From the NCBI GenBank assembly GCA_000495735.1, contig AYMD01000009.1, positions 34,575 through 98,574 of the forward strand: a stretch of DNA of 64,000 nucleotides, given 5' to 3'. The position numbers and the translations under genes were made by a program. Shown piece after piece: positions 1-64,000 of this stretch. How positions within the stretch are numbered: the stretch's first letter is position 1; each line of letters begins with the position of its first letter. Source of the stretch: an uncultured Acidilobus sp. JCHS (lineage in GTDB: Archaea > Thermoproteota > Thermoprotei_A > Sulfolobales > Acidilobaceae). The notes under the pieces were generated by a model. It was not told the origin of the DNA, searched no databases, and worked only from the letters and a program-made list of their open reading frames with translations.

Positions 1-188
1 GCCGGCCTAAAAACGGCCTAGGTAGCCCGCAGAGCCAGAACTAAAGGGCCATCGCCAGCGACTAGCAGAAATGCCTTGAAGGGTCTAGCGGTCCAACGGG
101 CGTGTTCGTTGATTTCATCGCTCCTGGCCCTCAGGGCCCACTATAGTTAAATACCATTCTCTTTGCCTCTCCTTACAGTGGCCTTTGT

Positions 189-1259
189 ATGAATAATGTG
201 GGAAGGTCGCTCGTGGGACTGGCGGCCATCGCCCTGGCCCTCCTTGTCGTCCTTTCCTTCGTCGTGACGGCCGCGGGCCAGGCGCCGCCCTATGCAGTCT
301 TCCCGCCGGTTCACGGAAAGCACGTGGCCAAGGGCGCTTACATCAACCCGTACCTCTACTACACCTCGCCGCCCGCCCCGACGGGCATAACTGACTTCGG
401 CCTCTACAACTACACCAGCACGGGAGGCCCCGTCATACCCTACACGATAATGACGGACAAGGTCCTCGGCTACGCCAACATAACAAGCCTGCTGGCATAC
501 TACAAACAGGCCAGGAAGTACGGGGTTAACCCCTACTCAGCGACCCTTCAGCTTAACGTCGTCCTCCAGGTCAACACCACCAGCGGCACCTACGCCTACT
601 GGCTCCAGGACGTGCCGAGCTTCCAGACCAACAAGAACCAGGTGACGTTCATAGACAACATATGGAACCTGACTGGCAGCAAGTCCGTGCTCTCCTCCTC
701 AGCGGTCTCGGGCAACGGGAAGGTGGCCTCAGCCGGCCAGGGCAACACCTTCTACTATGACGTCGGTCCCTCCTACACCTACAGCTTCCCCTTCGCCTTC
801 GTCCTCGTCATAAACGTGTCCTACACGCCTAACGCCGCCTACATATGGTTCGGCTACGAGATACTTCAGAACGGCAAGCCCGTCAGCTCACCCCAGTACT
901 ATTACTACGACAAGGTTAAGATATCCCAGCCCGGCATAGTGTCAGCCGCAATCTACATAACCGGAGGCAACTACACGCCCGACGGCCTCTACTACGACGC
1001 TGAGCTCGTCTGGGGAGGGGGAGGCAATGGGGCCCCCACCCAGTTCGTGCACCTCAACTCAAAGCTCGGCCTCTACTACGTGAACTCCTCCGGCAAGCTG
1101 ACGCCTATGCCCTCTCTCTACACCTTCGGCTCCGACACCGCCGAGAGCGCCTACAACGTCCATGACTCCCTGGTCAACGGGGTGCCCAACACCGACGCTG
1201 GGAGCGAGTGGCTGGGCGTCCTGACCAACGACTTCAACGTGTACCTAATAAGCGGCTGA
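189..1259 (+). CDS. Thermopsin-family acid protease (peptidase A5)
   Basis: A secreted protein of 356 residues that matches thermopsin, the extracellular acid protease of thermoacidophilic crenarchaea. Residues 7-30 form a hydrophobic signal segment ending near an AGQAPP stretch. The body is Tyr, Asn and Thr rich with many N-glycosylation-type NxS/T sites. The block around residues 130-165 (TSGTYAYWLQDV, then NQVTFIDNIWN) is characteristic of the thermopsin domain. Length is close to the 340-residue Sulfolobus enzyme. The ATG at 189 is the first start after a TATA-like AGTTAAATACC near 145-155, giving a short leader. It is a lone gene, convergent with feoA. Assigned by family motifs; the substrate is not visible from sequence. 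Confidence 0.88.
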   Translation: MNNVGRSLVGLAAIALALLVVLSFVVTAAGQAPPYAVFPPVHGKHVAKGAYINPYLYYTSPPAPTGITDFGLYNYTSTGGPVIPYTIMTDKVLGYANITSLLAYYKQARKYGVNPYSATLQLNVVLQVNTTSGTYAYWLQDVPSFQTNKNQVTFIDNIWNLTGSKSVLSSSAVSGNGKVASAGQGNTFYYDVGPSYTYSFPFAFVLVINVSYTPNAAYIWFGYEILQNGKPVSSPQYYYYDKVKISQPGIVSAAIYITGGNYTPDGLYYDAELVWGGGGNGAPTQFVHLNSKLGLYYVNSSGKLTPMPSLYTFGSDTAESAYNVHDSLVNGVPNTDAGSEWLGVLTNDFNVYLISG

Positions 1260-1286
1260 GCGCAAGGGCCCCAGCTTAGAACCCCC

Positions 1287-1550
1287 TCACCTCAACGCTT
1301 TTTCTGGCCCCGGCTGAGCCTCAACCTCAACGATTATTTTGTTAGCCGCGCCCCGCGAGAGGACCACGGTCCTGCCGGGCCCCTCGCCCACGGAGACCAG
1401 CAGGTGCCCCCCGCCGTTCTCCAAGACCCTCACCCTGGCGCCCGCGACGAAGCCCATGTTCATCAGCCTCGACCTGAGGCCGGGGCCAGCGTCAACGTCG
1501 ACCACCACGGCCACGGCGCCCGGAGGGGTCGCTGAGAGGGGGATAGCCAT
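1287..1550 (-). CDS. feoA: FeoA, SH3-like accessory of ferrous iron transport
   Basis: A protein of 87 residues with the FeoA SH3-like barrel pattern: a start such as PPGAVAVVVDVDAGPGLRSR, then LMNMGFVAGARVRV, then a short basic tail. FeoA proteins are cytosolic partners of the FeoB transporter. It lies just downstream of feoB (6-base gap, same strand), so the two are almost certainly cotranscribed, feoB first. The antisense frame at 1339-1599 is a shadow. Confidence 0.88.
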   Translation of the reverse strand: MAIPLSATPPGAVAVVVDVDAGPGLRSRLMNMGFVAGARVRVLENGGGHLLVSVGEGPGRTVVLSRGAANKIIVEVEAQPGPEKALR

Positions 1551-1556
1551 AACCTC

Positions 1557-3665
1557 TCACCTGGGCCCTGGACGGGCCACCAGGGCCGGGGCCCAGTAAA
1601 CGGCCGCGGACACCGCGAGCGCCAGGAGAACAACGTAGGCCGTTATAAGCGCTGTCATCCTCCAGCTCCTGGTCTCCCCGTATATGGTGGCCAGCGTCGC
1701 CATGCAGGGCACGTAGTACATGAAGAGGACCAGCAGGGCTATTCCCTGAAGCGTTGAAACCCCCAACGCCCTGACCGCCTCCTCCTGCCCGACCCCACTC
1801 ATGACGGCGACCGTGGCCAGGAGGTTCTCCTTGGCTATGAAGCCCGTGAGCACGGCGAACCCCACCTTCCAGCTGCTTTCAGGCGACAGGCCGAAGAGGG
1901 GGGCCAGGGCGCTGCCTATGGCCGAGCCCACAATGGCGGCGTAGCTCCTCGACGGCTCGTCTACAAAGCCCGCCGGGCCGAAGCTCAGCAGCGCCCACAC
2001 GACGACCACGAATATCACGAGCACTGTGCCCGCCCTGACCAGGAAGTGCCTGGTCATGGACCAGCTGTCCCACCAGATGACCCTCAGGCTGGGCTTCCTG
2101 GGCCTCGGCACCTCAAGCACTAGCTCTGGCCTCTCCCTAACCCTCAGTACCCCCCTCCTGAAGGCCAGCGCCGTGACAAGGTACAGCAGGGCACCTACTA
2201 AGTAGACCGCCAGGACGGTCGCTGCCTGCAGGAGCGGGTGCCCCGCCAGCAGGTACCCGACGAAGGCCAGCAGCACCACGAGCCTCGCCGAGCACGGTAT
2301 GAAGGAGACCCCGGCGATTATACTCAGCCTCTCGGCCTCGTCAAGCGCCGCCCTGGACGCCATGACCCCAGGCACGTTGCAGCCAAGCGATATGAAGAGC
2401 GGGTACACGGCCCTGCCGCTGAGGCCGAACCTGGCGAAGAGGCCGTGGACGGACGCGGCCATCAGGGGTCCCAGGCCCGAGTCCTCTATGGCGGCCATTA
2501 TCATCAGCGTTATCAGGACTAATGGGGTGAAGGAGGCCACCACGCCTACCCCCTTCAGGACGCCGTCGGCCAGGAGGCCCGCCAGGACGGGGTGCGAGCT
2601 GCCAAGGGACCCCCGGACCCAGGCCCCCACGGCGTCGAAGGCCGCGCCTATGATGCCCGAGAGGGAGTAGCTCTCCATGGCCTCGGCTACCCCTTTCATC
2701 CCAAGCGACTCGAAGGCCACATTGAAGGGGAACCCCGTGTTCACAGCGAAGGCCGTGAGCACAGCCGCGAAGAGCAGGGCTATCGTGGCCGGGACCCCTG
2801 TCAGCGGGTTCCCAAAGACCCTGTAGGCTAGGGGCTTCCTAGGCTCTCTGGGCGGCCTGAACCTTATGGCGGGACCCACCCTAGCCTCCAGGAACTGGTT
2901 CACCCTAGACGCTGCGTAGGCTCCCGCCTCGCGCTCAGACAGGCCTAGGCCCCTCAGCCCCCTCAGGTAGAGGTCGTCAACGTCGCTGCCAAGCCTTGAG
3001 GCCAGCTCCCTGTCACCCATGACTATTAGCGCCGCTGCGCCCCTCGCGCTGACCTTAGTGACCTTTCCGCTCACCGACCGCTCAAGGGCCCCTAGAAGCC
3101 CCTCGAGCTCCCCATAGTCGACCCTTACGGCCTCCCCAGCGCTTCTGGGCCCCTTGAGGACAGCGAGGAGGGCGTCCAGGAGCTCCTCTACGCCCTCTCC
3201 CCTGAGCGCTGACAGGGGCACGACGGGCGCCTTGAAAAGTCCCTCAAGGGCCTTCACGTCAACCTCCACCCCCTGGCCCTTAACTGCGTCCCACTTCGTC
3301 AAGGCTATGACGAGCCTATCGGTGAGCTGAGCTACCTGGGCCAGCAGGAAGAGGCCGCTCAGGCCCACAGTTAGGTCAACGAGGACCAGGAGGGCGTCCC
3401 AGTTCCCCCACAGGACGTAGTCCCTGGCCACCCTCTCGTCGACTGTGGTGGCCCTGAGCCCGTAGATCCCGGGCAGGTCGACAAAGCACAGCCTCACCCC
3501 CCTGTGCTCCCTGACGCCGACATTCATCCCCACCGTGGTGCCCGGGAAGTTGCCTACCCTCTCAAGCCTGCCGGTTAGGACGTTGAAGAGGGTCGACTTG
3601 CCTACGTTCGGCTGGCCGACCACAGCAACTACGTAGTCGCACCCTTCCCTTGGGACGTTCACCAT
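1557..3665 (-). CDS. feoB: FeoB ferrous iron permease with N-terminal GTPase
   Basis: 702 residues. The N-terminal G domain shows G1 GQPNVGKST (about 16-24), G3 DLPGIYG, a variant G4 LTKWD, and a G5-like SALRG. It is followed by a membrane domain with the two FeoB gate motifs, LGCNVPGVMASR and, later, YVPCMATLATIYGE. FeoB imports Fe(II) across the cytoplasmic membrane. Start is ATG at 3663-3665. Promoter: the minus strand has AAATATAAAAG near 3755-3766 as TATA box, followed by a perfect 16-bp palindrome (3738-3753) where transcription should begin, indicating metal-dependent repression. It forms an operon with feoA. Confidence 0.93.
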   Translation of the reverse strand: MVNVPREGCDYVVAVVGQPNVGKSTLFNVLTGRLERVGNFPGTTVGMNVGVREHRGVRLCFVDLPGIYGLRATTVDERVARDYVLWGNWDALLVLVDLTVGLSGLFLLAQVAQLTDRLVIALTKWDAVKGQGVEVDVKALEGLFKAPVVPLSALRGEGVEELLDALLAVLKGPRSAGEAVRVDYGELEGLLGALERSVSGKVTKVSARGAAALIVMGDRELASRLGSDVDDLYLRGLRGLGLSEREAGAYAASRVNQFLEARVGPAIRFRPPREPRKPLAYRVFGNPLTGVPATIALLFAAVLTAFAVNTGFPFNVAFESLGMKGVAEAMESYSLSGIIGAAFDAVGAWVRGSLGSSHPVLAGLLADGVLKGVGVVASFTPLVLITLMIMAAIEDSGLGPLMAASVHGLFARFGLSGRAVYPLFISLGCNVPGVMASRAALDEAERLSIIAGVSFIPCSARLVVLLAFVGYLLAGHPLLQAATVLAVYLVGALLYLVTALAFRRGVLRVRERPELVLEVPRPRKPSLRVIWWDSWSMTRHFLVRAGTVLVIFVVVVWALLSFGPAGFVDEPSRSYAAIVGSAIGSALAPLFGLSPESSWKVGFAVLTGFIAKENLLATVAVMSGVGQEEAVRALGVSTLQGIALLVLFMYYVPCMATLATIYGETRSWRMTALITAYVVLLALAVSAAVYWAPALVARPGPR

Positions 3666-3737
3666 GTGCCCACCTCAGCAGGTCAGGGGACCCGTACCTA
3701 CCCAGACTACAAGGCGACGCCTTCAGCTAGGCCAGGG

Positions 3738-3753
3738 TTTAGGTGCACCTAAA
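3738..3753. promoter_or_regulatory. DtxR/IdeR-type operator at the feoB promoter
   Basis: Perfect 16-bp palindrome TTTAGGTGCACCTAAA, located just downstream of the feoB TATA box and at the expected transcription start. The TTAGG...CCTAA half-sites are those of DtxR-family iron/manganese repressors. Position plus target gene make it a probable iron-responsive operator. No DtxR gene is in the window. Confidence 0.7.
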
Positions 3754-3783
3754 AGCTTTTATATTTATCTTATAGAAAAACCG

Positions 3784-3797
3784 ATTTCAACTGAAAT
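3784..3797. repeat. Small inverted repeat upstream of the feoB promoter
   Basis: ATTTCA-AC-TGAAAT, 6-bp arms with a 2-bp spacer, about 20 bp upstream of the feoB TATA box in an AT-rich patch. It could be an activator site or part of a second promoter; nothing else in 3798-3953 looks like a gene. Confidence 0.3.
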
Positions 3798-3953
3798 AGG
3801 TGAAAGGTAACGCGTCTTCAAGGCTTGCCAGCCTACAGGGCTAGGAGGGTCAGGTTGACGCCTAAGAGGTTACTATTACGGGCCTGCCGGGCGGAGCCGC
3901 TCACCCCCCACCTTGAGGGCCCATGCCAGCCATAGGGCGCTCTCCTCGACTTT

Positions 3954-5027
3954 TTAGATAACCTCAGCCGCCCTCCTTACTATGGGGTCCGTGAACTCGA
4001 GCCTCTCGTCTACTATTGAGTGCCTCCTGAGGGCGCCCAGGACCTCGTGCAGGGCCCTGTCGCTCACCTCCCTGCCCTCGCGCCTCTCAAGCTCCCTCTT
4101 TAGATCCCCCCAGCCCCTGACCCCTGACGCCAGGAGCCTCAGGACCGTCCTATACCTCCCGCTAGCCCTAGTGGCCATGAACTCCTCGAGCTCCCTCCTG
4201 GCCAGGGCCACGGCCTCCCTGACGACTTCTTCAAGGTTCTTCCCCCCTATTGACCTCTCGTAGCCGTAGTACGTCAGCCACCCCACGACCCCATCTAGCT
4301 CCCTCACTGCCTCCTCAAGCTCAGCCTCTGGGACGCTCACGCCAACCTCCCTGAACCCCCTCCTGAGGAACTCCAGGGACTCCCGGTCGCTCAGCCTCCT
4401 GGTGTTGACCTCGGCGTAGGCCCTACCGTAGAGGGGCGAGCCTGGGTCGCCCAGGACGCCCTCAAGGACCCCTACCTCTGAGCCCGAGAGTACTATGACG
4501 AGGCCCTCAAGGAAGTCGTAGGCGTGGGCCAGGGCGTTCCAGACCTCATGCCCGATGGGACCGACCAGCCTCTGGGCCTCGTCTATGACGAGCGGCAGCC
4601 TGACGCCAACCCTTGAGGCGGCCTCGTCCAGCTCCCTGAGGAGCTCGCTCATCGTAGGCCTGTCCCTTCCCCAGCTCAAGGAGACCTCAAGGCCTGCGAC
4701 CCTGACGCCCCTCACGGCCTCGAGAGCCCTCCTGAGCTCGGCCGTGACCGGGCTCCTGAGCCTCAGGAGGTCGTTGATAGCCCTCTCGAGGGCCATGTAG
4801 AGCCCCCTCCTTGACCTTACGACCTCCCTGACGTCGATGAACGCGTAGGGGGAACCAATGCTGTTAAGCGCTGTAAGTATGAGCGACGTCTTGCCAGTCC
4901 TCCTGAGGCCCTTCACCGCTATGAGCCTCGTCCTGCTGTCCCCTAGAAGCTTCGTCAGCCTGCCGAGCTTCTCGTCGAAGTCGAAGAGGTCCTCCCTCCT
5001 GGCCTTTGGTCTGAGGTCAAAGAGCAA
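3954..5027 (-). CDS. Archaeal-type STAND ATPase, paralogue 1
   Basis: 357 residues. An AAA/STAND ATPase of the archaeal ATPase_2 type: Walker A GLRRTGKTS (about 40-48), Walker B LPLVIDEAQRL (about 145-154), sensor region LVIVLSGSEVG, then a helical region and a C-terminal segment (about 285-357) that looks like a winged helix (YRTVLRLLASG...LGALRRHSIVDE...). The N-terminus MLFDLRPKARREDLFD is nearly identical to that of paralogue 3 (10969-12024). Start is TTG at 5025-5027, directly behind two palindromes (5028-5061) and a TATA-like TCTTTAAGC. Function of the family is not established; nucleotide-dependent DNA binding or a defence/selfish role are possibilities. It is divergent from XPB. Confidence 0.85.
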   Translation of the reverse strand: MLFDLRPKARREDLFDFDEKLGRLTKLLGDSRTRLIAVKGLRRTGKTSLILTALNSIGSPYAFIDVREVVRSRRGLYMALERAINDLLRLRSPVTAELRRALEAVRGVRVAGLEVSLSWGRDRPTMSELLRELDEAASRVGVRLPLVIDEAQRLVGPIGHEVWNALAHAYDFLEGLVIVLSGSEVGVLEGVLGDPGSPLYGRAYAEVNTRRLSDRESLEFLRRGFREVGVSVPEAELEEAVRELDGVVGWLTYYGYERSIGGKNLEEVVREAVALARRELEEFMATRASGRYRTVLRLLASGVRGWGDLKRELERREGREVSDRALHEVLGALRRHSIVDERLEFTDPIVRRAAEVI

Positions 5028-5061
5028 GCTTCCGCCCCGGAAGTTACTTTCGGGGCGGAAG
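5028..5061 (-). promoter_or_regulatory. Tandem palindromes at ATPase 1 start codon
   Basis: On the minus strand, two copies of a CTTCCG-GGG-CGGAAG-like palindrome: the gene-proximal copy CTTCCGGGGCGGAAG ends one base before the TTG start; the distal copy is in the opposite orientation of its G run (CTTCCGCCCCGAAAG). They are separated by TAA. The TATA-like TCTTTAAGC (about 5062-5070) abuts the distal copy, so the pair covers the transcription start and leader. Equivalent arrays precede the two paralogues. Confidence 0.75.
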
Positions 5062-5117
5062 CTTAAAGACTATCAACGGCCAGGCCAGCCCCGTCCCTCA
5101 GATCGGGAGGATTCTAA

Positions 5118-5134
5118 TTAACCGGGGAGTTAAC
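5118..5134. repeat. TAACCGGGGAGTTAAC motif, copy 1 (ATPase 1 / XPB intergenic)
   Basis: 17-bp inverted repeat TTAACCGGGGAGTTAAC: TTAAC/GTTAA arms around CGGGGA. It lies between two divergent genes, about 34 bp upstream of the XPB TATA box (CGATAAAAGG, 5168-5177). The same 16-bp core recurs at 9292-9307 and 22477-22493, again only between divergent genes. Probable protein binding site. Confidence 0.6.
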
Positions 5135-5209
5135 ACGTCATTGGCCCTTCCGGGGCCCAGGCCCTAGCGATAAAAGGCCTCTTGACGCTCTAGGCTGCTG
5201 AGGAAGCGC

Positions 5210-6550
5210 TTGGCCACGCTCAGGTACTACAGGGGCCTGCTGACCAGCGACGTCCCGGCCCCCGGCCTGAGGTACGACCAGAGGCTGGGCCTCTACGTGG
5301 GCCTCCCCTACAAGTACAGGGAGGTGCTGGAGTACCTTAGGTCATCGGGCCTCAGGGTAGAGGACAGGGTCCTCAGGCCCCTCCCCTTCCCCCAGCCGGC
5401 TAGGACATCACTGCCCCTAAGGGACTACCAGAGGAGGGCCGTCGACGCCTGGGAGGCTGCGGGCAGGAGGGGGGTGGTGGTCCTCCCTAGCGGGGCGGGG
5501 AAGACGCTGGTGGGCCTTGAGGCCGTCCTCAGGGTGAAGGCCGCGACGCTTGTCGTTGTGCCGACCATAGACCTGCTGGACCAGTGGAGGAGGGCCTTCT
5601 CAGCTAGGCTGGGCCTCGAGGCCTCGGTGCTGGGGGGAGGCGAGGAGGGGGTCTCGGGGGTCACAGTAACTACCTACAGCAGCGCCTACTCAAGGGCAGA
5701 CGAGCTCGGCGACAGGTTTCACCTGGTCATATTTGACGAGGTCCACCACCTCCCGTCGCCGAACTACATGGAGGTGGCCCAGCTTCTGGCGGCCCCCTAC
5801 AGGCTGGGCCTGACGGCAACCCCCGAGAGGGAGGACGGAAGGCACGAGCTCCTGCCCGACCTGGTGGGCCCCATAGTGTTCAGGCTCTCCCCTGCTGACC
5901 TCAGGGGCAGCTACCTGGCCGACTACGACGTTAAGAGGGTCTACGTTGAGCTGACCGACAGCGAGTACTCGAGGTACCTAGAGCTCAGGAGGAGGCTCTC
6001 GGAGGACCTGAGGGAGCTGGGGATCACGCTGAGGAGCCTTGACGACTTCCACAGGCTCCTCTCCATGGCGGCCAGGAACAGGGTGGCAAGGGACGCCGTC
6101 GAGGCCTGGTACGAGTCCCTCAGGCTCGCGGTGAACTCCGAGGCCAAGGTTGAGAAGGTGAGGGAGCTGCTGAGGGAGCTTAAGGACGAGAAGGTGCTGG
6201 TCTTCACGAGGGACACGGAGATGGCCTACAGGCTCTCAAGGGAGCTCCTGGTGCCTGCTGTCACCTACAAGACGCCTAAGGAAGAGAGGGCCGAGGTCCT
6301 GAGGGCCTTCAGGGAGGGGAGGTACAGGGTCATAGTTGCCTCAACGGTCTTCGACGAGGGCGTTGACGTGCCCGACGCCTCTGTGGCCATAGTAGTAGGC
6401 GGCTACGGGACCTCCAGGCAGCTCATACAGAGGCTGGGCAGGGTCCTCAGGCCGAAGGGCGGCAAGAGGGCCCTCCTGATAGAGCTCGTGACCAAGGGGA
6501 CGGCTGACTACAGGCTCAGCGCGAGGAGGAGGCGCGGTGCTGAGGTCTAG
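5210..6550 (+). CDS. xpb: XPB/Rad25-type SF2 DNA helicase
   Basis: 446 residues. Archaeal XPB: N-terminal damage-recognition-like region (1-65), motif Q-like LRDYQRRAVDAW, Walker A LPSGAGKT (about 92-99), DEVHHL (176-181), motif III GLTATPER, and C-terminal motifs V/VI (STVFDEGVDVPDA, RQLIQRLGRVLRP). XPB unwinds DNA in repair together with Bax1, whose gene follows with a 14-base overlap. TTG start at 5210; TATA box at 5168-5177 fits a leader of about 10-15 bases. The inverted repeat at 5118-5134 is a candidate control site. Confidence 0.92.
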   Translation: MATLRYYRGLLTSDVPAPGLRYDQRLGLYVGLPYKYREVLEYLRSSGLRVEDRVLRPLPFPQPARTSLPLRDYQRRAVDAWEAAGRRGVVVLPSGAGKTLVGLEAVLRVKAATLVVVPTIDLLDQWRRAFSARLGLEASVLGGGEEGVSGVTVTTYSSAYSRADELGDRFHLVIFDEVHHLPSPNYMEVAQLLAAPYRLGLTATPEREDGRHELLPDLVGPIVFRLSPADLRGSYLADYDVKRVYVELTDSEYSRYLELRRRLSEDLRELGITLRSLDDFHRLLSMAARNRVARDAVEAWYESLRLAVNSEAKVEKVRELLRELKDEKVLVFTRDTEMAYRLSRELLVPAVTYKTPKEERAEVLRAFREGRYRVIVASTVFDEGVDVPDASVAIVVGGYGTSRQLIQRLGRVLRPKGGKRALLIELVTKGTADYRLSARRRRGAEV

Positions 6551-8003
6551 CCTGGTCAGGCTCAGGAGGACTGGGGAGGGGGAGGCGAGGGTAGTATTCG
6601 CGAGCGAGGAAGACCTGCCGGCCTTCGAGGACGTTATAGCGCACTTCAGGCAGGGCCTCAGGCTAGGGGAAGTGCTCGAGTCCCTCAAGCCCCTCAGGAG
6701 GGTCTACGACCCCAAGCTGGTTGACGGCATAGCCTTCGTAGTAATGAGGCGCGTGGAGCTTGAGACCCCCTCTCCCGTAGACCCGAGGCTGATAAGGAGG
6801 GCCCTGTTCGAGGGAGGGCCTGCCCTTGATGAGGCCGAGAGGGAGGCCAGGCTGAGGGAGGTCTCAGCCAGGCTGGGAGTTGACGCGGCTAAGTACATGT
6901 ACTCAGACCTAGACATAGAGAGGGTCATAACGTACGTGTCCGAGCTGAGGCCCGATGAACTGCTTAGGGAGTACAACCTTGCCGCCCTCCAGGGCCTCAC
7001 GCTCAGGGCCCTCAGGGTCAGGGTTCAGGCATCGTCGGGCTGGAGGGAGGTGCTGAGGGCTGCCAAGAGGCTTGGCCTTATGTACGAGGCCCACGGAAGG
7101 CCGGCAGCTGTTGAGCTCTACGGGCCCGCCTCGCTGGCCAGGCTGACCGAGAGGTACGGAAAGGCGCTGGCCAGGCTGGTCCCCCTCATAGTCTCCAGCA
7201 AGGGGTGGCGGCTCGAGGCCGAGGTAATGGTAGGCAGGTCGGGGAGGGTCTACAGGGTCAGGGCCCAGGAGGGCGAGGCCCCCATGCCCTCGTCCCCGAG
7301 GCGCGAGGAGGTGACCTTCGACAGCTCTGTCGAGGAGGAGCTCTACAGGAAGCTGGTCAGCGCCCTGAGGGGGACGGGGGCTGAGGTGCTGAGGGAGCCT
7401 GAGGCGCTTGCCACTGAGGCCGGGGACCTCTTCATACCTGACTTCGGCGTCAGGCTGGGGGACAGGGTCGTCTACATAGAGGTCGTGGGCTTCTGGACAA
7501 GGGAGTACCTTAGGTCGAAGCTGAGGAAGCTCTCTTCCCTCAGGGCGCCTGTCCTGCTGGTGGTGAATGAAAAGCTGGGGCCCGAGAGGTTCGCGGGCCT
7601 GGGCGAGGGGGTCGTTGTCTACAGGGACTCTGTTGACGTCGCCCCGGTCTACCTCTGGGTCAAATCCAGGCTCCTCCAGGGGGCGCCTCAGGCCACGGCC
7701 CCGGCGAGGCTTGAGCTTGAGAAGCCCTATGAGAGCCTTGAGGAGGTGGCCTCGAGGCTCGGCGTTAGCGTCGACGCCCTGAGGTCCCTCGAGCCCCCGA
7801 GGGGCTACGTGAAGCTTAGGAGCTACTTTGTGAGGGAGGAGCTGCTGAGGGCGCTGGCCAACGAAAGGCTGGAGGGCGCAAGGCTCTCCCAGCTGTCGTC
7901 AAGGTACGGGCCCTGGGTCCAGGAGGCCCTGACCTCCATGGGCTACTCGCTCTCCTGGGTCGGCCTGACGGACGCGATAGTAAGGAGGAAAGCCCAGCCC
8001 TGA
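6537..8003 (+). CDS. bax1: Bax1, XPB-associated nuclease (DUF790)
   Basis: 488 residues, translationally coupled to xpb (GTG at 6537 lies inside the last codons of xpb). It has the Bax1/DUF790 layout: an N-terminal region with multiple Arg/Leu-rich helices, then an endonuclease-like core around residues 255-370 that contains VPDFGVRL-like IPDFGVRLGDRVVYIEVVGFW. The D and E-x-V residues of this stretch fit a PD-(D/E)XK-type site. Bax1 binds XPB and cuts bubble and fork DNA in archaeal nucleotide-excision-type repair. Gene order xpb-bax1 is a conserved archaeal pair, which strengthens both calls. Confidence 0.88.
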   Translation: MLRSSLVRLRRTGEGEARVVFASEEDLPAFEDVIAHFRQGLRLGEVLESLKPLRRVYDPKLVDGIAFVVMRRVELETPSPVDPRLIRRALFEGGPALDEAEREARLREVSARLGVDAAKYMYSDLDIERVITYVSELRPDELLREYNLAALQGLTLRALRVRVQASSGWREVLRAAKRLGLMYEAHGRPAAVELYGPASLARLTERYGKALARLVPLIVSSKGWRLEAEVMVGRSGRVYRVRAQEGEAPMPSSPRREEVTFDSSVEEELYRKLVSALRGTGAEVLREPEALATEAGDLFIPDFGVRLGDRVVYIEVVGFWTREYLRSKLRKLSSLRAPVLLVVNEKLGPERFAGLGEGVVVYRDSVDVAPVYLWVKSRLLQGAPQATAPARLELEKPYESLEEVASRLGVSVDALRSLEPPRGYVKLRSYFVREELLRALANERLEGARLSQLSSRYGPWVQEALTSMGYSLSWVGLTDAIVRRKAQP

Positions 8004-8033
8004 CGTAGCCGCGCGGAGGGTCCCGCGGGCCGC

Positions 8034-9236
8034 CTAGGAGCTGACGACGTCAGGCGACGTCGACCTCTTCTCGGCCTCCTTCTCTGCGGCCCGCTGGCCC
8101 TCGACTCTCACGACCTCAGCTCTGCCCACCACGTAGACCTCGGCCCCCTCTATGAGCCCCCTGTAGTCAAGCCCCATGGTCCTCTCCGCCTCGTCAACCT
8201 CCTCAGGACTGGCCCTCGTGGTTGACTCCTGGGCGACCGCACAGTACTCGGGCACGCGGGCCGATATGTCGTAGGTCCCCACCCTCCTGGCCAGGGCCAC
8301 TATCTCGTCCTTGTCCATGCCTATGAGGGGCCTCAGCACGGGCAGGGATACGCCCCTCTCCTCGGCCTCAAGGTTCCACATGGTCTGGGAGGAGACCTGT
8401 GAGAGCGACTCCCCAGTCGTTATTGAGTGGGCCCCGACCGCCCTGGCGAGCGCTTCCGCGAGCCTGTACATGACCCTCTTGAGGGCGACGACCCTCAGGT
8501 ACCCCTTAACGTTGGTAAGGGCTGAGAGCACGGGGAGGCTGTCAACGAAGTAGACCCTCAGGTCGTGGGCCCCAGACCAAGCCCTGAGCACCTTTGCCTC
8601 CTCAAGCACTGCCCTCCTGTGCTGCTCCCTCCCTAGGGCCAGGTTCAGAATGACGGGCACGACGCCCCTCTTCATCATCATCCATGTGGCCACCGGCGAG
8701 TCTATGCCCCCCGAGACCAGGGCGACCGTCTTGCCCGCCACACCCACAGGCAGCCCCCTGGCGCCCTCCCTCGGGTTAACGTAGACGTAGGCGAGGCCCC
8801 TGGACCTCACGTCTACATGGACCTCCACCTCAGGGGACTCTAGGTCAACCCCCGCCGAGAGGGGCCTCAGGGCAGCCCCCAGCTCCCTGGCCACGTCAAG
8901 GCTCGTGAACCTGTCCTCCCCAAGCCTCCTGGCCCTGACGGCGAACCTCCTGCCCTTGACTGTTTCAGAGAGGAGCTGGGAGGCCCTGGAGACCAGGTCA
9001 GCCAGGTCTGAGTAACTGACCTCTGCGGCCGTCGCGTAGTGGGCTATGCCGAAGACCCTTGAGAGGGCCGAGGGGTCCCCGTCCACTTCAAGGATTAGGA
9101 CGCCTCCCTCAGCAGACCATGACCTGAGCTGGACCACAGCGCTGACGTTCCTCACGAGCTCCCTTACCATCCGTGACCTCGTTGACCTGCCCTTTATCCC
9201 AATCTCGCCGGCGAGCGTCGCGACTACTAGGGTCAC
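8034..9236 (-). CDS. thiI: ThiI, tRNA 4-thiouridine / thiazole sulfurtransferase (archaeal form)
   Basis: 400 residues. N-terminal ferredoxin-like and THUMP domains (about 1-165), then a PP-loop ATP pyrophosphatase domain with VALVSGGIDSP (about 171-181) and a late YCAVAQ cysteine motif. The rhodanese domain of bacterial ThiI is missing, as is usual in archaea. The enzyme adenylates U8 of tRNA for thiolation and may also serve thiamine thiazole synthesis. GTG start at 9234-9236. The gene is divergent from ATPase 2; the 55 bp upstream carry copy 2 of the TAACCGGGGAGTTAAC motif. Confidence 0.85.
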   Translation of the reverse strand: MTLVVATLAGEIGIKGRSTRSRMVRELVRNVSAVVQLRSWSAEGGVLILEVDGDPSALSRVFGIAHYATAAEVSYSDLADLVSRASQLLSETVKGRRFAVRARRLGEDRFTSLDVARELGAALRPLSAGVDLESPEVEVHVDVRSRGLAYVYVNPREGARGLPVGVAGKTVALVSGGIDSPVATWMMMKRGVVPVILNLALGREQHRRAVLEEAKVLRAWSGAHDLRVYFVDSLPVLSALTNVKGYLRVVALKRVMYRLAEALARAVGAHSITTGESLSQVSSQTMWNLEAEERGVSLPVLRPLIGMDKDEIVALARRVGTYDISARVPEYCAVAQESTTRASPEEVDEAERTMGLDYRGLIEGAEVYVVGRAEVVRVEGQRAAEKEAEKRSTSPDVVSS

Positions 9237-9291
9237 GGCGCTTCAAGCTGTTCAGGCCGGGCCGAGGGTAAAGGGCTTGTTCACGCCGCGC

Positions 9292-9307
9292 TAACCGGGG
9301 AGTTAAC
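9292..9307. repeat. TAACCGGGGAGTTAAC motif, copy 2 (ThiI / ATPase 2 intergenic)
   Basis: Exact 16-bp copy of the core seen at 5119-5134. It lies 55 bp from the thiI start and about 40 bp upstream of the ATPase 2 TATA box. Probable shared regulatory site. Confidence 0.6.
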
Positions 9308-9354
9308 GAAGACATTCTCTGAAGGTCGTTTGCTAGGAGCAGAAAGACTTAATT

Positions 9355-9388
9355 TTGCGGGTACCCGCAAATTGCGGGTACCCGCAAA
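9355..9388 (+). promoter_or_regulatory. Tandem palindromes at ATPase 2 start codon
   Basis: Two exact, head-to-tail 17-bp copies of TTGCGGGTACCCGCAAA (9355-9371 and 9372-9388), each containing the perfect palindrome TTGCGGGTACCCGCAA. The second copy abuts the TTG start at 9389. A TATA-like GACTTAATTTT (about 9347-9356) abuts the first. The layout matches the arrays at the other two ATPase paralogues although the sequence differs. Confidence 0.8.
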
Positions 9389-10522
9389 TTGGTGTGGTTC
9401 GTCTACGGGCTCCCGACCGACAGGCCCTTCGGGAGGGACTCTGAGGTAAGCACGGTGGCCAGGCTCCTCGGGGAGGGCCAGCCCGTGGGCCTCCTGGGCC
9501 CGAGGAGGATAGGCAAGACCTCAATTCTCCTCGCCTCCCTCAAGGCCTCAGGCCTCCCCTACGTCCTGCTCTCGGCAGAGGAGTTCGTCAGGGGGGAGAG
9601 GAGCTTCGACCTGACGGAGTTCCTCTCGGCCTTCGTGAGCAGGGTGACGATGGCAGCTTACTCCAGGGCCGGCCTTAGGCTCAGGCTTGAGGAGAGGGCG
9701 AGGGGGTACCTGAGGCTCCTCAGGGACCTCATAGGGGCGATTAAGGTCACTTTCGACATACCTGAGGTCACGGCCACCATAGAGCTCGTCCTTGACAAGG
9801 GGGAAAGGGGGAGGGACCTCAGCGGTGACCTGGCCCAGGTGCTCGACCTGCCCCAGGTCCTGGCTGAGAGGCTGGGCTTAAGGCTCGTCATAGCCATAGA
9901 CGAGTTCCAGTACCTGAGGTACGCGAGGCAGGCGGCCCCCGAGGTCCTTCACGTGATGAGGAGCAGGTGGCAGTTCCACAGGTCCGTCTCATACGCTATC
10001 TCCGGCTCAGCCGTGGGCATGCTGAGCGAGATGGTGGGCTCAAGGGACCAGCCCTTCTACCAGTTCTTCTACATGATTAGGGTGAAACCCTTTGACAGGG
10101 AGACCTCGATCAGGTTCCTTAAGGAGGGGTTCAGGGCAGAGGGGGTCAGCGTTAACGAGGCCGACGTAGAGAGGATAGTTGACTACGTTGACGGCCTCCC
10201 CGCGTGGCTCAACCTCGTCGGCATAAAGGTCGTCAGCGAGCGGAGGGGCGTTGAGGAGGTCCTCTCGTCCCTGCCCTCGGACGTCAACGTGGTGACGGCC
10301 ATCGAGGACGACCTCAGGAAGCTCTCGCCCTCGGCCAGGGCGGCGCTGAGGAGGCTTGCTGAGCTCGGGGGCGAGGGGTCGCCGAGGGACCTCGGCGGGA
10401 GCCCCTGGGCTGCCCAGAGGGCGCTGGGCCAGCTGATAAGGTACGGCTACGTGGAGAGGACAGGCAGGGGGACCTACAGGGTCGTTGACCCCATGGTTGT
10501 CCACTACCTTGCTAGAAGCTGA
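9389..10522 (+). CDS. Archaeal-type STAND ATPase, paralogue 2
   Basis: 377 residues. Same family as 3954-5027 and 10969-12024, but more divergent: N-terminus MVWFVYGLPTDRPFGRDSEV, Walker A GPRRIGKTS (about 37-45), Walker B LVIAIDEFQYLR, sensor AISGSAVG, and a C-terminal winged-helix-like segment (LSPSARAALRRLAELG...RYGYVERTGRGTYRVVDP). Start could be TTG 9389 or GTG 9392. The stop codon TGA (10520-10522) is also the first three bases of repeat copy 1, so the natural C-terminus may have been trimmed by a few residues; it ends ...VVHYLARS. The leader holds tandem palindromes. Confidence 0.83.
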   Translation: MVWFVYGLPTDRPFGRDSEVSTVARLLGEGQPVGLLGPRRIGKTSILLASLKASGLPYVLLSAEEFVRGERSFDLTEFLSAFVSRVTMAAYSRAGLRLRLEERARGYLRLLRDLIGAIKVTFDIPEVTATIELVLDKGERGRDLSGDLAQVLDLPQVLAERLGLRLVIAIDEFQYLRYARQAAPEVLHVMRSRWQFHRSVSYAISGSAVGMLSEMVGSRDQPFYQFFYMIRVKPFDRETSIRFLKEGFRAEGVSVNEADVERIVDYVDGLPAWLNLVGIKVVSERRGVEEVLSSLPSDVNVVTAIEDDLRKLSPSARAALRRLAELGGEGSPRDLGGSPWAAQRALGQLIRYGYVERTGRGTYRVVDPMVVHYLARS

Positions 10523-10755
10523 CGGCCCCCCGCCCTTAATGACGGGGGCTCTGCGCCCACTGGGGCCTTCCCATCACCTCTCAGGCGCCCCCACGGGCGC
10601 GGCATCACAGCTTCAGGCCCCGCCGTCAGTCCCAGGGAGGCGCGGGCTCATGGCATGCTAAGCTCGCCCGCACCCAACTCCGCAGCAAGGTTTGAGCAAA
10701 GGCCTATAAACGCTCATATCCTCCCCGCCCTTTAGGGCGAGGCCTCCTTGCTTGG
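10520..10755 (-). mobile_element. 235-bp repeat family, copy 1 (probable miniature IS605-type element)
   Basis: A 236-bp block shared with 34069-34302 and 52828-53058 at high identity over its whole length. On the minus strand it begins CCAAGCAAGGAGG, passes a terminal hairpin (CGCCCTAAAGGGCG), a conserved TATA-like GCGTTTATAGGCC, and about 150 bp of GC-rich conserved non-coding sequence, and ends with a second hairpin around CCCCCGTCATTAAGGGCGGGGG and CCGTCA. Two end hairpins, no inverted terminal repeats proper and no target duplication fit a non-autonomous IS200/IS605-type element. A structured RNA transcribed from the TATA box is an alternative. Confidence 0.65.
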
Positions 10756-10924
10756 TGATGATCGTGAGGGCTGCGGCTAGGCCTGCCCACCGCTATGAGG
10801 GCTGGACGGCGACGAGGCCTGCCGCAGGCCTATCAACCACCATGTGAACAGACCCTTTTACCCTCCTGCCCTTGACGCTGACCTCCGAGGGCCTTCCCCT
10901 CATACCGAGGCCTGATGTCTAAGC
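10756..10924. other. Gap between repeat copy 1 and the ATPase 3 promoter
   Basis: No credible gene. It contains a perfect inverted repeat AGGCCTGC-C-GCAGGCCT at 10815-10831, which could be a transcription terminator stem or operator. A minus-strand frame of 36 codons (about 10787-10897) has no recognisable motif and is not called. Confidence 0.4.
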
Positions 10925-10934
10925 GTATTTAAGG

Positions 10935-10968
10935 TTCTGGGGCAGAAGTTAACTTCTGGGGCAGAAGC
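10935..10968 (+). promoter_or_regulatory. Tandem palindromes at ATPase 3 start codon
   Basis: Two exact copies of TTCTGGGGCAGAAG (10935-10948 and 10954-10967), 19 bp apart, joined by TTAAC; the second ends one base before the ATG. Each is a CTTCTG/CAGAAG palindrome around a G run. TATA-like GTATTTAAGG (10925-10934) abuts the first copy. The sequence is clearly related to the array at ATPase 1, matching the closer similarity of those two proteins. Confidence 0.8.
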
Positions 10969-12024
10969 ATGCTCTTTGACGAGAGGCCCAAGGAGAGGAG
11001 GGAGGACCTTTTCGACAGGGAGGCCGAGCTGGCGGCAATAATGGACAACATCAACAGGCCGCTCCTAGTGCTGAGCGGCGTGAGGAGGATAGGCAAGACC
11101 TCGCTCCTCCTCGTGGCCCTTAACGAGCTGGGGCGCGACTACATTTTAATTGACGCGAGGGAGCTCAAGGCCAACTACGGAAGGAGGGACCTCTACTCCC
11201 TCCTGTCCAAGGCCCTCTCCTCAAGGCTGTCGAGGCTAGCCGACGTGCTTAGGGGGATAAGGGGCATCAACATAATGAGCAACTACGTAGAGATAAGCTG
11301 GAGGGGGAGGGACTACATAAGCCTGGCAGAGCTATTTGACGCCCTCAACAGGAGGAGGCTGATAGTGGCCATAGACGAGGCCCAGAGGCTTAGGGGCCCC
11401 ATGGGGGCTGAGCTCAGGGAGGCCCTGGCCCACGCCTACGACTACGACAGGAACCTCACCTTCGTGCTCACAGGCTCGGAGGTCGGGCTCCTCCACGAGC
11501 TCATAGGCGTTGACGACCCGTCCTCCCCCCTTTACGGCAGGTACTACCACGAGGTCCAGCTGGGCAGGTTCAGCGAGGAGCAGTCAGCGGAGTTCCTCAG
11601 GAGGGGCTTTGAGGAGGCCGGGCTCAAGGTCGGCGAGGAAGTGATTGACGAGATGGTGAGGCTCTTCGACGGCATCCCTGGCTGGCTCACCTTCGCTGGC
11701 AACCAGTACCTGGCCGCGAGGAGCCTTGAGGAGGTCAGGGAGAGGGCCATAGGGGTCGCCCTGAGGGAGCTGGAGAACCTGGTAGAGGAGAAGTCTAGGG
11801 CCTCGCCCTCAGCCGGCAGGAGGTACAGGCTGGCCCTCAAATGCATAGCGGAGGGCAGGGACTCATGGTCGTCGCTTAGGAGGTGCGTTGAGGAGGGCGA
11901 GGGGGTCACGCTGTCATCGAGCGTGCTCGACAACGTCCTGAGGACCCTTGAGAGGCTGAGCATAGTTAAGGACTATGAGTTCCTCGACCCTGTGTACAGG
12001 GAGGCCGCGAGGAGGCTCAGGTAA
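10969..12024 (+). CDS. Archaeal-type STAND ATPase, paralogue 3
   Basis: 351 residues, the closest relative of paralogue 1 in the window (MLFDERPKERREDLFD against MLFDLRPKARREDLFD). Walker A GVRRIGKTS (about 37-45), Walker B LIVAIDEAQRLRGP, sensor FVLTGSEVG, and a C-terminal winged-helix-like part (YRLALKCIAEG...LERLSIVKDYEFLDP). ATG at 10969, one base after the tandem palindromes. No operon partner; the downstream gene is on the other strand. Molecular function is unknown. Isolated, self-contained genes with private operators suggest autoregulation. Confidence 0.85.
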   Translation: MLFDERPKERREDLFDREAELAAIMDNINRPLLVLSGVRRIGKTSLLLVALNELGRDYILIDARELKANYGRRDLYSLLSKALSSRLSRLADVLRGIRGINIMSNYVEISWRGRDYISLAELFDALNRRRLIVAIDEAQRLRGPMGAELREALAHAYDYDRNLTFVLTGSEVGLLHELIGVDDPSSPLYGRYYHEVQLGRFSEEQSAEFLRRGFEEAGLKVGEEVIDEMVRLFDGIPGWLTFAGNQYLAARSLEEVRERAIGVALRELENLVEEKSRASPSAGRRYRLALKCIAEGRDSWSSLRRCVEEGEGVTLSSSVLDNVLRTLERLSIVKDYEFLDPVYREAARRLR

Positions 12025-12061
12025 GAAAGGCAGGAGTAAAGAGGAAGAGAGCCTAAGGAAT

Positions 12062-14980
12062 TCACTCGCCCACTGGGCCCTTTATGCCGAGCTTCTCCCT
12101 GACGGCCGCCTGGGCCGCCGCCAGCCTAGCTACGGGCACCCTGAACGGCGAGGCGCTCACGTAGTCGACGCCGGCCCCGTGGAAGAAGTTGATCGAGGCC
12201 GGGTCGCCGCCGTGCTCGCCGCAGACGCCTACCTCAAGCCTCTGGTTGGCCTGCTTGCCCTCCTTGGTCGCTATCTCAACTAGCCTGCCCACGCCCTTCT
12301 CGTCAAGCCTGTCGAAGGGGTCGAAGGACAGTATGCTCTTGTCAAGGTACTGGGCCATGAACTTGTTCTCAACGTCGTCCCTGCTGAAGCTGAAGGTGGC
12401 CTGGGTCAGGTCGTTGGTGCCGAAGCTGAAGAAGTCCACCTCCTGGGCTATCTCGCTGGCCGTCAGCGCGGCCCTCACGGTCTCAATCATGGTGCCTATC
12501 TTCACGTCAAGCTTCACGCCGTAGCGCCTCTCGACGTCCTGCAGCGCCGGCAGGACGGCGTTGTTCTTCACGAACCTTATCTCGTTGACCTCGGCCACCT
12601 GAGGTATCATTATCTCGACCACGGGGTGCCTGCCCTCCTTTATGAGCTCGGCTGCCGCCTCGGCTATGGCCCTGGTCAGGTGGTAGTAGATGGTCGGGTA
12701 GGTGACTCCCACCCTCACGCCCCTGTGGCCCATCATAGGGTTGGCCTCCTGGAGCGCCTTGACCCTCCTGTAGAGCCTCTCTACCTCCTCTATCTTCCTC
12801 TGCAGCTCGGCGGCCTCCGAGGCCCTGCCCTCGGCCTCCGCCTTGGCCTTCCTCTCCCTGAGCTCGTAGATTTGCGCCAGGAGCTCCTCGCCGGCGGGCA
12901 GGAACTCGTGGAGCGGCGGGTCTATCAGCCTTACCACGACGGGCTTCCCGTCCATTATCTCGAACATCTCCTTGAAGTCGGGCTTTATCATGTCGGCCAG
13001 CTCCCTCATGTGGGCCTCCCTCTCCTCATCAGTCTCGGCCAGTATCACCTTCCTCAGGGCCTCGAGCCTCTCGGGCCTCCTGAACATCCTCTCTATCCTC
13101 AGCAGGCCTATGCCCTCGGCGCCGAACTTCCTGGCCATCATAGCGTCCTCCGGCACGTCTGCGTTGGCCCTGACGCCGAGCTTCCTCACCTCGTCAGCCC
13201 ACCTGAGCAGCTCGTCAAGCCAGCCGCCTATCTCAGGCGTTACCGTGGGCAGCTCGCCGAGGTACACGCTGCCGCTGTTGCCGTCAATTGTGACCCAGTC
13301 CCCCTCCTTCACTACCTTCCCGTTTACCTCGAACTGCCTCCTGTCGTAGTCTATCCTTATGGCCTCGGCCCCCACCACGGCGGGCTTCCCTATGGCCCTG
13401 GCGACTATTGCGGCGTGCGACGTGAAGCCTCCCCTTGAGGTCAGCACGCCCTGGGCAGCGTAGAAGCCGTGCACGTCATCTGGCTTTGTCTCGACCCTCA
13501 CCAGTATGACCCTCTTGCCCTGCTTAGCCCACTCGACCGCGGTGTCTGGGTCAAAGACTACCTGCCCGCTGGCGGCTCCAGGAGAGGCCGGGAGGCCCTT
13601 GGCTATCGGGGTGGCCTTGACCTTGGGGTCTATGGTCGGGTAGAGTAGCCTCCTGACCTGCTCTGGGTCCACCTTGAGGAGGGCCTCCTCCTTGGTTATT
13701 ATGCCCTCCTTGGCCATCTCAACGGCCGTCCTGACCCTGGCGAGAGGCGTCATCTTAGCGGCCCTGTTCTGGAGGAAGTAGAGCTTGCCCCTCTCTATGG
13801 TGAACTCTATGTCCATGACGTCCTTGTTCAGCGCCTCGAGCTTCTTGCCCGCCTCTATCAGCTGGTTGTAGACGTTGGGCATCCTCTTCCTCAGCTCCTC
13901 CAGGTTGAGCGGCGTCCTTATGCCGGCCACTACGTCCTCGCCCTGGGCGTTGGGCAGGAACTCGCCGTAGGGCCTGTTCTCGCCGCTCGCCGTGTCCCTG
14001 GTGAAGTAGACGCCCGTGCCCGAGTCCCAGCCCATGTTCCCGAAGACCATGGTCACAACGTTGACGGCCGTGCAGTCGGCCATCTCAGGGGTTATGTTGT
14101 TGGCTATCCTGTAGAATATGGCCCTGGGGTTCATCCAGGACCTGAACACGGCCCTTATCGCCAGCTCAAGCTGCACGTACGGGTCCTGCGGGAACTCGCC
14201 CCACATCTTCTTGACAAGCGCCTTGTACTCCTCCACCAGCTCCTTGATCAGCTCAAGGGACCTCTGCCACATCCTTGGGGCCAGGTCCCTCGGGGGCTGG
14301 GCGTCGAGCCTCGGCGCGTACTCGGGGTAGACCTTCCTTATCGCCTCAAGCTCGTCCCTGTACGTGGTCTCGGCCTCACGGGCGAACTGCTCGCTCTTGG
14401 CGTCAAAGGCCTGGGCGAAGGGCTTCTCGTCGAGGGCCAGCACTATCCTCGCGAACATCTGTATGAACCTCCTGTAGGCGTCGTAGGCGAACCACTCGTT
14501 GTTGGTGGCCCTCGCTAGGGCTATGACGCTCTTGTCGTTGAGGCCTAGGTTTAGCACGGTGTCCATCATGCCGGGCATTGAGAGTGCTGCGCCTGACCTC
14601 ACAGAGACCAGAAGCGGTACGCCCTCAGCCGAGCCGAACTTCTTGCCTGTCCTCCTCTCTAGCTCCTTCATGTGCTCCCTTACGCTGTCCATCAGGCCCT
14701 TGGGGAGGTCGCACTGGTCTATGAGGCTCCATATCCTCTTTATTATCTCGTCCCTCACCTGGGGCGGCGGGTTCCTCCTGAGCTCGCGCTCAAGGGAGTC
14801 TATCTCGGCCCTCTTGGCAGCGTAGAAGTCCCTGCAGGCCTCCGTGGTTATTAGGAAGCCTGGGGGCACAGGGAGGCCCAGCTGGGTCATCTGGGCCAGC
14901 GAGGCCCCCTTGCCCCCAAGGAGCTTCTTGTCGCGCCAGTCGGCCTCCTCGAACCACAGGACGTAGTTCTTCACGGGCAT
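12062..14980 (-). CDS. ppdK: Pyruvate, phosphate dikinase
   Basis: About 972 residues, slightly longer than the usual 870-900. It interconverts pyruvate + ATP + Pi and PEP + AMP + PPi. An N-terminal ATP-grasp region starts VKNYVLWFEEADWRDKKLLGGKGASLAQM, the central phosphohistidine motif is GGFTSHAAIVARAIGKPAV (near residue 500), and the C-terminal PEP-binding barrel carries the catalytic Cys in VGVCGEHGGDP. The ATG at 14978-14980 is preferred over an in-frame GTG at 14989. A TATA-like CTTTTAAG lies near 15018-15025. An insertion of charged helices around residues 720-755 (RERKAKAEAEGRASEAAELQ) looks like a coiled coil and accounts for part of the extra length. Confidence 0.95.
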   Translation of the reverse strand: MPVKNYVLWFEEADWRDKKLLGGKGASLAQMTQLGLPVPPGFLITTEACRDFYAAKRAEIDSLERELRRNPPPQVRDEIIKRIWSLIDQCDLPKGLMDSVREHMKELERRTGKKFGSAEGVPLLVSVRSGAALSMPGMMDTVLNLGLNDKSVIALARATNNEWFAYDAYRRFIQMFARIVLALDEKPFAQAFDAKSEQFAREAETTYRDELEAIRKVYPEYAPRLDAQPPRDLAPRMWQRSLELIKELVEEYKALVKKMWGEFPQDPYVQLELAIRAVFRSWMNPRAIFYRIANNITPEMADCTAVNVVTMVFGNMGWDSGTGVYFTRDTASGENRPYGEFLPNAQGEDVVAGIRTPLNLEELRKRMPNVYNQLIEAGKKLEALNKDVMDIEFTIERGKLYFLQNRAAKMTPLARVRTAVEMAKEGIITKEEALLKVDPEQVRRLLYPTIDPKVKATPIAKGLPASPGAASGQVVFDPDTAVEWAKQGKRVILVRVETKPDDVHGFYAAQGVLTSRGGFTSHAAIVARAIGKPAVVGAEAIRIDYDRRQFEVNGKVVKEGDWVTIDGNSGSVYLGELPTVTPEIGGWLDELLRWADEVRKLGVRANADVPEDAMMARKFGAEGIGLLRIERMFRRPERLEALRKVILAETDEEREAHMRELADMIKPDFKEMFEIMDGKPVVVRLIDPPLHEFLPAGEELLAQIYELRERKAKAEAEGRASEAAELQRKIEEVERLYRRVKALQEANPMMGHRGVRVGVTYPTIYYHLTRAIAEAAAELIKEGRHPVVEIMIPQVAEVNEIRFVKNNAVLPALQDVERRYGVKLDVKIGTMIETVRAALTASEIAQEVDFFSFGTNDLTQATFSFSRDDVENKFMAQYLDKSILSFDPFDRLDEKGVGRLVEIATKEGKQANQRLEVGVCGEHGGDPASINFFHGAGVDYVSASPFRVPVARLAAAQAAVREKLGIKGPVGE

Positions 14981-15033
14981 TACCCACACCTTACCAGGGG
15001 AATCCCAGCCCGACTATCTTAAAAGCACAACTA

Positions 15034-15363
15034 TTACAACGTGAAAGAGCCAAAGCCAAGGGCCCTGAGGGCGGCTGTGGCCTGGCCCGCCTGAGGCACT
15101 GCCACAGCCCTCCCGACCAGGAGCATCATAACGAGGGCTATGACTATGAGAACTATGGCCAGGACTATGGCAATTATTGCCATCCTCCACGAGGTGCCGA
15201 ATATTATTGGGACCGGTCCTATCATGATGACGCCGCCAGCCTCAACCTTCTGCTGGGATTGCTGCTGCCCAAGGGCTGACAGGAGCGTGGCCGCTATTAT
15301 CACGGCCATGCCTATGAATATGAGGATTATGCCTACCGTTATCCACAGCCCTATGCCGGCCAT
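15034..15363 (-). CDS. DUF131 / TIGR00304 small membrane protein
   Basis: 109 residues with two long hydrophobic helices (about 5-30 and 60-85) joined by a loop carrying VEAGGVIMIGPVPIIFGTS, the signature of the archaeal DUF131 (TIGR00304) family. No function is known. It is an integral membrane protein, upstream of ppdK on the same strand but with its own spacing. Confidence 0.75.
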   Translation of the reverse strand: MAGIGLWITVGIILIFIGMAVIIAATLLSALGQQQSQQKVEAGGVIMIGPVPIIFGTSWRMAIIAIVLAIVLIVIALVMMLLVGRAVAVPQAGQATAALRALGFGSFTL

Positions 15364-15401
15364 GGCCCCCAGGTAAGCCCTAGGGCCGCGGGTTAATTGC
15401 C

Positions 15402-15788
15402 TTAGGCCTTAGGAAGCTCAGGGTACTTCATGAGCGCCCTGACCTCAGGCGGCACCCTGTCTATCCTTGAGAGCATCCACTGCACGTCCTCCTTGACCTT
15501 CCTGAACTTGTCGTCGAGCATCCTCGGTATGCCATCAATTATCGGGTACCACCTGCCGCAGCTCCTGCAGACGAGGACCCCCTCTATGACGTCCTTGTTG
15601 ACGCACCCCTTGCAGACGTCAAGGGGGACCTCGCCCGCCGGCTTCCTGAGGAAGTAGCACCTCTCGCGGCACCTCACCTTGGAGGGGTCTACGTTCGCCT
15701 TCGATTCCTCAACCTTGAGCTCCACTAGGACCAGGTCAGGGCTCTTGCAGACCGGACAGGCCAGGAGCTCGAAGAAGAAGTACCTCAA
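15402..15788 (-). CDS. Trm112-like zinc-binding protein
   Basis: 128 residues. MRYFFFELLACPVCKSPDLVL at the N-terminus and GVLVCRSCGRWYPIIDGIPRML near residues 70-95 form the split zinc ribbon of Trm112/UPF0434 proteins; two extra Cys pairs (VRCRERC, DVCKGCVN) lie between. Trm112 is the activating subunit of several SAM methyltransferases acting on tRNA, rRNA and release factor. Its first codon overlaps the end of the phosphohexomutase gene by 4 bases, so they are cotranscribed. Confidence 0.82.
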   Translation of the reverse strand: MRYFFFELLACPVCKSPDLVLVELKVEESKANVDPSKVRCRERCYFLRKPAGEVPLDVCKGCVNKDVIEGVLVCRSCGRWYPIIDGIPRMLDDKFRKVKEDVQWMLSRIDRVPPEVRALMKYPELPKA

Positions 15789-17173
15789 GCGGCCTTCCCC
15801 CCGCAGCTCGACTCGTAAAGCGACAGCACCCTCTTGAGGAGGGCCTGCGCCCTCTCCTCGCTCTTGGCCTCAACGGAGACCCTTACTATGGGCTCCGTCC
15901 CGCTGGGCCTGACGAGGACCCAGAAGTCGTCACCTATGACCTTGACGCCGTCAATGGTTATCTGCCTGTAGCCCGAGAAGTCCTTCTTGACGGCCTCCAC
16001 GAGGCAGAGGGCCTGATCCCTCGTGGCCGGGGCCTTGGCCTTTATGGTGTAGTAGTAGGGGAGGGAGTCCAGCAGGTCGCCAAGCCTTGAGCCCGTGGAG
16101 GCCAGCATGTAGAGGGCAAGGGCCGCGGTCATGCCGCCGTCCCTGACCGGGTGGTGGGGGACGTGCATGTACCCCCCGTTGTCCTCGAAGCCGCTTATCG
16201 CTCCCCCGTCCCTCAGTATGTTCCTGGCTATCGTGACGCTCCCGACGGGGTTCCATACGACCTCGACGCCCAGGGGCCTCAGGTACTCCTCAACCACTAC
16301 GCTGCTCGAGACCGCCGTGTACGCCTTCAGCGGGTAGCCCTTCCACCTCCCGCTCTCCACGACGAACCTCGTCAGGAGGGCGCCGGCCCTGTCGCCCCAT
16401 ATGATCCTGCCCCTCTCGTCTATCAGCATGGCCCTGTCGGCGTCACCGTCGTGAGCCACCCCCATGACGGCCCCGGCCTCAACCACTACCCTCTTGGTCA
16501 GCTCCAGCGTCTCTTCGTTGGGCTCAGGATTCCTGCCCGGGAAGGTCGGGTCAAGGTTGCAGTTCAACGTTAACGCCTTGGCGCCGAGCTCCCTGAGTAT
16601 CAGGGGCGTCGTAACGGCTCCCACGCTGTTGGCGCAGTCGACCACGACTCTGAACTCCCTCCTCGCTATCAGGTCAACGTCCACCTGGGACAGCACGGCC
16701 CTCACGTAGGTGTCCACTACGGCCTGGCTCACGTCGACAACGTCGTAGACCATCGACCTCCACGGCAGGTTGGTCTCGTGGCCCTTGAAGTAGTAGTCCT
16801 CAATCACGGGCTCCTTCTCGTGCGGTATCTCAACACCGTCAGCCTCTATGACCTTTATCCCGTTGTACTCCCTCGGGTTGTGGCTAGCCGTTATCATGAC
16901 TCCCCCGTCGAAGCCCATGGCCTTGACCGCGTACTGCAGCGTGGGGGTCGGGACGAGGCCAGCGTAGTAGACCTTAACCCCCTCGGCCATGAGGCCGGCC
17001 GCCAGAGCCCTGGCGAGCGCGTCGCCGCCGGCCCTGACGTCCCTTGCCAGGAGGACCCTTGAGCCCTTGCCGAAGTACGCCCCTATGGCGTGACCCATCC
17101 TGAGCGCGAAGGAAGGGGTCATCAGTTCCCCAACTATGCCCCTGACCCCGTCTGTGCCGAAGAGCCTGCCCAA
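15785..17173 (-). CDS. Phosphohexomutase (phosphoglucosamine/phosphomannomutase)
   Basis: 462 residues of the alpha-D-phosphohexomutase family. The phosphoserine loop is GVMITASHNPREYNG (Ser97), the metal loop is HDGDADRAM (about 240-248), the sugar-binding loop is SGFEDNGGYM, and the C-terminal phosphate-binding loop is VRPSGTEPIVRV. It moves phosphate between C1 and C6 of hexoses; sequence alone does not separate glucosamine, mannose and glucose specificity, and many archaeal members are broad. ATG start. It leads the operon with the Trm112-like gene. Confidence 0.9.
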   Translation of the reverse strand: MGRLFGTDGVRGIVGELMTPSFALRMGHAIGAYFGKGSRVLLARDVRAGGDALARALAAGLMAEGVKVYYAGLVPTPTLQYAVKAMGFDGGVMITASHNPREYNGIKVIEADGVEIPHEKEPVIEDYYFKGHETNLPWRSMVYDVVDVSQAVVDTYVRAVLSQVDVDLIARREFRVVVDCANSVGAVTTPLILRELGAKALTLNCNLDPTFPGRNPEPNEETLELTKRVVVEAGAVMGVAHDGDADRAMLIDERGRIIWGDRAGALLTRFVVESGRWKGYPLKAYTAVSSSVVVEEYLRPLGVEVVWNPVGSVTIARNILRDGGAISGFEDNGGYMHVPHHPVRDGGMTAALALYMLASTGSRLGDLLDSLPYYYTIKAKAPATRDQALCLVEAVKKDFSGYRQITIDGVKVIGDDFWVLVRPSGTEPIVRVSVEAKSEERAQALLKRVLSLYESSCGGKAA

Positions 17174-17222
17174 GCGGCTTCCCAGCCAGGAATGCGGCCC
17201 GTGTTAAAGTTATTTGCCTGAG

Positions 17223-17882
17223 CTACGAGGTCGTTGTGGCCTGCTGGGCGCCTCCCTGGCTCGCCTTGGCCTGCAGCTCCCTCTCAACGTCGCCCAGGGC
17301 CACGTAGCTGAGTATGAGGCCTATGAAGCTCGTTATCAGGAGGGGTATGGCGACCAGTATGCCGCCGGCCTCCAGGAGGCTGTTCCTGTAGGACGAGCCT
17401 ACCTCAAAGAGGCCCACGCCGATCAGTATGAAGCCCACGGCCGCTAAGACAAAGGCTATCCACGTGGCTATGAAGCCGCCGAACATGAAGAGCGCCGCCC
17501 CCAGCAGGGCTATTATAATGGCTATTATGACCAGCCAGGTCCCCGCGGCGCCTATCGAGCCCCCTCTCCCAGCCGCTGAGAGCAGGCTGAAGCCCCCGCT
17601 GAGCCTCCCGAACGCCATAACTATGAGGACCAGCGAGACCAGGGCGAGGGCCGCTACAAGTATAGCTATGCCCACCGCTGCAAGCGAGGGGCCTAAGTAG
17701 CTGTCGGCCTGGGCGAAGACGTGCCCAGACGCCATCACGGTGACGCGATAGCCCGGCCTTAAGGCCGCAAACGCGGCCGCCGCCATGACGGCAACGATGA
17801 AGAGGAGCAGCGGAACCAATATGAGCAGGAGAACCCCGCTCCTGAGCCTCCTGACGCCCTCCAGCTCGTCCAGCTGCCTCAA
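17223..17882 (-). CDS. Multi-pass membrane protein, DUF973-like
   Basis: 219 residues with five or six hydrophobic segments and a short charged start (MRQLDELEGVRRLRSG). The ending LISYVALGDVERELQ-like LSYVALGDVERELQAKASQGG resembles crenarchaeal DUF973 membrane proteins. No catalytic residues are visible. Its promoter region is shared with the divergent EamA gene. Confidence 0.6.
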   Translation of the reverse strand: MRQLDELEGVRRLRSGVLLLILVPLLLFIVAVMAAAAFAALRPGYRVTVMASGHVFAQADSYLGPSLAAVGIAILVAALALVSLVLIVMAFGRLSGGFSLLSAAGRGGSIGAAGTWLVIIAIIIALLGAALFMFGGFIATWIAFVLAAVGFILIGVGLFEVGSSYRNSLLEAGGILVAIPLLITSFIGLILSYVALGDVERELQAKASQGGAQQATTTS

Positions 17883-17951
17883 GGACTCTCCTTGTGAGGC
17901 TGTTGCTGGCCGCTTTTAACCTCTACGCCGTGCCCTGACGAGGGAGCCAGG

Positions 17952-18785
17952 ACGGAAGGGGAGCTCGCCGCCCTGGGCGCCGCAGTTATCTGGGCCTACG
18001 CAAGCGTCGCCTACAGGCCCTTCATAGAGCGACACGGCGCCCTCAGGGTCAACGTCATGAGGGCCCTCTACGCAACCATAACCTCGGTCATACCGGCTGT
18101 AATCCTCGGCATATTGACGCCAGCAGCCCTCTGGGCCCTGGCCGGCGGCGCCCTGAGCCTCGGGGCTGGCGACACCATGTACCTGGCCTCCATTGGCCTC
18201 GTGGGGGTCTCGGTGGCGGCCCCCGTCTCGTACACCTTCATAATAATGGCTGAGGTCATGGCGTTAGCCATAGGCGAGAGGCCGACGCCCCTCCTCATAG
18301 CTGGAGGGGCCCTTGTGGTGCTGGGCGTGACGCTGATAAGCAGGGGGCCGAGGGGGAGGCTCAGGCCAAGGGGTGTCGCCCTGGCCCTCGGGGCCGCCGT
18401 GGCCTGGGCCTCGGGCTGGCTGATGATAAGGGTCGCCGACGTAGGCGGCCTCAGCCCTATCTCCGCCGCGTTCCTGAGGGTCAGCGCGGCTGGCCTCATA
18501 CTTGCCCTCATAGCTGTGGCCAGGGGAGGAGGGCTGACCAAGACGATCATGAGCACGGCCAGGACCAGGCTTCCCATAGTGGCCGCCGCCGACCTAGCCG
18601 GGGGCTCTGCGCTCTTCGCCCTGGCCCTCGGCCTCATAGGCGTTGACAGGTCAATGGTGATAGTTGGCTCAATGCCGCTCATGGCCCAGGGCATAGCCTG
18701 GGCGACAGGCTCAGAGAGGCCCTCAGCCCTTGAGGTGGCTGGGGCCGTCATGGTGACCCTGGCCGTGGCCCTGGCCTTCACGTGA
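17952..18785 (+). CDS. EamA/DMT-family transporter, start codon unclear
   Basis: An EamA-type drug/metabolite transporter with about ten membrane helices in two repeats; the EamA glutamate/Arg loop MAEVMALAIGERP is present. The first ATG is at 18057 (242 residues), but the same frame upstream reads a clear first helix (ELAALGAAVIWAYASVAYRPF, 17961 on), which the family requires. No ATG, GTG or TTG lies in that frame between the stop at 17895 and 18057. A TATA-like CTTTTAACC at 17912-17920 predicts transcripts starting near 17940. Either a non-standard start (for example ACG at 17952) or a small frameshift is present. The start given here is an estimate. Confidence 0.7.
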   Translation, partial: TEGELAALGAAVIWAYASVAYRPFIERHGALRVNVMRALYATITSVIPAVILGILTPAALWALAGGALSLGAGDTMYLASIGLVGVSVAAPVSYTFIIMAEVMALAIGERPTPLLIAGGALVVLGVTLISRGPRGRLRPRGVALALGAAVAWASGWLMIRVADVGGLSPISAAFLRVSAAGLILALIAVARGGGLTKTIMSTARTRLPIVAAADLAGGSALFALALGLIGVDRSMVIVGSMPLMAQGIAWATGSERPSALEVAGAVMVTLAVALAFT

Positions 18786-18788
18786 GGA

Positions 18789-19111
18789 GGGCGCGCGGAC
18801 CCCCGCCGCGTTGCCATGGAGCGGCGCGGCCTTGACCCCCGTGGCCCCTCCAGCCCCGGCGCCGCGAACGCCTACGGCCGGGTTAGGTTGCTCCCTTCCG
18901 GGCCTGGCCGGGTTAGCCCGGTTAAGGCCGTGGAGGCCGCCCTCCAGCGGCCCCTCGGCCACCGCAGGCCCCGCGGGCCGGGGTATCACCGTGCCGCGGG
19001 GACCGCGCCGCCCCATGAGCCCCGCAGCGAGGTTACTGGCCCCCGCCTTGCGCCCTCGGGCCCCCTGAAGGGGGGAGGGGTGGCGAGCCCCTCAGCCCTG
19101 CCCGCGCGCCC
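18789..19111 (-). ncRNA. ffs: Signal recognition particle RNA (7S RNA)
   Basis: About 323 nt, transcribed on the minus strand. The domain IV (helix 8) signature CCAGGCCCGGAAGGGAGCAA, with its GGAA tetraloop between CCC and GGG and the asymmetric loop, lies at about 18887-18909. The 5' end GGGCGCGCGG (19111-19102) pairs with CCGCGCGCCC at the 3' end (18798-18789) to form helix 1, as in archaeal SRP RNAs. GC content is far higher than in neighbouring genes. A TATA-like CTTAAACC lies at about 19133-19140, 26 bases upstream of the proposed 5' end. The RNA scaffolds SRP54 and SRP19 for membrane protein targeting. The 3' end is 4 bases from the EamA stop. Confidence 0.92.
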
Positions 19112-19181
19112 AAATACCGAGCTACAGGGAATGGTTTAAGTCTATCCCGGGCAGGCCTACCGAGGAAAAGGAGGACTTGGG

Positions 19182-20051
19182 ATGCACGTAGTTGAGACGG
19201 TGGACCTCCGCAAGGTCTACCCCAACGGCGTCGAGGCGCTGAGGGGCGTCACGCTGTCGCTTGGCCCGAGGATACCGTGTATAATAGGGAGGAACGGGGC
19301 CGGTAAGACTACGTTGGTCAGGATACTGTCAACTCAGCTCAGGCCCACCTCTGGGACCGCGAGGGTCATGGGCCTTGACGTCGTAAAGGACAGGGACAGG
19401 CTGAGGAAGCTCATATGCAGCGTCCCCCAGGAGGCCAGGCCCATGGGAGTGGCCTCGCCCTACGAGCACGTCGTGATGTACCTGGTGGCCAGGGGATGGT
19501 CCTTCAGCGAGGCCTCCAGGGCCGCCAGGAGGGCCCTGAGGGAGGTGGGCCTCGGCGAGTTCATGGACACAGCGACCGACGAGCTCAGCGGCGGCATGAA
19601 GAGGAAGGTGTTCGTGGCCATGGCGGTCGCCGCCCAGGCAGAGCTGACGTTCCTCGACGAGCCCACAGCGGGCCTGGACCCCGTCTCAAGGCTTGAGACG
19701 TGGGGCCTCGTAAGGGAGCTTAAGTCGAACATAGTGCTCACGACCCACGACATGGAGGAGGCCAGGGCGCTCTGCGACTACATAGTCCTCCTGGACTCGG
19801 GAAGGGTCGTGACCGAGGGCACCTATGACCAGCTCATGGCGCCCCTGAAGGGCAGGGTCAGGGTCGAGGGATACGGCGACCTGATGGTTGGCAGGCTGAG
19901 GGTCTCGTACATGAGGCCTGAGGAGGCCAAGGCGCTCCTTGACGAGGGCCTCAAGGTTACCATAAGGCCCGTGAGCCTTGACGACGTCTTCATAGTGAAC
20001 GGCCTGATACCGCCAAGCGAGGAGGAGGGAGGTGGGGTAAATGAGGGTTAA
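19182..20051 (+). CDS. ABC exporter ATP-binding protein
   Basis: 289 residues. Walker A GRNGAGKTT (about 36-44), a Q loop, signature LSGGMKRKVF, Walker B ELTFLDEPTAGLDP, and the switch His in LTTHDMEEA. The C-terminal part has the ~70-residue extension common in DrrA/CcmA-like exporters. ATG at 19182 follows GGAGG at 19170-19174. It overlaps the permease gene by 11 bases; together they form an ABC-2-type efflux unit with unknown cargo. Confidence 0.87.
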   Translation: MHVVETVDLRKVYPNGVEALRGVTLSLGPRIPCIIGRNGAGKTTLVRILSTQLRPTSGTARVMGLDVVKDRDRLRKLICSVPQEARPMGVASPYEHVVMYLVARGWSFSEASRAARRALREVGLGEFMDTATDELSGGMKRKVFVAMAVAAQAELTFLDEPTAGLDPVSRLETWGLVRELKSNIVLTTHDMEEARALCDYIVLLDSGRVVTEGTYDQLMAPLKGRVRVEGYGDLMVGRLRVSYMRPEEAKALLDEGLKVTIRPVSLDDVFIVNGLIPPSEEEGGGVNEG

Positions 20052-20775
20052 GTTCAGCCCCAGGTTCGTGGCCACCTTCGCCTGGTTCTACGGCTGGTCC
20101 TCGGTGAAGAGGGGGCCGGCCTGGGTGCTCTCGTACCTGGCGTGGCCCCTGGCCACGCTCTTCATGATATACATGGTGAGCAGGGGGAGGCTCGTCGACT
20201 ACGCCCTGCTGGGGGGAGTGATATCGACGGTCACGAGCAACGCCCTCTCCGCCCTCGGGGACACCGCCTTCTTCAGGCTTGAGCTGAAGCTCCAGGACCT
20301 CCTGGTGGCGGCCGACGTGAGCCCGCTGGAGTACATAGCTGGCGTAGGCCTCGGCAACCTCATCTACTCCTTCCCAGGCCTCGTGCTCTTCATAGCGCTC
20401 CTGGCGGCCCTGAGGATAGTCACGACCGCCGCCCAGTGGGCCCTCCTGGCCCTAGTGCTCCTGGTCCTCATCATGGGCGCCTCAGGCCTCGCCTACCTCG
20501 GGGGGAGCAGGCTGAGCCACATGAGGAACTCCTGGGCCCTCGCCAGCTTCATCTCGATATTCCTGACCATGATACCCCCTACCTACTACCCGTACACGTT
20601 CCTGCCCAGGCCAGCCCTGTACGCCCTTATGATATCCCCGGCCACGCCGGCCGCCGTGCTCCTGCAGAGGCTCGTCTTCGACGGCGCCCTTGACGTCCCC
20701 CTGCTAGCCCTGTTTATATTTGAGAACCTGGCCTACGCCTTCCTGGGCCTGGCCCTAGGCAGGTGGGAGGGGTGA
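20041..20775 (+). CDS. ABC-2-type exporter permease
   Basis: 244 residues with six hydrophobic segments (starting near 28, 55, 100, 130, 170 and 215), the ABC-2 permease layout. ATG at 20041 lies within the end of the ATPase gene. The partner ATPase is immediately upstream and a zinc-ribbon protein is immediately downstream in a 4-base GTGA overlap. Confidence 0.82.
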   Translation: MRVKFSPRFVATFAWFYGWSSVKRGPAWVLSYLAWPLATLFMIYMVSRGRLVDYALLGGVISTVTSNALSALGDTAFFRLELKLQDLLVAADVSPLEYIAGVGLGNLIYSFPGLVLFIALLAALRIVTTAAQWALLALVLLVLIMGASGLAYLGGSRLSHMRNSWALASFISIFLTMIPPTYYPYTFLPRPALYALMISPATPAAVLLQRLVFDGALDVPLLALFIFENLAYAFLGLALGRWEG

Positions 20776-20927
20776 CCAAGTGGAAGCTTAGGTGCACAGA
20801 GTGCAGCAGGGAGTGGTATATGGAGACGGGCATGGACCTGAGCAAGCTCAAGGACGGCAGGATCTATCACTACTGCCCCTACTGTAAGAGGAACACGTTC
20901 CACGTGATCCTTGGCAGGGAGGACTGA
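20772..20927 (+). CDS. Small zinc-ribbon protein (51 residues)
   Basis: Translationally coupled to the permease gene (GTGA overlap at 20772-20775). It reads a compact zinc ribbon: KLRCTECSREWY, a linker, then HYCPYCKRNTF, with two CxxC pairs 28 residues apart. Such proteins are typical small archaeal nucleic acid or protein binders; no function can be given. Confidence 0.75.
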   Translation: MTKWKLRCTECSREWYMETGMDLSKLKDGRIYHYCPYCKRNTFHVILGRED

Positions 20928-20929
20928 AC

Positions 20930-22351
20930 TTACTCCGCAGGCGGCCTGTAACGCCTCCCCGGCGACTGGGCCAGCAGCTGCTCAACCTCTGTTATCAGGG
21001 ACCCCAGCTGGACGACCTCCTGCTCGCCCTGCCTCCACCTCCTCCTGACGCTTACAGTCCTCGTTGAGGCCTCCCTCTCGCCGACCACCGCTATTATGGG
21101 GACCCAGGCCTTCCCGGCAGACCTTATCCTCGCCCCAAGGCTCTTCGTGGGCGGGTCCAGGTAGGCCCTCGCCCCTATTGCCAACAGCTCAGAGAGCACC
21201 TCCTCGGCGTACTGGGCCTGCTGCTCCTTGACTGGGACCACGGCCACCTGCAGGGGCGCCATCCAGAACGGGATCGACGGGGTCCTGCCGGCCTCGGCCT
21301 CCCTGAGGCCAGCGTCTATGGCCGATGAGGCTATCAGCCTGAGGGGGCCGAGGCACGTGAACTCGTTCCCCCTCACCGAGCCGTGGGCGGCCAGGACGGC
21401 GGCCCCCTTCGACCTGCTTAGGTAGGCGGCGAGCCTGACGGAGTACTTAACGTCGTAGGCTATCGAGAGCCCCCTCTCATCAGAGGCCTCAATCCACGTC
21501 ACGTTCTTCACCATCTCCTCCGAGACCTCTGAGAGCAGCTTGACCAGCTGCTCCTCGCCCACGTCGCCTGCCCTCACAATTAAGTCGGCCCCAGGGATCG
21601 GCGACCTCAGCCTGGCCGAGCCCTCGGAGAGGTACCTGGCGGAGTCAAGGCAGGACCTAAGTATTGAGGTCAGGCCCGAGAGCCCGTAGGTCTCGGCCGG
21701 CCCGCCAGAGGTTGTCTCGGGGCTCAGGTCGCCAAGCCTCTCTGCCGCCCAGCTCGCCAGGGAGCCTATCATGATTTCCCCAAGAGGCGTCAGCCCGCCG
21801 CTGGTGAGCCCCAGCTTCCCCATGGCTCCAAGGGCCTCGTTGTCCCAGGGGTTCCCAGGCTCGAGCTCCTTCGGCATGAGGCCTGAGTCGAGGGCCTCCT
21901 TGAGGCTCAGCCTCCTCCCATCCGATATGAACCAGGGCCCTCCCTGGGCAGTTATAGTCCTCGAGAGCTCGCAGGCCGGGTGCCCGGGGCACGTTATGGT
22001 GAACCCCTTGTACCAGCCGAAGGGCGCCCTCGCCGTCTCGAAGCCCATGGACTTCAGCTCCTCCTCAACCCTCCTCAGTATGGCGGCCGCCTGCTCGGGC
22101 GGCGCCAGGCTCGGCGACAGGTGAGCGAAGGGGTAGACCACCGCGCACTTGACGCCTGACCTCCTCGCGTGCTCAGCTATCTCGAGGGCCGCCTGAGGGG
22201 CGAGGTCAAGGGCGTCGCCCTCCTCAACGCTTATGAAGCCCACGACGCAGTCCTTTCCCTCAAACTTAGAGGGAGGGTCAGGGGGGTTCTCAATGGCCTC
22301 CTCCACTGCCCAGAACTTGACCTCGCTCACGTGTACCAGGAGCAGCCTCAA
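20930..22351 (-). CDS. thrS-ed: Threonyl-tRNA editing protein (ThrRS-ed)
   Basis: 473 residues. The N-terminal ~135 residues match the archaeal ThrRS editing domain (D-aminoacyl deacylase-like fold): MRLLLVHVSEVKFWAVEEA, CVVGFISVEEGD, CAVVYPFAHLSPSLAPP, APFGWYKGF. The catalytic class II core is degenerate, and a C-terminal anticodon-binding domain (about 350-455) remains. This matches the crenarchaeal split system, where one protein charges tRNA-Thr and this one removes Ser from Ser-tRNA-Thr. The charging enzyme is not in the window. TATA-like CTTTTAACTT near 22381-22390 (minus); a 16-bp palindrome lies just upstream of it. Confidence 0.87.
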   Translation of the reverse strand: MRLLLVHVSEVKFWAVEEAIENPPDPPSKFEGKDCVVGFISVEEGDALDLAPQAALEIAEHARRSGVKCAVVYPFAHLSPSLAPPEQAAAILRRVEEELKSMGFETARAPFGWYKGFTITCPGHPACELSRTITAQGGPWFISDGRRLSLKEALDSGLMPKELEPGNPWDNEALGAMGKLGLTSGGLTPLGEIMIGSLASWAAERLGDLSPETTSGGPAETYGLSGLTSILRSCLDSARYLSEGSARLRSPIPGADLIVRAGDVGEEQLVKLLSEVSEEMVKNVTWIEASDERGLSIAYDVKYSVRLAAYLSRSKGAAVLAAHGSVRGNEFTCLGPLRLIASSAIDAGLREAEAGRTPSIPFWMAPLQVAVVPVKEQQAQYAEEVLSELLAIGARAYLDPPTKSLGARIRSAGKAWVPIIAVVGEREASTRTVSVRRRWRQGEQEVVQLGSLITEVEQLLAQSPGRRYRPPAE

Positions 22352-22400
22352 GGTACGCCCTGGGGCCAGGGGCTGAGGGGAAGTTAAAAGCTACGGGCCT

Positions 22401-22416
22401 GGCCTGACGTCAGGCC
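22401..22416. promoter_or_regulatory. Perfect 16-bp palindrome upstream of the ThrRS-ed promoter
   Basis: GGCCTGACGTCAGGCC, about 10 bp upstream of the TATA-like element of the ThrRS-ed gene. It could be an operator or, in the other direction, part of nothing else visible. No second copy was seen in the window. Confidence 0.35.
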
Positions 22417-22473
22417 TTATGAGGGTCGGGAGGAAGGCAGAGGGCAGGCGTGTCGTCGACCTACGCCAGCGCG

Positions 22474-22495
22474 TTGTTAACCGGGGAGTTAACAA
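22474..22495. repeat. TAACCGGGGAGTTAAC motif, copy 3 (ThrRS-ed / encapsulin intergenic)
   Basis: The 16-bp core (22478-22493) is embedded in longer arms, TTGTTAAC and GTTAACAA, around CGGGGA. It sits midway between two divergent genes, 122 bp from the ThrRS-ed start and 107 bp from the encapsulin start, upstream of the encapsulin TATA box (ACTTATTAAC, 22561-22570). Confidence 0.6.
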
Positions 22496-22602
22496 GCCTT
22501 GAGGCCCTAGGGGCTGGCCCCTGGGTCACCTGGTCAACCAGTGATGCCCTCCACTTAGTCACTTATTAACGTCCCACGATACCCTACAGGAGGCGAGGCT
22601 TC

Positions 22603-23646
22603 ATGCTCTCAAAGAACCCCCTTGAGCCCCAGAGGGAGCTCGCCTCGGCTGAGGACGCCGCCCAGGCGCTTAGGCTGGCCATAATTGCTGAGCTTGACGC
22701 GATAAACCTCTACAAGCAGCTGGCGACGGCCGTTAAGGACGACAGGGTCAGGAGGGTCCTAGAGGACGTAACTAACGAGGAGAGGACCCACTTCGGTGAG
22801 TTCCTCTCGCTGCTCAACGAGCTTGACCCACAGCAGGCTAAGGAGCTTGAGGCCGGGGCCAAGGAGGTGGCCGAGCTGCTGGGCCAGAGGTCATCTGACC
22901 CAGGCGAACAGGCTAAGGCGCAGCAGACGCCTGACCTCAAGGGGGTCTCTGACGCCTTCGTGCGGGCCCTCCAGGACTCCAGGAGGCTGAGGGCCGTCAT
23001 CCCACTCGTTAGCCTCGGGCCAGGCGCCATAGCTGCGCCGAGGGGCTCGGTGACTGACGACGACGTGGTGAGGTCCTCAGCTGACGTGATTCCTCTGGCC
23101 AGGCTAAGCGTCGACTTCTCAGTGCCCCAGGAGGAGCTTGAGTACTACGGGAGGCTGGGCGTGCCCGCCGCGCCCTCGTCGGCCCTCAGGGCGGCGACGA
23201 GGCTTGGGCTGGCAGAGGACTCGCTGATATTCTCAGCCCTCTCGTCGGCGGCCCAGGTCAAGGCCTCAGGCGACTGGTCAGGCCCCGGCTCCTTCACGAG
23301 GCTCCTTTCGCAGGCCCTCGCTAAGCTGAGCTCGCAGGGCCCGTTCGCCCTGGCCTTGAGCCCCGCCGACAGGGCTTACCTGGCCTCGGTCATAGACCAG
23401 GCAGGCGTTGACGAGCTCCAGAGGGCCTCAAGGCTCGTTGACAAGGTGGTGGTGAGCGGGGGAGCGCCAAGCGGGTCAGCCCTCCTCCTCAGCTACTCAT
23501 CCGACTGCGTTGACCTAGTTGTTGGCACCGACGGACAGGTCGACTACCTGGGCCTCCAGGGAGGGGAGCACAGGTTCACGGCGTGGGAGACGCTGGCCGT
23601 CAGGGCCAAGGCGCCGTCCTGCGTGGCCCTCATAGCGAGGGCCTAG
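22603..23646 (+). CDS. Ferritin-like domain fused to encapsulin shell protein
   Basis: 347 residues. Residues 1-100 are an encapsulated-ferritin-type helical domain with Glu30 (AIIAELDAINLYKQ) and Glu60-x-x-His63 (NEERTHFGEF), matching the iron ligands Glu32, Glu62 and His65 of Rhodospirillum EncFtn. Residues about 115-347 are an HK97-fold encapsulin: LEYYGRLG, then LSQALAKL, GPFALALSPADRAYL, CVDLVVGTDGQVDYLG, and the typical ending HRFTAWETLAVRAKAPSC. The same fusion and size are known from Pyrococcus furiosus (345 residues). It should assemble a shell that oxidises and stores iron. ATG follows GGAGG at 22590-22594. The last 17 bases overlap the convergent phosphoesterase gene. Confidence 0.88.
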   Translation: MLSKNPLEPQRELASAEDAAQALRLAIIAELDAINLYKQLATAVKDDRVRRVLEDVTNEERTHFGEFLSLLNELDPQQAKELEAGAKEVAELLGQRSSDPGEQAKAQQTPDLKGVSDAFVRALQDSRRLRAVIPLVSLGPGAIAAPRGSVTDDDVVRSSADVIPLARLSVDFSVPQEELEYYGRLGVPAAPSSALRAATRLGLAEDSLIFSALSSAAQVKASGDWSGPGSFTRLLSQALAKLSSQGPFALALSPADRAYLASVIDQAGVDELQRASRLVDKVVVSGGAPSGSALLLSYSSDCVDLVVGTDGQVDYLGLQGGEHRFTAWETLAVRAKAPSCVALIARA

Positions 23647-24208
23647 GGATAGATACGGCCAGGGCCTGCCTACCGTCCCCGCTGAACAGGAGGACCTCGT
23701 CGCTGTCGATGACGGCGTAGCCTACCTCGTTAAAGGGCCTTGAGGGGGACGGGAGGCTGAGGGAGCTGGCGAAGGCCACCCTGAAGCGCCTCGAGTAGCC
23801 CAGGGCATGGGCGTGCCCAGCCACCACGAGGGCGTCCCTCCTTGAGAGCCTGGCCGCGTAGAAGCCCAGCACGAGCCCCCTGCTGACCCTCCTCCCCACC
23901 CTCGCCAGGAGCTTGGTGAAGCCCTCGCTGCCCAGGTTTGCGCTGTGGCCGTGAACTAGCACCAGGCCCCTGCGGGGCTCGTAGCTCTCAAGGCCCCCTA
24001 TGCCCATCCTCTCCTCGTTGTCGCCCCTGACCAGGGTCACCCTCCCCGCTGACCTGCCCACGAGGCCCATGAGGTCGGCGAGCCGCTCACGTTCATCAAC
24101 GGCGTCCCCCAGCAGGACCACCTCGTCGTAGTCGCCTGAGAGCGCGAGCTCAAGCACGTCAAGGCGCGTGGCGGGGTAGTGAACGTCGGGCAGGACTAGG
24201 ATCCTCAT
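23630..24208 (-). CDS. Calcineurin-like metallophosphoesterase
   Basis: 192 residues from the ATG at 24206-24208 (a longer frame to 24283 overlaps the next gene and is not favoured). It has the five metal-binding blocks of YfcE/MJ0936-type phosphoesterases: LPDVHYP, LLGDAVDE, VRGDNEE, LVHGHS, VAGHAHA. The N-terminal DxH is intact. Substrate unknown; relatives act on phosphodiesters. It is downstream of and close to the HhH-like gene. Confidence 0.82.
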   Translation of the reverse strand: MRILVLPDVHYPATRLDVLELALSGDYDEVVLLGDAVDERERLADLMGLVGRSAGRVTLVRGDNEERMGIGGLESYEPRRGLVLVHGHSANLGSEGFTKLLARVGRRVSRGLVLGFYAARLSRRDALVVAGHAHALGYSRRFRVAFASSLSLPSPSRPFNEVGYAVIDSDEVLLFSGDGRQALAVSIPRPSL

Positions 24209-24218
24209 GGCCTCAACC

Positions 24219-24926
24219 TCACACGTAGTCGAGGTACCTTGAGTACCTGGTCGACATGACCTTCTCGCCCTCGGAGTCGACAAGCCAGGCCAGCCAGGTG
24301 ACCTCTATTGGGCGGAGGCCCAGCACTGGTGAGGCCTCCTCGACGAACCTTACGAACTCCATGTCGCGGGTCGGCACGCTGACCCCTGCCTCGCCCCCCA
24401 GCCTCGCCAGGAACGCCTTGACGACCCTGTCGGGCATAGTGGTGTCCACGCCCCCCATCATCCTGAGGTACTGGTACGTAACTAGGCCGACCCCCTTCAC
24501 TGAGCCCACGGGGTCTGACCTCCAGCCCTCAAGCCTTGACGAGGAGGCCCAGGCCCTGAGCCTTGACCTGTCGTCGGGGCCTGCGAACCTCAGGAGCGCC
24601 CTCGCGACCCCCTGGGCTACCTCCCAGGCCCTCCTGTTCCTCCAGTACCTCATGAGCCTGTCAACGTCAAGCCTGGCCAGGTCCTCGAGGCCCCTCAGGG
24701 CGCCCGGGTCCACCAGCTCCTCCTTTATGGCCGCCACCTTCGGGACCACGGCCGTGAAGTAGCTGAGGCCGGTTGAGGTGAGGGCCGCATCTATCACCAT
24801 GAGGGCCGCCGAGCCTCCCCACCTCATGCTGTTCAGGCACCTCTCCGTGAAGGTCCTCAGGTGGGGCGCCCGCGAGGAGACCTCCCTGAGCCTCCTGCCC
24901 AGCCGCCAGAGGTTCTCGTCAGCCAA
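24219..24926 (-). CDS. Helix-hairpin-helix (HhH-GPD-like) protein
   Basis: 235 residues, mostly helical. Residues about 135-165 read GSVKGVGLVTYQYLRMMGGV followed by DTTMPDRVVKAFL, which has the hairpin GVG and the downstream Asp of HhH-GPD DNA glycosylases. No iron-sulfur cysteine cluster is present. It may be a DNA glycosylase-like protein, but this is by motif only. TTG start at 24924-24926 overlaps the dedA stop by 8 bases, so the three genes dedA, this one and the phosphoesterase form an operon. Confidence 0.6.
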   Translation of the reverse strand: MADENLWRLGRRLREVSSRAPHLRTFTERCLNSMRWGGSAALMVIDAALTSTGLSYFTAVVPKVAAIKEELVDPGALRGLEDLARLDVDRLMRYWRNRRAWEVAQGVARALLRFAGPDDRSRLRAWASSSRLEGWRSDPVGSVKGVGLVTYQYLRMMGGVDTTMPDRVVKAFLARLGGEAGVSVPTRDMEFVRFVEEASPVLGLRPIEVTWLAWLVDSEGEKVMSTRYSRYLDYV

Positions 24927-25590
24927 GGCTGAGCCGCCCTGAGATAAGGAGGACGCCCAGGCCCACGGCTATAGAGGCCGCCAGGTAGTCAAGCCATGGG
25001 GCGGTGACGGCGGCCTGGCCAAGTAGGTAGCCTGCCACTGCGAGGATCGCGTTCCAGGGCAGCGAGCCGACGAAGGTGGCTATGAGGAACCTGGCAAGGT
25101 CCATCCTGAAGATGCCAGCCGGCAGCGATATGTATGACCTCAGAGCCGGCGTGAGCCTGCCGATGAGGACTATGAGGAAGCCGTGCCTCGCGAACAGGGC
25201 CTCAGCCTCTGAGAGCCTCCTCTGGCTAAGCCCCACGGCTGAGGCGTACCTGTAGGCCGCGGGCCTGCCGCCTAGGAGGCCCACGTAGTAGAGGGCCGTG
25301 GAGCCAGCCAGGTTGCCCACTGTTGAGGCAAGGGTCACGGCGGCCAGGCCCACGGGGGACCTGTAGTAGGCCCCCGCCAGGGGGACCACGACCTCGCTCG
25401 GTATGGGTATGGCCGCGCTCTCGGCAGTCATGAGGCCCGTCACGGCGGCCAGGCCGGCCTTGCCTATGGCCCTTGAGCCCACGCTTATAGCGTAGTACGT
25501 CAGGGAGCCGCCGAGCCCGAGGGCCCTGTAGGCAATGATGGCTATGCCTATGGCGAGGAGCACCAGCCCAAGGGCCGTCGTCGCCCTCAC
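24919..25590 (-). CDS. DedA-family membrane protein
   Basis: 223 residues with the DedA/SNARE-associated domain. After the first helix comes TAESAAIPIPSEVVVPLAG, then GNLAGSTALYYVGLLGGR and FLIVLIGRLTPALRSYISLPAG, which are the two re-entrant loop motifs of the family (E and the G-R-x-x-P-x-x-R block). DedA proteins include lipid scramblases/flippases in the cytoplasmic membrane. Confidence 0.87.
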   Translation of the reverse strand: MRATTALGLVLLAIGIAIIAYRALGLGGSLTYYAISVGSRAIGKAGLAAVTGLMTAESAAIPIPSEVVVPLAGAYYRSPVGLAAVTLASTVGNLAGSTALYYVGLLGGRPAAYRYASAVGLSQRRLSEAEALFARHGFLIVLIGRLTPALRSYISLPAGIFRMDLARFLIATFVGSLPWNAILAVAGYLLGQAAVTAPWLDYLAASIAVGLGVLLISGRLSLG

Positions 25591-25646
25591 GTTGGCACCT
25601 CCTCAGGGCTAACTGAATGACAAAAAAAGCCTAGCTGAAGGACGCG

Positions 25647-26177
25647 TCACTGAACGACTATCTTCCTGACGAGCTGGCACTTCCTGGCAAGCTGGAGGAC
25701 TGGGACCCCCTTGGGGACCACCAGCTCGTTCACGACCTTTATCGACCTGACCTTGGAGTTCAGGGTCTCCCAGTCCACGTCAGGCGCGAACACGAGCCTC
25801 TTTATGTTAGAGAAGACTACCGGCCTCTCAGCCGCCTGGAGGTCGGCCTTAGTCACCGTCAGCTCATCTATGTCGCTTATCAGGTCGAAGTCTGCCACGG
25901 CGCCCACCACCGTCTTCATGGCGGCCGCCTGGGCCTCCTTGATCTTGTCGAGTATCCTAGACAGGGCGCTTGAGACCCTCTGGCCCACGTCCTTGGAGGC
26001 CTCGAGGGTGACGAGCAGGTTGCTCATGGCCATGTTCATAAGGTCGCCCACCGTGACCCCCAGCTCCTTGGCAGTCCTGCTGAACCTCTCGTAGAGCTCG
26101 GGGTCGAGGCCCCTTATGGTGTAGACCTTCCCCTTCTCCTCCTTCTCCTGACCCCCTTCGCCTTCCTGCGCGCTCAA
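25647..26177 (-). CDS. Ribbon-helix-helix-like protein with conserved C-terminal domain
   Basis: 176 residues. An acidic/Lys start (EGGQEKEEKGK) leads into VYTIRGLDPELYERFSRTAK and ELGVTVGDLMNMAMSNLLV, which fit a ribbon-helix-helix DNA-binding fold (about 17-58). A helix follows, then a beta-rich tail with repeated hydrophobic strands (IDELTVTK, IKRLVFAP, VRSIKVV, NELVVPK, VRKIVVQ). TTG start at 26175-26177. A 20-bp inverted repeat covers the expected transcription start, suggesting autoregulation. Upstream (26208-26330) is an AT-rich island in contrast to the surroundings. Confidence 0.6.
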   Translation of the reverse strand: MSAQEGEGGQEKEEKGKVYTIRGLDPELYERFSRTAKELGVTVGDLMNMAMSNLLVTLEASKDVGQRVSSALSRILDKIKEAQAAAMKTVVGAVADFDLISDIDELTVTKADLQAAERPVVFSNIKRLVFAPDVDWETLNSKVRSIKVVNELVVPKGVPVLQLARKCQLVRKIVVQ

Positions 26178-26187
26178 TCCGACACAC

Positions 26188-26207
26188 CTGTATTTCAGAG
26201 AATACAG
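26188..26207. promoter_or_regulatory. Operator-like inverted repeat at the RHH gene promoter
   Basis: CTGTATT-TCAGAG-AATACAG: perfect 7-bp arms, 6-bp spacer. On the minus strand it lies between the TATA box GGCTTATAAG (26213-26222 region) and the TTG start at 26177, across the likely transcription start. Confidence 0.55.
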
Positions 26208-26402
26208 AGAAGACTTATAAGCCTTGCTTTCTTAAATTTTCTTCCAAATATTAATTAAACTTAATCTAAACCGTAATTATTTTAAGCTACTTTCTCTACA
26301 TTAAGAAAATGGTGAGTCTGCTACGCAGCCCCCCGCGTGGGCCCTCAGAACCCCTAAGCAAAGGATCAAGAGTTTTAGGAGCCCCAGAGGAAAGCGTAAA
26401 CT

Positions 26403-26463
26403 GGCCGCCGTGAGGAGAGGTTTCGGGGCCGAATGGTGAGGAGGGCTAGATTGCCCGAGCGGT
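26403..26463 (+). ncRNA. C/D box sRNA with variant GTGAGGA / CCGA boxes
   Basis: Pattern in order: stem CCGC (26405-26408), C box GTGAGGA (26410-26416), 12-nt guide GAGGTTTCGGGG, D' box CCGA (26429-26432), spacer ATG, C' box GTGAGGA (26436-26442), 12-nt guide GGGCTAGATTGC, D box CCGA (26455-26458), stem GCGG (26459-26462). Both guides are exactly 12 nt and the outer stem pairs. Canonical boxes are RTGATGA and CTGA; here T-to-G in both C boxes and T-to-C in both D boxes convert the kink-turn U-U pair into G-C. It would guide 2'-O-methylation with L7Ae, Nop5 and fibrillarin. It lies directly behind (antisense to) the acyl-CoA synthetase stop. Confidence 0.75.
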
Positions 26464-28446
26464 CTACTTCATCAACTTCTTGAGCTCCTCGGCCGCCTCC
26501 TTGACTGCCGTCACTGAGTCGGGGTTCTCCAGGACAGGCGTCTGCTCAACCTGTCTCCCGAGCACCGCGTCCCTCACTATCCTCCTCATTATCTTGCCGC
26601 TCCTGGTCCTCGGCAAGTCTCTGACTGGCACCACCGCCTCTGGCTCGAAGGGCTTGCCAAGCCTCTGGGCCACCATCTCCTTCACCTGCCTTACCTGCTC
26701 AGGCCCCAGGGACCTGCCGGGCTTAGGTATGGCGAAGCACACTATCACCTCGCCCTTGACCGGGTGCGGGTAGCCTATGCAGGCGCTCTCCGCCACGTCT
26801 GGGTGGCTGTTGACGATCGTCTCCACCTCAGCTGGCCCTATCCTCTTGCCCGCCACCTTGATCACGTCATCAGCCCTGCCCAGTATGTACCAGAAGCCGT
26901 CCTCGTCTATCAGGGCGTAGTCGCCGTGGTACCAGACGCCCGGGAACCTGCTCCAGTAGGTCTCAATGTACCTCTCCGGGTCCCTCCAGAGCCCCCTCGT
27001 CATGCTCGGGGCAGGCTTCTTAGCTACCAGGTAGCCTGGCCTCCCCCTGACGGGCCTGCCGTCGTCGTCAAATACGTCCACGTCCATGCCGAGGCCTGGC
27101 CCCCAGAGAGTCGAGGGCCTGAGGGGGACCACGGGGCTGGGCAGGACGAAGCAGCCCATTATCTCCGTGCCGCCGCTCAGGTTTATCATAGGCCTCCTCT
27201 CCTGGCCTACGTCCCTGACCACCCACATCCACGTGTCCTCATCTATGGGCTCACCGGTGTTGCCGAAGGCCCTGAGGCTGGAGAGGTCATGGGACTCGTA
27301 GGCCTCCCTGCCGAGGGACTTCAGGAGCCTCGCGGCAGTGGCGGCGAAACCAAGGTGTGTGACCCTGAACCTCTCTATGGTGGCCCAGACCCTGTCCTTG
27401 GCGGGGTAGTCGAGGGCGCCCTCTATGGAGAGGTGAGAGGCCCCGAGGGCCTGGGAGCCGACGATCATCCAGGGCCCCATCATCCAGCCCAGGTCCGTTA
27501 TCCACCAGAGGACGTCATTCCTCTTGGTCCAGCCGGGCTTTATGTCGAGGTTAAAGTAGTGCTCCTTCGTGGGCTGAAGCAGCATGCCGGCGTGGCTTAT
27601 GACCGCCCCCTTAGGCCTTCCAGTTGTGCCGCTGGTGAACATGAGGATGGCCGGGTCCTCCGCCTCGGTCTCGACGGGCTCAAAGCTGGGCCTCTTGGAC
27701 GCTATAGCCCTGTCATACCACATGTCCCTCTCGTCATCCCACGACACATCTATGCCTATCCTCCTCACTACTACCTGTTTCGCTCTGAGGCCTGAGAGCC
27801 TTATGGCCTCGTCGGAGCTGGGCTTGAGGGCCACTACCTTCCCTTTCCTGTAGTAGCCGTCAACGGTAACAACGACCTTGGCCTCGCCCAGCCTCAGCCT
27901 CTCAGCCACGGCCTCTGGCGCGAAGCCGCTGAATATGGGGGCCGCTATGGCGCCGACCCTCATAGCTGACAGCATCGCCACGGCGGTCTCGGGCATTATC
28001 GGCGCGTAGATAGCGACGACGTCGCCCCTGCTGACCCCCAGCTCCACGAGCAGGTTCGAGAACCTGTTAACCTGGTCAAGCATCTCGTTATAGGTCAGCT
28101 GAACGACCTTGCCGTCCTCGCCAACCCACGTCATAGCGACCTTGTCTCCAAGGCCCCTCTTGACGACCCTGTCAAGGACGTTGTAGGCCACGTTTATCCT
28201 GCCGCCAACGTACCACCTGGTCCACTCGACGCCCCTTGAGGAGTCGTAGACCTCCCTCGGCTCCTTAAACCACTCCAGCTCAAGCCACTCGGGCAGGTTG
28301 CCCCAGAACCACTTGATGTCCTCTGTGCTCCTCCTTACCAGGTCAGCGTATGTCTTGAAGCCATGACTCTCCATGAAGCCCGTCACGTTAGCGTCATTAA
28401 CAACTTCCCTTGGCGGGGTCCAGACGTACTTCATCGGTTGCACCAA
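26464..28446 (-). CDS. Acetyl/acyl-CoA synthetase (AMP-forming)
   Basis: 660 residues, the full length of the acetyl-CoA synthetase group. N-terminal ACAS_N region (WFWGNLPEWLELEWF), P-loop FTSGTTGRPKGAVISH, WWITDLGWMMGP, adenylate motif YHGDYALIDEDGFWYILGRADDVIKVAG split as in the family, and the acetylatable Lys in RTRSGKIMRR. It activates acetate or another short acyl group to its CoA ester. TATATAAC upstream near 28447-28455 gives a leaderless-type start. It is divergent from the thiolase-fold/DUF35 operon, hinting at a shared acyl-CoA pathway. Confidence 0.9.
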   Translation of the reverse strand: MVQPMKYVWTPPREVVNDANVTGFMESHGFKTYADLVRRSTEDIKWFWGNLPEWLELEWFKEPREVYDSSRGVEWTRWYVGGRINVAYNVLDRVVKRGLGDKVAMTWVGEDGKVVQLTYNEMLDQVNRFSNLLVELGVSRGDVVAIYAPIMPETAVAMLSAMRVGAIAAPIFSGFAPEAVAERLRLGEAKVVVTVDGYYRKGKVVALKPSSDEAIRLSGLRAKQVVVRRIGIDVSWDDERDMWYDRAIASKRPSFEPVETEAEDPAILMFTSGTTGRPKGAVISHAGMLLQPTKEHYFNLDIKPGWTKRNDVLWWITDLGWMMGPWMIVGSQALGASHLSIEGALDYPAKDRVWATIERFRVTHLGFAATAARLLKSLGREAYESHDLSSLRAFGNTGEPIDEDTWMWVVRDVGQERRPMINLSGGTEIMGCFVLPSPVVPLRPSTLWGPGLGMDVDVFDDDGRPVRGRPGYLVAKKPAPSMTRGLWRDPERYIETYWSRFPGVWYHGDYALIDEDGFWYILGRADDVIKVAGKRIGPAEVETIVNSHPDVAESACIGYPHPVKGEVIVCFAIPKPGRSLGPEQVRQVKEMVAQRLGKPFEPEAVVPVRDLPRTRSGKIMRRIVRDAVLGRQVEQTPVLENPDSVTAVKEAAEELKKLMK

Positions 28447-28515
28447 GTTATATATGTAGACCTATGCGCGGCTTAAATTTCTAGACCTCCTGCCCACCTA
28501 GACGGGTCGAATCCC

Positions 28516-29682
28516 TTGCCTAGAAGGGTAGGCATAATTGGCGTCGGCTGGTACGGCTTCAGGCCCTCGACCCCTGAGGTCCACTTCCAGGGAATGATGT
28601 TCGAGTCCTCCCACAGGGCCTACGCAGACGCCAACGTTGACCCAAGGAAGGACGTCGACGTCTTCGTCGACTGCCAGGAGGACCTGTGGGAGGGGATAGC
28701 GATAACCGACGAGTTCGCTCCTGAGCCCATAGGCGGGGCCCTCAGGCCGACCTTCACGGTGCCCGGGGACGGCCTGCTTGGGGTGGCCCACGCCTACATG
28801 TTGATAAGGTCAGGGCTGGCTGACGTCGTGGCTGTCGAGGCCCATGGGAAGCCGAGCGAGATAAGGACCCTCCAGGACGTCTACTACATGGCCTTTGACC
28901 CCCTCCACGTGAGGCCTTTGCCTACTGGCAACCCCTTCTTCCTGGCAGGCCTTGACGCCCAGGCCTACATGCAGAGGACCGGGGCCTCAAGGGAGCACCT
29001 GGCCCTCGTCTCAGTTAAGAACAGGAGCAACGGGCTGAAGAACGAGAGGGCCCCCTACTCGGCCAGGCTCACGGTCGACGATGTCCTCAGCGCCCCCTAC
29101 GCCGTCTACCCCCTGACCAGGTACGACATAGCCGGCTTCTCAGACGCCTCCGTGACGGTTGTCCTGGCCTCGGAGGAGGCGGCTAGGAGGTTCACAGACA
29201 AGGTGGTCTGGCTTGACGGCATAGGCTTCTCGACGGAGACAGGCTCAGGCGCCGTTGAGTGGCACGCATGGGGGCGCATGCTCTCCATGAGGGACGCCGC
29301 CTTCATGGCCTATAAGCTAGCAGGCCTCGCTGGCAGCCCCTCCGAGAGCTTTGACCTAGCTGAGGTTGAGGACAGGTTCAGCTTCATGGAGCTGCTTTCC
29401 CTCGAGGAGCTGATGCTGGCTAAGGAGGGGGAGGCCCACAGGCTGCTCGAGCAGGGCCACTTCAACCTAGGCGGCCCTCTCCCTGTGAACCCGAGCGGCG
29501 GGTCGCTGGCCATGGGGGTCCACCTTGAGGCCACTGGGCTGGCCAGGCTCCTGGAGGCGGTGCTCCAGCTGAGGGGCGAGGCAGGGCCTCATCAGGTCAA
29601 GGGGGCCAGGAAGGCGATAGTGGCGACGTGGAGGGGGGTGCCAACGTACACGAGCGCGGTCGCAGTTCTGTCGGCAGGGTAA
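28516..29682 (+). CDS. Thiolase-fold protein lacking the catalytic Cys (subunit 1)
   Basis: 388 residues of the SCP-x/thiolase superfamily. Aligned on the conserved IRSGLADVVAVEAHGK block, the position of the nucleophilic Cys reads TFTVPGDGLLGV, so Cys is replaced. The later catalytic block reads NPSGGSLAMGVHLEATG instead of GGAIALGHPxGATG. It pairs with the next gene, which has the same kind of losses. Family members without Cys that partner DUF35 proteins include steroid side-chain aldolases, so a C-C lyase or scaffold role is possible. TTG start at 28516; TATA-like CTTAAATTT near 28471-28479. Confidence 0.8.
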   Translation: MPRRVGIIGVGWYGFRPSTPEVHFQGMMFESSHRAYADANVDPRKDVDVFVDCQEDLWEGIAITDEFAPEPIGGALRPTFTVPGDGLLGVAHAYMLIRSGLADVVAVEAHGKPSEIRTLQDVYYMAFDPLHVRPLPTGNPFFLAGLDAQAYMQRTGASREHLALVSVKNRSNGLKNERAPYSARLTVDDVLSAPYAVYPLTRYDIAGFSDASVTVVLASEEAARRFTDKVVWLDGIGFSTETGSGAVEWHAWGRMLSMRDAAFMAYKLAGLAGSPSESFDLAEVEDRFSFMELLSLEELMLAKEGEAHRLLEQGHFNLGGPLPVNPSGGSLAMGVHLEATGLARLLEAVLQLRGEAGPHQVKGARKAIVATWRGVPTYTSAVAVLSAG

Positions 29683-29686
29683 GGTG

Positions 29687-30871
29687 ATGGGAATGGTCAC
29701 GAACCTGTTCGTTAAGGACCGGGTCGCGATAGTGGGGGCCGGGATAACGACGTTCATGAGGAGGGCCCTTGAGACGCCGAGGGAGCTGGCCTGGGAGGCC
29801 GCCAGGATGGCGCTGGACCAGGCAGGGCTCACGCTGAAGGACGTAGACTGCGTCGTGATAGGCTCAGCGCCTGACACCTTCGACGGGGTGCACCTCAAGG
29901 GAGAGTACCTGGCCGACGGCTCAGGCGCCATCAGGAAGCCAATGACGAGGGTCTACGTAGGAGGGGGCACAGGGGTCTTCGTGCCGGTCTCCGCCTGGTG
30001 GCACGTGGCCAGCGGCCTCTGCGAGACCGTGTTAGCCGTAGGCGAGGAGAAGATGAGCCCAGCCCACCCGCACCCGCAGTACGTCTTCAGGTACATATGG
30101 GACCCGATAATTCACAGGCCCCTTGAGCCGAACCTCATATGGATATTCGCCATGGAGATGAGGAGGTACATGGCCAAGTGCGGCGCCAAGAAGGAGGACA
30201 TAGCCTTGGTCAGCGTCAAGAACAAGAGGAACGCCCTTGACAACCCGGCCGCCCAGGTAGCGGCCAACATAACGGTTGACGACGTCCTGAAGAGCGAGAC
30301 GTTGGTCTGGCCTGTGCAGGAGCTTGACATATCGCCCGTAACAGACGGCGCCGCGGCCCTCGTTATAACAAGCGAGAACGTGGCCAGGCAGGTGACGGAC
30401 TCGCCGGTGTGGATAGAGGGGGTGGGGTTCACCCTGGACAACCAGCACTGGGAGAACAGGGAGCTGGCCTTCCCCAGGTACCTCAACTACGCCGCCAGGA
30501 TGGCATACAGGATGGCCGGCATAGAGAGGCCCTGGAAGGAGATAGACGTGGCCGAGCCCTACGACCCGTTCGACTACAAGGAGCTCCATCACATAGAGGG
30601 CCTGATGCTGGCCAGGCCCTGCGAGGCCTGGAAGCTGCTCAAGGAGGGCTACTTCAACAGGGACGGCGAGCTGCCGACGAGCCCGAGCGGCGGCCTGCTG
30701 GGCGTCGGGAACCCCATAGCAGCGGCTGGCGTGATGAAGGTTGCCGAGCTGTTCTGGCAGCTGCGCTACGAGGCTGGGAAGAGGCAGGTCAAGAGGCCTG
30801 TCCACAGGGCTGTGGCCAACGCCTGGGGTGACCTCATGCAGGCCGGCACCGTTATAGTTCTTGGGAATTAG
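29687..30871 (+). CDS. Thiolase-fold protein lacking the catalytic Cys (subunit 2)
   Basis: About 394 residues. In register with SCP-x thiolases through HVASGLCETVLAVGEEKM, the Cys position is Gly (YVGGGTGVF). The HPxGATG motif is NPIAAAG and the final Cys motif is AWGDLMQAG. All three classical thiolase catalytic residues are therefore missing, while the fold motifs (SVKNKRNALDNPAAQ, SPVTDGAAALV) are intact. Start ATG 29687 (GTG 29684 is also possible), 5 bases after the previous stop. Probably a heteromeric complex with subunit 1 and the DUF35 proteins downstream. Confidence 0.8.
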   Translation: MGMVTNLFVKDRVAIVGAGITTFMRRALETPRELAWEAARMALDQAGLTLKDVDCVVIGSAPDTFDGVHLKGEYLADGSGAIRKPMTRVYVGGGTGVFVPVSAWWHVASGLCETVLAVGEEKMSPAHPHPQYVFRYIWDPIIHRPLEPNLIWIFAMEMRRYMAKCGAKKEDIALVSVKNKRNALDNPAAQVAANITVDDVLKSETLVWPVQELDISPVTDGAAALVITSENVARQVTDSPVWIEGVGFTLDNQHWENRELAFPRYLNYAARMAYRMAGIERPWKEIDVAEPYDPFDYKELHHIEGLMLARPCEAWKLLKEGYFNRDGELPTSPSGGLLGVGNPIAAAGVMKVAELFWQLRYEAGKRQVKRPVHRAVANAWGDLMQAGTVIVLGN

Positions 30872-30881
30872 GGGTGAGAGC

Positions 30882-31409
30882 GTGAGCGTGTCCAAGCTTC
30901 CCGGGACGAAGCTCAGCTCGAAGGAGATGTACTCCCTGCCCGGCCTGGTGGAGAGCGCTCCGCAGGCCAAGTACGACTTCTCTGCTGGGCCCACGATATC
31001 GAGGTTCCTGCAGGGCCTGAAGGAGGGCAAGATACTGGGCAGGAAATGCCCTAGGTGCGGCAGGGTATACGTGCCGCCGAGGGACTACTGCGAGTACTGC
31101 CACGTGGCCCTGACGAACTGGGTCGAGGTGCCCGACACCGGCACGGTGCATACGGCTGTCGTGAGCTACATATCGGTGAGGAGGGAGAGGCTTGAGAAGC
31201 CTGAGGTAATAGGCGTCATAAGGCTCGACGTGCCTGGCTACCCGCCCAACGGCTATGAGTTCGCGGGCCTCTTCCACAGGCTGTGCGTGCCACCTGAGGA
31301 GGCCATGAGCGACGAGGTGATAGGCATGAAGGTGAGGGCCAGGTGGAAGCCGAAGGAGCAGAGGACGGGGTCAATCCTTGACATAGAGTGCTTCGAGCCT
31401 GTGAGGTGA
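30882..31409 (+). CDS. DUF35 OB-fold protein with intact zinc ribbon
   Basis: About 175 residues from the GTG at 30882 (an upstream TTG at 30861 overlaps the previous gene). The rubredoxin-like ribbon is KCPRCGRVYVPPRDYCEYC, followed by an OB fold (TGTVHTAVVSYISV, EVIGVIRLDVPG). DUF35 proteins bind thiolase-fold enzymes and channel or bind acyl-CoA, as in the archaeal thiolase/HMG-CoA synthase complex. Operon with both thiolase-fold genes. Confidence 0.85.
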   Translation: MSVSKLPGTKLSSKEMYSLPGLVESAPQAKYDFSAGPTISRFLQGLKEGKILGRKCPRCGRVYVPPRDYCEYCHVALTNWVEVPDTGTVHTAVVSYISVRRERLEKPEVIGVIRLDVPGYPPNGYEFAGLFHRLCVPPEEAMSDEVIGMKVRARWKPKEQRTGSILDIECFEPVR

Positions 31410-31414
31410 GGGTG

Positions 31415-31873
31415 ATGAGCTGGGACAAGCACGGGAGGCTCCACGATATAATTACCTGGCCTGAGAGGGAGGAAGTTGACAAGTACATCTACACGCCGGG
31501 CCTACACGGCCTCGAGCTTGCGAAGGCGCTGATGGACGGCAGGATACTGGGAATGAGGTGCAGCGACGGCAAGGTTTACGTGCCGCCTAAGACCTTCTGT
31601 CCTGACTACAGTCAGGGCGAGCTCGTTGAGGTCAAGGGGCCCTGGAGGCTGCAACACTACACAGTGGTCTACGAGGACCTCTACGGCAACAGGCTTGAGA
31701 AGCCCATAGTGGTGGGTGTCATAAAGCCCGATGACGCCGACTTGGGAATGATACACATCGTGAACGTTGACCCCTCAGCCGTGAGGCAAGGGATGACGCT
31801 GCGGCCTGTCTTCAGGCCCAAGGAGCAGAGGAAGGGCACGATACTTGACATAGAGTACTTCGAGCCCGCTTAG
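31415..31873 (+). CDS. DUF35 OB-fold protein with degenerate zinc ribbon
   Basis: About 152 residues from ATG 31415, 5 bases after the previous stop. It is a paralogue of the gene before it: MRCSDGKVYVPPKTFCPDYS aligns with the zinc ribbon but keeps only the first Cys of each pair. The OB fold (LQHYTVVYEDLYGN, KPIVVGVIKPD) and the ending EQRKGTILDIEYFEP are conserved. Two different thiolase-fold subunits beside two different DUF35 subunits suggest a hetero-tetrameric unit. Confidence 0.8.
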   Translation: MSWDKHGRLHDIITWPEREEVDKYIYTPGLHGLELAKALMDGRILGMRCSDGKVYVPPKTFCPDYSQGELVEVKGPWRLQHYTVVYEDLYGNRLEKPIVVGVIKPDDADLGMIHIVNVDPSAVRQGMTLRPVFRPKEQRKGTILDIEYFEPA

Positions 31874-31878
31874 CCCCC

Positions 31879-32520
31879 CTAGGCCCCGAAGTTCTTTTCT
31901 TGAGCTTTGTACCACTCGAGGGCCTTCTTTAGCTCCTCCCTGCTGAACTCGGGCCAGAGCAGGTCGGTGAAGTAGAGCTCGGCGTAGGTGGTCTGGAGCG
32001 GGAAGAAGCCGCTGAGCCTCCTCATGCCGCCAGTCCTTATGACGAGGTCTATGGGCGGCACGCCAGCAATTAATGATGGCGCTCCCATCCCGAGGGCTAT
32101 CATCCGCCTCTCCCACTCCCCGCTGTAGCATATCCCTAGGTGAAGCGAGCCCCCGCTGTAGCTGGCGGTCTCGGCCTCAAGGGCCATGGCCTCCTCCCTG
32201 GCGGCCCCTGAGACCAGGCCCAGGTCGCCAACCACCTTGACCCTTATCCTCTCGCCGTTAACCACCTCGTCCTTGCGGAGGTCCCTCAGCCCGTTGACCA
32301 GGAGCTCGTCAAGGACAGCCCTTTCCTCAGCCGACCTCCTGGTGCAGTTCTCGTAGCTCATCACGTAGACCACGGCGCGCCTTACCCCTTCGTCTAAGAC
32401 CCACCTGAGGGCCTGCCTGAGCCTCTCATAGCCCTGCCTGTAGGCCTGAAGGTAGGTTAGGCCGTACTTCCTCGCGAACCTCCTGTTGCCGTCAGGTATT
32501 ATGCCTATAACGCTTGGCAG
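31879..32520 (-). CDS. uppS: Cis-prenyltransferase (undecaprenyl-diphosphate-synthase family)
   Basis: About 213 residues. The catalytic N-terminal motif is VIGIIPDGNRRFARKYG, followed by SGEWERR-like GEWERRMIALG, and the C-terminal DLVIRTGGMRRLSGFFPLQTTYAELYFTDLLWPEF. It elongates polyprenyl diphosphates for dolichol-type lipid carriers. The first ATG is at 32371-32373, but that would remove the catalytic Asp. The motif-bearing frame runs back to a TAG at about 32527-32529 without ATG, GTG or TTG; CTG at 32518-32520 is the only near-standard start. TATA-like CCTTTTAAAT lies at about 32560-32569. Confidence 0.82.
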   Translation of the reverse strand: MPSVIGIIPDGNRRFARKYGLTYLQAYRQGYERLRQALRWVLDEGVRRAVVYVMSYENCTRRSAEERAVLDELLVNGLRDLRKDEVVNGERIRVKVVGDLGLVSGAAREEAMALEAETASYSGGSLHLGICYSGEWERRMIALGMGAPSLIAGVPPIDLVIRTGGMRRLSGFFPLQTTYAELYFTDLLWPEFSREELKKALEWYKAQEKNFGA

Positions 32521-32582
32521 CGTTTTCTAAGCCCCTAAGTAAAGCGAGCTGAAAGGATTATTTAAAAGGATTGCCCCAAAAG

Positions 32583-32720
32583 CTGGCCTCCTCCCCGCCC
32601 TAAAGGTGGGGAGGTTCCCCCCATCTGTTCGGGCCTACATCTGTCACCTGAGGGGCAGTCGGGGTGGCCAGAGATCCCCCCATCTTGCTGAGCGCCCTCC
32701 TCTCAATGTTCAGAACAGCT
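32583..32720 (-). ncRNA. Candidate omega/reRNA region at the tnpB 3' end
   Basis: The last ~100 bases of tnpB plus the right-end hairpin are almost identical to 36664-36781, although the rest of the element is missing there. Conservation of exactly this part fits the overlapping guide RNA of TnpB systems, whose scaffold is the right end of the element. The guide would be host sequence beyond 32583. No transcript evidence. Confidence 0.4.
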
Positions 32721-33775
32721 ATGCTGTCCCTGTCGGCCTCAAGGCCGCACCTTGGGCACCTGAGCCTGCGGTAGCCAACCTCCACGAGCTCAGCACCGCA
32801 CCTTGGACACGTTGTGGAGGTGCCAGCGGGTTCAACAACAAATAATGGTACTCCGTTCTTCTCGGCCTGCCAGTCTACCCAGAACGCCAGCCTCCTGTAG
32901 CCGAGCGCTATCAGGGCAGTCCTGTGGTCCTTTGGGAGCTTTCTAAGGCTCTCCACCAGCCCTGTAAGGTCCTCCCTGGCGACAGCCAGCTGGCTTTGCC
33001 AGCGATATAATCATGTGGGACGTCCTCCTGGCCCAGTCCTCTATGATGTTCCTTGCCTTCATGCGGAAGTGCCTTATTCTCCTCCTTATACCACTCCTCC
33101 TGAGCCAGGCCCTGTACTTTGGCGAGGAGTACTTCCCCTGAAGCCTTTCAGCAAGCCTCCTGTAGCGCAGGGCCCTCTCAACTGGCGTCTCAATTCTCTG
33201 CTCAACGTGTGAGTTACCTACAACGACCTGTCTCTCGTTCACGTCAACGGCAAGCACGCCCTTAGGGGCGTACTTGGCTGGCCTTGGCGCCCGCTTGGTC
33301 ACATAAAGGGTGAACTCGCCGTCCCTGAACACAAGCCTGGCCTCCCTGCTAGGGTAGCTGTCATACCTCCTGTCCCAGCCGATTACCCTGAGCCTGTAGC
33401 CCCAGCCAGCTCCACATAGCCGCCTTTGACCCTGTAGTCCTGTTCGTGCGTCAGCCACATGCTCAGGCTCTTTACTGTGGGCATATCACCCCTCTTCGGG
33501 TTCCTGAGCCAGGCCTTGGCTATGGCGATGGCCTCCCTGTAGCAGTCCTGGGCAATCCTGGATGGCAGGCCGTACCTCTCCCTCAGGTCATTATACAGGA
33601 GCTTGTGGGCCTTGGTGAGGCTCAGGGCCCTGTTAGCTATTATTACCCTTACCGAGTAGTTGAGGGCGTCCCTGTACCTCCTCATGAGGTCCAGTATGGC
33701 CTGCCGTTGCTCGGGCTCAGGGCTGACCCTCATTCTAACCGTCAGGGTTAGCTCCCCCTCACCGCCCGCAGACAT
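32600..33775 (-). pseudogene. tnpB: tnpB (IS605 OrfB) RNA-guided nuclease, two frameshifts
   Basis: Three overlapping frames together read a complete TnpB of about 390 residues: 33775-33383 (N-terminal helical part, RDALNYSVRVIIANRALSL), 33458-32943 (RuvC Asp in GVLAVDVNERQVVVG, bridge region) and 32956-32600 (zinc finger TTCPRCGAELVEVGYRRLRC then PRCGLEADRDSIAVLNIERR with the last RuvC Asp). The middle RuvC Glu is in VAREDLTGLVESL, readable only in the third frame. The first frame change is near 33415-33425 (GAGCTGGCTGGGGC), the second near 32985-32995. Catalytic residues are conserved, so decay is recent, or the shifts are sequencing errors. Confidence 0.85.
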
Positions 33776-33898
33776 TTACTCCACCCTGTTCCTCTGGATG
33801 TCCACCTTCCTCAGGCAGTTAGGGCAGGTGGCGTAGCGGGTCTTCTTACCCTTGTAGTCCCAGACGTAGCCGCAGTACGGGCACCGTAGCTTTACCAC
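33776..33898 (-). CDS. Small zinc-ribbon protein upstream of tnpB (40 residues)
   Basis: Reads VKLRCPYCGYVWDYKGKK then TRYATCPNCLRKVDIQRNRV: a CxxC-x14-CxxC ribbon. The GTG at 33896-33898 follows GGAGG by 8 bases, and the stop TAA is directly adjacent to the tnpB ATG, so it is cotranscribed. TATA-like CTTATAAGG at about 33935-33945. It lies inside the element ends and is therefore part of the mobile unit. Short but with clear cysteine spacing. Confidence 0.7.
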   Translation of the reverse strand: MVKLRCPYCGYVWDYKGKKTRYATCPNCLRKVDIQRNRVE

Positions 33899-33988
33899 TA
33901 CTACCGCCTCCACTACTACTAACAGGGAAGACAAGGCCTTATAAGCTTTTCTACTCCATCCCCGACTTAAAAAGCAAGGCTTTCAGTT

Positions 33989-34068
33989 GTAACGGAGGCC
34001 AGAACAGCGGACAGGGCTGAGCTTGCAAGGCGCTTCATGTACGGCAGGGTAGTTGACATAGGCTGCAG
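33989..34068 (+). pseudogene. Remnant of a SAM methyltransferase gene between two insertions
   Basis: The 80 bases between the tnpB element and repeat copy 2 read ARTADRAELARRFMYGRVVD followed by IGC, which resembles a methyltransferase N-terminus up to motif I (VVDIGCxxG). If the tnpB element is removed (32582 joined to 33989), the frame extends back in phase to a TTG at 32571, behind a TATA-like TTTAAAAGG. The repeat at 34069 ends the frame soon after (TAA at 34086-34088). No continuation was found beyond 34302. Confidence 0.45.
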
Positions 34069-34302
34069 TGACGGCCCCCGCCCTTAATGACGGGGGTTCT
34101 GCGCCCACTGGGGCCTTCCCTCACCTTTCAGGAGCCCCCACGGGCGCGGCATCACCGCTCAGGCCCCGCCGTCAGCCCCGGGGAGGCGCGGGCTCACTGC
34201 CTGCTAAGCTCGCCCGCGCCCAACGACAGGAGCAGATGTTATAGCAAAGGCCTATAAACGCTCATATCCTCCCCGCCCTGAGGGGTGAAGCCTCCTCCTT
34301 GG
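34069..34302 (-). mobile_element. 235-bp repeat family, copy 2
   Basis: 234 bp matching copies at 10520-10755 and 52828-53058 from TGACGG to CCTTGG. The internal TATA-like GCGTTTATAGGCC (minus strand, about 34249-34262) and both end hairpins are conserved. It interrupts the methyltransferase remnant on its left; to the right comes thiL within 70 bp. Confidence 0.65.
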
Positions 34303-34370
34303 TGCGACAGGCCAGGTCTGTTAACGAAAACGTATAGCTGAAGGGTCCTTCAAAGGAGAAGGCGAAACGC

Positions 34371-35273
34371 GTGATGCGCGAGAAGGAGCTTGTTAGGCTG
34401 CTGGCCAGGGAGGCTGGGAACGTTGATCTCCTCGACGTCGACGCCTGGGGCCCTGACGGAATTGTAGTCAACATCGACGGCTACACAGCCTCAAGGAGCA
34501 GGCTTCCATTCATGAGCTGGGAGGACTGGGGGTACAAGGCCACGGTGGCGGCCGCCAGTGACGTCATAGTGGCCGGGGCCAGGCCCGTAGCCATAGCCTA
34601 CAGCGTGGGCGCTGAGTCAGCCGACGTCCTGGTCTCTGTAGCAAGGGGGGTGGGGCTCGCGTCCTCTGAGATGGGCGCAAAGGTCTACAAGGGGGACGCC
34701 AACAGGCTGGGCGGTGACGCCTGGATAGACGTGGCTGTCGTCGGCCTGAGCGACAGGCCCGTTAGGAGGTCCGGGGCCAGGCCAGGGGACGTGGTAGTCC
34801 AGGTAGGGTACCTAGGCTATGGCGCCGTCGCCTCCAGGGTGCTTGAGTCAAGGCTTGACCTCAGGGACGCGCCGAGGGAGGCCATTGAGAGGGCCAGGAG
34901 GCCCAGGCCGCTGAGCTGGGCCGCTGACCTTATAGCGAGGTATGCCTCGTCGGCCTCCGATAACAGTGATGGCTGGGCCCTGACGCTCTATAACATAGCG
35001 AGGGCAAGTGAGGTCAGGATAGACCTTGATGAAGTCATCGTGGACCCGGCCCTGAGGGGCCTGGTCTCTGAGGAGGAGGCCTTGTACAGCTGGGAGGACT
35101 ACAACCTGGCCCTCGCGGTCCCCAGGGAGTCGCTTGACGCCTTGATCAGGGCGTGCCAGCCCTACTGCTGGGCCGTGGGGCGCGTCAGTGAGGGCTCTGG
35201 CGTCTACCTCAGGGGAGGGTGGTGGAGGAGAGGGGCTGGTCGTGGTGGTGACCATCAGGGAGGAGAGGGTTAG
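34371..35273 (+). CDS. thiL: Thiamine-monophosphate kinase (ThiL-like, PurM superfamily)
   Basis: 300 residues. A PurM/AIR-synthase-type ATP-binding protein: acidic N-terminal WGPDGIVVNIDGYTASRSRL, then the conserved VAAASDVIVAGARPVAIAYS and KGDANRLGGDAWIDVAVVG, and late SDNSDGWALTLYNIA. These match the metal and TMP sites of ThiL, which phosphorylates TMP to TPP. GTG 34371 or ATG 34374 starts, behind GGAGAAGG. The final ~20 residues are low-complexity and overlap the AGOG gene by about 30 bases. The promoter region is shortened by repeat copy 2. Confidence 0.78.
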   Translation: MMREKELVRLLAREAGNVDLLDVDAWGPDGIVVNIDGYTASRSRLPFMSWEDWGYKATVAAASDVIVAGARPVAIAYSVGAESADVLVSVARGVGLASSEMGAKVYKGDANRLGGDAWIDVAVVGLSDRPVRRSGARPGDVVVQVGYLGYGAVASRVLESRLDLRDAPREAIERARRPRPLSWAADLIARYASSASDNSDGWALTLYNIARASEVRIDLDEVIVDPALRGLVSEEEALYSWEDYNLALAVPRESLDALIRACQPYCWAVGRVSEGSGVYLRGGWWRRGAGRGGDHQGGEG

Positions 35274-36109
35274 GCGCGTAGCTGACGCCGTGAGGTCCTT
35301 AGGCCTTGAGGCGGTCCTGAGGCTTGAGGAGCTCCTCGACCCCCAGTACGCCGCCCTTTCAGGGGCTCGCAGATGCCGTTGGGCGGGGCGCCGCTGCCGC
35401 GTACGCCGTCCTGGTGGCGGCTGTAAGCTACAGGCTGGCCATGAGGGGAGAGGAGTGGTGGTCCTGCGCCTCCCAGCTCCTCTCGGGCTACCCGCCCCCC
35501 AGGGACGTCGAGTCCCTCAGGGCTAACGTTGAGAGGTTCCTGGCCGAGTGCAGGGGCTCAATAATAGCCAGGGAGGCCAAGGTGTCAAGGGTCAGGAGGC
35601 TGGCGGCGGGCGCTAGGGACCTGCTGAGCCGCTTGCTCTCTGACGCCGACCTTCCCCTGAGGGAGCCAGGGAGGGTCCTTGAGGGCGTGGCGAGGGCGCT
35701 GGGCTCCGAGAGGGAGGCAAAGACCGTGGCCTTCTCCGTAAAGATGGCCTACTACGCCGCCAGGCCGAGAGGGTCCATGAGGCCCCTCAGCTTTGACCTC
35801 CCCATGCCAGTTGACGTGAGGGTCGCGTGCGTAAGCGTCGCCTCGGGCATCGTCGAGGTTAAGGCCAGCTACAGGGAGCTCGTCAGGGAGCCCCGCCCAG
35901 CCCAGCAGGCCTGGGCCGAGGTCTCAAGGCTGAGCGGGGTCCCGACCCCTCACCTTGACTCCCTCCTCTGGGTAGTCGGGTGGGCGCCGAGAGACCTACC
36001 TCAGGCCGAGGCCAGGGCCGCGATAGAGAGGAGGCTGAGGGAGGCCTCAATACCTCCTGAGGCCGCGAGAACCGTCGCAACCGAGCTGACATACGTGCCC
36101 TGCCGCTGA
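35242..36109 (+). pseudogene. AGOG 8-oxoguanine DNA glycosylase/lyase, frameshifted
   Basis: Two frames together read archaeal AGOG: first VTIREERVRRVADAVRSLGL and LLDPQYAAL (about 35248-35362), then GLADAVGRGAAAAYAVLVAA through the end at 36109. The catalytic Lys is in EAKTVAFSVKMAYYAARP and the catalytic Asp in LPMPVDVRVA, in the arrangement of Pyrobaculum AGOG; PTPHLDSLLW is also conserved. The +1 shift falls at a run of four G (TCAGGGGCTC, about 35359-35368): with three G the protein is continuous. It removes 8-oxoG from DNA. It may be a sequencing error, a recent mutation, or slippage. Confidence 0.8.
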
Positions 36110-36160
36110 GCCATGAACCCTTAAATCCGATACCCTCATTCACCGACAGGGCGCGTAAGC

Positions 36161-36568
36161 ATGGGCGTCTACCAGTACAGGGACATGAAGAAGTCCAGCG
36201 GCGGGCTGAGGTCGCTCCCTCACAAGAGGAAGAGGAGGTACGCCATGGGCGAGCCCTACGTGCCAACCTTGCTGGGCGAAGGCTACGAGGTCGTTAAGAA
36301 GAGGGCAAGAGGGGGCAACGTGAAGCTCTCGGCGAGGACTGTGAACGAGGCGATCGTAGCTAACAGGAAGGCGGGCGAGGTGAAGAAGGCCAAGATCCTT
36401 GCCGTGGTTAGCACGCCCGCTAACAGGGAGTACGCCAGGAGGAACATAATAACGAAGGGCACGATCATAAGGACGGAGCTCGGCCTAGCCGTGGTGACCT
36501 CAAGGCCTGGCCAGGACGGCCTGGTTAATGCTGTCCTCCTAGAGGAGCAGGCGGGGCAGGGCTCCTAG
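36161..36568 (+). CDS. rps8e: 30S ribosomal protein S8e
   Basis: 135 residues, complete S8e: MGVYQYRDMKKSSGGLRSLP, a basic KRKRRYAMG segment, NVKLSARTVNEAIVANRK, and the C-terminal IITKGTIIRTELGLAVVTSR. It is an archaeal/eukaryotic small-subunit protein. ATG at 36161; the TATA-like CCTTAAATCC (about 36118-36127) gives a short leader. Confidence 0.95.
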   Translation: MGVYQYRDMKKSSGGLRSLPHKRKRRYAMGEPYVPTLLGEGYEVVKKRARGGNVKLSARTVNEAIVANRKAGEVKKAKILAVVSTPANREYARRNIITKGTIIRTELGLAVVTSRPGQDGLVNAVLLEEQAGQGS

Positions 36569-36594
36569 CCCTACTCGTCCTTGACGTCGTTTAC

Positions 36595-36781
36595 AACTGA
36601 AAGCCTCGCCCTTCAGGGCGGGGATGGGTAGAAAAGCCTATAAGGTTCTGTCTTCCGTCAAGAGGATGGAACTTAGCAAGATGGGGGGATCTCTGGCCAC
36701 CCCGACTGCCCCCCAGGTGACAGATGTAAGCCCGAACAGATGGGGGGAACCCTCCGCCTTTTAAGGCGGGGAGGAGGTCAG
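36595..36781 (+). mobile_element. Miniature deletion derivative of the tnpB element (187 bp)
   Basis: Left ~65 bp (AACTGAAAGCCTCGCCC..., GGGGATGGGTAGAAAAGCC, TATAAGG, TGTCTTCC) align with the left end of the element at 33988-33920; right ~118 bp (from GCAAGATGGGGGGATCTC to GGAGGTCAG) align with its tnpB 3' end and terminal hairpin. TTAC (36591-36594) precedes it exactly as at the full element. The coding part is missing. The retained right part equals the candidate guide-RNA scaffold, so it may still be mobilised or used by TnpB in trans. Confidence 0.75.
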
Positions 36782-36868
36782 GTTAGAGGCCTCAGACCCC
36801 GTCCTTAGAGGGCAGGCTGTGCTAAGGTTTTTATGAGATAGTGAGACCCAGGGCGCGGGCGTCGCGAG

Positions 36869-37789
36869 ATGTCCGTGACGTACCCTGTCTGGCACTGGGT
36901 TCACGAGTGGAGCACGCCTGGCACCGTCCACCTCCACTCCGTCAAGAGCGTCTACGCCTTTGGCAGGACCAGGTACCAGACATACCTCGTGGTCGAATTT
37001 GATGACCTCGGCAAGGCGCTAGTCATAGACGGCAAGGTTCAGTCAGCGGCCGTTGACGAGTTCGTATACCATGAGTCCCTGGTGCAGCCAGCCATGCTGG
37101 CCCACGGGTCCCCGAGGAGGGTCCTGATACTAGGAGGGGGCGAGGGAGCTACGGCGAGGGAGGCCCTCAGGTTCCCCAGCGTCGAGAGTGTGGTCATGGT
37201 CGACATAGACGAGGAGGTGGTGAGGGCCTGCAAGGAGCTCCTTCCCGAGTGGCACAGGGGCGCCTTCGACGACCCCCGCCTGCAGGTGGTGATAGACGAC
37301 GCCGAGCACTACCTTAGGTCGAGCGGTGAGAGGTTTGACGTAATAGTTGCCGACCTAGTTGACCCGCAGGCCGGAGGGCCTGCCTGGAGGCTTTACACGA
37401 AGGAGTCCTACGAGCTCATTAAGTCAAGGCTTAACCCAGGAGGGGTCTTCGTGACCCAGGCCACGAGCCCGGTCCTGACCCCGAAGGTCCACGCGACCAT
37501 CTACAACACTGTTAAGGCCGTCTTCAGGCACGTCACGTCCTACTACGTCTACATGAGGAGCTTTGAGGGCGTGTGGGGGTTCATAATGGGATCCGACGAC
37601 GTCAACCTCGAGGTCCTGAGGGACCTTGACGTTGACCAGAGGCTCAGGTCGCTGAACGTCAGCGGCAACAGGTTCTACGACAGTGAGTCCCACAGGAGCA
37701 TGTTCAACGTGCCCAAGTTCATAAGGGAGGCCCTAGCGTCAACCAGGGAGGTATCAACCCTTCAGAACCCCGTGTACGTGCCCGCTTGA
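36869..37789 (+). CDS. speE: Polyamine aminopropyltransferase (spermidine-synthase family)
   Basis: 306 residues. N-terminal beta domain (VWHWVHEWSTPGTVHLHSVK), then the Rossmann core with VLILGGGEGATAREALRF, VDIDEEVV, the decarboxy-SAM/polyamine gate FDVIVADLVDP, and GGVFVTQATSP. It transfers aminopropyl groups from decarboxylated SAM to make spermidine-type or longer polyamines; thermophile enzymes often accept agmatine or cadaverine. ATG at 36869. It stands alone downstream of the miniature element. Confidence 0.9.
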   Translation: MSVTYPVWHWVHEWSTPGTVHLHSVKSVYAFGRTRYQTYLVVEFDDLGKALVIDGKVQSAAVDEFVYHESLVQPAMLAHGSPRRVLILGGGEGATAREALRFPSVESVVMVDIDEEVVRACKELLPEWHRGAFDDPRLQVVIDDAEHYLRSSGERFDVIVADLVDPQAGGPAWRLYTKESYELIKSRLNPGGVFVTQATSPVLTPKVHATIYNTVKAVFRHVTSYYVYMRSFEGVWGFIMGSDDVNLEVLRDLDVDQRLRSLNVSGNRFYDSESHRSMFNVPKFIREALASTREVSTLQNPVYVPA

Positions 37790-37845
37790 CCCCTTCCGCT
37801 AAGCCCTCACCCCTATTTTTCCTGGCAGGGTCCTCAGGGGTCTGA

Positions 37846-38091
37846 ATGACCATAGTGTCGTTCATACAGCAGGTGACCCAGGAGGTCACGGCTGCCGCCT
37901 GGGCCCTCTTCGTGCTCACGTGGACGATAGGCTGGACCCTGAGGGGCGCCCCGATACCCCTTAGGGGGCTGAAGAGGGCCGGGGCGAGCTTCATCGAGGA
38001 CTCCATATGGGCCGCCCTCTGGCTTGCCCTTGGCTCCACGATATTCACCTTCATAGTGTACGTAGTTAAAGTGGTGACAGGAGGCCCATGA
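37846..38091 (+). CDS. cedA1: CedA1, pilin-like small membrane protein of DNA import
   Basis: 81 residues with two hydrophobic helices (about 16-34 and 53-77) separated by a conserved basic turn, APIPLRGLKRAGASFIEDS. Size, topology and position directly before CedA fit CedA1, the VirB2-like pilin of the crenarchaeal Ced DNA-import system. It ends in an ATGA overlap with cedA. The same PIPxRGLKRxG turn recurs in the N-terminus of CedA. Call rests on context plus topology. Confidence 0.72.
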   Translation: MTIVSFIQQVTQEVTAAAWALFVLTWTIGWTLRGAPIPLRGLKRAGASFIEDSIWAALWLALGSTIFTFIVYVVKVVTGGP

Positions 38092-39470
38092 CGTACCTTG
38101 GGGACCTCTTCGAGATAGCCCTGAAGCTGGCCCTCCTGACCTTTTACCTCGGCGCCCTGGTCTACGCGCTGCCAATACCTGTAAGGGGGCTGAAGAGGTG
38201 GGGAGGGGTCCTGATAAGGGACTCCCTGTTCTCCTTCGCCCTGGCCCTCTCGCTCGGCGCCCTCACGGCCTTCGCCGACGGGCTGGCCAGGATGATGGGC
38301 GGCTCATGGGCTTTCTTCGACCAGTGGCTCACAAGCGGCCTTGAGCTGGTCCTATCGCTTAAGGTCGCCGTCTCAGCTATGTCATCCCTCACCTCCTATA
38401 TACCGGCCGGGTCGGCCCTCAAGGCCCTCCTGGGCCCCTTCAACGACGCCCTCACGGCAGACCTCCTCTTCCTTGTGACCCTCTTGGCGATGGAGTTCAT
38501 AGTAAAGACGGCTGGGGCCCTCGTGACCCTGATAGGCCTCGTGCTCTTCTCCCTGCCCTTCAGGCTTGGCAGGGAGGCAGGCGCTTGGTTCATAGCGTTC
38601 GTCCTGGTCTTCAGCGTTGGCCTCCAGGTCCTGCCAGCGTTCGTGTCATCGATAGCCGAGTCGCCCCAGGTCAAGGTCTCGCCGTCGGGAGCCAACTGGG
38701 GCGTCACCTATGTAACCGCTAGGGTTCAGTCCGCCTACGGGACTCCCCTGGGCGACGCTGTCCTGGACCTCTACGTAATGAAGAACGGGTCGCCTGAGCT
38801 TGTGGCCCAGTACGTGACTGACCCGCAGGGGGAGCCCATAGACCCTTACGCTGGCCAGGCCGGGCTCATATCGCTTCCCAGCGAGGTGCCTGTCTACGCG
38901 TACGTGGTAGATGACGGCGTCGAGTCGCCCCTTGAGCCCTACCCCTACTCGGCGGCCAACTTCAGCGGCTGGGTGACTTTCACCTCGCCCTATATACTCT
39001 ACTCCGACGGCCAGAACGTCATAGCCTTCACCAACCAGCCCAGCCTTGTCAACATGAGCCTCACAAGCTCAGGGGCCGTGGCGCGGCTCAACCTAAGCTA
39101 TGGCGGGATCTTTGAGGTAAGGGCGCCCTCGAACTGCTCCGTGAAGGTGAGCTCTACGCAGGGGCTCGGCACGAGCTCATGGAGCTGGGACGGCATAAAC
39201 GGTGACTCCTGGTACCTCCTGGGCCCTACTAACGCGACAGTCCAAATTAACGTGGGCCGCTGCCAGCAGGTCAAGGTCAGGGGGGTCAATACAACTGATT
39301 ACGCTACTGACTTCTTTGGCCTCGGGGGCCTCTCGGTCAACTTACTTGAGGACTTCATAGTCTACTACTTTACGGTCCCCCTTATGTATGTGGCCGTGCT
39401 GACAACGATGACCTACGCCCTCGCCAGGCTTCTTGGTGGGAGGAGGGGCATACTGCCGAGGTTAGTCTGA
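38088..39470 (+). CDS. cedA: CedA, membrane channel of crenarchaeal DNA import
   Basis: 460 residues. N-terminal two-helix unit with LPIPVRGLKRWGGVLIRDS (about 26-44), then further helices to about residue 190, a large extracytoplasmic beta-rich region (about 195-430: Tyr, Ser, Asn rich with glycosylation-type sites) and a final helix (YFTVPLMYVAVLTTMTYALA). In Sulfolobales CedA is the polytopic pore protein that imports DNA during UV-induced exchange. It lies between cedA1 and cedB in one operon. The long external domain is larger than I would expect for the Sulfolobus protein and may be lineage-specific. Confidence 0.75.
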   Translation: MTYLGDLFEIALKLALLTFYLGALVYALPIPVRGLKRWGGVLIRDSLFSFALALSLGALTAFADGLARMMGGSWAFFDQWLTSGLELVLSLKVAVSAMSSLTSYIPAGSALKALLGPFNDALTADLLFLVTLLAMEFIVKTAGALVTLIGLVLFSLPFRLGREAGAWFIAFVLVFSVGLQVLPAFVSSIAESPQVKVSPSGANWGVTYVTARVQSAYGTPLGDAVLDLYVMKNGSPELVAQYVTDPQGEPIDPYAGQAGLISLPSEVPVYAYVVDDGVESPLEPYPYSAANFSGWVTFTSPYILYSDGQNVIAFTNQPSLVNMSLTSSGAVARLNLSYGGIFEVRAPSNCSVKVSSTQGLGTSSWSWDGINGDSWYLLGPTNATVQINVGRCQQVKVRGVNTTDYATDFFGLGGLSVNLLEDFIVYYFTVPLMYVAVLTTMTYALARLLGGRRGILPRLV

Positions 39471-39471
39471 G

Positions 39472-41091
39472 TTGGTCTCCGCATCAATGGCCTTTAATGT
39501 CTTCCTGGGCGCGGTGGCCGTGGCCACCGCTGCCCTTATGATAAGGAACCTGAGGTCAGCAGGTGAGCTGTCCCTGCCTGGGCTGAGGAGGGAGAGGGGC
39601 AGGGGACAGGGAGCGGAGCTGACAGTCTACGTGGACGGCAAGCGGCTTGTTGGCGTCCCCTACGTAGCTGAGGAGCTGCCCAGGGAGGGCCAGGACCTGA
39701 CCCTCAGGCTGGCCAGGCTGGCCAGGTCTGCCAGGGTCTCGGTCACCTTCGTGAGCAGCATGTACTCCGTGAGGAAGAGCTCTGTCCTGAAGCTCCTCGA
39801 GGAGGAGCTCAGGAAGACCGAGTTCGCTTACACCGCGACCAGGCACGTCAAGTACAGGGAGAGGCTCGCCGAGCTGGAGGAGCTCTACAAGGACGTCATG
39901 AGGGCCCAGGTCCCCTACGTGGGAGGCTTTGCGTTCATAGTATGGGTGGACCCCGACGACAAGGATGCCGCCTTAGGCGCTGAGGCCTTCAAGGAGCTCG
40001 TTGAGGCCGAGGCCAACGTGAGGGTGAGGAGGGTTAAGGCTGACGAGCTCGAGACCCTGCTCACCTCGTCGAGGCCTACCTGGTTCAGCCAGGACTCGTG
40101 GGGACCCATGGTAGTAGGCCGAGACGTGATAAATGACGAGACTGGGGTCGTAATAGGGGAAGAGGTTGAGGGCCCCGGCAACCTTGTGATCCTCAGGTGG
40201 CCTGATGGCTTCAGGGTTCACCTTGGGGCCTTCGGGCCCACCGGGAGAGGGAAGACGGTCTTGCTCACAGGCCTGGCCTCGCAGCTCGTCTCGCTCTCGC
40301 ACACGTTCGGCGACCCGACGGCCATTGTCGTCGTGGACCCCAAGGGCGACCTCGCTGACCTGCTGAGGGGCGTCGCTGACTCATACATAACTCCGTCCCA
40401 GGGCTCCTGCGTCCCCATAAGGAGGGTTGACGGCGTCGCTGAGAAGCTTGTGGAGAGCGCGAGAGAGACCGGGGAAGGCGCCGAGGTCCCGCTGTGCGTG
40501 GGCTCAGGCCTCAGCCCAGCGGGCCTCGTAGTCTACGACCTAAGGGGGTTACCCAATGAGCTGAGGAACGTCTACGGGTCCCTGATAGTGAGCTCGATAG
40601 CCCTCGAGGCCAGCGAGAGGGGGCTGAGGGGAAGGGTCGTGCTGATCCTGGACGAGGCCTGGAGGTTTGCTAAGGGCTCAGCTGTCCACCTAGAGTTCGC
40701 CCTGAGGGAGGGGAGGAGCAAGGGCCTCTACGTGATCTATGCCACCCAGCTGCCGACAGACGTCGGGAGGCCCATAGTTGACAACACTGGCTACAAGCTC
40801 GTCTTCGGCGGCTTCACGAACACTTACGTTGAGATGGGGGCCCAGCTGGGCCTCGACAGGCCTGAGCTCCTTAGGTCGCTTCCTGTAGGCGAGGCCCTGA
40901 TGGTCGACGAGGTCGGCAGGGCAAGGCACGTTAAGGTCCTGGACTTCTCCAAACCGTTTAAAAACCTCGCCCGCCTCGCAGGTGAAGGCGAGGGCGTCAG
41001 ATCAGATGGGGAAGAGCCTAAGGCAGCAGAGGGCAGGAAAGGGGTCACCGACCTTCAGGAACCCAGACCACATACACCCAGGCCCAGCTAA
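39472..41091 (+). CDS. cedB: CedB, HerA/VirB4-type DNA-import ATPase
   Basis: 539 residues. A short membrane anchor (about 6-24), Walker A GAFGPTGRGKTVLL (255-262 core), a conserved VVDPKGDLADLL, Walker B VVLILDEAWRF (about 391-398), and the late YATQLPTDVGRPIVDN. These are the FtsK/HerA/VirB4 class features of CedB, which powers DNA uptake. TTG start 39472, one base after the cedA stop; ATG 39487 is an alternative. The last ~35 residues (EGEGVRSDGEEPKAAEGRKG) are low-complexity and translate the L2 promoter and the first 86 bases of the L2 gene, so the native stop appears lost. Confidence 0.8.
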   Translation: MVSASMAFNVFLGAVAVATAALMIRNLRSAGELSLPGLRRERGRGQGAELTVYVDGKRLVGVPYVAEELPREGQDLTLRLARLARSARVSVTFVSSMYSVRKSSVLKLLEEELRKTEFAYTATRHVKYRERLAELEELYKDVMRAQVPYVGGFAFIVWVDPDDKDAALGAEAFKELVEAEANVRVRRVKADELETLLTSSRPTWFSQDSWGPMVVGRDVINDETGVVIGEEVEGPGNLVILRWPDGFRVHLGAFGPTGRGKTVLLTGLASQLVSLSHTFGDPTAIVVVDPKGDLADLLRGVADSYITPSQGSCVPIRRVDGVAEKLVESARETGEGAEVPLCVGSGLSPAGLVVYDLRGLPNELRNVYGSLIVSSIALEASERGLRGRVVLILDEAWRFAKGSAVHLEFALREGRSKGLYVIYATQLPTDVGRPIVDNTGYKLVFGGFTNTYVEMGAQLGLDRPELLRSLPVGEALMVDEVGRARHVKVLDFSKPFKNLARLAGEGEGVRSDGEEPKAAEGRKGVTDLQEPRPHTPRPS

Positions 41092-41722
41092 GTACCCGCC
41101 GCTGAGCGACAAGACCCTTGAGGGGGTCATTAAGGAGCTTGTCCACGACCCAGGCAGGTACGTTCCCCTGGCCCGCGTCGTTCTGGCTGACGGCACCGAG
41201 TTCCTGACGCCGGCCGCCGAGGGCACCTACGTGGGCCAGAGGGTCATGGTGGGGCCAGACGCCGAGCCCTCCTTCGGCAACGTGCTGCCTCTCTCCAAGA
41301 TACCCGAGGGCACCCCTGTCTTCAACTTAGAGCTCAGGCCGGGGGACGGGGGCAGGATCGCCAGGAGCTCAGGCAGCTACGCGATAGTCCTGAGCAAGTC
41401 GGACTCCAAGGTCAAGGTCCTCCTCCCGAGCAAGAGGGAGAAGGAGCTCGACGGGAGGTGCAGGGCCACCATAGGCGTCCCAGCAGGGTCCGGCAGGCTT
41501 GAGAAGCCCCTGTTGAAGGCAGGCGCCAGCTTCTACAAGTACAGGGTCAAGGGCACTAAGTGGCCAACTGTGAGGGGCGTGGCCATGAACGCCGCCAACC
41601 ACCCGTTCGGAGGCGGCTCCCACCAGCACGAGGGAAGGCCTACAGCCGTCTCCAGGAACACGCCCCCAGGAAGGAAGGTGGGCCACATAGCCGCCAGGAG
41701 GACAGGCAGGAGGAAGCGTTAG
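41006..41722 (+). CDS. rpl2: 50S ribosomal protein L2
   Basis: 238 residues from ATG 41006 (MGKSLRQQRAGKGSPTFRNP). Full L2: OB and SH3 domains, and the rRNA-binding C-terminal NAANHPFGGGSHQHEGRP, in which the conserved His of the peptidyl-transferase loop region is present. TATA-like GTTTAAAAACC (40957-40967) lies inside the 3' part of cedB. It is convergent with the ThiDN gene, sharing 4 bases. Confidence 0.95.
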   Translation: MGKSLRQQRAGKGSPTFRNPDHIHPGPAKYPPLSDKTLEGVIKELVHDPGRYVPLARVVLADGTEFLTPAAEGTYVGQRVMVGPDAEPSFGNVLPLSKIPEGTPVFNLELRPGDGGRIARSSGSYAIVLSKSDSKVKVLLPSKREKELDGRCRATIGVPAGSGRLEKPLLKAGASFYKYRVKGTKWPTVRGVAMNAANHPFGGGSHQHEGRPTAVSRNTPPGRKVGHIAARRTGRRKR

Positions 41723-43110
41723 CTCTGCTGCCCCTCCAGCTCCGCAACCTTCCTCGCTATGGCTATGACCTTCTGGGCCACCTCCTCAGCGCTCCTGCCG
41801 AACACGAAGGCCCCTGGCTCCTTGCCGAAGTCGCCATAGTCGTAGATCACGTCGACGGGTCCCCCTGACCTCTCTAGGGCCCTCCTAATGCCCCAAGGTA
41901 TTGACCCTCCCTCGGCCTCCTTGACCTCCTTAGGCTCCTCGCGCCTGTCATAGTATGAGGTCCTGAGCCCCAGCGAGTGAACGGCCTTAGCTATTAGGTC
42001 GTTGAGGGCTATGTTGGCGGCCGCCCTGTACTCGGGGTAGAGCTCCATGAACGTGAGGATCGCCCTGGCCACGTGGCTTGAGGCGCCAGGCCTCGGATCG
42101 CCGTGTATCACCAGCCTGTCCCTGAACCTCGTTATCCTCCCTGGCACGGCAATTACGTCATCTGTCGACCTTGAGTACGGGGACTCTACGGCCACCCCAA
42201 AGTTCATAGATATCTCTGGCACCAGCCTGCTGACCTCACGCTCGTTCTGCTTAAGGGCCTCCAGCACCCTCTCAAGCTCCTCTATTGCCAGGTACCTCTG
42301 GGCCGGCACGTAAAGCCAGGCAACCGGGTTGACCGGGCCGTGGCCCTTGCCAAGCCTTAGGCCATAGTCTATGGCAACCGTTACGAGCTCCTTGGCCTTG
42401 GCCACCGCGTCAGGCACGCTCAAGCCCTTGGCCAGGAACGCCGCTATGGCGGCGGAGAAGGAGCACCCAGTCCCATGTGTTGTCGTGGTTTCAATCCTCC
42501 TGGCCCTGTACTCGTAGAAGCCGCCGTTATAGTACATCACGTCCACTGACTCGGGCCCCGAGAGGTGGCCACCCTTCACTACAACCGCCTGGGCCCCTGT
42601 CATATCAGCTATGGCCTTAGCTGCCCTCCTGGCAGAGTCCACGTCAACGACCTTAACCCCTGAGAGCCTCTCGGCCTCAGGAGCGTTGGGGGTCACAACG
42701 GTAGCCCTGGGCAGGAGCTCCCTAACTAACGCCTCTATGGCGTCATCCTTGAGCAGCTGGGCTCCGCTCTTAGCGATCATCACAGGGTCTACCACTAACG
42801 GGAAGTCGTAGGACCTCAGCTCGGCGGCCACGGCGCTCACAATCTCCCTGTTGCTCAGCATCCCCGTCTTAGCGGCGTCAACCCCCATGTCCTCATGGAC
42901 GACCCTTATCTGAAGCCTCACCATGTCAGGCGAGACGTCATAGATGCCGGCCACCTCGTAGGTGTTCTGGGCCGTGACGCTGGTCACGGCCAGCGTGCCG
43001 TGGACGCCCGCCACCGCAAAGGTCTTCAGGTCAGCGGCTATCCCAGCGCCTCCCCCGCTGTCAACGCCCGCTATGGTCATGGCCACGGGCAAAGGCTTAC
43101 CCGCCCTCAT
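41719..43110 (-). CDS. thiDN: ThiD-ThiN fusion: HMP(-P) kinase and thiamine-phosphate synthase
   Basis: 463 residues. N-terminal ribokinase-like ThiD (about 1-270): [46 protein letters not shown], and [15 protein letters not shown] with the catalytic GTGC. C-terminal ThiN (about 290-463): [63 protein letters not shown]. It phosphorylates hydroxymethylpyrimidine and joins it with thiazole phosphate, replacing ThiE. Operon with the PurM-fold gene upstream (14-base overlap). Confidence 0.92.
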
Positions 43111-44176
43111 GCCCCCTCACCATCTCAAGGGCCCTGAAGAACAGGGGCCAGAAGGGGTCCTGCCCGGGCTGCCGTATAAGCCTTTCAGAGCCGTCATCAA
43201 CCAGGTAGACCCCTTTGCCCTCGACGACCTCGCCTATGACCGCGGCCTCTATGCCCCTTGACCTGAGGAGCTCCAGGGCCCTGTCCTCGAGGCCCCTCCT
43301 GACGGCGGCTATCAGCGTCCCCTCGCTGATTGACGCGAAGGGGTCCACCTTAATCCCCGTGAGCTCCGAGAAGGCCTCTAAGACCTTCATTACGTCGTCC
43401 CTTACGAAGAGCTTCTCCCTGAAGACCCTTATGGAGACCCCGCTCGCCTCAGCTACGTCGTTGAGCGCTCCCCAGACGCCGTACTCGGTCGCGTCGTGCA
43501 TCGCCGTCACGCCGTCCCTTAGGCCAAGCTGGGCCAGGGTGAGGGCGTCGTCGACTACTGACTGAAGCCAGAAGATCTCCTGGGCCCTCCTCGCGAACTC
43601 CTTGCCGTAGCGCCTCTCAAGGACCTCAGGGAACATTGAGGCCAGTATGCCCGCGGTCTCAACGGCGGCCCCCTTAGTCATTATCACGACGTCACCAGGC
43701 CTCGCCATGGCTGAGGTCACGAAGTGGTCCCTCTTGGTGACGCCGACCATGACAGCCCCTCCTATCATGGGGTAATCAATTCCTCCGTACCTCCCCGTGT
43801 GGCCGGCCACTATCGTAATCCCAAGCCTCCTGCACTCGTTATGTATTGCCCTCCAAAGCCTCTCGAGCTCCTCGTCAGTCATCCTCAGGGGCAGGTTTAG
43901 GTCAATGAAGAGGTACCTCGGCGGGACCCCTGAGACCGCCACGTCGCTGGCCAGTATGTGGACTGCGAACCAGGCGCTCTTCTCCCACCCGTACTCAGGC
44001 ACCACGTAGACCGGGTCCACCTCGAATACGAGGTCATAGTCACCGACCCTCACGACCCCAAAGTCGACGCCAAACTGAGGCCCCACTATTACTGAGGCGT
44101 CCTCGGCCCCCAGGTTTGGAAATATGACCCTCTCGAAGAGCCCCCTGTTCACCTTACCTATGACTGGTGCTGCCAT
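43097..44176 (-). CDS. PurM/HypE-superfamily protein linked to thiamine genes
   Basis: 359 residues, two-domain PurM fold: [81 protein letters not shown], and [13 protein letters not shown]. It resembles archaeal HypE-like/AIR-synthase-related proteins. It is cotranscribed with thiDN, which suggests a thiamine-related kinase or dehydratase activity, but the substrate is unknown. Its ATG at 44174-44176 is behind a TATA-like CATTTTAATGG and an inverted repeat. Confidence 0.75.
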
Positions 44177-44188
44177 GAGGCCACCTCA

Positions 44189-44207
44189 TTACCACTGTAA
44201 GTAGTAA
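44189..44207. promoter_or_regulatory. Operator-like inverted repeat at the thiamine operon promoter
   Basis: TTACCACT-GTA-AGTAGTAA: 8-bp arms with one mismatch. On the minus strand it lies between the TATA-like CATTTTAATGG (about 44214-44224) and the start codon of the PurM-fold gene, over the likely transcription start. Archaeal thiamine genes are commonly controlled by a ThiR-type repressor; this site is a candidate. Confidence 0.4.
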
Positions 44208-44343
44208 CAGGGCCATTAAAATGCCTTGCTATAAAAGTCAAAGGCTTTAGCTCAATGCTATGAGCCCACTAAGTGGGCAGGCCTCTGTCAGCGCCCGTTT
44301 AGATAACCTCCTTTAAAGGCCTCCAACATTACAGCGAAGCGAC

Positions 44344-45342
44344 TTGAGGCCAAAGGCGCTTTACGTGAGCTCCAGCGTCGGCCTGGGCCACGTGACGAGG
44401 GACTATAGGCTCTCCCGCCTCCTTGACTGGGCTGACATCACGTGGCTCACGGCAGGCAGAGCGCTTGACTACCTGAGGGCGAGGGGCGAGAGTGTTCACG
44501 AGCTGTCATATGAGCTGAGGAGCCTGGGCGACTCACTGATGAACGTAATAAGGGGCTGCAGGGTAACTTACTCGCCCCTTGGCCTCCTGAGGCTCTACAA
44601 GGACCTCAGGCACAACGCTGACCTGGTCAGGGACCACCTTGACCTAGAGGCCTATGACCTGGTTATAGGCGATGAGCCCTGGGAGCTCATGATGAGCGGC
44701 CTGAAGGTCCCTGAGAGATCTGTCCTGATAACTGACATAACGTCCCTGGGCAGCTCAGACAACCTCATAATGAGGAGGGTGAACTCCTGGATCAGGGCTA
44801 AGTTCCTTCAGTTCAGGCTCAGGTTTAACGTCAGCCTCTGGGACAGGGCCGAGGGCTTCCTGTCGCCCGGCCAGCTGGCGACCCATGAGGCCTACCCGAC
44901 GCCAAGTGACGACGATCTCATCGTGATAAACCTGGGCGGCACCGACGCAGGGAACTCGGCAGCTGAGGCCATATCAGCCCTGCTCGAGGCCAGGGGGCTC
45001 AGGACAGCGATAATAGGCGGCCGCAGCTTCAGGCCGAACCCTGTTGACGTGATAGCCAGCGCGAGGGCCCTCGTGACCCTGGCTGGCTACTCAAGCCTCG
45101 TGGAGGCCTCGATGCTCAGGAAGAGGGCCGTCATACTGAAGATAGGCGGCCACTTCGAGCATGAGGAGAACGCCAGGGTCTTCGAGGGGAGGAGCGGGTA
45201 CAGAGTCCTGAGCTGCGACAGGGCGACGCCAGAGGAAGTGTACAGGGCGTTAAGCGAGGTCCTCGGTGAAGAACCTGACCCGCCGGCCGTTAAGGACTCA
45301 GCGCAAGAGATAGCGTCCATGATAAGGAGGCTGACTAAATAA
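44344..45342 (+). CDS. MurG-like (GT28/GT-B) glycosyltransferase
   Basis: 332 residues. N-terminal ALYVSSSVGLGHVTRDYRLS is the GxGHxxR nucleotide-sugar-transferase start of MurG/GT28 proteins; VIGDEPWELM and later VINLGGTDAGNS, AIIGG and LVTLAGYSSLVEASMLRKRA (donor-binding region) continue the fold. It probably transfers a sugar to a lipid or protein carrier. TTG start at 44344 with a TATA-like CTTTAAAGG about 25 bases upstream (44312-44320). Confidence 0.75.
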   Translation: MRPKALYVSSSVGLGHVTRDYRLSRLLDWADITWLTAGRALDYLRARGESVHELSYELRSLGDSLMNVIRGCRVTYSPLGLLRLYKDLRHNADLVRDHLDLEAYDLVIGDEPWELMMSGLKVPERSVLITDITSLGSSDNLIMRRVNSWIRAKFLQFRLRFNVSLWDRAEGFLSPGQLATHEAYPTPSDDDLIVINLGGTDAGNSAAEAISALLEARGLRTAIIGGRSFRPNPVDVIASARALVTLAGYSSLVEASMLRKRAVILKIGGHFEHEENARVFEGRSGYRVLSCDRATPEEVYRALSEVLGEEPDPPAVKDSAQEIASMIRRLTK

Positions 45343-45409
45343 TGGCGTCAGCCTTAACTGAGCGGGCTTATGCTAAGGGATTTTTAGTTAAGTCGACGCT
45401 ACCAGCGCG

Positions 45410-46327
45410 GTGCTGAACTTGGGGCTGACCGAGCAGGACCTCGTGGCGGCCTTCTATGAGATGGTTACGACCGCCGCCACGAGCATCCCTGAGGACGTCT
45501 ATAAGGCCCTGAGGGAGGGTTACGAGAGGGAGACCAACCCCATCGCCAAGAGGCAGTTAGGGGCCATACTGAAAGATATAGAAATCGCCTGCAGCCGTAA
45601 GGTACCTATATGTCAGGACACCGGCACACCCTACTTCTTCTTCGAGATGGGGGAGAACTTCCCGCTCAGGCTGGGCGCCGTGAGGGCCGCCGTGGAGGCC
45701 GTGAGGAGGGCCACAAAGGACGGCTACCTGAGACCTAACGCCGTGGACCCCTTCTACAAGAAGAACAGCGGTGACAACACTGGCAGGTACATACCGTGGA
45801 TACACATAGACCTGGTCGAGGGCGACCAGCTGAGGGCGTGGTTCATGACTAAGGGGGGAGGGAGCGAGGCGCCGGCCACGCTGATAATGAGCGAGCCCAT
45901 ACTAGGCTTCGAGAAGCTGAAGTCAGGCGTCATAGACACCATAGTCAAGTACGGCCCCCTGCCCTGCCCCCCTGTCATAGTTGGGGTAGCTGTGGCCGCA
46001 GGGGCCGACATAGCCCTGACGCTGGCGAAGAAGGCCCTCCTGAGGCCCATACGCGAGAGGAACCCTGACCCCAACATAGCTAAGCTGGAGGTGGAGTTGC
46101 TCAATGCGCTCAACAAGCTAGGCCTCGGCCCCCACGGCTTCGGGGGAGGCGTGACGGCCCTTGACGTGAAGATAGACTACGCCTACAGGCACCCGGCCAC
46201 GTTCGCCATAGGCATAGTAACTAGCTGCTGGGCCACGAGGAGGGCCTCGGCCATAATAAGGCCTGACGGCAGCTGGGAGCTGACAAGTAAGCACATTAGG
46301 TACGTCGGGGGTGGATGCACCCTATGA
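45410..46327 (+). CDS. fumA: Fumarate hydratase class I, alpha subunit
   Basis: 305 residues. The three [4Fe-4S] cysteines are visible in RKVPICQDTGTPYFF, YGPLPCPPVIVGV and IVTSCWATRRA. It hydrates fumarate to malate with the beta subunit encoded next (ATGA overlap at 46324-46327). GTG start at 45410. With citrate synthase (55164) it supports an operating citric acid cycle. Confidence 0.93.
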   Translation: MLNLGLTEQDLVAAFYEMVTTAATSIPEDVYKALREGYERETNPIAKRQLGAILKDIEIACSRKVPICQDTGTPYFFFEMGENFPLRLGAVRAAVEAVRRATKDGYLRPNAVDPFYKKNSGDNTGRYIPWIHIDLVEGDQLRAWFMTKGGGSEAPATLIMSEPILGFEKLKSGVIDTIVKYGPLPCPPVIVGVAVAAGADIALTLAKKALLRPIRERNPDPNIAKLEVELLNALNKLGLGPHGFGGGVTALDVKIDYAYRHPATFAIGIVTSCWATRRASAIIRPDGSWELTSKHIRYVGGGCTL

Positions 46328-46947
46328 GCGCCAGGGAGTTCCACCTCAGGACCCCGCTCTCGGACTCCGACGTAGAGAGGCTCAGGATAGGCGACATAGT
46401 TTACCTCAGCGGCACCGTCGTCACGGCCAGGGACGAGGCCCACGAGCTGGCCCTTGAAATACTGAGGTCGGGAGGCCAGCTGCCGGTCGACCTGAGGGGG
46501 CTCGCGCTCTACCACTGCGGGCCCGTAGCGGTGAAGCAGCCTGACGGCAGCTGGAAGGTCATAGCGGCCGGGCCCACGACAAGCATGAGGATGGAGAGCG
46601 TTGAGCCTGAATTCATAGAGAGGACCGGGGTGAAGATGATAATAGGCAAGGGCGGCATGGGCCCGAGGACCGCTGAGGCCATGAGGAAGTTCAAGGCCGT
46701 CTACGCCGTCTTCACCGGCGGCGCGGGGGCGCTGGCAGCCGAGGCCATAAAGTCTGTTAAGGCCGTCCACTGGCTTGACAAGCTTGGCATGGCTGAGGCC
46801 ATGTGGGTCTTTGAGGTCGAGGAGTTCGGCCCCCTGACGATAACGATAGACAGCACCGGGGCCAACTACTACGAGACGAGGCTGAGGGAGGTAGCTGAGA
46901 ACGCGAGGGCCGTCAAGAGGGAGCTGGGGCTTCCAGCCGAGGAGTGA
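46324..46947 (+). CDS. fumB: Fumarate hydratase class I, beta subunit
   Basis: About 207 residues from the ATG at 46324 (ATG 46315 is an alternative). Features: RIGDIVYLSGTVVTARDEAH, VAAGPTTSMRMES, MIIGKGGMGPRTAEAM, and VHWLDKLGMAEAMWVFEVEEF. These match the swivelling C-terminal half of class I fumarases/tartrate dehydratases. The 3' end overlaps the convergent sufD gene by 35 bases. Confidence 0.92.
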   Translation: MSAREFHLRTPLSDSDVERLRIGDIVYLSGTVVTARDEAHELALEILRSGGQLPVDLRGLALYHCGPVAVKQPDGSWKVIAAGPTTSMRMESVEPEFIERTGVKMIIGKGGMGPRTAEAMRKFKAVYAVFTGGAGALAAEAIKSVKAVHWLDKLGMAEAMWVFEVEEFGPLTITIDSTGANYYETRLREVAENARAVKRELGLPAEE

Positions 46948-48049
46948 GCCCGCCAGTAAGGGACCTCTTCACTAGGGCGTAAGCTAACGACCTGGCAGTC
47001 CCAGCGGCCTCGCCTGGCACCCCGCTGAGCCCTATCAGGTGGTCAACCCTGCCCCTCAGGAGCAGCTCCATGGCCTCGCCAGGGCTAAGACCCCTGCTCT
47101 CCAGGTAGAACAGCTGGTCCCCCGGCAGCCTGTACTGGGCGGCCCTATGGGAGGCCACGTTAACGTCACCTGTCTCTATCCTCATCATAGGCATCGTGTA
47201 GGCCCTCGCCTGCTCGTCAAGCAGGAGCGCCTCCACGATGAACCTTGACGAGGAGCCCGCTGCCTGAGGCGTCAGGATCGCCGTGCCCCTGACGGAGACT
47301 AGCGAGGGGCCGGAGGCTACGCCGAGCCCGTAGACGTCGGCGGAGGAGTCCCTGCCCCCCTGAACTGTATCTACCAAGTTGTCAACTCTGGCGGCGCCCC
47401 ATGAGAACGTGAGGGAGGCGTGCGTGAGCCTCGACCGAGCCGCCATCACCGTCTGCTCATCGACCCTCTCAACGGCCGAGGGCGAGGCAACCACAAGCGA
47501 GGAGAGGGAGGCCCTGACGCCGACGGCCCTCCTGATGAGATAGGCCGTGGGCCACCTGGGGTCGGGCTCCGCCACTATGAGGACGCTCGCCCTGGCGCCT
47601 TCCTTGACCTTCACCTCAACGCCTGTCGAGCCCGGGGCGCCCCTGGGCGCGTATATTATGACGTCAGCCTCGGCCCTCTCAGGCACGTTGATGACTAGGT
47701 GCTGTGAGGCCCAGGCCTCGCCCGTTGGCCTGCAGAGGGCCACCCTGAGCCTGCCCTTGGCATCAACTAGGTGAGCGCCCTCAAGCCTAGCCACGTGCTC
47801 GCTGTAGAGCCTGGAGGCCCTCAGGTCAAGGAGCGTCTCGTCAATGTCGTAGTTGTAGTCGGACCCGCAGGGCCCAAGGACTAGGTCCCACTTCCCCCTG
47901 GGCCTCTCATAGCTCACCTGGCCCGGCCTGTCAAGGACCTCCTCAAAGCTCCTCCAGTCCGTGTAGTACTTGGTCACCGGCGAGTCTGCGACCTTCTGCC
48001 ACGGCGTCACCTTTGAGTACTCGAGCGCCCTCGCCCTCAGCTTGTTCAC
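46913..48049 (-). CDS. sufD: SufD, Fe-S cluster scaffold component
   Basis: 378 residues. Third gene of sufC-sufB-sufD. The beta-helix core shows DVIIYAPRGAPGSTGVEVKV, SSADVYGLGVASG, SSRFIVEALLLDEQARAYTM, and the SufBD C-terminal VASHRAAQYRLPGDQLFYLE followed by SRGLSPGEAMELLLRG. The SufBC2D complex builds and transfers iron-sulfur clusters in the cytosol. It starts 6 bases after sufB. Confidence 0.9.
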   Translation of the reverse strand: MNKLRARALEYSKVTPWQKVADSPVTKYYTDWRSFEEVLDRPGQVSYERPRGKWDLVLGPCGSDYNYDIDETLLDLRASRLYSEHVARLEGAHLVDAKGRLRVALCRPTGEAWASQHLVINVPERAEADVIIYAPRGAPGSTGVEVKVKEGARASVLIVAEPDPRWPTAYLIRRAVGVRASLSSLVVASPSAVERVDEQTVMAARSRLTHASLTFSWGAARVDNLVDTVQGGRDSSADVYGLGVASGPSLVSVRGTAILTPQAAGSSSRFIVEALLLDEQARAYTMPMMRIETGDVNVASHRAAQYRLPGDQLFYLESRGLSPGEAMELLLRGRVDHLIGLSGVPGEAAGTARSLAYALVKRSLTGGLTPRLEAPAPS

Positions 48050-48055
48050 AGCCTT

Positions 48056-49498
48056 TCACCCAACTGAGCCGAGCTCGCTGAACTCGAGCTCTATGACCTT
48101 CAGCAGTATGCTTACGGTCTCCAGCGGCAGGCCCCTCAGGACGTCCCTTATGAAGCCGCTCACTATCATGGCCTTGGCCTCCCCCTCCTTCACCCCCCTT
48201 GAGGCAAGGTAGAAGAGCTGGTCCTCCCCCAGGCGCCCAACCGTGGCCTCATGGGTTACCTCAGCTGTAGGCTCGTCTACCTCGTTCCTCGGCAACGTGT
48301 AAGCCCTGCTCTCCTTGTCAAGTATTAGGCTGTCACACTGGACGTGGGACAGGCTGTTGGTAGCGCCTCTCAGGACCTTGACGAGGCCCCTGTAGGTGGC
48401 TATGCCGCCGCCGGAGCTTATGCTCTTAGATATTATCAGGCTCCTAGTGTTCGGCGCCGCGTGGATCGCCTTAGCGCCCACGTCCTTTATCTTGCCCGGG
48501 CCGTTAGCTATGCCTATCGATATGTTCTTCGTCCTGGCCCCTGGGCCCTTGAGCACCGTGGTGGGGTAAGTTAAAGTTATCCTGCTCCCTATGCTCCCCT
48601 CGACCCACTCCACGCTGGCTTCCTCCTCCGCTATGGCCCTCTTGTTGTTGAAGTTTACGATGCTGCCGCTCCAGTTCTGTATAGTGGTGAAGTGGACCTC
48701 AGACCTCCTCTTAGCATATATTTCCACCATCCCGTCGTGAAAGCTGAACTTCTTGAGCACCGGCGCGGCGCAGCCCTCTATGAAGTGCATGTAGCTCCCT
48801 TCGTCGGCGACTATGAGGGTGTGCTCAAACTGGCCCTCCATCTCGCCGCCTATCAGGAAGAACGCCTCGACAGGGTTGATGACCTTGGTCCCAGGCGGAA
48901 GGTAGACGAAGGCCCCTCCGCTCCAGAGGGCGTAGTGAAGGGCTGCGAACTTGTGATCAGCCATGGGGAAGACCCTGCCGAAGTACTCCTTTACGAGGTC
49001 TGGGTACCTCTTGACGGCCTCGTCCATTGACAGGAAGACCACGTTCTTTTTCTTCAGCTCCTCCTTCACCCTCGTTATCACGTTCTCGCTGTCGAAGACT
49101 GCCGTGAGGCCCGAGAGGACCTTGGCCTCAGCCTCAGGCAGGCCAAGCTTGGCGTAGGCGTCCCTCAGCCAGTCGGGGAGCTGGTCCCAGCTCTCTGCGG
49201 CCTCCACCTTAGGCCTCACGTAGGCAGCTATCTCATCGAGGTCAACGCTCTCAACGCCCTCAAGCCAGTTAGGCGCCGGCAGCTTCTCGAAGGTCTCAAG
49301 GGCCCTGAGCCTGAGAAGCCTCATCCACTCGGGCTCGCCCTTAGACCTAGAGATCTCCTCGATTAGGTCCCTCGATATCCTGCCCCTTATCTCAACCTCC
49401 TTAGGATACGGCATCACCCTGCCGAGCACGCTCCCCTCGCTCAGCTCTATTACCTCGCGTAGCTCCCTCTCCCTCGCCACCCTGACCGGCTCGCCCAT
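48056..49498 (-). CDS. sufB: SufB, Fe-S cluster scaffold protein
   Basis: 480 residues, the full SufB length. Conserved stretches include GGAFVYLPPGTKV, ADEGSYMHFIEGCAAP (cluster-related Cys), VEIYAKRRSEVHFTTIQNWS, KDVGAKAIHAAPNTRS, and the C-terminal NEVDEPTAEVTHEATVGRLG with EDQLFYLASRGV. It is the main scaffold of the Suf system. ATG at 49496-49498 is directly adjacent to the sufC stop. Confidence 0.95.
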   Translation of the reverse strand: MGEPVRVARERELREVIELSEGSVLGRVMPYPKEVEIRGRISRDLIEEISRSKGEPEWMRLLRLRALETFEKLPAPNWLEGVESVDLDEIAAYVRPKVEAAESWDQLPDWLRDAYAKLGLPEAEAKVLSGLTAVFDSENVITRVKEELKKKNVVFLSMDEAVKRYPDLVKEYFGRVFPMADHKFAALHYALWSGGAFVYLPPGTKVINPVEAFFLIGGEMEGQFEHTLIVADEGSYMHFIEGCAAPVLKKFSFHDGMVEIYAKRRSEVHFTTIQNWSGSIVNFNNKRAIAEEEASVEWVEGSIGSRITLTYPTTVLKGPGARTKNISIGIANGPGKIKDVGAKAIHAAPNTRSLIISKSISSGGGIATYRGLVKVLRGATNSLSHVQCDSLILDKESRAYTLPRNEVDEPTAEVTHEATVGRLGEDQLFYLASRGVKEGEAKAMIVSGFIRDVLRGLPLETVSILLKVIELEFSELGSVG

Positions 49499-50248
49499 TT
49501 ACGACACCCCCTTCAGGAACGACTCGTAGCCCTCCTTGAGGACCCTCCTGACGAGCTCGTAGTCCCCCTCGGCCACTATGCGGCCCCTGTTAAGGACATA
49601 CGCCCTGTCAGGCCTCACGAAGTCCGCTATGCTGGCCTGGTGAGTTATCACAAGGACGCCCACCCCTGACCTCTTCATCTCAGCTATGGCCTCACCTATG
49701 ACCTTTATGCCGTCAACGTCCAGGCCGCTGTCCGGCTCGTCGAAGATGGCGTACCTTGGGTTCATGGCTAGGACCTGCAGGACCTCGGACCTCTTCCGCT
49801 CTCCCCCGCTGAAGCCCACGTTCACCTCCCTCTCCAACATCTCGTCGCTCAGCCCCAGCTGCCTGGCCTTGGCCCTGGCCCATGAGAGGAACCTGGGGTC
49901 AACGTAGCTCAGGTCAAAACCCTTGACCCTTAAGGCGTTTATCATGTTCAGGAGGTAGCTGAGCCTCACGCCAGGCACCTCAACAGGCGACTGGAAGGCG
50001 AGGGCGAGCCCCTTGAGGGCCCTTTCATAGGCTGGCAGCCCGGTCAGGTCAACCCCGTCGAGCTCTATTGAGCCCTTCGTAACCTTGTACCTGGGGTGAC
50101 CCATAACGGCGTAGGCCAGCGTGGTCTTGCCACTGCCGTTGGGGCCCATTAAGACTACGGCCTCGCCCCTCTCAACTCTTAGGGTTACTCCCCTCAGCAC
50201 CTCCTTGCCCTCAACCTCTACGTGAAGGTCGCTGACGCTCAATGGCAT
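49499..50248 (-). CDS. sufC: SufC, ATPase of the Suf system
   Basis: 249 residues. ABC ATPase of the SufC subgroup: Walker A LMGPNGSGKTTLAYAVMGHP, signature GFSGGERKRSEVLQVLAMNP, Walker B YAIFDEPDSGLDVDG, switch VITHQ. First gene of the operon; ATG at 50246-50248. TATA-like TTTTAAACTT at about 50278-50287 on the minus strand. Confidence 0.95.
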   Translation of the reverse strand: MPLSVSDLHVEVEGKEVLRGVTLRVERGEAVVLMGPNGSGKTTLAYAVMGHPRYKVTKGSIELDGVDLTGLPAYERALKGLALAFQSPVEVPGVRLSYLLNMINALRVKGFDLSYVDPRFLSWARAKARQLGLSDEMLEREVNVGFSGGERKRSEVLQVLAMNPRYAIFDEPDSGLDVDGIKVIGEAIAEMKRSGVGVLVITHQASIADFVRPDRAYVLNRGRIVAEGDYELVRRVLKEGYESFLKGVS

Positions 50249-50588
50249 CTCTAAGGCCCATTTCTTTAACGCAGTTAAAGTTTAAAAGCACGTGTCCAGT
50301 ACAAGGGGGAAGACCTCACCCTTCAAGGCGAGAAGGAGGTCTGTGAGAGCTCAAGCGCTTCTGCACGTGCCTAGCTATAGCCTCCGCGCAGCTGATGGCC
50401 ACTGATGGCTTCCTAGTGGGCAACCTCGTACTCACTGTAGGCCACGCTTCGACAAAATGGTCTTGACTAAGAACCTCGAGCTCAGCACATAATTGACCTC
50501 AAGGCGGCCTTTAATAGTTTGGACAAAATAATAATTATACAAACCCTTTTAAGGCAGCGTAAAGTGATATATCAGCAGAAAAGGCTTA
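50249..50588. other. Intergenic region between sufC and the radical SAM gene
   Basis: It holds the sufC promoter (about 50278-50287), a degenerate hairpin resembling IS605-type ends (GACCTCACCC...GAGAAGGAGGTC, about 50313-50342), a short direct repeat CTGATGGCCA/CTGATGGC near 50391-50415, and an AT-rich promoter with CCTTTTAAGG (50545-50554) for the gene at 50589. No ORF or RNA gene is recognisable. Confidence 0.5.
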
Positions 50589-52202
50589 GTGGTGTCAGGC
50601 TTGCGGGGCTATAAGGTAGTCCTGACGGCTGAAGGCGCCACAGCAAGTGACACGCTGGGGGCTAGCGTCGCCGGCTTCATAAGCGCCCTGCCTGACACCT
50701 ACATAAAGCCCGTCATAAGGAAGCTCTACTTCAGGGTCCCCTCAAAGGACGGCAGGGCCCTGAGGGCCCCCTACGGCCTCGCCAAGGTGGAGGCCTCGCT
50801 CGTGCAGAGTGGCGTCGTCAGCAGGGATGACGTAGTTATAGCCAGCCCCTATGAGCTTGAGAAGGTCATAGGTCCTGAGACGAAGGTCCTGGGAATTTAC
50901 GTCATGGACCCCCTCGGCCTCAGCTTTGGGAGCGGCATAACCTACTGGATACTCAGGCTCGCAGGCCTTCCCTATAGGGGCATTCCGTTCATAGCGAGGT
51001 CCTTCCTTGACGTGATAACGCACCCGGCCGTGAAGGCCCACAGGAGCCACCTTAAGGTAGTTGTCGGGGGGCCGGCCACATGGCAGCTTACTGATACGGG
51101 CTACCACAGGAAGCTCGGCATAGACCTGGTCTACGAGGGAGAGTTCGAGAGCCTTGGCCCTTCAGTCTTCAGGAGGCTCCTGGCCAGTGAAAGCCTACCC
51201 CCCGTGATATCGGCTCCGCCGGCCAAAATTGAGGACGTGCCAACCATACTGACTCCCTCGAACGGGGGAATAGTAGAGGTCACGAGGGGCTGTGGCAGGG
51301 GCTGCACGTTCTGCACGCCTAACCTAAGCGGCGCCATAAAGTCGTTCCCCTTCGAGGGCCACATAGAGAAGGAGATAAGGCTCAACATAGAGGTCGGCAA
51401 GATGAAGGACGTAAACTTGCACAGCGACGAGTTCTTCAGGTACGGGGCTAAGGGCATAGAGCCAGACCCTGACAAGGTGATAGAGCTGACCAGGAAGGCC
51501 TACAGGCTGGTCAAGTCCTATGGCGATGACTACACTATATCAACAGACTTCACCACCGCAGCGGTCGTAGTCTACAAGCCCAAGATGGTTGAGGAGGTGG
51601 CCCAGTACATAAATGAGGGGGGAAGGTGGACGTTCATAGAGATGGGCATAGAGACGGGCTCGCCTAGGCTGATAAGGAGGCTCATGCCTGGCAAGCCCCT
51701 GCCCTTCAAGCCAGAGCAGTACCCTGAGATAGTTGAGGAGGGCATAGGCATACTTAACGACAACAGGTGGGTCGTAGTCGGGACGATGATAGTTAACCTG
51801 CCGGGCGAGACCGAGGACGACGTGATCAAGGACCTGGAGCTCCTGGACAGGATAAAGCGCCTCAGGGTCATAACGTTCCCGCTGCCCTTCATACCCATGG
51901 GCGCCCTCAGGAGGACCTACTTCACCATGCTTGACCGGATGATACTGGACCCCGTGAGGGGTGAGTTCATACTGAGGGCCCTGGAGAAGGCCTTCAGTGA
52001 GGCCGCTAGAGACATGAACCTGGCCGTGGAAAAGATGGAGAACCCGCTCTATAAGGTCGTAATCAGCTGGCTGGGCGAGAGGCTCGCCCACATGCTTGTT
52101 GAGAGGTACAGGGAGGCATTGAGAGAGCTGGCTTCCAGGCGGCTCAGGCCCTATGAGCCTCAGGCCGAGGCCGCCCTCAGGATATCGACGGTCAAGCCCT
52201 AA
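50589..52202 (+). CDS. B12-binding-domain radical SAM protein
   Basis: 537 residues. A Rossmann-like N-terminal region (about 10-220: PETKVLGIYVMDPLGLSFGS, LKVVVGGPATW, DLVYEGEFE) of the B12-binding type without the DxHxxG signature, then the radical SAM cluster EVTRGCGRGCTFCTPNLSG (Cys near 238, 242, 245) and FIEMGIETGSPRL. Related crenarchaeal B12-type radical SAM enzymes act on membrane lipids (GDGT ring synthases Grs, tetraether synthase Tes), so a lipid role is a possibility, not a conclusion. GTG start 50589. Confidence 0.8.
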   Translation: MVSGLRGYKVVLTAEGATASDTLGASVAGFISALPDTYIKPVIRKLYFRVPSKDGRALRAPYGLAKVEASLVQSGVVSRDDVVIASPYELEKVIGPETKVLGIYVMDPLGLSFGSGITYWILRLAGLPYRGIPFIARSFLDVITHPAVKAHRSHLKVVVGGPATWQLTDTGYHRKLGIDLVYEGEFESLGPSVFRRLLASESLPPVISAPPAKIEDVPTILTPSNGGIVEVTRGCGRGCTFCTPNLSGAIKSFPFEGHIEKEIRLNIEVGKMKDVNLHSDEFFRYGAKGIEPDPDKVIELTRKAYRLVKSYGDDYTISTDFTTAAVVVYKPKMVEEVAQYINEGGRWTFIEMGIETGSPRLIRRLMPGKPLPFKPEQYPEIVEEGIGILNDNRWVVVGTMIVNLPGETEDDVIKDLELLDRIKRLRVITFPLPFIPMGALRRTYFTMLDRMILDPVRGEFILRALEKAFSEAARDMNLAVEKMENPLYKVVISWLGERLAHMLVERYREALRELASRRLRPYEPQAEAALRISTVKP

Positions 52203-52242
52203 CGTTATAAGGGAGCAAGGCCTGCCCCCCTAGGGTTACAAC

Positions 52243-52830
52243 GTGGTACGCGCAAATGAGGACATAGCCAGAAAAGTGGCCGACGTCGCAAGGCTCCTCT
52301 ACGTGAGGGGCCTCGTTCAGGTCAAGGGAGGCAACGTCAGCTTTTACGACAGGCCTGAGGGGCTCCTGTACATAACACCGACAGGGGTCCCGAGGCACAC
52401 GATCAGGGAAGACGATATAGCCATTATGAAGATCGACGGCACGGTCCTGGTGGGCACCCCAAGCAGTGAGTACAGGCTCCACCTGTCAATCTACAGGTCT
52501 ATCGAAGAGGCCGTCGCGGTGGTGCATGCTCACCCAGCTGACGTGATAGCCCTCTATGAGGCGGGCCTCAGAATATCAGCTGACATAATGACTGAGGCGT
52601 CGATAAGGGTCGGCTGCGTGACAGATGTGCCGCCCCTAACCCCAGGCTCAGAGGAGTTGGCGTCTGCCACTGCAGAGGCGCTCAAGGCTAGCGGCTGCAG
52701 GGCCGCCGTCCTAAAGAGGCACGGCGTCGTGACCTACTCCACCCGCGACGTTTATGAGGCCCTGGACGCCGCTGAGGCCCTCGCCGACGCGGCCAGGGTT
52801 ATCCTGTTCTCACGCCTCATAGGTAGCTGA
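52243..52830 (+). CDS. Class II aldolase/adducin-family protein
   Basis: 195 residues. KGGNVSFYDRPEG, then the Zn ligands in VAVVHAHPADV (His-x-His) and a third His in VLKRHGVVTYS; the catalytic acid is likely in SEYRLHLSIYR. Fold and length fit fuculose/ribulose phosphate aldolases. GTG start at 52243. Its stop TGA (52828-52830) is the first three bases of repeat copy 3, so the last few residues may be newly acquired. Confidence 0.85.
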   Translation: MVRANEDIARKVADVARLLYVRGLVQVKGGNVSFYDRPEGLLYITPTGVPRHTIREDDIAIMKIDGTVLVGTPSSEYRLHLSIYRSIEEAVAVVHAHPADVIALYEAGLRISADIMTEASIRVGCVTDVPPLTPGSEELASATAEALKASGCRAAVLKRHGVVTYSTRDVYEALDAAEALADAARVILFSRLIGS

Positions 52831-53058
52831 CGGCTCCCCGCCCTAAGGGGCGGGGGCTCTGCGCCCACTGGGGCCTTCCCATCACCTCTCAGGCCCCACG
52901 GGCGCGGCATCACTGCTCAGGCCCCGCCGTCAGCCTCGGGGAGGCGCGGGCTCACGGCCTGCTAAGCTCGCCTGCGCCCAACTCTGCAACAAAGTTGAAG
53001 CAAAGGCCTATAAACGCTCATATCCTCCCTGCCCTGAAGGGTGAGGCCTCTTCCTTGG
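52828..53058 (-). mobile_element. 235-bp repeat family, copy 3
   Basis: 231 bp matching the copies at 10520-10755 and 34069-34302. The first hairpin (CCCCGCCCTAAGGGGCGGGG) is the best preserved of the three. The TATA-like GCGTTTATAGGCC is identical to the others. It fills the space between the aldolase stop and the end of the ferritin-like gene, with 8 bases to spare. Confidence 0.65.
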
Positions 53059-53066
53059 GGGTGAGC

Positions 53067-53567
53067 TCAGCCTCCAGGGGTCCCGTGATACACGGCGTCC
53101 CTCCACACGGCGTCCCATATCTCCTGCTCGCTCAGGGTTATGTTCTTGATAAGCGCCGTGTAAACCTGCCTGAGGACTGCATGGTGGAAGCTTTCATCCC
53201 TTAGGAGCATGTCAACGAGGAAGGAGAGGGCTGGGTCATTCTTTATTAGGTCATCCGACTTGAGCCTATTGAGCTCCTCTATGCTCTCAGACTCCATGCT
53301 TATGTGCTTCTCTATGTCCTTTAGCACAGAGGTTGACTCCGCCTCATCTATGAGGTTTGGGTTGAGCAGGAGGACTGCCATGGTCTCGTAGATCTTAGAG
53401 TGCTTGATCGAGTCCTGGGAGACGGCATCTATTATTAACCTCACGACGGGGTTCATCGAGCGGCTGGCGGTGTTGTTAAGGAGCTGGGCGTACTCAAGCT
53501 CCCTCTTGGCCTCTTGCCTGAAGTACTCAGCCAGCTCCCTTCTCTTAAGGTGCTCGGAGACCGCCAT
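53067..53567 (-). CDS. Ferritin-like / rubrerythrin-like diiron protein
   Basis: 166 residues, all helical. Candidate ligands sit in KRELEYAQLLN, DSIKHSKIYET, HISMESESIEELN and RDESFHHAVLRQV, which is the four-helix ferritin-like spacing with E and ExxH-type residues. It is probably an iron or peroxide handling protein. Codon usage is less GC-biased than neighbours (more ATT, AAG/AAA, AGT), a weak sign of transfer or of a different expression class. It is divergent from the dipeptidase, sharing an 85-bp promoter region with a TATAAAAAGG box. Confidence 0.7.
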   Translation of the reverse strand: MAVSEHLKRRELAEYFRQEAKRELEYAQLLNNTASRSMNPVVRLIIDAVSQDSIKHSKIYETMAVLLLNPNLIDEAESTSVLKDIEKHISMESESIEELNRLKSDDLIKNDPALSFLVDMLLRDESFHHAVLRQVYTALIKNITLSEQEIWDAVWRDAVYHGTPGG

Positions 53568-53652
53568 TTCTCCTTACGCCTCTCAGCAGTCCACCTTACA
53601 GGTATAAAAAGGAGCACAAAAGAACCGATGATACCGTGAAAGGGTCCCTCAC

Positions 53653-54543
53653 TTGAGGCTCGTGGATCTTCATGAGGACATAGGGTACTGGTACGCCAGA
53701 GGGCTTGACTTCGAGTCAGGGAGCGCGCCCTCAACCCTTGAGAAGCTGAGGGCCCTAGACGACGTAATAGTCGTTGGAGTGATATTCCCCGCTACCGGCA
53801 GGCCCAGGTATGACCTGACCCTCAGCACACTGCTCTCAGAGCTCAAGTACTTCCTTAGGCTTGAGAGGGAGGGCAAAGTCAAGATAGTGAGGACCAAGGC
53901 TGACCTCTCCGTAAAGGGGGTCAAGATCATCATCGGCATTGAGGGCACAGACGCCCTGACCGAGCCTAACGACCTGCTGTGGCTGTTCAACGCCGGGGTC
54001 AGGGTCGTTGGGCTCACGTGGAACTACAGCACCAGGTTTGCGGCGTCCTGTATGTCAAAGAACGACTACGGGCTCACCGACCTAGGCGAGGAACTAGTGA
54101 AGCTGGCCAATGACCTTGGAGTTATAATAGACGTCTCCCACGCCTCTCAGAGGGCCGCCATGGAGGCTGCAACCCTCAGCAGGAGGCCCGTTATAGCCTC
54201 CCACAGCAACGCCAAGGGCCTGAAGGAACACACGCGTAACCTCAAAGACGAGGTGATAAAGACCATAGCCGACAGGGGCGGCGTTATTGGTATCACGTCG
54301 ATACCTGACACCCTTCCATCGAATGACGTCCACGGGATCGCCAGGGTGGCCCACTACATAGGTGAAAGGTTCGGATGGGAGCACGTGGCCCTGGGCACGG
54401 ACTTCCTTGGCCTTGAGAGGTACCCAGAGGGCTTCTCTGACCTGTCTCACATACAGACGCTCACGGGCCTCCTCGGGCCCCACGCAGACCTGGTCCTGTG
54501 GCACAATGCCTACAGGGTCATTCAAGAGGTCCTGCCGGCCTGA
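53653..54543 (+). CDS. Renal-dipeptidase-family metallopeptidase
   Basis: 296 residues. Metal-binding VDLHEDIGYW, bridging Glu in IIGIEGTDALTEP, GVRVVGLTWNYSTRFAASC, then IDVSHASQRA and PVIASHSNAKGLKEHTRN, and the C-terminal VALGTDFLGLERYPEG. These are the binuclear zinc sites of membrane dipeptidase (peptidase M19). It cleaves dipeptides, possibly including D-residues. TTG start at 53653. Confidence 0.88.
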   Translation: MRLVDLHEDIGYWYARGLDFESGSAPSTLEKLRALDDVIVVGVIFPATGRPRYDLTLSTLLSELKYFLRLEREGKVKIVRTKADLSVKGVKIIIGIEGTDALTEPNDLLWLFNAGVRVVGLTWNYSTRFAASCMSKNDYGLTDLGEELVKLANDLGVIIDVSHASQRAAMEAATLSRRPVIASHSNAKGLKEHTRNLKDEVIKTIADRGGVIGITSIPDTLPSNDVHGIARVAHYIGERFGWEHVALGTDFLGLERYPEGFSDLSHIQTLTGLLGPHADLVLWHNAYRVIQEVLPA

Positions 54544-54556
54544 CAAAATGATGTTA

Positions 54557-54592
54557 AGCCTCGCCCTTACAGGGCAGGGGAGGAGGCCAGTC
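54557..54592. repeat. Solitary IS605-type terminal hairpin
   Basis: GCCTCGCCCTTACAGGGC followed by AGGGGAGGAGGCCAG: its left half matches the left end of the 36595 element and its right half, including the terminal GGAGGCCAG, matches the right ends at 32583 and 36781. It looks like an extreme deletion product with both ends fused. Confidence 0.45.
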
Positions 54593-54641
54593 TGGTTCAC
54601 CTTCAGGGTTTTAGCCTCACGGGGCCCAGCCTTAACAGGCC

Positions 54642-55091
54642 TTGAGGAACCCTAAGGCTAAGGGGACGAGGGCCGAGAACGAGCTGGCGAACATCCTCTG
54701 GGAGGAGGGGTTCGCCGTTGTCAGGGGGCCCTCGAGCGGAGGAGGCTCAAAGAAGAGGTTCCAGCCCGACCTGGTCGCCGTAAGGGACGGAGCTGTCATA
54801 GCGATCGAGGTCAAGGCCAGGTCTGACGAGGGCCCCATCTACATAGAGGCCGAGCAGGTCCTAGGCCTGACAGAGTTCGCCAGGAGGGCCGGCGGAAAGG
54901 CCTTCATAGCCTACAGGGCCAAGGGGGGCGAGTGGAGGTTCCACCCGGTTGAGGGGCTTCAGCCGACGGGCTCCTCCTTCAAGATCGAGGACCCCCTTAA
55001 GGGCCTGAGGCTCAGGGACTTCCTGGAGCTCATCCTGAGGAGGCACAAGGACCTCTCTGATTACATGCAGGACGGAGCCGTTAAGTCATAG
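54642..55091 (+). CDS. hjc: Hjc Holliday junction resolvase
   Basis: 149 residues. Archaeal Hjc of the PD-(D/E)XK type: KAKGTRAENELANILWEEG (Glu13), basic RGPSSGGGSKKRF, PDLVAV (Asp43), and IAIEVKAR (Glu56-Val-Lys58). It resolves four-way junctions in recombination and fork restart. TTG start at 54642; the C-terminus (KDLSDYMQDGAVKS) is somewhat longer than the core. Confidence 0.92.
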   Translation: MRNPKAKGTRAENELANILWEEGFAVVRGPSSGGGSKKRFQPDLVAVRDGAVIAIEVKARSDEGPIYIEAEQVLGLTEFARRAGGKAFIAYRAKGGEWRFHPVEGLQPTGSSFKIEDPLKGLRLRDFLELILRRHKDLSDYMQDGAVKS

Positions 55092-55163
55092 CTTGTTAAA
55101 TACGTTCCTGGCCTAATACTTAACAACAGCTGAGGCCCCTTAGTTCGTGAGAGGGAGAGCCTG

Positions 55164-56360
55164 TTGTCCAAGCAGATAGAGTGCCAGTATGAGGAGGGAC
55201 CCCTCGGCAGAAGGATCGTAGTTCCTAAGGGCCTTGATAACGTCATAGTTGACGTAACTAACATAAGCGGCGTCGACCCCACCGGGAAGGCCACAATATA
55301 CCGCGGCTACACCATTGACGACATAGGTGAGCACGCCGACTTCTACGAGGCCGCCTTCCTTATACATTATGGCCACCTGCCCAACGAGAGCGAGTACAAG
55401 GAGTTCAAGAACAGGCTCGACTCCTACAGGGCCCAGATACCTGAGAAGCTTATAGATGCCCTCAAGCTGGTCCCGGCCACCCACCCAATGTACTACGCCC
55501 AGTTCGCCTACAACCTCATGGGCCAGTTCTTCGCCCCCGAGTGGCCCCAGAAGGCCTCCTTCGAGTTCCTCGAGGAGCACGCCATGAGGCTGATAGCCCT
55601 CACGCCCTTCATATTCGCCGCCGCCTGGCACCTCCCAAGGGACGGCGTCCTGCTGAGGCCTGACCCCAGCCTGCCCCACGCTAAGGACGCGCTCAGGATG
55701 ATCCTAGGCCGCATGCCAACAGACGCGGAGGCCAGGGCCTTCGAGGCGACCCTCGTGCTTTACATGGATCACGGCTTCAACGCGAGCACCTTCACCGTCA
55801 GGGTCGCGGCCAGCACGCTGACTGACATCTACAGCGCTGCCGCCGCTGGCGTGGCCTCTCTGAAGGGGCCGCTCCACGGAGGCGCCAACGAGCAGGCCAT
55901 AAAGTGGCTGCTTGAGGCCAAGGCGCAGGCGGAGAGCAAGGGCGTGCCCTTCGACCAGTACGTTGAGCAGTACATCCTTGACAAGCTTGCCAAGAAGGAG
56001 CTGATCATGGGCTTCGGGCACAGGATCTACAAGATGCACGACCCGAGAACCGACGTCGCTAAGAAGTTCATACTGCAGTTCAAGGACGGCGAGATGTGGG
56101 TCAAGGTGCTTGCTAAGGCTGAGGAGGTAATGTGGAGGGAGAAGAAGCTGCCGGCCAACATAGACCTCTACACGGGAGTGCTGTACTATCAGCTCAACAT
56201 CCCGGTCCCGATGTACACGCCCATATTCGCCATGGGCAGGATAGTCGGCTGGACGGCCCACTACATAGAGCAGTTCCTCAACAACAGGATCATAAGGCCT
56301 GACGAGAAGTACGTGGGGCCCACAGACCTCAAGTACGTCCCTATCGACCAGAGGAAGTAA
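55164..56360 (+). CDS. gltA: Citrate synthase
   Basis: 398 residues. Conserved SKPTEIVYRGYTIDDI-like KATIYRGYTIDDIGEHADF, catalytic His in SLKGPLHGGANEQAIKWL, GFGHRIYKMHDPRTDVAKKF (second His and Asp), and the dimer-type ending IDLYTGVLYYQLNIP, GRIVGWTAHYIEQ. It condenses acetyl-CoA and oxaloacetate. TTG start at 55164. Confidence 0.95.
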   Translation: MSKQIECQYEEGPLGRRIVVPKGLDNVIVDVTNISGVDPTGKATIYRGYTIDDIGEHADFYEAAFLIHYGHLPNESEYKEFKNRLDSYRAQIPEKLIDALKLVPATHPMYYAQFAYNLMGQFFAPEWPQKASFEFLEEHAMRLIALTPFIFAAAWHLPRDGVLLRPDPSLPHAKDALRMILGRMPTDAEARAFEATLVLYMDHGFNASTFTVRVAASTLTDIYSAAAAGVASLKGPLHGGANEQAIKWLLEAKAQAESKGVPFDQYVEQYILDKLAKKELIMGFGHRIYKMHDPRTDVAKKFILQFKDGEMWVKVLAKAEEVMWREKKLPANIDLYTGVLYYQLNIPVPMYTPIFAMGRIVGWTAHYIEQFLNNRIIRPDEKYVGPTDLKYVPIDQRK

Positions 56361-56379
56361 TTTTTTAATAAATTATTTT

Positions 56380-57210
56380 TTAATAGTTCTCTAGCACCCT
56401 CAGGCTAACGGCCATCCCTATAGTGACGAAGACCACTGCTACGCCGAGCAGTATAGCCCAGTCCTCAACTATGTTAAAGCTGTGTAGGCCAAGCAGGTTA
56501 TACCTAACTATGTCAACAGTGTAGGTTATTGGGTTGAACTTGGCTATGTCCTGTAGCCACGAGGGCATCTGGCTCAGCGGGAAGAGGGCCGGCGAGGCGA
56601 ACATCAGGGGCAGGTTTACCAGGTTAACTATAGAGAACATTATCTCCTGGTTGTCAACGGAGAACCCTACGGCCTCGAACATGCTTATGAAAGAGATGCT
56701 TAGCAGGGCTATGGCGACCCCTGCCTCAACCAGGTTCAGGGCGTTGAAGTGGAGGCTGAATCCCAGAGCTATAGCTATCACCAGGAGAACGGTCTCGTAG
56801 AAGAACGTCCTTATCAGTGTGGCCACCATCTTGGCGAAGAATATGCTTGACCTAGGGGCCGGCGTCATCCTGAGCCTGTTCATGCTGCCCAGCCTCTTCT
56901 CAAACACTATGTTGACGCCCCCGAAGACTGCCTGGAAGAAGGCGAAGACGACAAGCATGCCGGTGGTGAGGTAGGAAAAGTAGTCAGTGGTCCCAAACAG
57001 CCTGAGCAGCGTCTGGTCGACGTACTGCTTGACTATGGCAGTGTTGATGGCCTGTACGCCTGTGGCTGAGAACATGTTGACGAAGTTCAGGCTCTTGCCG
57101 AACAAGGCAAGCCAGGCCATGGGGGTTACTAGGGATATGAAAAATGACCCCCTCCTGCCCACCCACTTCTTGAGCTCCCTCTCCACAAGCACTGCAGTCT
57201 CCCTTATCAT
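56380..57210 (-). CDS. ABC-2-type exporter permease
   Basis: 276 residues with six membrane helices. MIRETAVLVERELKKWVGRR is the usual amphipathic lead, followed by GGVNIVFEKRLGSMNRLRMT, the ABC-2 coupling loop. It overlaps the ATPase gene by 4 bases. It pairs with the DrrA-type ATPase and probably exports a lipid or drug-like compound. Codon usage here is less biased to AGG/CTC than the rest of the window. Confidence 0.87.
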   Translation of the reverse strand: MIRETAVLVERELKKWVGRRGSFFISLVTPMAWLALFGKSLNFVNMFSATGVQAINTAIVKQYVDQTLLRLFGTTDYFSYLTTGMLVVFAFFQAVFGGVNIVFEKRLGSMNRLRMTPAPRSSIFFAKMVATLIRTFFYETVLLVIAIALGFSLHFNALNLVEAGVAIALLSISFISMFEAVGFSVDNQEIMFSIVNLVNLPLMFASPALFPLSQMPSWLQDIAKFNPITYTVDIVRYNLLGLHSFNIVEDWAILLGVAVVFVTIGMAVSLRVLENY

Positions 57211-58205
57211 GATCTCACCGCCCTCATCAGCCTCCTGAACTTAAAGGCATCAAAGGACTCCTCCTCCCTGAGCCCGTGGCCCGTCAGCTCCAGGAACACC
57301 TCCTCCAGGTTCGGCCTCACCACCCTCAGCTCAGCAACGTTGAAATTTGAGAGCAGCTTTATGATCTGTGGCATGGCCTCAGCTGAGGACTCCACCTTTA
57401 TGACAACATGCCCGTCTATCTCCTTTACATCATTGAACTCCCTTGAGAGGACCTCAAGGGCCTTCGCGACCTCAGCGTCGTTCTTGAGCTTAACGTAGAT
57501 CCTGTCCCCCTTAACCTTGGCCTTTAGGTCCTCTGGCGTCCCTTCGGCCACTATATGGCCATGATCTATTATAGCCACCCTGTCGGAAAGCTCCTCGGCC
57601 TCCTCCATGTAATGGGTGGTCAGTATTATCGTGACTCCCTCCTTCTTCAGCGCCCTCACCAGGTCCCATATGTGTCTCCTGCTCTGTACGTCAAGCCCTA
57701 CCGTTGGCTCATCCAGGAAGAGGACCTTTGGGTCGTGCACTATGCTCATCGCTATCTCAAGTCTCCTCCTCATGCCGCCGCTGTAGTACATTACCCTTCT
57801 CTTGGCGGCATCCTCAAGCTCCATGAACTTTATAGCGTCCCAGGCCCTCTCCTCTGCCTCCTTGCCCCTGTACCCGTGAAGCTTAGCCATCAGTAAAACG
57901 TTGTCAAAGCCTGTGAGCTCGTCATCCGCTGTGAGGTCCTGTGGCACAACCCCTATTACCTTCCTCACCTTAGTCCTCTCCCTCACTATGCTGTACCCCT
58001 CCACGAACGCGTCCCCCTCGGTTGGCATCCTGAGGGTTGCCAGCATCGATATAGTGGTGGTCTTGCCCGCCCCGTTAGGGCCCAGCAGTGAGTAGATCTC
58101 GCCCCTGTAGACCTTGAAACTCACGTGATCGACTGCCAGCAGGCTTCCGTACCTCTTCGTTAAGCCCCTGACGTCTATTGAGACCTCGCTCAATAGCGTC
58201 ACCAA
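57207..58205 (-). CDS. DrrA-type ABC exporter ATPase
   Basis: 332 residues. Walker A LGPNGAGKTTTISML, Q loop VPQDLTADDELTG, signature YYSGGMRRRLEIAM, Walker B VLFLDEPTVGLDVQSR, switch LTTHYMEEA, and the DrrA C-terminal extension ending VVRPNLEEVFLELTG. First gene of the exporter pair. ATATATCTTTA-rich promoter near 58215-58250. Confidence 0.92.
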   Translation of the reverse strand: MVTLLSEVSIDVRGLTKRYGSLLAVDHVSFKVYRGEIYSLLGPNGAGKTTTISMLATLRMPTEGDAFVEGYSIVRERTKVRKVIGVVPQDLTADDELTGFDNVLLMAKLHGYRGKEAEERAWDAIKFMELEDAAKRRVMYYSGGMRRRLEIAMSIVHDPKVLFLDEPTVGLDVQSRRHIWDLVRALKKEGVTIILTTHYMEEAEELSDRVAIIDHGHIVAEGTPEDLKAKVKGDRIYVKLKNDAEVAKALEVLSREFNDVKEIDGHVVIKVESSAEAMPQIIKLLSNFNVAELRVVRPNLEEVFLELTGHGLREEESFDAFKFRRLMRAVRS

Positions 58206-58239
58206 AGGGTTCTTCTTTTAAGGGGTTATATATCTTTAT

Positions 58240-59109
58240 TCAATATTTAGCTTTGTTAATCTTCAGCCTCCTGTAGAGCTGGGCAGCCTCCGCCAGGTGT
58301 TTCCTGCCAATCCTCATGTGCTCACCCATCTCAACAAGTATCTCCAGGCCCGCTATGACGGACTCCACAACCGCGTGAGACTGATATATTCTCCTGATCT
58401 CGTCCTCTCCCCCCATGTATAACATCATCGCCGGCGGCCTCGAGGTGTCGTAAACGACCATCTCGGCCACCTGCTTAGGCTCTATCCGGGCCTCAGGGAG
58501 GCCTACCAGGCTCCTAAGCCTCCTGCTCTTCTCAAGGACATCACCGAGGCTTTCGAGCGTGTAACCGCCCTTGCCCGTTAGCACCAGCGCCCTCTCGTCG
58601 CCATCGATAACGTCTCCGCTGGGGCAGCCCTCGCCCCCTATCGTTACCAGGCCCCTCAGTATGGGCTGAACAGAGTAGGGCTCGCCGCATGAAGGCCTGG
58701 CAGCGCCATAGAAGCCCCCTATTCTCCTCGCGAGCTCCAGCGGAAGCGTCGGGGAGAGACTCTCAACGAACACCGTCGTGACCCCCGAGAGGTGAAGCTC
58801 GTAGACGCCGGGAAGCGACGCCGTGAAGAGGTCCCTGTCGCTGAGGCTGCTGTAGAAGCTCATCCTTCTCTGTATGTTAGGCCTGCTGAACCTTATGGGG
58901 TAGGCCGCCACGTCGGCCACGGCCGTTAGGCCTGGGACCACGACCCTGCCCTCGCCGCCAAGTATCAGCGTGGCTCCCTGTATCTCCTCAGACGCCGGCT
59001 GGGGGCCCACCTCCCTTATAACGCCGTCCTCCACGTAGACGTAGGCATCCCTTATGAGCTCCTTTCCCGTGTACACAGCCGAAGCGTTTATCAGCACTGA
59101 GAGGGTCAA
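58240..59109 (-). CDS. Amidohydrolase-like protein without metal ligands
   Basis: 289 residues. The N-terminal ~70 residues are the composite beta-domain of amidohydrolases (VLINASAVYTGKELIRDAYV, VVVPGLTAVADV). Where active enzymes read PGLxDxHxH, this one has PGLTAVADVAAYP, and no other His cluster is present. It is also ~100 residues shorter than typical. The tail (ESVIAGLEILVEMGEHMRIG) is helical. It may be a non-enzymatic derivative. Function unknown. Confidence 0.5.
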   Translation of the reverse strand: MTLSVLINASAVYTGKELIRDAYVYVEDGVIREVGPQPASEEIQGATLILGGEGRVVVPGLTAVADVAAYPIRFSRPNIQRRMSFYSSLSDRDLFTASLPGVYELHLSGVTTVFVESLSPTLPLELARRIGGFYGAARPSCGEPYSVQPILRGLVTIGGEGCPSGDVIDGDERALVLTGKGGYTLESLGDVLEKSRRLRSLVGLPEARIEPKQVAEMVVYDTSRPPAMMLYMGGEDEIRRIYQSHAVVESVIAGLEILVEMGEHMRIGRKHLAEAAQLYRRLKINKAKY

Positions 59110-59296
59110 GACTTAGCCCAGGCTTCTCTCTGCTACAGGGCTTTTTAACACCCTTTCGGCAGGAGGCCCCGCTTATAATGACAAAGACACTTCAAGGCCT
59201 GTCCTTAACCTTTTGCTAAAAACTAATAAAAAATAATGAAATTTCTGCGAAAATGAGAAGTACACAGGGCAACCAATGATGGCAGGGCAACCCTAG

Positions 59297-60814
59297 GTGA
59301 GCGGTGAACCGAACAGGGTCTACGTGGCTGACCCCGATGCTGTCATAGACGGCACGCTGAGGAAGCTGCTTGAGTCGAGTAAGCTCATGGGAAAGGTGCT
59401 CGTGCCGAAGGGCCTGATAAGCTACCTCTACTCAGAGGCCAGGGCCGGAAGGAGCATAGGCTTCACAGGCCTTGACGAGGCCTCAAAGGTCTTTGGGGCC
59501 CCTGGAGGCCAGGTAGAGCTTGACGAGTCCATTACGCTGAGCAGTTACGAGAGCCTCAAGGAGGCCGTCAGGGACAGGGCCCGAAGGATAGGGGCCGTCC
59601 TAATTACAAGTGACCCTATTCAGGCCATGGCGGCCAAGTCAATAGGCGTTGAAGTCATGTACACTGGGATCTCTAGGGAGGGGAGACTGAAGATAGAGGA
59701 CTACTTCAACGAGAAGACTATGAGCGTCCACCTCAAGGAGAACGCCGTCCCTCTCGCCAAGGTGGGCAGGCCTGGGAGCTGGATCTTCGTGAAGCTCTCC
59801 GAAGCCGCCCTTACGAGGGCCGAGATCATGGAGATGGCGAGAGAGATCATGGAGAGGGCCCTCACAACGGGCGAGGGCTTCATAGAGATAGACAGAGCAG
59901 GGTCGACCATAGTTCAGCTGCGCGACTACAGGATAATCATAACCAGGCCCCCTCTGAGCGACGGCTGGGAGATAACAGCGACGAGGCCCATAGCGAAGCT
60001 CAGGCTTGAGGACTACAACCTTCACCCTAAGCTGATGGAAAGGCTTCTCTCCAGGGCCGAGGGCATACTGATAAGCGGGGCCCCTGGAGCGGGCAAGACG
60101 ACGTTCGCCCAGGCCCTGGCGGAGTTCTACGCGTCGAAGGGGAAGGTCGTCAAGACCATAGAGTCGCCCAGAGACATGAGGCTGCCGCCCTCCATTACCC
60201 AGTACTCCAAGAGCTATGCTGACCTGAGGGAACTTCATGACATCCTTCTCCTCTCAAGGCCTGACTACACAGTCTTTGACGAGATGAGAGACGATGACGA
60301 CTTCAAGCTTTACGTGGACCTGAGGCTCGCAGGCATCGGCATGATAGGCGTTGTCCATGCCACAAGCCCTATAGACGCTATTCAGAGGCTTGCGACAAGG
60401 GTCGAGCTCGGCATGATACCAAGCATAGTTGATACGACCATATTCATAGAGGCAGGTCAGGTCAGCAAGGTCTACGAGCTGAGCATAACGGTTAAGCTGC
60501 CCACAGGCCTCAAGGAGGAGGAGCTCGCGAGGCCTGTTGTTGAGGTGAAGGACTTTATAACTGGGGACCTTGAGTACGAGCTGTACACCTTTGGAGAGCA
60601 GGTAATGGTCGTGCCCATTAGCGCCAGGGAAGGTCGGGCTGATTTAGCTAGTAAGGTAGCCAAGATAATCCCAGGCGCAGAGGCTGAGATCAAGGAGGGG
60701 GCTCTAGTGATCAGGCTCCCAAGGAAGGCCAACCTGACCTCACGTAAGGTCAAGGCGCTGAAGAAGCTGGCCCAGGACGAGGGCCTTGACCTCAGGTTCG
60801 TGCCAAAGGGCTGA
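59297..60814 (+). CDS. PIN-PilT-KH ATPase
   Basis: 505 residues in three parts: a PIN domain (1-125; Asp12/Asp14 in VADPDAVIDG, Asp106 in LITSDPIQAMAAK), a PilT/VirB11-type ATPase (Walker A LISGAPGAGKTTF 261-269, YTVFDEMRDDDDF, GVVHATSPIDAIQRL), and a C-terminal KH-like region (about 430-505: IIPGAEAEIKEGALVIRL). This combination is a conserved archaeal protein thought to act on RNA. GTG start at 59297. Upstream is a 10-bp direct repeat CAGGGCAACC (59266-59275 and 59283-59292). Confidence 0.88.
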   Translation: MSGEPNRVYVADPDAVIDGTLRKLLESSKLMGKVLVPKGLISYLYSEARAGRSIGFTGLDEASKVFGAPGGQVELDESITLSSYESLKEAVRDRARRIGAVLITSDPIQAMAAKSIGVEVMYTGISREGRLKIEDYFNEKTMSVHLKENAVPLAKVGRPGSWIFVKLSEAALTRAEIMEMAREIMERALTTGEGFIEIDRAGSTIVQLRDYRIIITRPPLSDGWEITATRPIAKLRLEDYNLHPKLMERLLSRAEGILISGAPGAGKTTFAQALAEFYASKGKVVKTIESPRDMRLPPSITQYSKSYADLRELHDILLLSRPDYTVFDEMRDDDDFKLYVDLRLAGIGMIGVVHATSPIDAIQRLATRVELGMIPSIVDTTIFIEAGQVSKVYELSITVKLPTGLKEEELARPVVEVKDFITGDLEYELYTFGEQVMVVPISAREGRADLASKVAKIIPGAEAEIKEGALVIRLPRKANLTSRKVKALKKLAQDEGLDLRFVPKG

Positions 60815-60866
60815 CGCCATTTAATAATTAAATGGGAAGCCCTTCCTCGCTCTGAAGGGCCAGAGG

Positions 60867-61901
60867 GTGGAGGCAGAGCTCTTCGAGAGGTTCTCAAGGC
60901 AGGTCCTCCTTAAGGGGATCGGACAGGAGGGCATGAAGAGGATCAGGGACTCAAGGGTCGCTATCATAGGCTGCGGAGCCCTCGGCTCAGCCGAGGCCGA
61001 GCTGCTCGCGAGGGCCGGCGTTGGCTTCCTGAGGGTTGTTGACAGGGACGTGGTCGACTACACGAACATTCACAGGACCCACATGGTTGGCGAGAGGGAG
61101 GCCGAGGAGGGGAAGCCCAAGGCTCTGGCCTGTCAGGAGGGCGTGAAGGGCATAGATGGCTCCATAAGGACGGAGGCCGTAATAGATGACGTAGATAGCG
61201 ATAACGCGGAGGACCTCATGAGGGACGTCGACATAGTGCTTGACGGCTCCGATAACCTTGAGACCAGGTTCCTCATAAACGAGGTCGCCGTGAAGAAGGG
61301 GAAGCCCTGGGTCTACGCAGGGGTCAACGGGTGGTACGGCACTGTCATGTTCATAAGCCCAAGGAAAGGTCCATGCCTTAGGTGCTTCATGAGTCCTGAG
61401 ATGGCCCAGGACACGTCCTGCGACATAATCCCAACTATCGGGACCGTGACCACCATGACTGGCTCCGTGGCCGCAGGGCTCGCGCTCAGGTACCTGGCTG
61501 GCGACGAGCCGGAGCCAGGGGAGCTGATACTGATAGACGGGCGGCTCATGAACATAGAGAAGGTATCCGTTAGGAGAGATCCCCAGTGCCCCGTCTGCGG
61601 GCTCAGAAGGTTCGAGATGCTCTCAAGGAGGCCCTCCTACGGTGTTGCCAGGCTTTGCGGCTCCAGGGCGTTCAAGGTGAGGCTTAACAGGCCTGTCAAC
61701 CTGGAGGAGGCCGTGAAGGCGCTTGAGAGGGCTAACGAGCTGGTCATGGCGAGGCCGGGCTGGGTGAGGGTTCTGACCAAGGAGGGGGCCTCCGTGACCA
61801 TAGTAGGCAGGCTGGTCATTATAGAGAACGCTAAGGACGAGACGGCCGCTGCACAGATCTACGACAAGCTTATGAGGGCGGTAGGCCTGTCCAGCATGTG
61901 A
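60867..61901 (+). CDS. E1-like ThiF/MoeB/UbaA-family adenylyltransferase
   Basis: 344 residues. VAIIGCGALGSAEAELLARA (nucleotide loop, 32-51), VVDRDVVDYTNIHRTHMVGE, LDGSDNLETRFLINEVAVKK, a zinc pair CLRC...CPVC, and the candidate catalytic Cys in QDTSCDIIPTIGTV. It activates the C-terminus of a ubiquitin-like sulfur carrier (MoaD, ThiS or SAMP) for thiolation or conjugation. A ~85-residue C-terminal extension (AFKVRLNRPVNLEEAVKAL) is additional. GTG start at 60867; a degenerate hairpin (CCCTTCC...GAAGGGC) precedes it. Confidence 0.87.
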   Translation: MEAELFERFSRQVLLKGIGQEGMKRIRDSRVAIIGCGALGSAEAELLARAGVGFLRVVDRDVVDYTNIHRTHMVGEREAEEGKPKALACQEGVKGIDGSIRTEAVIDDVDSDNAEDLMRDVDIVLDGSDNLETRFLINEVAVKKGKPWVYAGVNGWYGTVMFISPRKGPCLRCFMSPEMAQDTSCDIIPTIGTVTTMTGSVAAGLALRYLAGDEPEPGELILIDGRLMNIEKVSVRRDPQCPVCGLRRFEMLSRRPSYGVARLCGSRAFKVRLNRPVNLEEAVKALERANELVMARPGWVRVLTKEGASVTIVGRLVIIENAKDETAAAQIYDKLMRAVGLSSM

Positions 61902-61907
61902 AGGCCC

Positions 61908-62894
61908 ATGTGGAGGCTTACATGCCCGAGGTGTGGGTTTAAGGGGGAGGAGGGCAGGTATTACCCCTTCTGCCCTAGGTGCGGGGGAGCCCTGGAGCTG
62001 GAGGGCGAGCTGCCTAAGTATGGGAGGCTGCTGGGCGAGGGGAACACGCCTCTCATCTACAGGAGGACCAGGCTCGGCGTCCTCGGCTTCAAGCTCGAGT
62101 ACCTGAACCCCTCGGGGAGCTTTAAGGATAGGGGAACCTCGGTCAGCCTCCAGCTGGCAAGGGACCTAGGGTACAGGTGCACTGTTGAGGACTCGAGCGG
62201 CAACTCAGGCATTTCAACTGCCACATACGCAGCCTACCTAGGCCTTGAGGCCACTATAGCGGTGCCCGCCTCTGCCCCCCAGGGCAAAAAGGAAGTCCTG
62301 AGGTCGCTCGGGGCTAACGTCGTTGAGCTGCCCACAAGGGAGGAGGCCGCCAGGTTCGCCGAGGGCCTCTCATCAAGATGCTTCTACGTGTCTCACTCAA
62401 GAAGCGCCGTCTTCCTTGAAGGCATGAAGTCCGCCGGTCAGGAGCTACCTGAGGACGTGAGGTCAGTTATAGTGCCCTCGGCCAGCTTCTCTCTGCTGCT
62501 TGGAATATGGAGAGGCTCGAGGGGCAGGGTAAGGCTTTACGCTGTTCAGGGCTCCTCTAATCCCTCCCTAGCCAAGTACCTGAAGCCTTTAGCAGTAGGC
62601 AGGTCCTTAGAGTCAAGGCTAGCTGACGGCCTCGTCCTTAGGGACGCCCCCAGGGCCCCCGAGGCAGCTAAGGCCGTAAGCGAGAGCGGGGGCGGCCTCG
62701 TTGTCGTCTCTGACCCTGAGATAGCTGAGGCTACAAAGGAGCTCTGGAGGATGGGCTTCATGGCAGAGCCCACCTCGGCGACTGCCTACGCTGCAGCAAG
62801 GCTGCTCAGGGAAGCAGGAGTTGACGTTGAGGGGGCTGTGCTGATGCTGACGGGCAATGGCCTGAAGCTTTACGACCTTGTCTCTAGGCTGTAA
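61908..62894 (+). CDS. thrC: Threonine synthase
   Basis: 328 residues. An N-terminal zinc ribbon (LTCPRCGFKGEEG and YPFCPRCGGAL), then the PLP Lys in NPSGSFKDRGTSVS (Lys73), the cofactor loop DSSGNSGISTATYAAYLG, and TGNGLKLYDLV. It converts O-phosphohomoserine to threonine. ATG at 61908, 6 bases after the E1-like gene, so cotranscription is likely. Slightly shorter than most (350-400). Confidence 0.87.
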   Translation: MWRLTCPRCGFKGEEGRYYPFCPRCGGALELEGELPKYGRLLGEGNTPLIYRRTRLGVLGFKLEYLNPSGSFKDRGTSVSLQLARDLGYRCTVEDSSGNSGISTATYAAYLGLEATIAVPASAPQGKKEVLRSLGANVVELPTREEAARFAEGLSSRCFYVSHSRSAVFLEGMKSAGQELPEDVRSVIVPSASFSLLLGIWRGSRGRVRLYAVQGSSNPSLAKYLKPLAVGRSLESRLADGLVLRDAPRAPEAAKAVSESGGGLVVVSDPEIAEATKELWRMGFMAEPTSATAYAAARLLREAGVDVEGAVLMLTGNGLKLYDLVSRL

Positions 62895-63039
62895 CGCACC
62901 TCCTCCTGAGCTCCTCAACGCAGGCCTCGACGCAGGCCCTGAAGTCCTCAGGTCCCACGGACTTCTCGGCGCAGGAGTCCCTGCAGACCTCTACAACGTG
63001 CTCCCTGACGAAGGGGTCGCACTCTATCTGCGAGCTCAA
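62884..63039 (-). CDS. Small Cys-rich protein behind AOR (51 residues)
   Basis: A short frame, TTG start at 63037-63039, 7 bases after the AOR stop. It reads SSQIECDPFVREHVVEVCRD, SCAEKSVGPEDFRACVEACV, EELRRRCVTA: six Cys with two CxxxC pairs (CRDSC, CVEAC) in a helical hairpin context. It overlaps the end of thrC by 11 bases. The cysteine regularity supports a real protein; a metal-binding or redox partner of AOR is a guess. Confidence 0.5.
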   Translation of the reverse strand: MSSQIECDPFVREHVVEVCRDSCAEKSVGPEDFRACVEACVEELRRRCVTA

Positions 63040-63046
63040 AGGCCTC

Positions 63047-64000
63047 TCACTCGGCTATCCTGCCCATGGACTCTAGCTGCTTAGCAACGTCGTCGAGTTT
63101 GAGCCTGAGGAGCGTCGACCTCCTTATGTAGCCAGTTCTCTTGTCCCACCCAAAGGCGTCGTAGGCCTCGTCGATCAGCCCCTCGGGGTTCTCGACCTTC
63201 AGGCCCTTGGCCGGCCCTGAGAGTATGGGCGTCACCATGCGCTTCGGGAGCCTGTCGTGCTCCCTGGTAAGCCCTTCCCTAACGTTGAAGGCCTTCTTCA
63301 GCTGCCACGTCCTCTCGCCGGCCTCCAGTATATCCTGGGGGCTCACCTGGATCCCCGTGAGCGTGGTGTAGAGCTTTGCCAGCCTCCTGGGGCTCAGGAC
63401 GCCGCTCTCCGGGGCCGCTGAGTAGAAGATGCAGTAGCCCAGGTTGTTGAAGGCCTCACCGTAGGAGGCTAACACCTTGTAGGCTATGCCCTTGCCAACC
63501 CCTGTCTCGGCAAGAGCGTTAGGGAGGGGCCAGGGGAGGCCGAAGTCCTTGAGGCCAGCGTCCACCTGCATCATGTCGTAGGATGGGTAGATGGGGTGGA
63601 CGTGGCAGGCGCCCCTCGGCATCACGGCGTACTGAATTGCCAACAGCTTTGACTCGACCCTTGGGTCGTGGGCCGGCAGCTCAAGCCCCTTGACGTGGTT
63701 TACCAGGTCCTCCGCCTTCCCCAGGGCCTTGGCGGCCCTGTAGCTGCCCTCTGCCAGTACGTCCCCGAAGCCCCTCCTGTGCGCTATCATGTCAATGAGC
63801 TGAAGGTAGGTCTCGGGGTCGTCCCACTTAAGCTCAAGGCCCCCTGTGTCCTGCTTAGTTATCAGGCCCTTCTGATAGGCCTCTATGGCCCATGATATGG
63901 TGTGGCCCAATGATATGGTGTCGAGGCCGTAGTTGTTGGCGAGCCAGTTGACCCTGATCACCACCTCCATGTTATCTATCATGGGCATGGCGCCGTTCAT
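63047..64000 (-). CDS. Aldehyde ferredoxin oxidoreductase family, partial (C-terminal part)
   Basis: The gene enters from the right edge; 317 or more residues are visible and the N-terminal tungstopterin/cluster domain is outside. NYGLDTISLGHTISWAIEAY is the family block at the domain boundary; LVNHVKGLELPAHDPR and GERTWQLKKAFNVREGL are the conserved AOR C-terminal motifs. These enzymes oxidise aldehydes with ferredoxin using a tungsten-bis-pterin. The subgroup cannot be set from this part. The first Met in view is internal. Confidence 0.87.
   Translation of the reverse strand: MNGAMPMIDNMEVVIRVNWLANNYGLDTISLGHTISWAIEAYQKGLITKQDTGGLELKWDDPETYLQLIDMIAHRRGFGDVLAEGSYRAAKALGKAEDLVNHVKGLELPAHDPRVESKLLAIQYAVMPRGACHVHPIYPSYDMMQVDAGLKDFGLPWPLPNALAETGVGKGIAYKVLASYGEAFNNLGYCIFYSAAPESGVLSPRRLAKLYTTLTGIQVSPQDILEAGERTWQLKKAFNVREGLTREHDRLPKRMVTPILSGPAKGLKVENPEGLIDEAYDAFGWDKRTGYIRRSTLLRLKLDDVAKQLESMGRIAE

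Follow-up and report, generated by a model that had tools for sequence, protein, structure and literature searches.

STAND-type PF01637 ATPases of archaea have paralogue-specific palindromic arrays at their own promoters

PF01637 ATPases are abundant in archaea and have no known role in the literature that we searched. Among the closest described proteins are the STAND ATPases SSO1545 and PABY2304 (PDB 2fna and 2qen; PF01637), which belong to the same family as the three ATPases analyzed here and have the same domains, including a C-terminal winged helix. Promoter arrays or autoregulation were undescribed for SSO1545-type ATPases in that literature, which did not include the 2009 structure paper (PMC2692486); priority is not excluded. 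STAND regulators of the MalT and IniR types likewise join a STAND ATPase to a DNA-binding domain under nucleotide control. IniR is a signal transduction ATPase that binds a promoter (PMC5760070), and the MalT structure 8bob appears among our fold matches. These regulators activate other operons and have sensor repeats and other DNA-binding domains, whereas the ATPases analyzed here have no sensor repeat domain and their sites were found solely at their own promoters.

Orc1/Cdc6 initiators are alike in combining an AAA+ domain with a winged helix, in DNA binding (inferred for the ATPases analyzed here), and in giving a fold match (2qby), but the arrays of the PF01637 ATPases consist of short, alternating, paralogue-specific half-sites at promoters, and these ATPases occur in many copies per genome. 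Orc1/Cdc6 was rejected as the best match because 2fna and 2qen are far ahead of 2qby. Autorepressors with palindromic operators, such as the antitoxins of toxin-antitoxin systems, likewise have their own operator with paired palindromes over their own promoter; unlike them, the ATPases are single genes without a partner, have an ATPase body, and form a paralogue family with one distinct operator per gene. ATPase_2-DUF234 proteins (PF01637 plus PF03008, PD-(D/E)XK-like) are a sister clade in the same genomes and also have paired palindromes, but these are spaced by 14–16 bp and the proteins end in a DUF234 domain (Pfam matches of one member).

The window, by which we mean the whole 64,000-nucleotide stretch of DNA that was analyzed, lies on contig C9 of a crenarchaeal genome of 1.48 Mb. 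It contains three genes for archaeal STAND-type ATPases of PF01637, relatives of SSO1545 (2fna), all of which exceed the curated cut-off of this family (ATPase_2, 33.2 bits) with 43.1, 49.4, and 68.5 bits. ATPase 1 (positions 3954–5027, minus strand, with a TTG start at 5027) matches PF01637 (E 5.7e-11) and also MCM_C (E 4.7e-9), a wHTH match that supports the presence of a C-terminal winged helix. ATPase 2 (9389–10522, plus strand, TTG start at 9389) is a divergent member (PF01637, E 6.8e-13), and its AF2 model (pLDDT 87) has a C-terminal winged helix with helices 314–325, 332–335, and 339–351 and a two-strand wing. ATPase 3 (10969–12024, plus strand, ATG start at 10969) is of the SSO1545 type; it aligns with 2fna over residues 1–337 (phmmer E 4.8e-60, fold TM 0.88) and matches 2qen (E 7.7e-52, TM 0.84).

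The STAND class is defined by an hhGRExE-like N-terminal motif and a GxP motif that closes the NTPase domain. The corresponding sequences in ATPase 3 are FDREAEL and DGIPGW, and the consensus over 60 homologues is DLFDRExEL and DGIPGWLTY, the G of the first motif usually being D. The AlphaFold (AF2) model of this protein (pLDDT 97.4) has a winged helix of helices 280–294, 300–311, and 317–329 with short strands, and the model predicts the third of these (317–329) to be the recognition helix; residues 315–329 are encoded at 11911–11955 (plus strand). Sensor repeats (WD40, TPR, or LRR) and an effector domain are absent from this 351-residue protein, which has nothing after the winged helix and no further Pfam domain.

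Each of the three genes has a palindromic array of four half-sites placed between its TATA box and its start codon. The ATPase 1 promoter, on the minus strand, reads CTTTAAG (TATA-like element, 5062–5068), CTTCCGCCCCGAAAG (unit adjoining the TATA box, 5047–5061), TAA, CTTCCGGGGCGGAAG (unit adjoining the start codon, 5029–5043), C, and TTG. At ATPase 2, on the plus strand, the TATA-like element CTTAATT (9348–9354) is followed by TTGCGGGTACCCGCAA, a perfect 16-bp palindrome (unit 1, 9355–9370), an A, a perfect copy of TTGCGGGTACCCGCAA 17 bp downstream (unit 2, 9372–9387), a further A, and TTG. The ATPase 3 promoter, also on the plus strand, reads TATTTAAG (TATA-like element, 10926–10933), GTTCTGGGGCAGAAG (unit 1, 10934–10948), TTAA, CTTCTGGGGCAGAAG (unit 2, 10953–10967), C, and ATG. 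The centre-to-centre spacing of the units is 18, 17, and 19 bp at ATPases 1, 2, and 3, respectively. The initial annotation, which was made from sequence alone, had placed paired palindromes downstream of the TATA box and ahead of the start codon in all three genes, and our units, coordinates, and spacings agree with it. A small correction applies to ATPase 1, at which the TATA-side unit has the opposite polarity with one mismatch, so this array forms a single 39-bp inverted repeat. The arrays are best described as four half-sites whose orientation alternates every 9–10 bp. On this basis, the arrays of ATPases 1, 2, and 3 score 25, 28, and 25; in 64-base windows, a score of 25 was reached by 0 of 2440 shuffles, 0 of 364 windows from further upstream, and 0.16% of 1220 coding windows.

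These arrays are far more general than the window alone would reveal. PF01637 is present in 39 of 40 related genomes, with up to 29 matches per genome. When the upstream DNA of PF01637 matches from these 40 relatives was scored for four matching half-sites, 42% of 112 upstream sequences scored 24 or more, compared with 0.2% of shuffles, 2.2% of window tiles, and 0.9% of coding windows. By clade, this score was reached by 63% of the SSO1545-type and 52% of the DUF234-fused genes but by only 3% of all others, the latter serving as a built-in negative control. A second survey used ATPase 3 to search 200 genomes of the phylum Thermoproteota and found relatives in 72; after starts had been set by alignment, 66% of 122 homologous starts scored 24 or more in 64-base windows, compared with 0.3% each for shuffles, further-upstream windows, and coding windows. 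A third survey comprised 60 new genes from GTDB contigs, independent of the earlier sets and drawn from Thermococci, Korarchaeia, Bathyarchaeia, Hadesarchaea, Caldarchaeum, and others. In this set, 80% of the genes but 0% of 177 control windows scored 24 or more, and because this result is repeated in so many lineages, the arrays can be considered widespread over archaea. A chance origin is ruled out by the shuffles, the further-upstream and coding windows, and the PF01637 genes outside the array-bearing clades.

Across the family, the layout is constant (TATA box, unit, ∼3 bp, unit, start), and the half-site sequence varies gene by gene. The units are 19 bp apart in 63 of 107 homologues and 16–20 bp apart in nearly all, unit 2 ends 0–3 bases before the start codon in most, and a TATA-like, AT-rich 8-mer directly adjoins unit 1 in about half of the genes. 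Start codons and transcription starts in these surveys are predictions.

The distribution of the sites within genomes shows that the arrays are private to the ATPase genes. No other copy of the ATPase 2 palindrome was found in the 1.48-Mb genome with up to three mismatches allowed, and, with up to one mismatch, the units of ATPases 1 and 3 were found solely at their own promoters. A unit of the GTATCA type lies at ATPase promoters in 13 genomes, except for two unpaired one-mismatch matches (L357 and L362), at which there is no array. In a reverse search of 398 genomes with two degenerate paired operator patterns, 23 paired arrays were recovered, and 23 of 23 lie directly before the start of an ATPase gene, one of them before a frameshifted ATPase 3 orthologue; a reversed control pattern recovered 0 arrays from the same genomes. 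A CTTCTAGGGGTAGAAG pair on contig C11 was considered as a second target and rejected; it instead precedes a duplicated copy of the same ATPase, which is cut by an N run. Strict orthogonality is not demonstrated by these data, and cross-talk between paralogues is possible because three half-sites that coexist in this genome (CTTCCG, CTTCTG, and CTTCTA) are only one or two bases apart.

If the winged helix reads the array, then its residues should change with the half-site. Over 102 non-redundant genes, operator distance correlated with the distance of the winged helix (Mantel r = 0.31), the NTPase domain (0.28), and the lid (0.24), and the partial correlation of the winged helix with the operator was 0.17 when the rest of the protein was held constant. 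These correlations are modest, and since homologues share phylogeny, permutation tests overstate their independence. In a test of 332 individual protein columns with whole-protein distance regressed out (numbered as in ATPase 3), the columns outside the helix are under the same phylogeny and act as a control. The top three of the 332 columns that track the half-site are S316, L320, and S318, and S317 and N322 are also among the top 12, so that 5 of these 12 fall inside one 9-residue helix (hypergeometric P 2.8e-6). In the model of ATPase 3, residues 316, 318, and 320 sit at the beginning of the predicted recognition helix, and residues 316–322 track the half-site. The pairs of helix and half-site include SSSVLDN with TTCTG, SDRxLYE with CTTYCG, PKxxLTR with GTTCCG, TNAxxTR with GTATCA, and DDKxVTEL with CTGGGTA.

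Half-sites were also predicted for 52 genes left out of the training set. When only relatives of <40% identity were used, the nearest helix predicted the half-site better (0.53) than the nearest rest-of-protein (0.39) or a random choice (0.42; p = 6e-6). Once closer relatives were admitted to training, there was no significant difference between helix and rest of protein as predictors for these 52 genes. The expectation that the helix would always be the better predictor is thus rejected; it holds for distant relatives only.

Based on these results, the likely explanation of the arrays is negative autoregulation that is private to each gene and exerted through the winged helix of the ATPase itself, with binding, the sign of regulation, and control by ATP all being inferred. 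In this view, each gene would be a stand-alone DNA-binding ATPase switch that regulates itself. Its C-terminal winged helix would read a half-site of 6–7 bases, and four protomers, either as two dimers or as one tetramer (inferred from the STAND type), would occupy the four alternating half-sites. The half-sites fill the stretch from TATA box to start codon. Because the TATA box just precedes unit 1, initiation is expected at the beginning of unit 2, and bound protein would cover this expected transcription start just downstream of the TATA box. An array bound over the polymerase site would block RNA polymerase, and the gene would repress itself; negative autoregulation is therefore predicted. 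Repression rather than activation is inferred from position only, as there are no binding, footprint, expression, or transcription start site data. The nucleotide state of the STAND-type ATPase domain would most likely set oligomerization and release, and with half-site and recognition helix changing jointly, each paralogue would govern its own promoter alone. An autorepressor should have its own operator at its own promoter, which is met here on location and exclusivity; that the protein binds this operator and lowers its own transcription is inferred, with indirect support from the covariation of half-site and helix.

The proposal of the initial annotation that each winged helix reads its own array, with operators that co-diverge with the proteins, is supported, and its predictions held. 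Co-divergence is borne out by the arrays of homologues and by the covariation with the helix, binding itself being inferred; the predicted correlation of half-site with recognition residues was found, and these columns outrank all others. The proposal would have been refuted by homologues without upstream palindromes, and this was examined and is not the case in the wHTH-bearing clades. One private operator per ATPase is supported by the exclusive location before ATPase genes, orthogonality not being shown, and autoregulation is supported as the best reading, without a demonstration of binding, sign, or ATP dependence. A further suggestion, that these genes are selfish or defense modules, has not gained support but cannot be excluded either: turnover of the genes is real, but no partner gene is conserved (the largest cluster of neighbours covers 5 of 57 loci), there is no relative among IMG/VR viral contigs, and PADLOC gave only weak matches. 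The latter were to the candidates PDC-S27 and PDC-S01 (best E 3.7e-7), likely via the ATPase domain, and a role in defense remains a possibility with no support here beyond these profile matches.

Several other explanations of the arrays were considered. The palindromes might be RNA hairpins at the mRNA 5′ end that act in translation or stability, with the G-run of unit 2 as a ribosome-binding site. In favor of this, unit 2 immediately precedes the start codon, and its coding strand has GGG in 62 genes out of 100 and CCC in 5. Against it, all six pairings of half-sites are conserved alike (4.9–5.2 of 6), whether or not they could form a hairpin, and therefore four protein-binding half-sites are favored over hairpins. 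In addition, the position of the TATA box predicts a transcription start downstream of unit 1, a hairpin formed by a perfect palindrome such as GTTACCTAGGTAAC would be without a loop, and the half-sites follow a DNA-recognition helix. We regard this explanation as very improbable. As a separate observation, unit 2 may double as a Shine-Dalgarno-like element or ribosome-binding site; for unit 1, the coding-strand counts in 100 genes are 52 for GGG and 11 for CCC.

A second alternative is that the arrays serve in replication or partition and that the ATPases, like Orc1/Cdc6 proteins, are initiators that bind beside their own gene. Archaeal origins are often found beside cdc6 genes. This alternative is favored by the AAA+ ATPase with a winged helix and by the first fold match after 2fna and 2qen, which is Cdc6/Orc1 on origin DNA (2qby, TM 0.51). 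However, PF01637 genes number from several to >20 per genome, the arrays overlap a TATA-to-start layout of fixed geometry, no unwinding element was seen, and no relative was found in viral contigs (IMG/VR), all of which make this role highly unlikely.

A third alternative is that the genes are selfish or mobile modules whose palindromes are sites of excision or insertion, self-control being a by-product of mobility. Consistent with this, the thiI-side and dikinase-side flanks adjoin in one related genome (G001), in which ATPases 2 and 3 are missing, another (G002) keeps a remnant of ATPase 1, and there is the duplicated ATPase copy on contig C11. Nevertheless, no palindrome copy was noticed on the 3′ side within the window, the array is tied to promoter geometry, there is no integrase or other conserved partner, and the covariation with the recognition helix suits regulation, which leaves mobility only a remote prospect. 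Binding of the arrays by a third-party cellular regulator has nothing specific in its favor and can be virtually dismissed, given that paralogues in one genome carry different arrays, that arrays lie solely before ATPase genes, and that they covary with the ATPase's own helix.

Returning to private autoregulation, paralogue-specific arrays that track a helix give a handle on the function of these proteins, which look like DNA-reading self-regulators. A bolder reading, which we consider clearly more doubtful than credible, is that archaea in general have mutually insulated one-gene switches, in which each STAND ATPase would repress its own gene until a stress or invader signal on the ATPase domain released that gene alone; the winged helix, a structural arm in STAND proteins, would here read DNA with a code that runs from residues 316–322 to the half-site. 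Binding sites are predicted here for well over 100 genes, which makes them a natural data set from which to work out a recognition code of the winged helix, and the genes are candidate orthogonal switches for thermophilic archaea. Relatives of the divergent ATPase 2 own arrays too, and a GGTACC centre is common to most of these.

Turnover of the ATPase genes shows in related genomes. One genome (G001) has an empty site without ATPases 2 and 3, where ∼100 bases separate thiI from the pyruvate phosphate dikinase gene (locus L351, 1900-2600). In the window, an XPB-like helicase gene and then a gene for a DUF790 protein occupy positions 5210-8003, and a second genome retains a remnant (G002:C1:935637 region, L344) in which a piece of this helicase gene, matching window 5278-5449, is fused to a piece of ATPase 1, matching 4204-4488 (96-97% identity). 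An ATPase 3 orthologue from the same genus is frameshifted near the gene start, despite which its operator pair is intact (L123/L413, G003:C1:650965 onward).

The ATPase_2-DUF234 type loci (L060, L062, L082, L131, and others) have their own palindrome pairs, with 14-16 bp spacing (for example, TACTTTAAAGTACAGTACTTTAAAGTAC), and the DUF234 part of these relatives is nuclease-like. PF01637 ATPases have also expanded in a lineage-specific manner (L033-L049, mostly G025); the C terminus of these proteins differs, and arrays are absent from this expansion.

On contig C11 of G000 (5650 onward; L091, 4091-4313), the CTTCTAGGGGTAGAAG pair occurs a second time, ahead of another copy of its ATPase, which a run of N breaks up. 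The interval separating ATPase 2 from ATPase 3 contains a hairpin, CCCCGCCCTTTAGGGCGAGG (window 10723-10746), and similar hairpins occur near L057 and L102. This hairpin may resemble the ends of IS200/IS605 elements.
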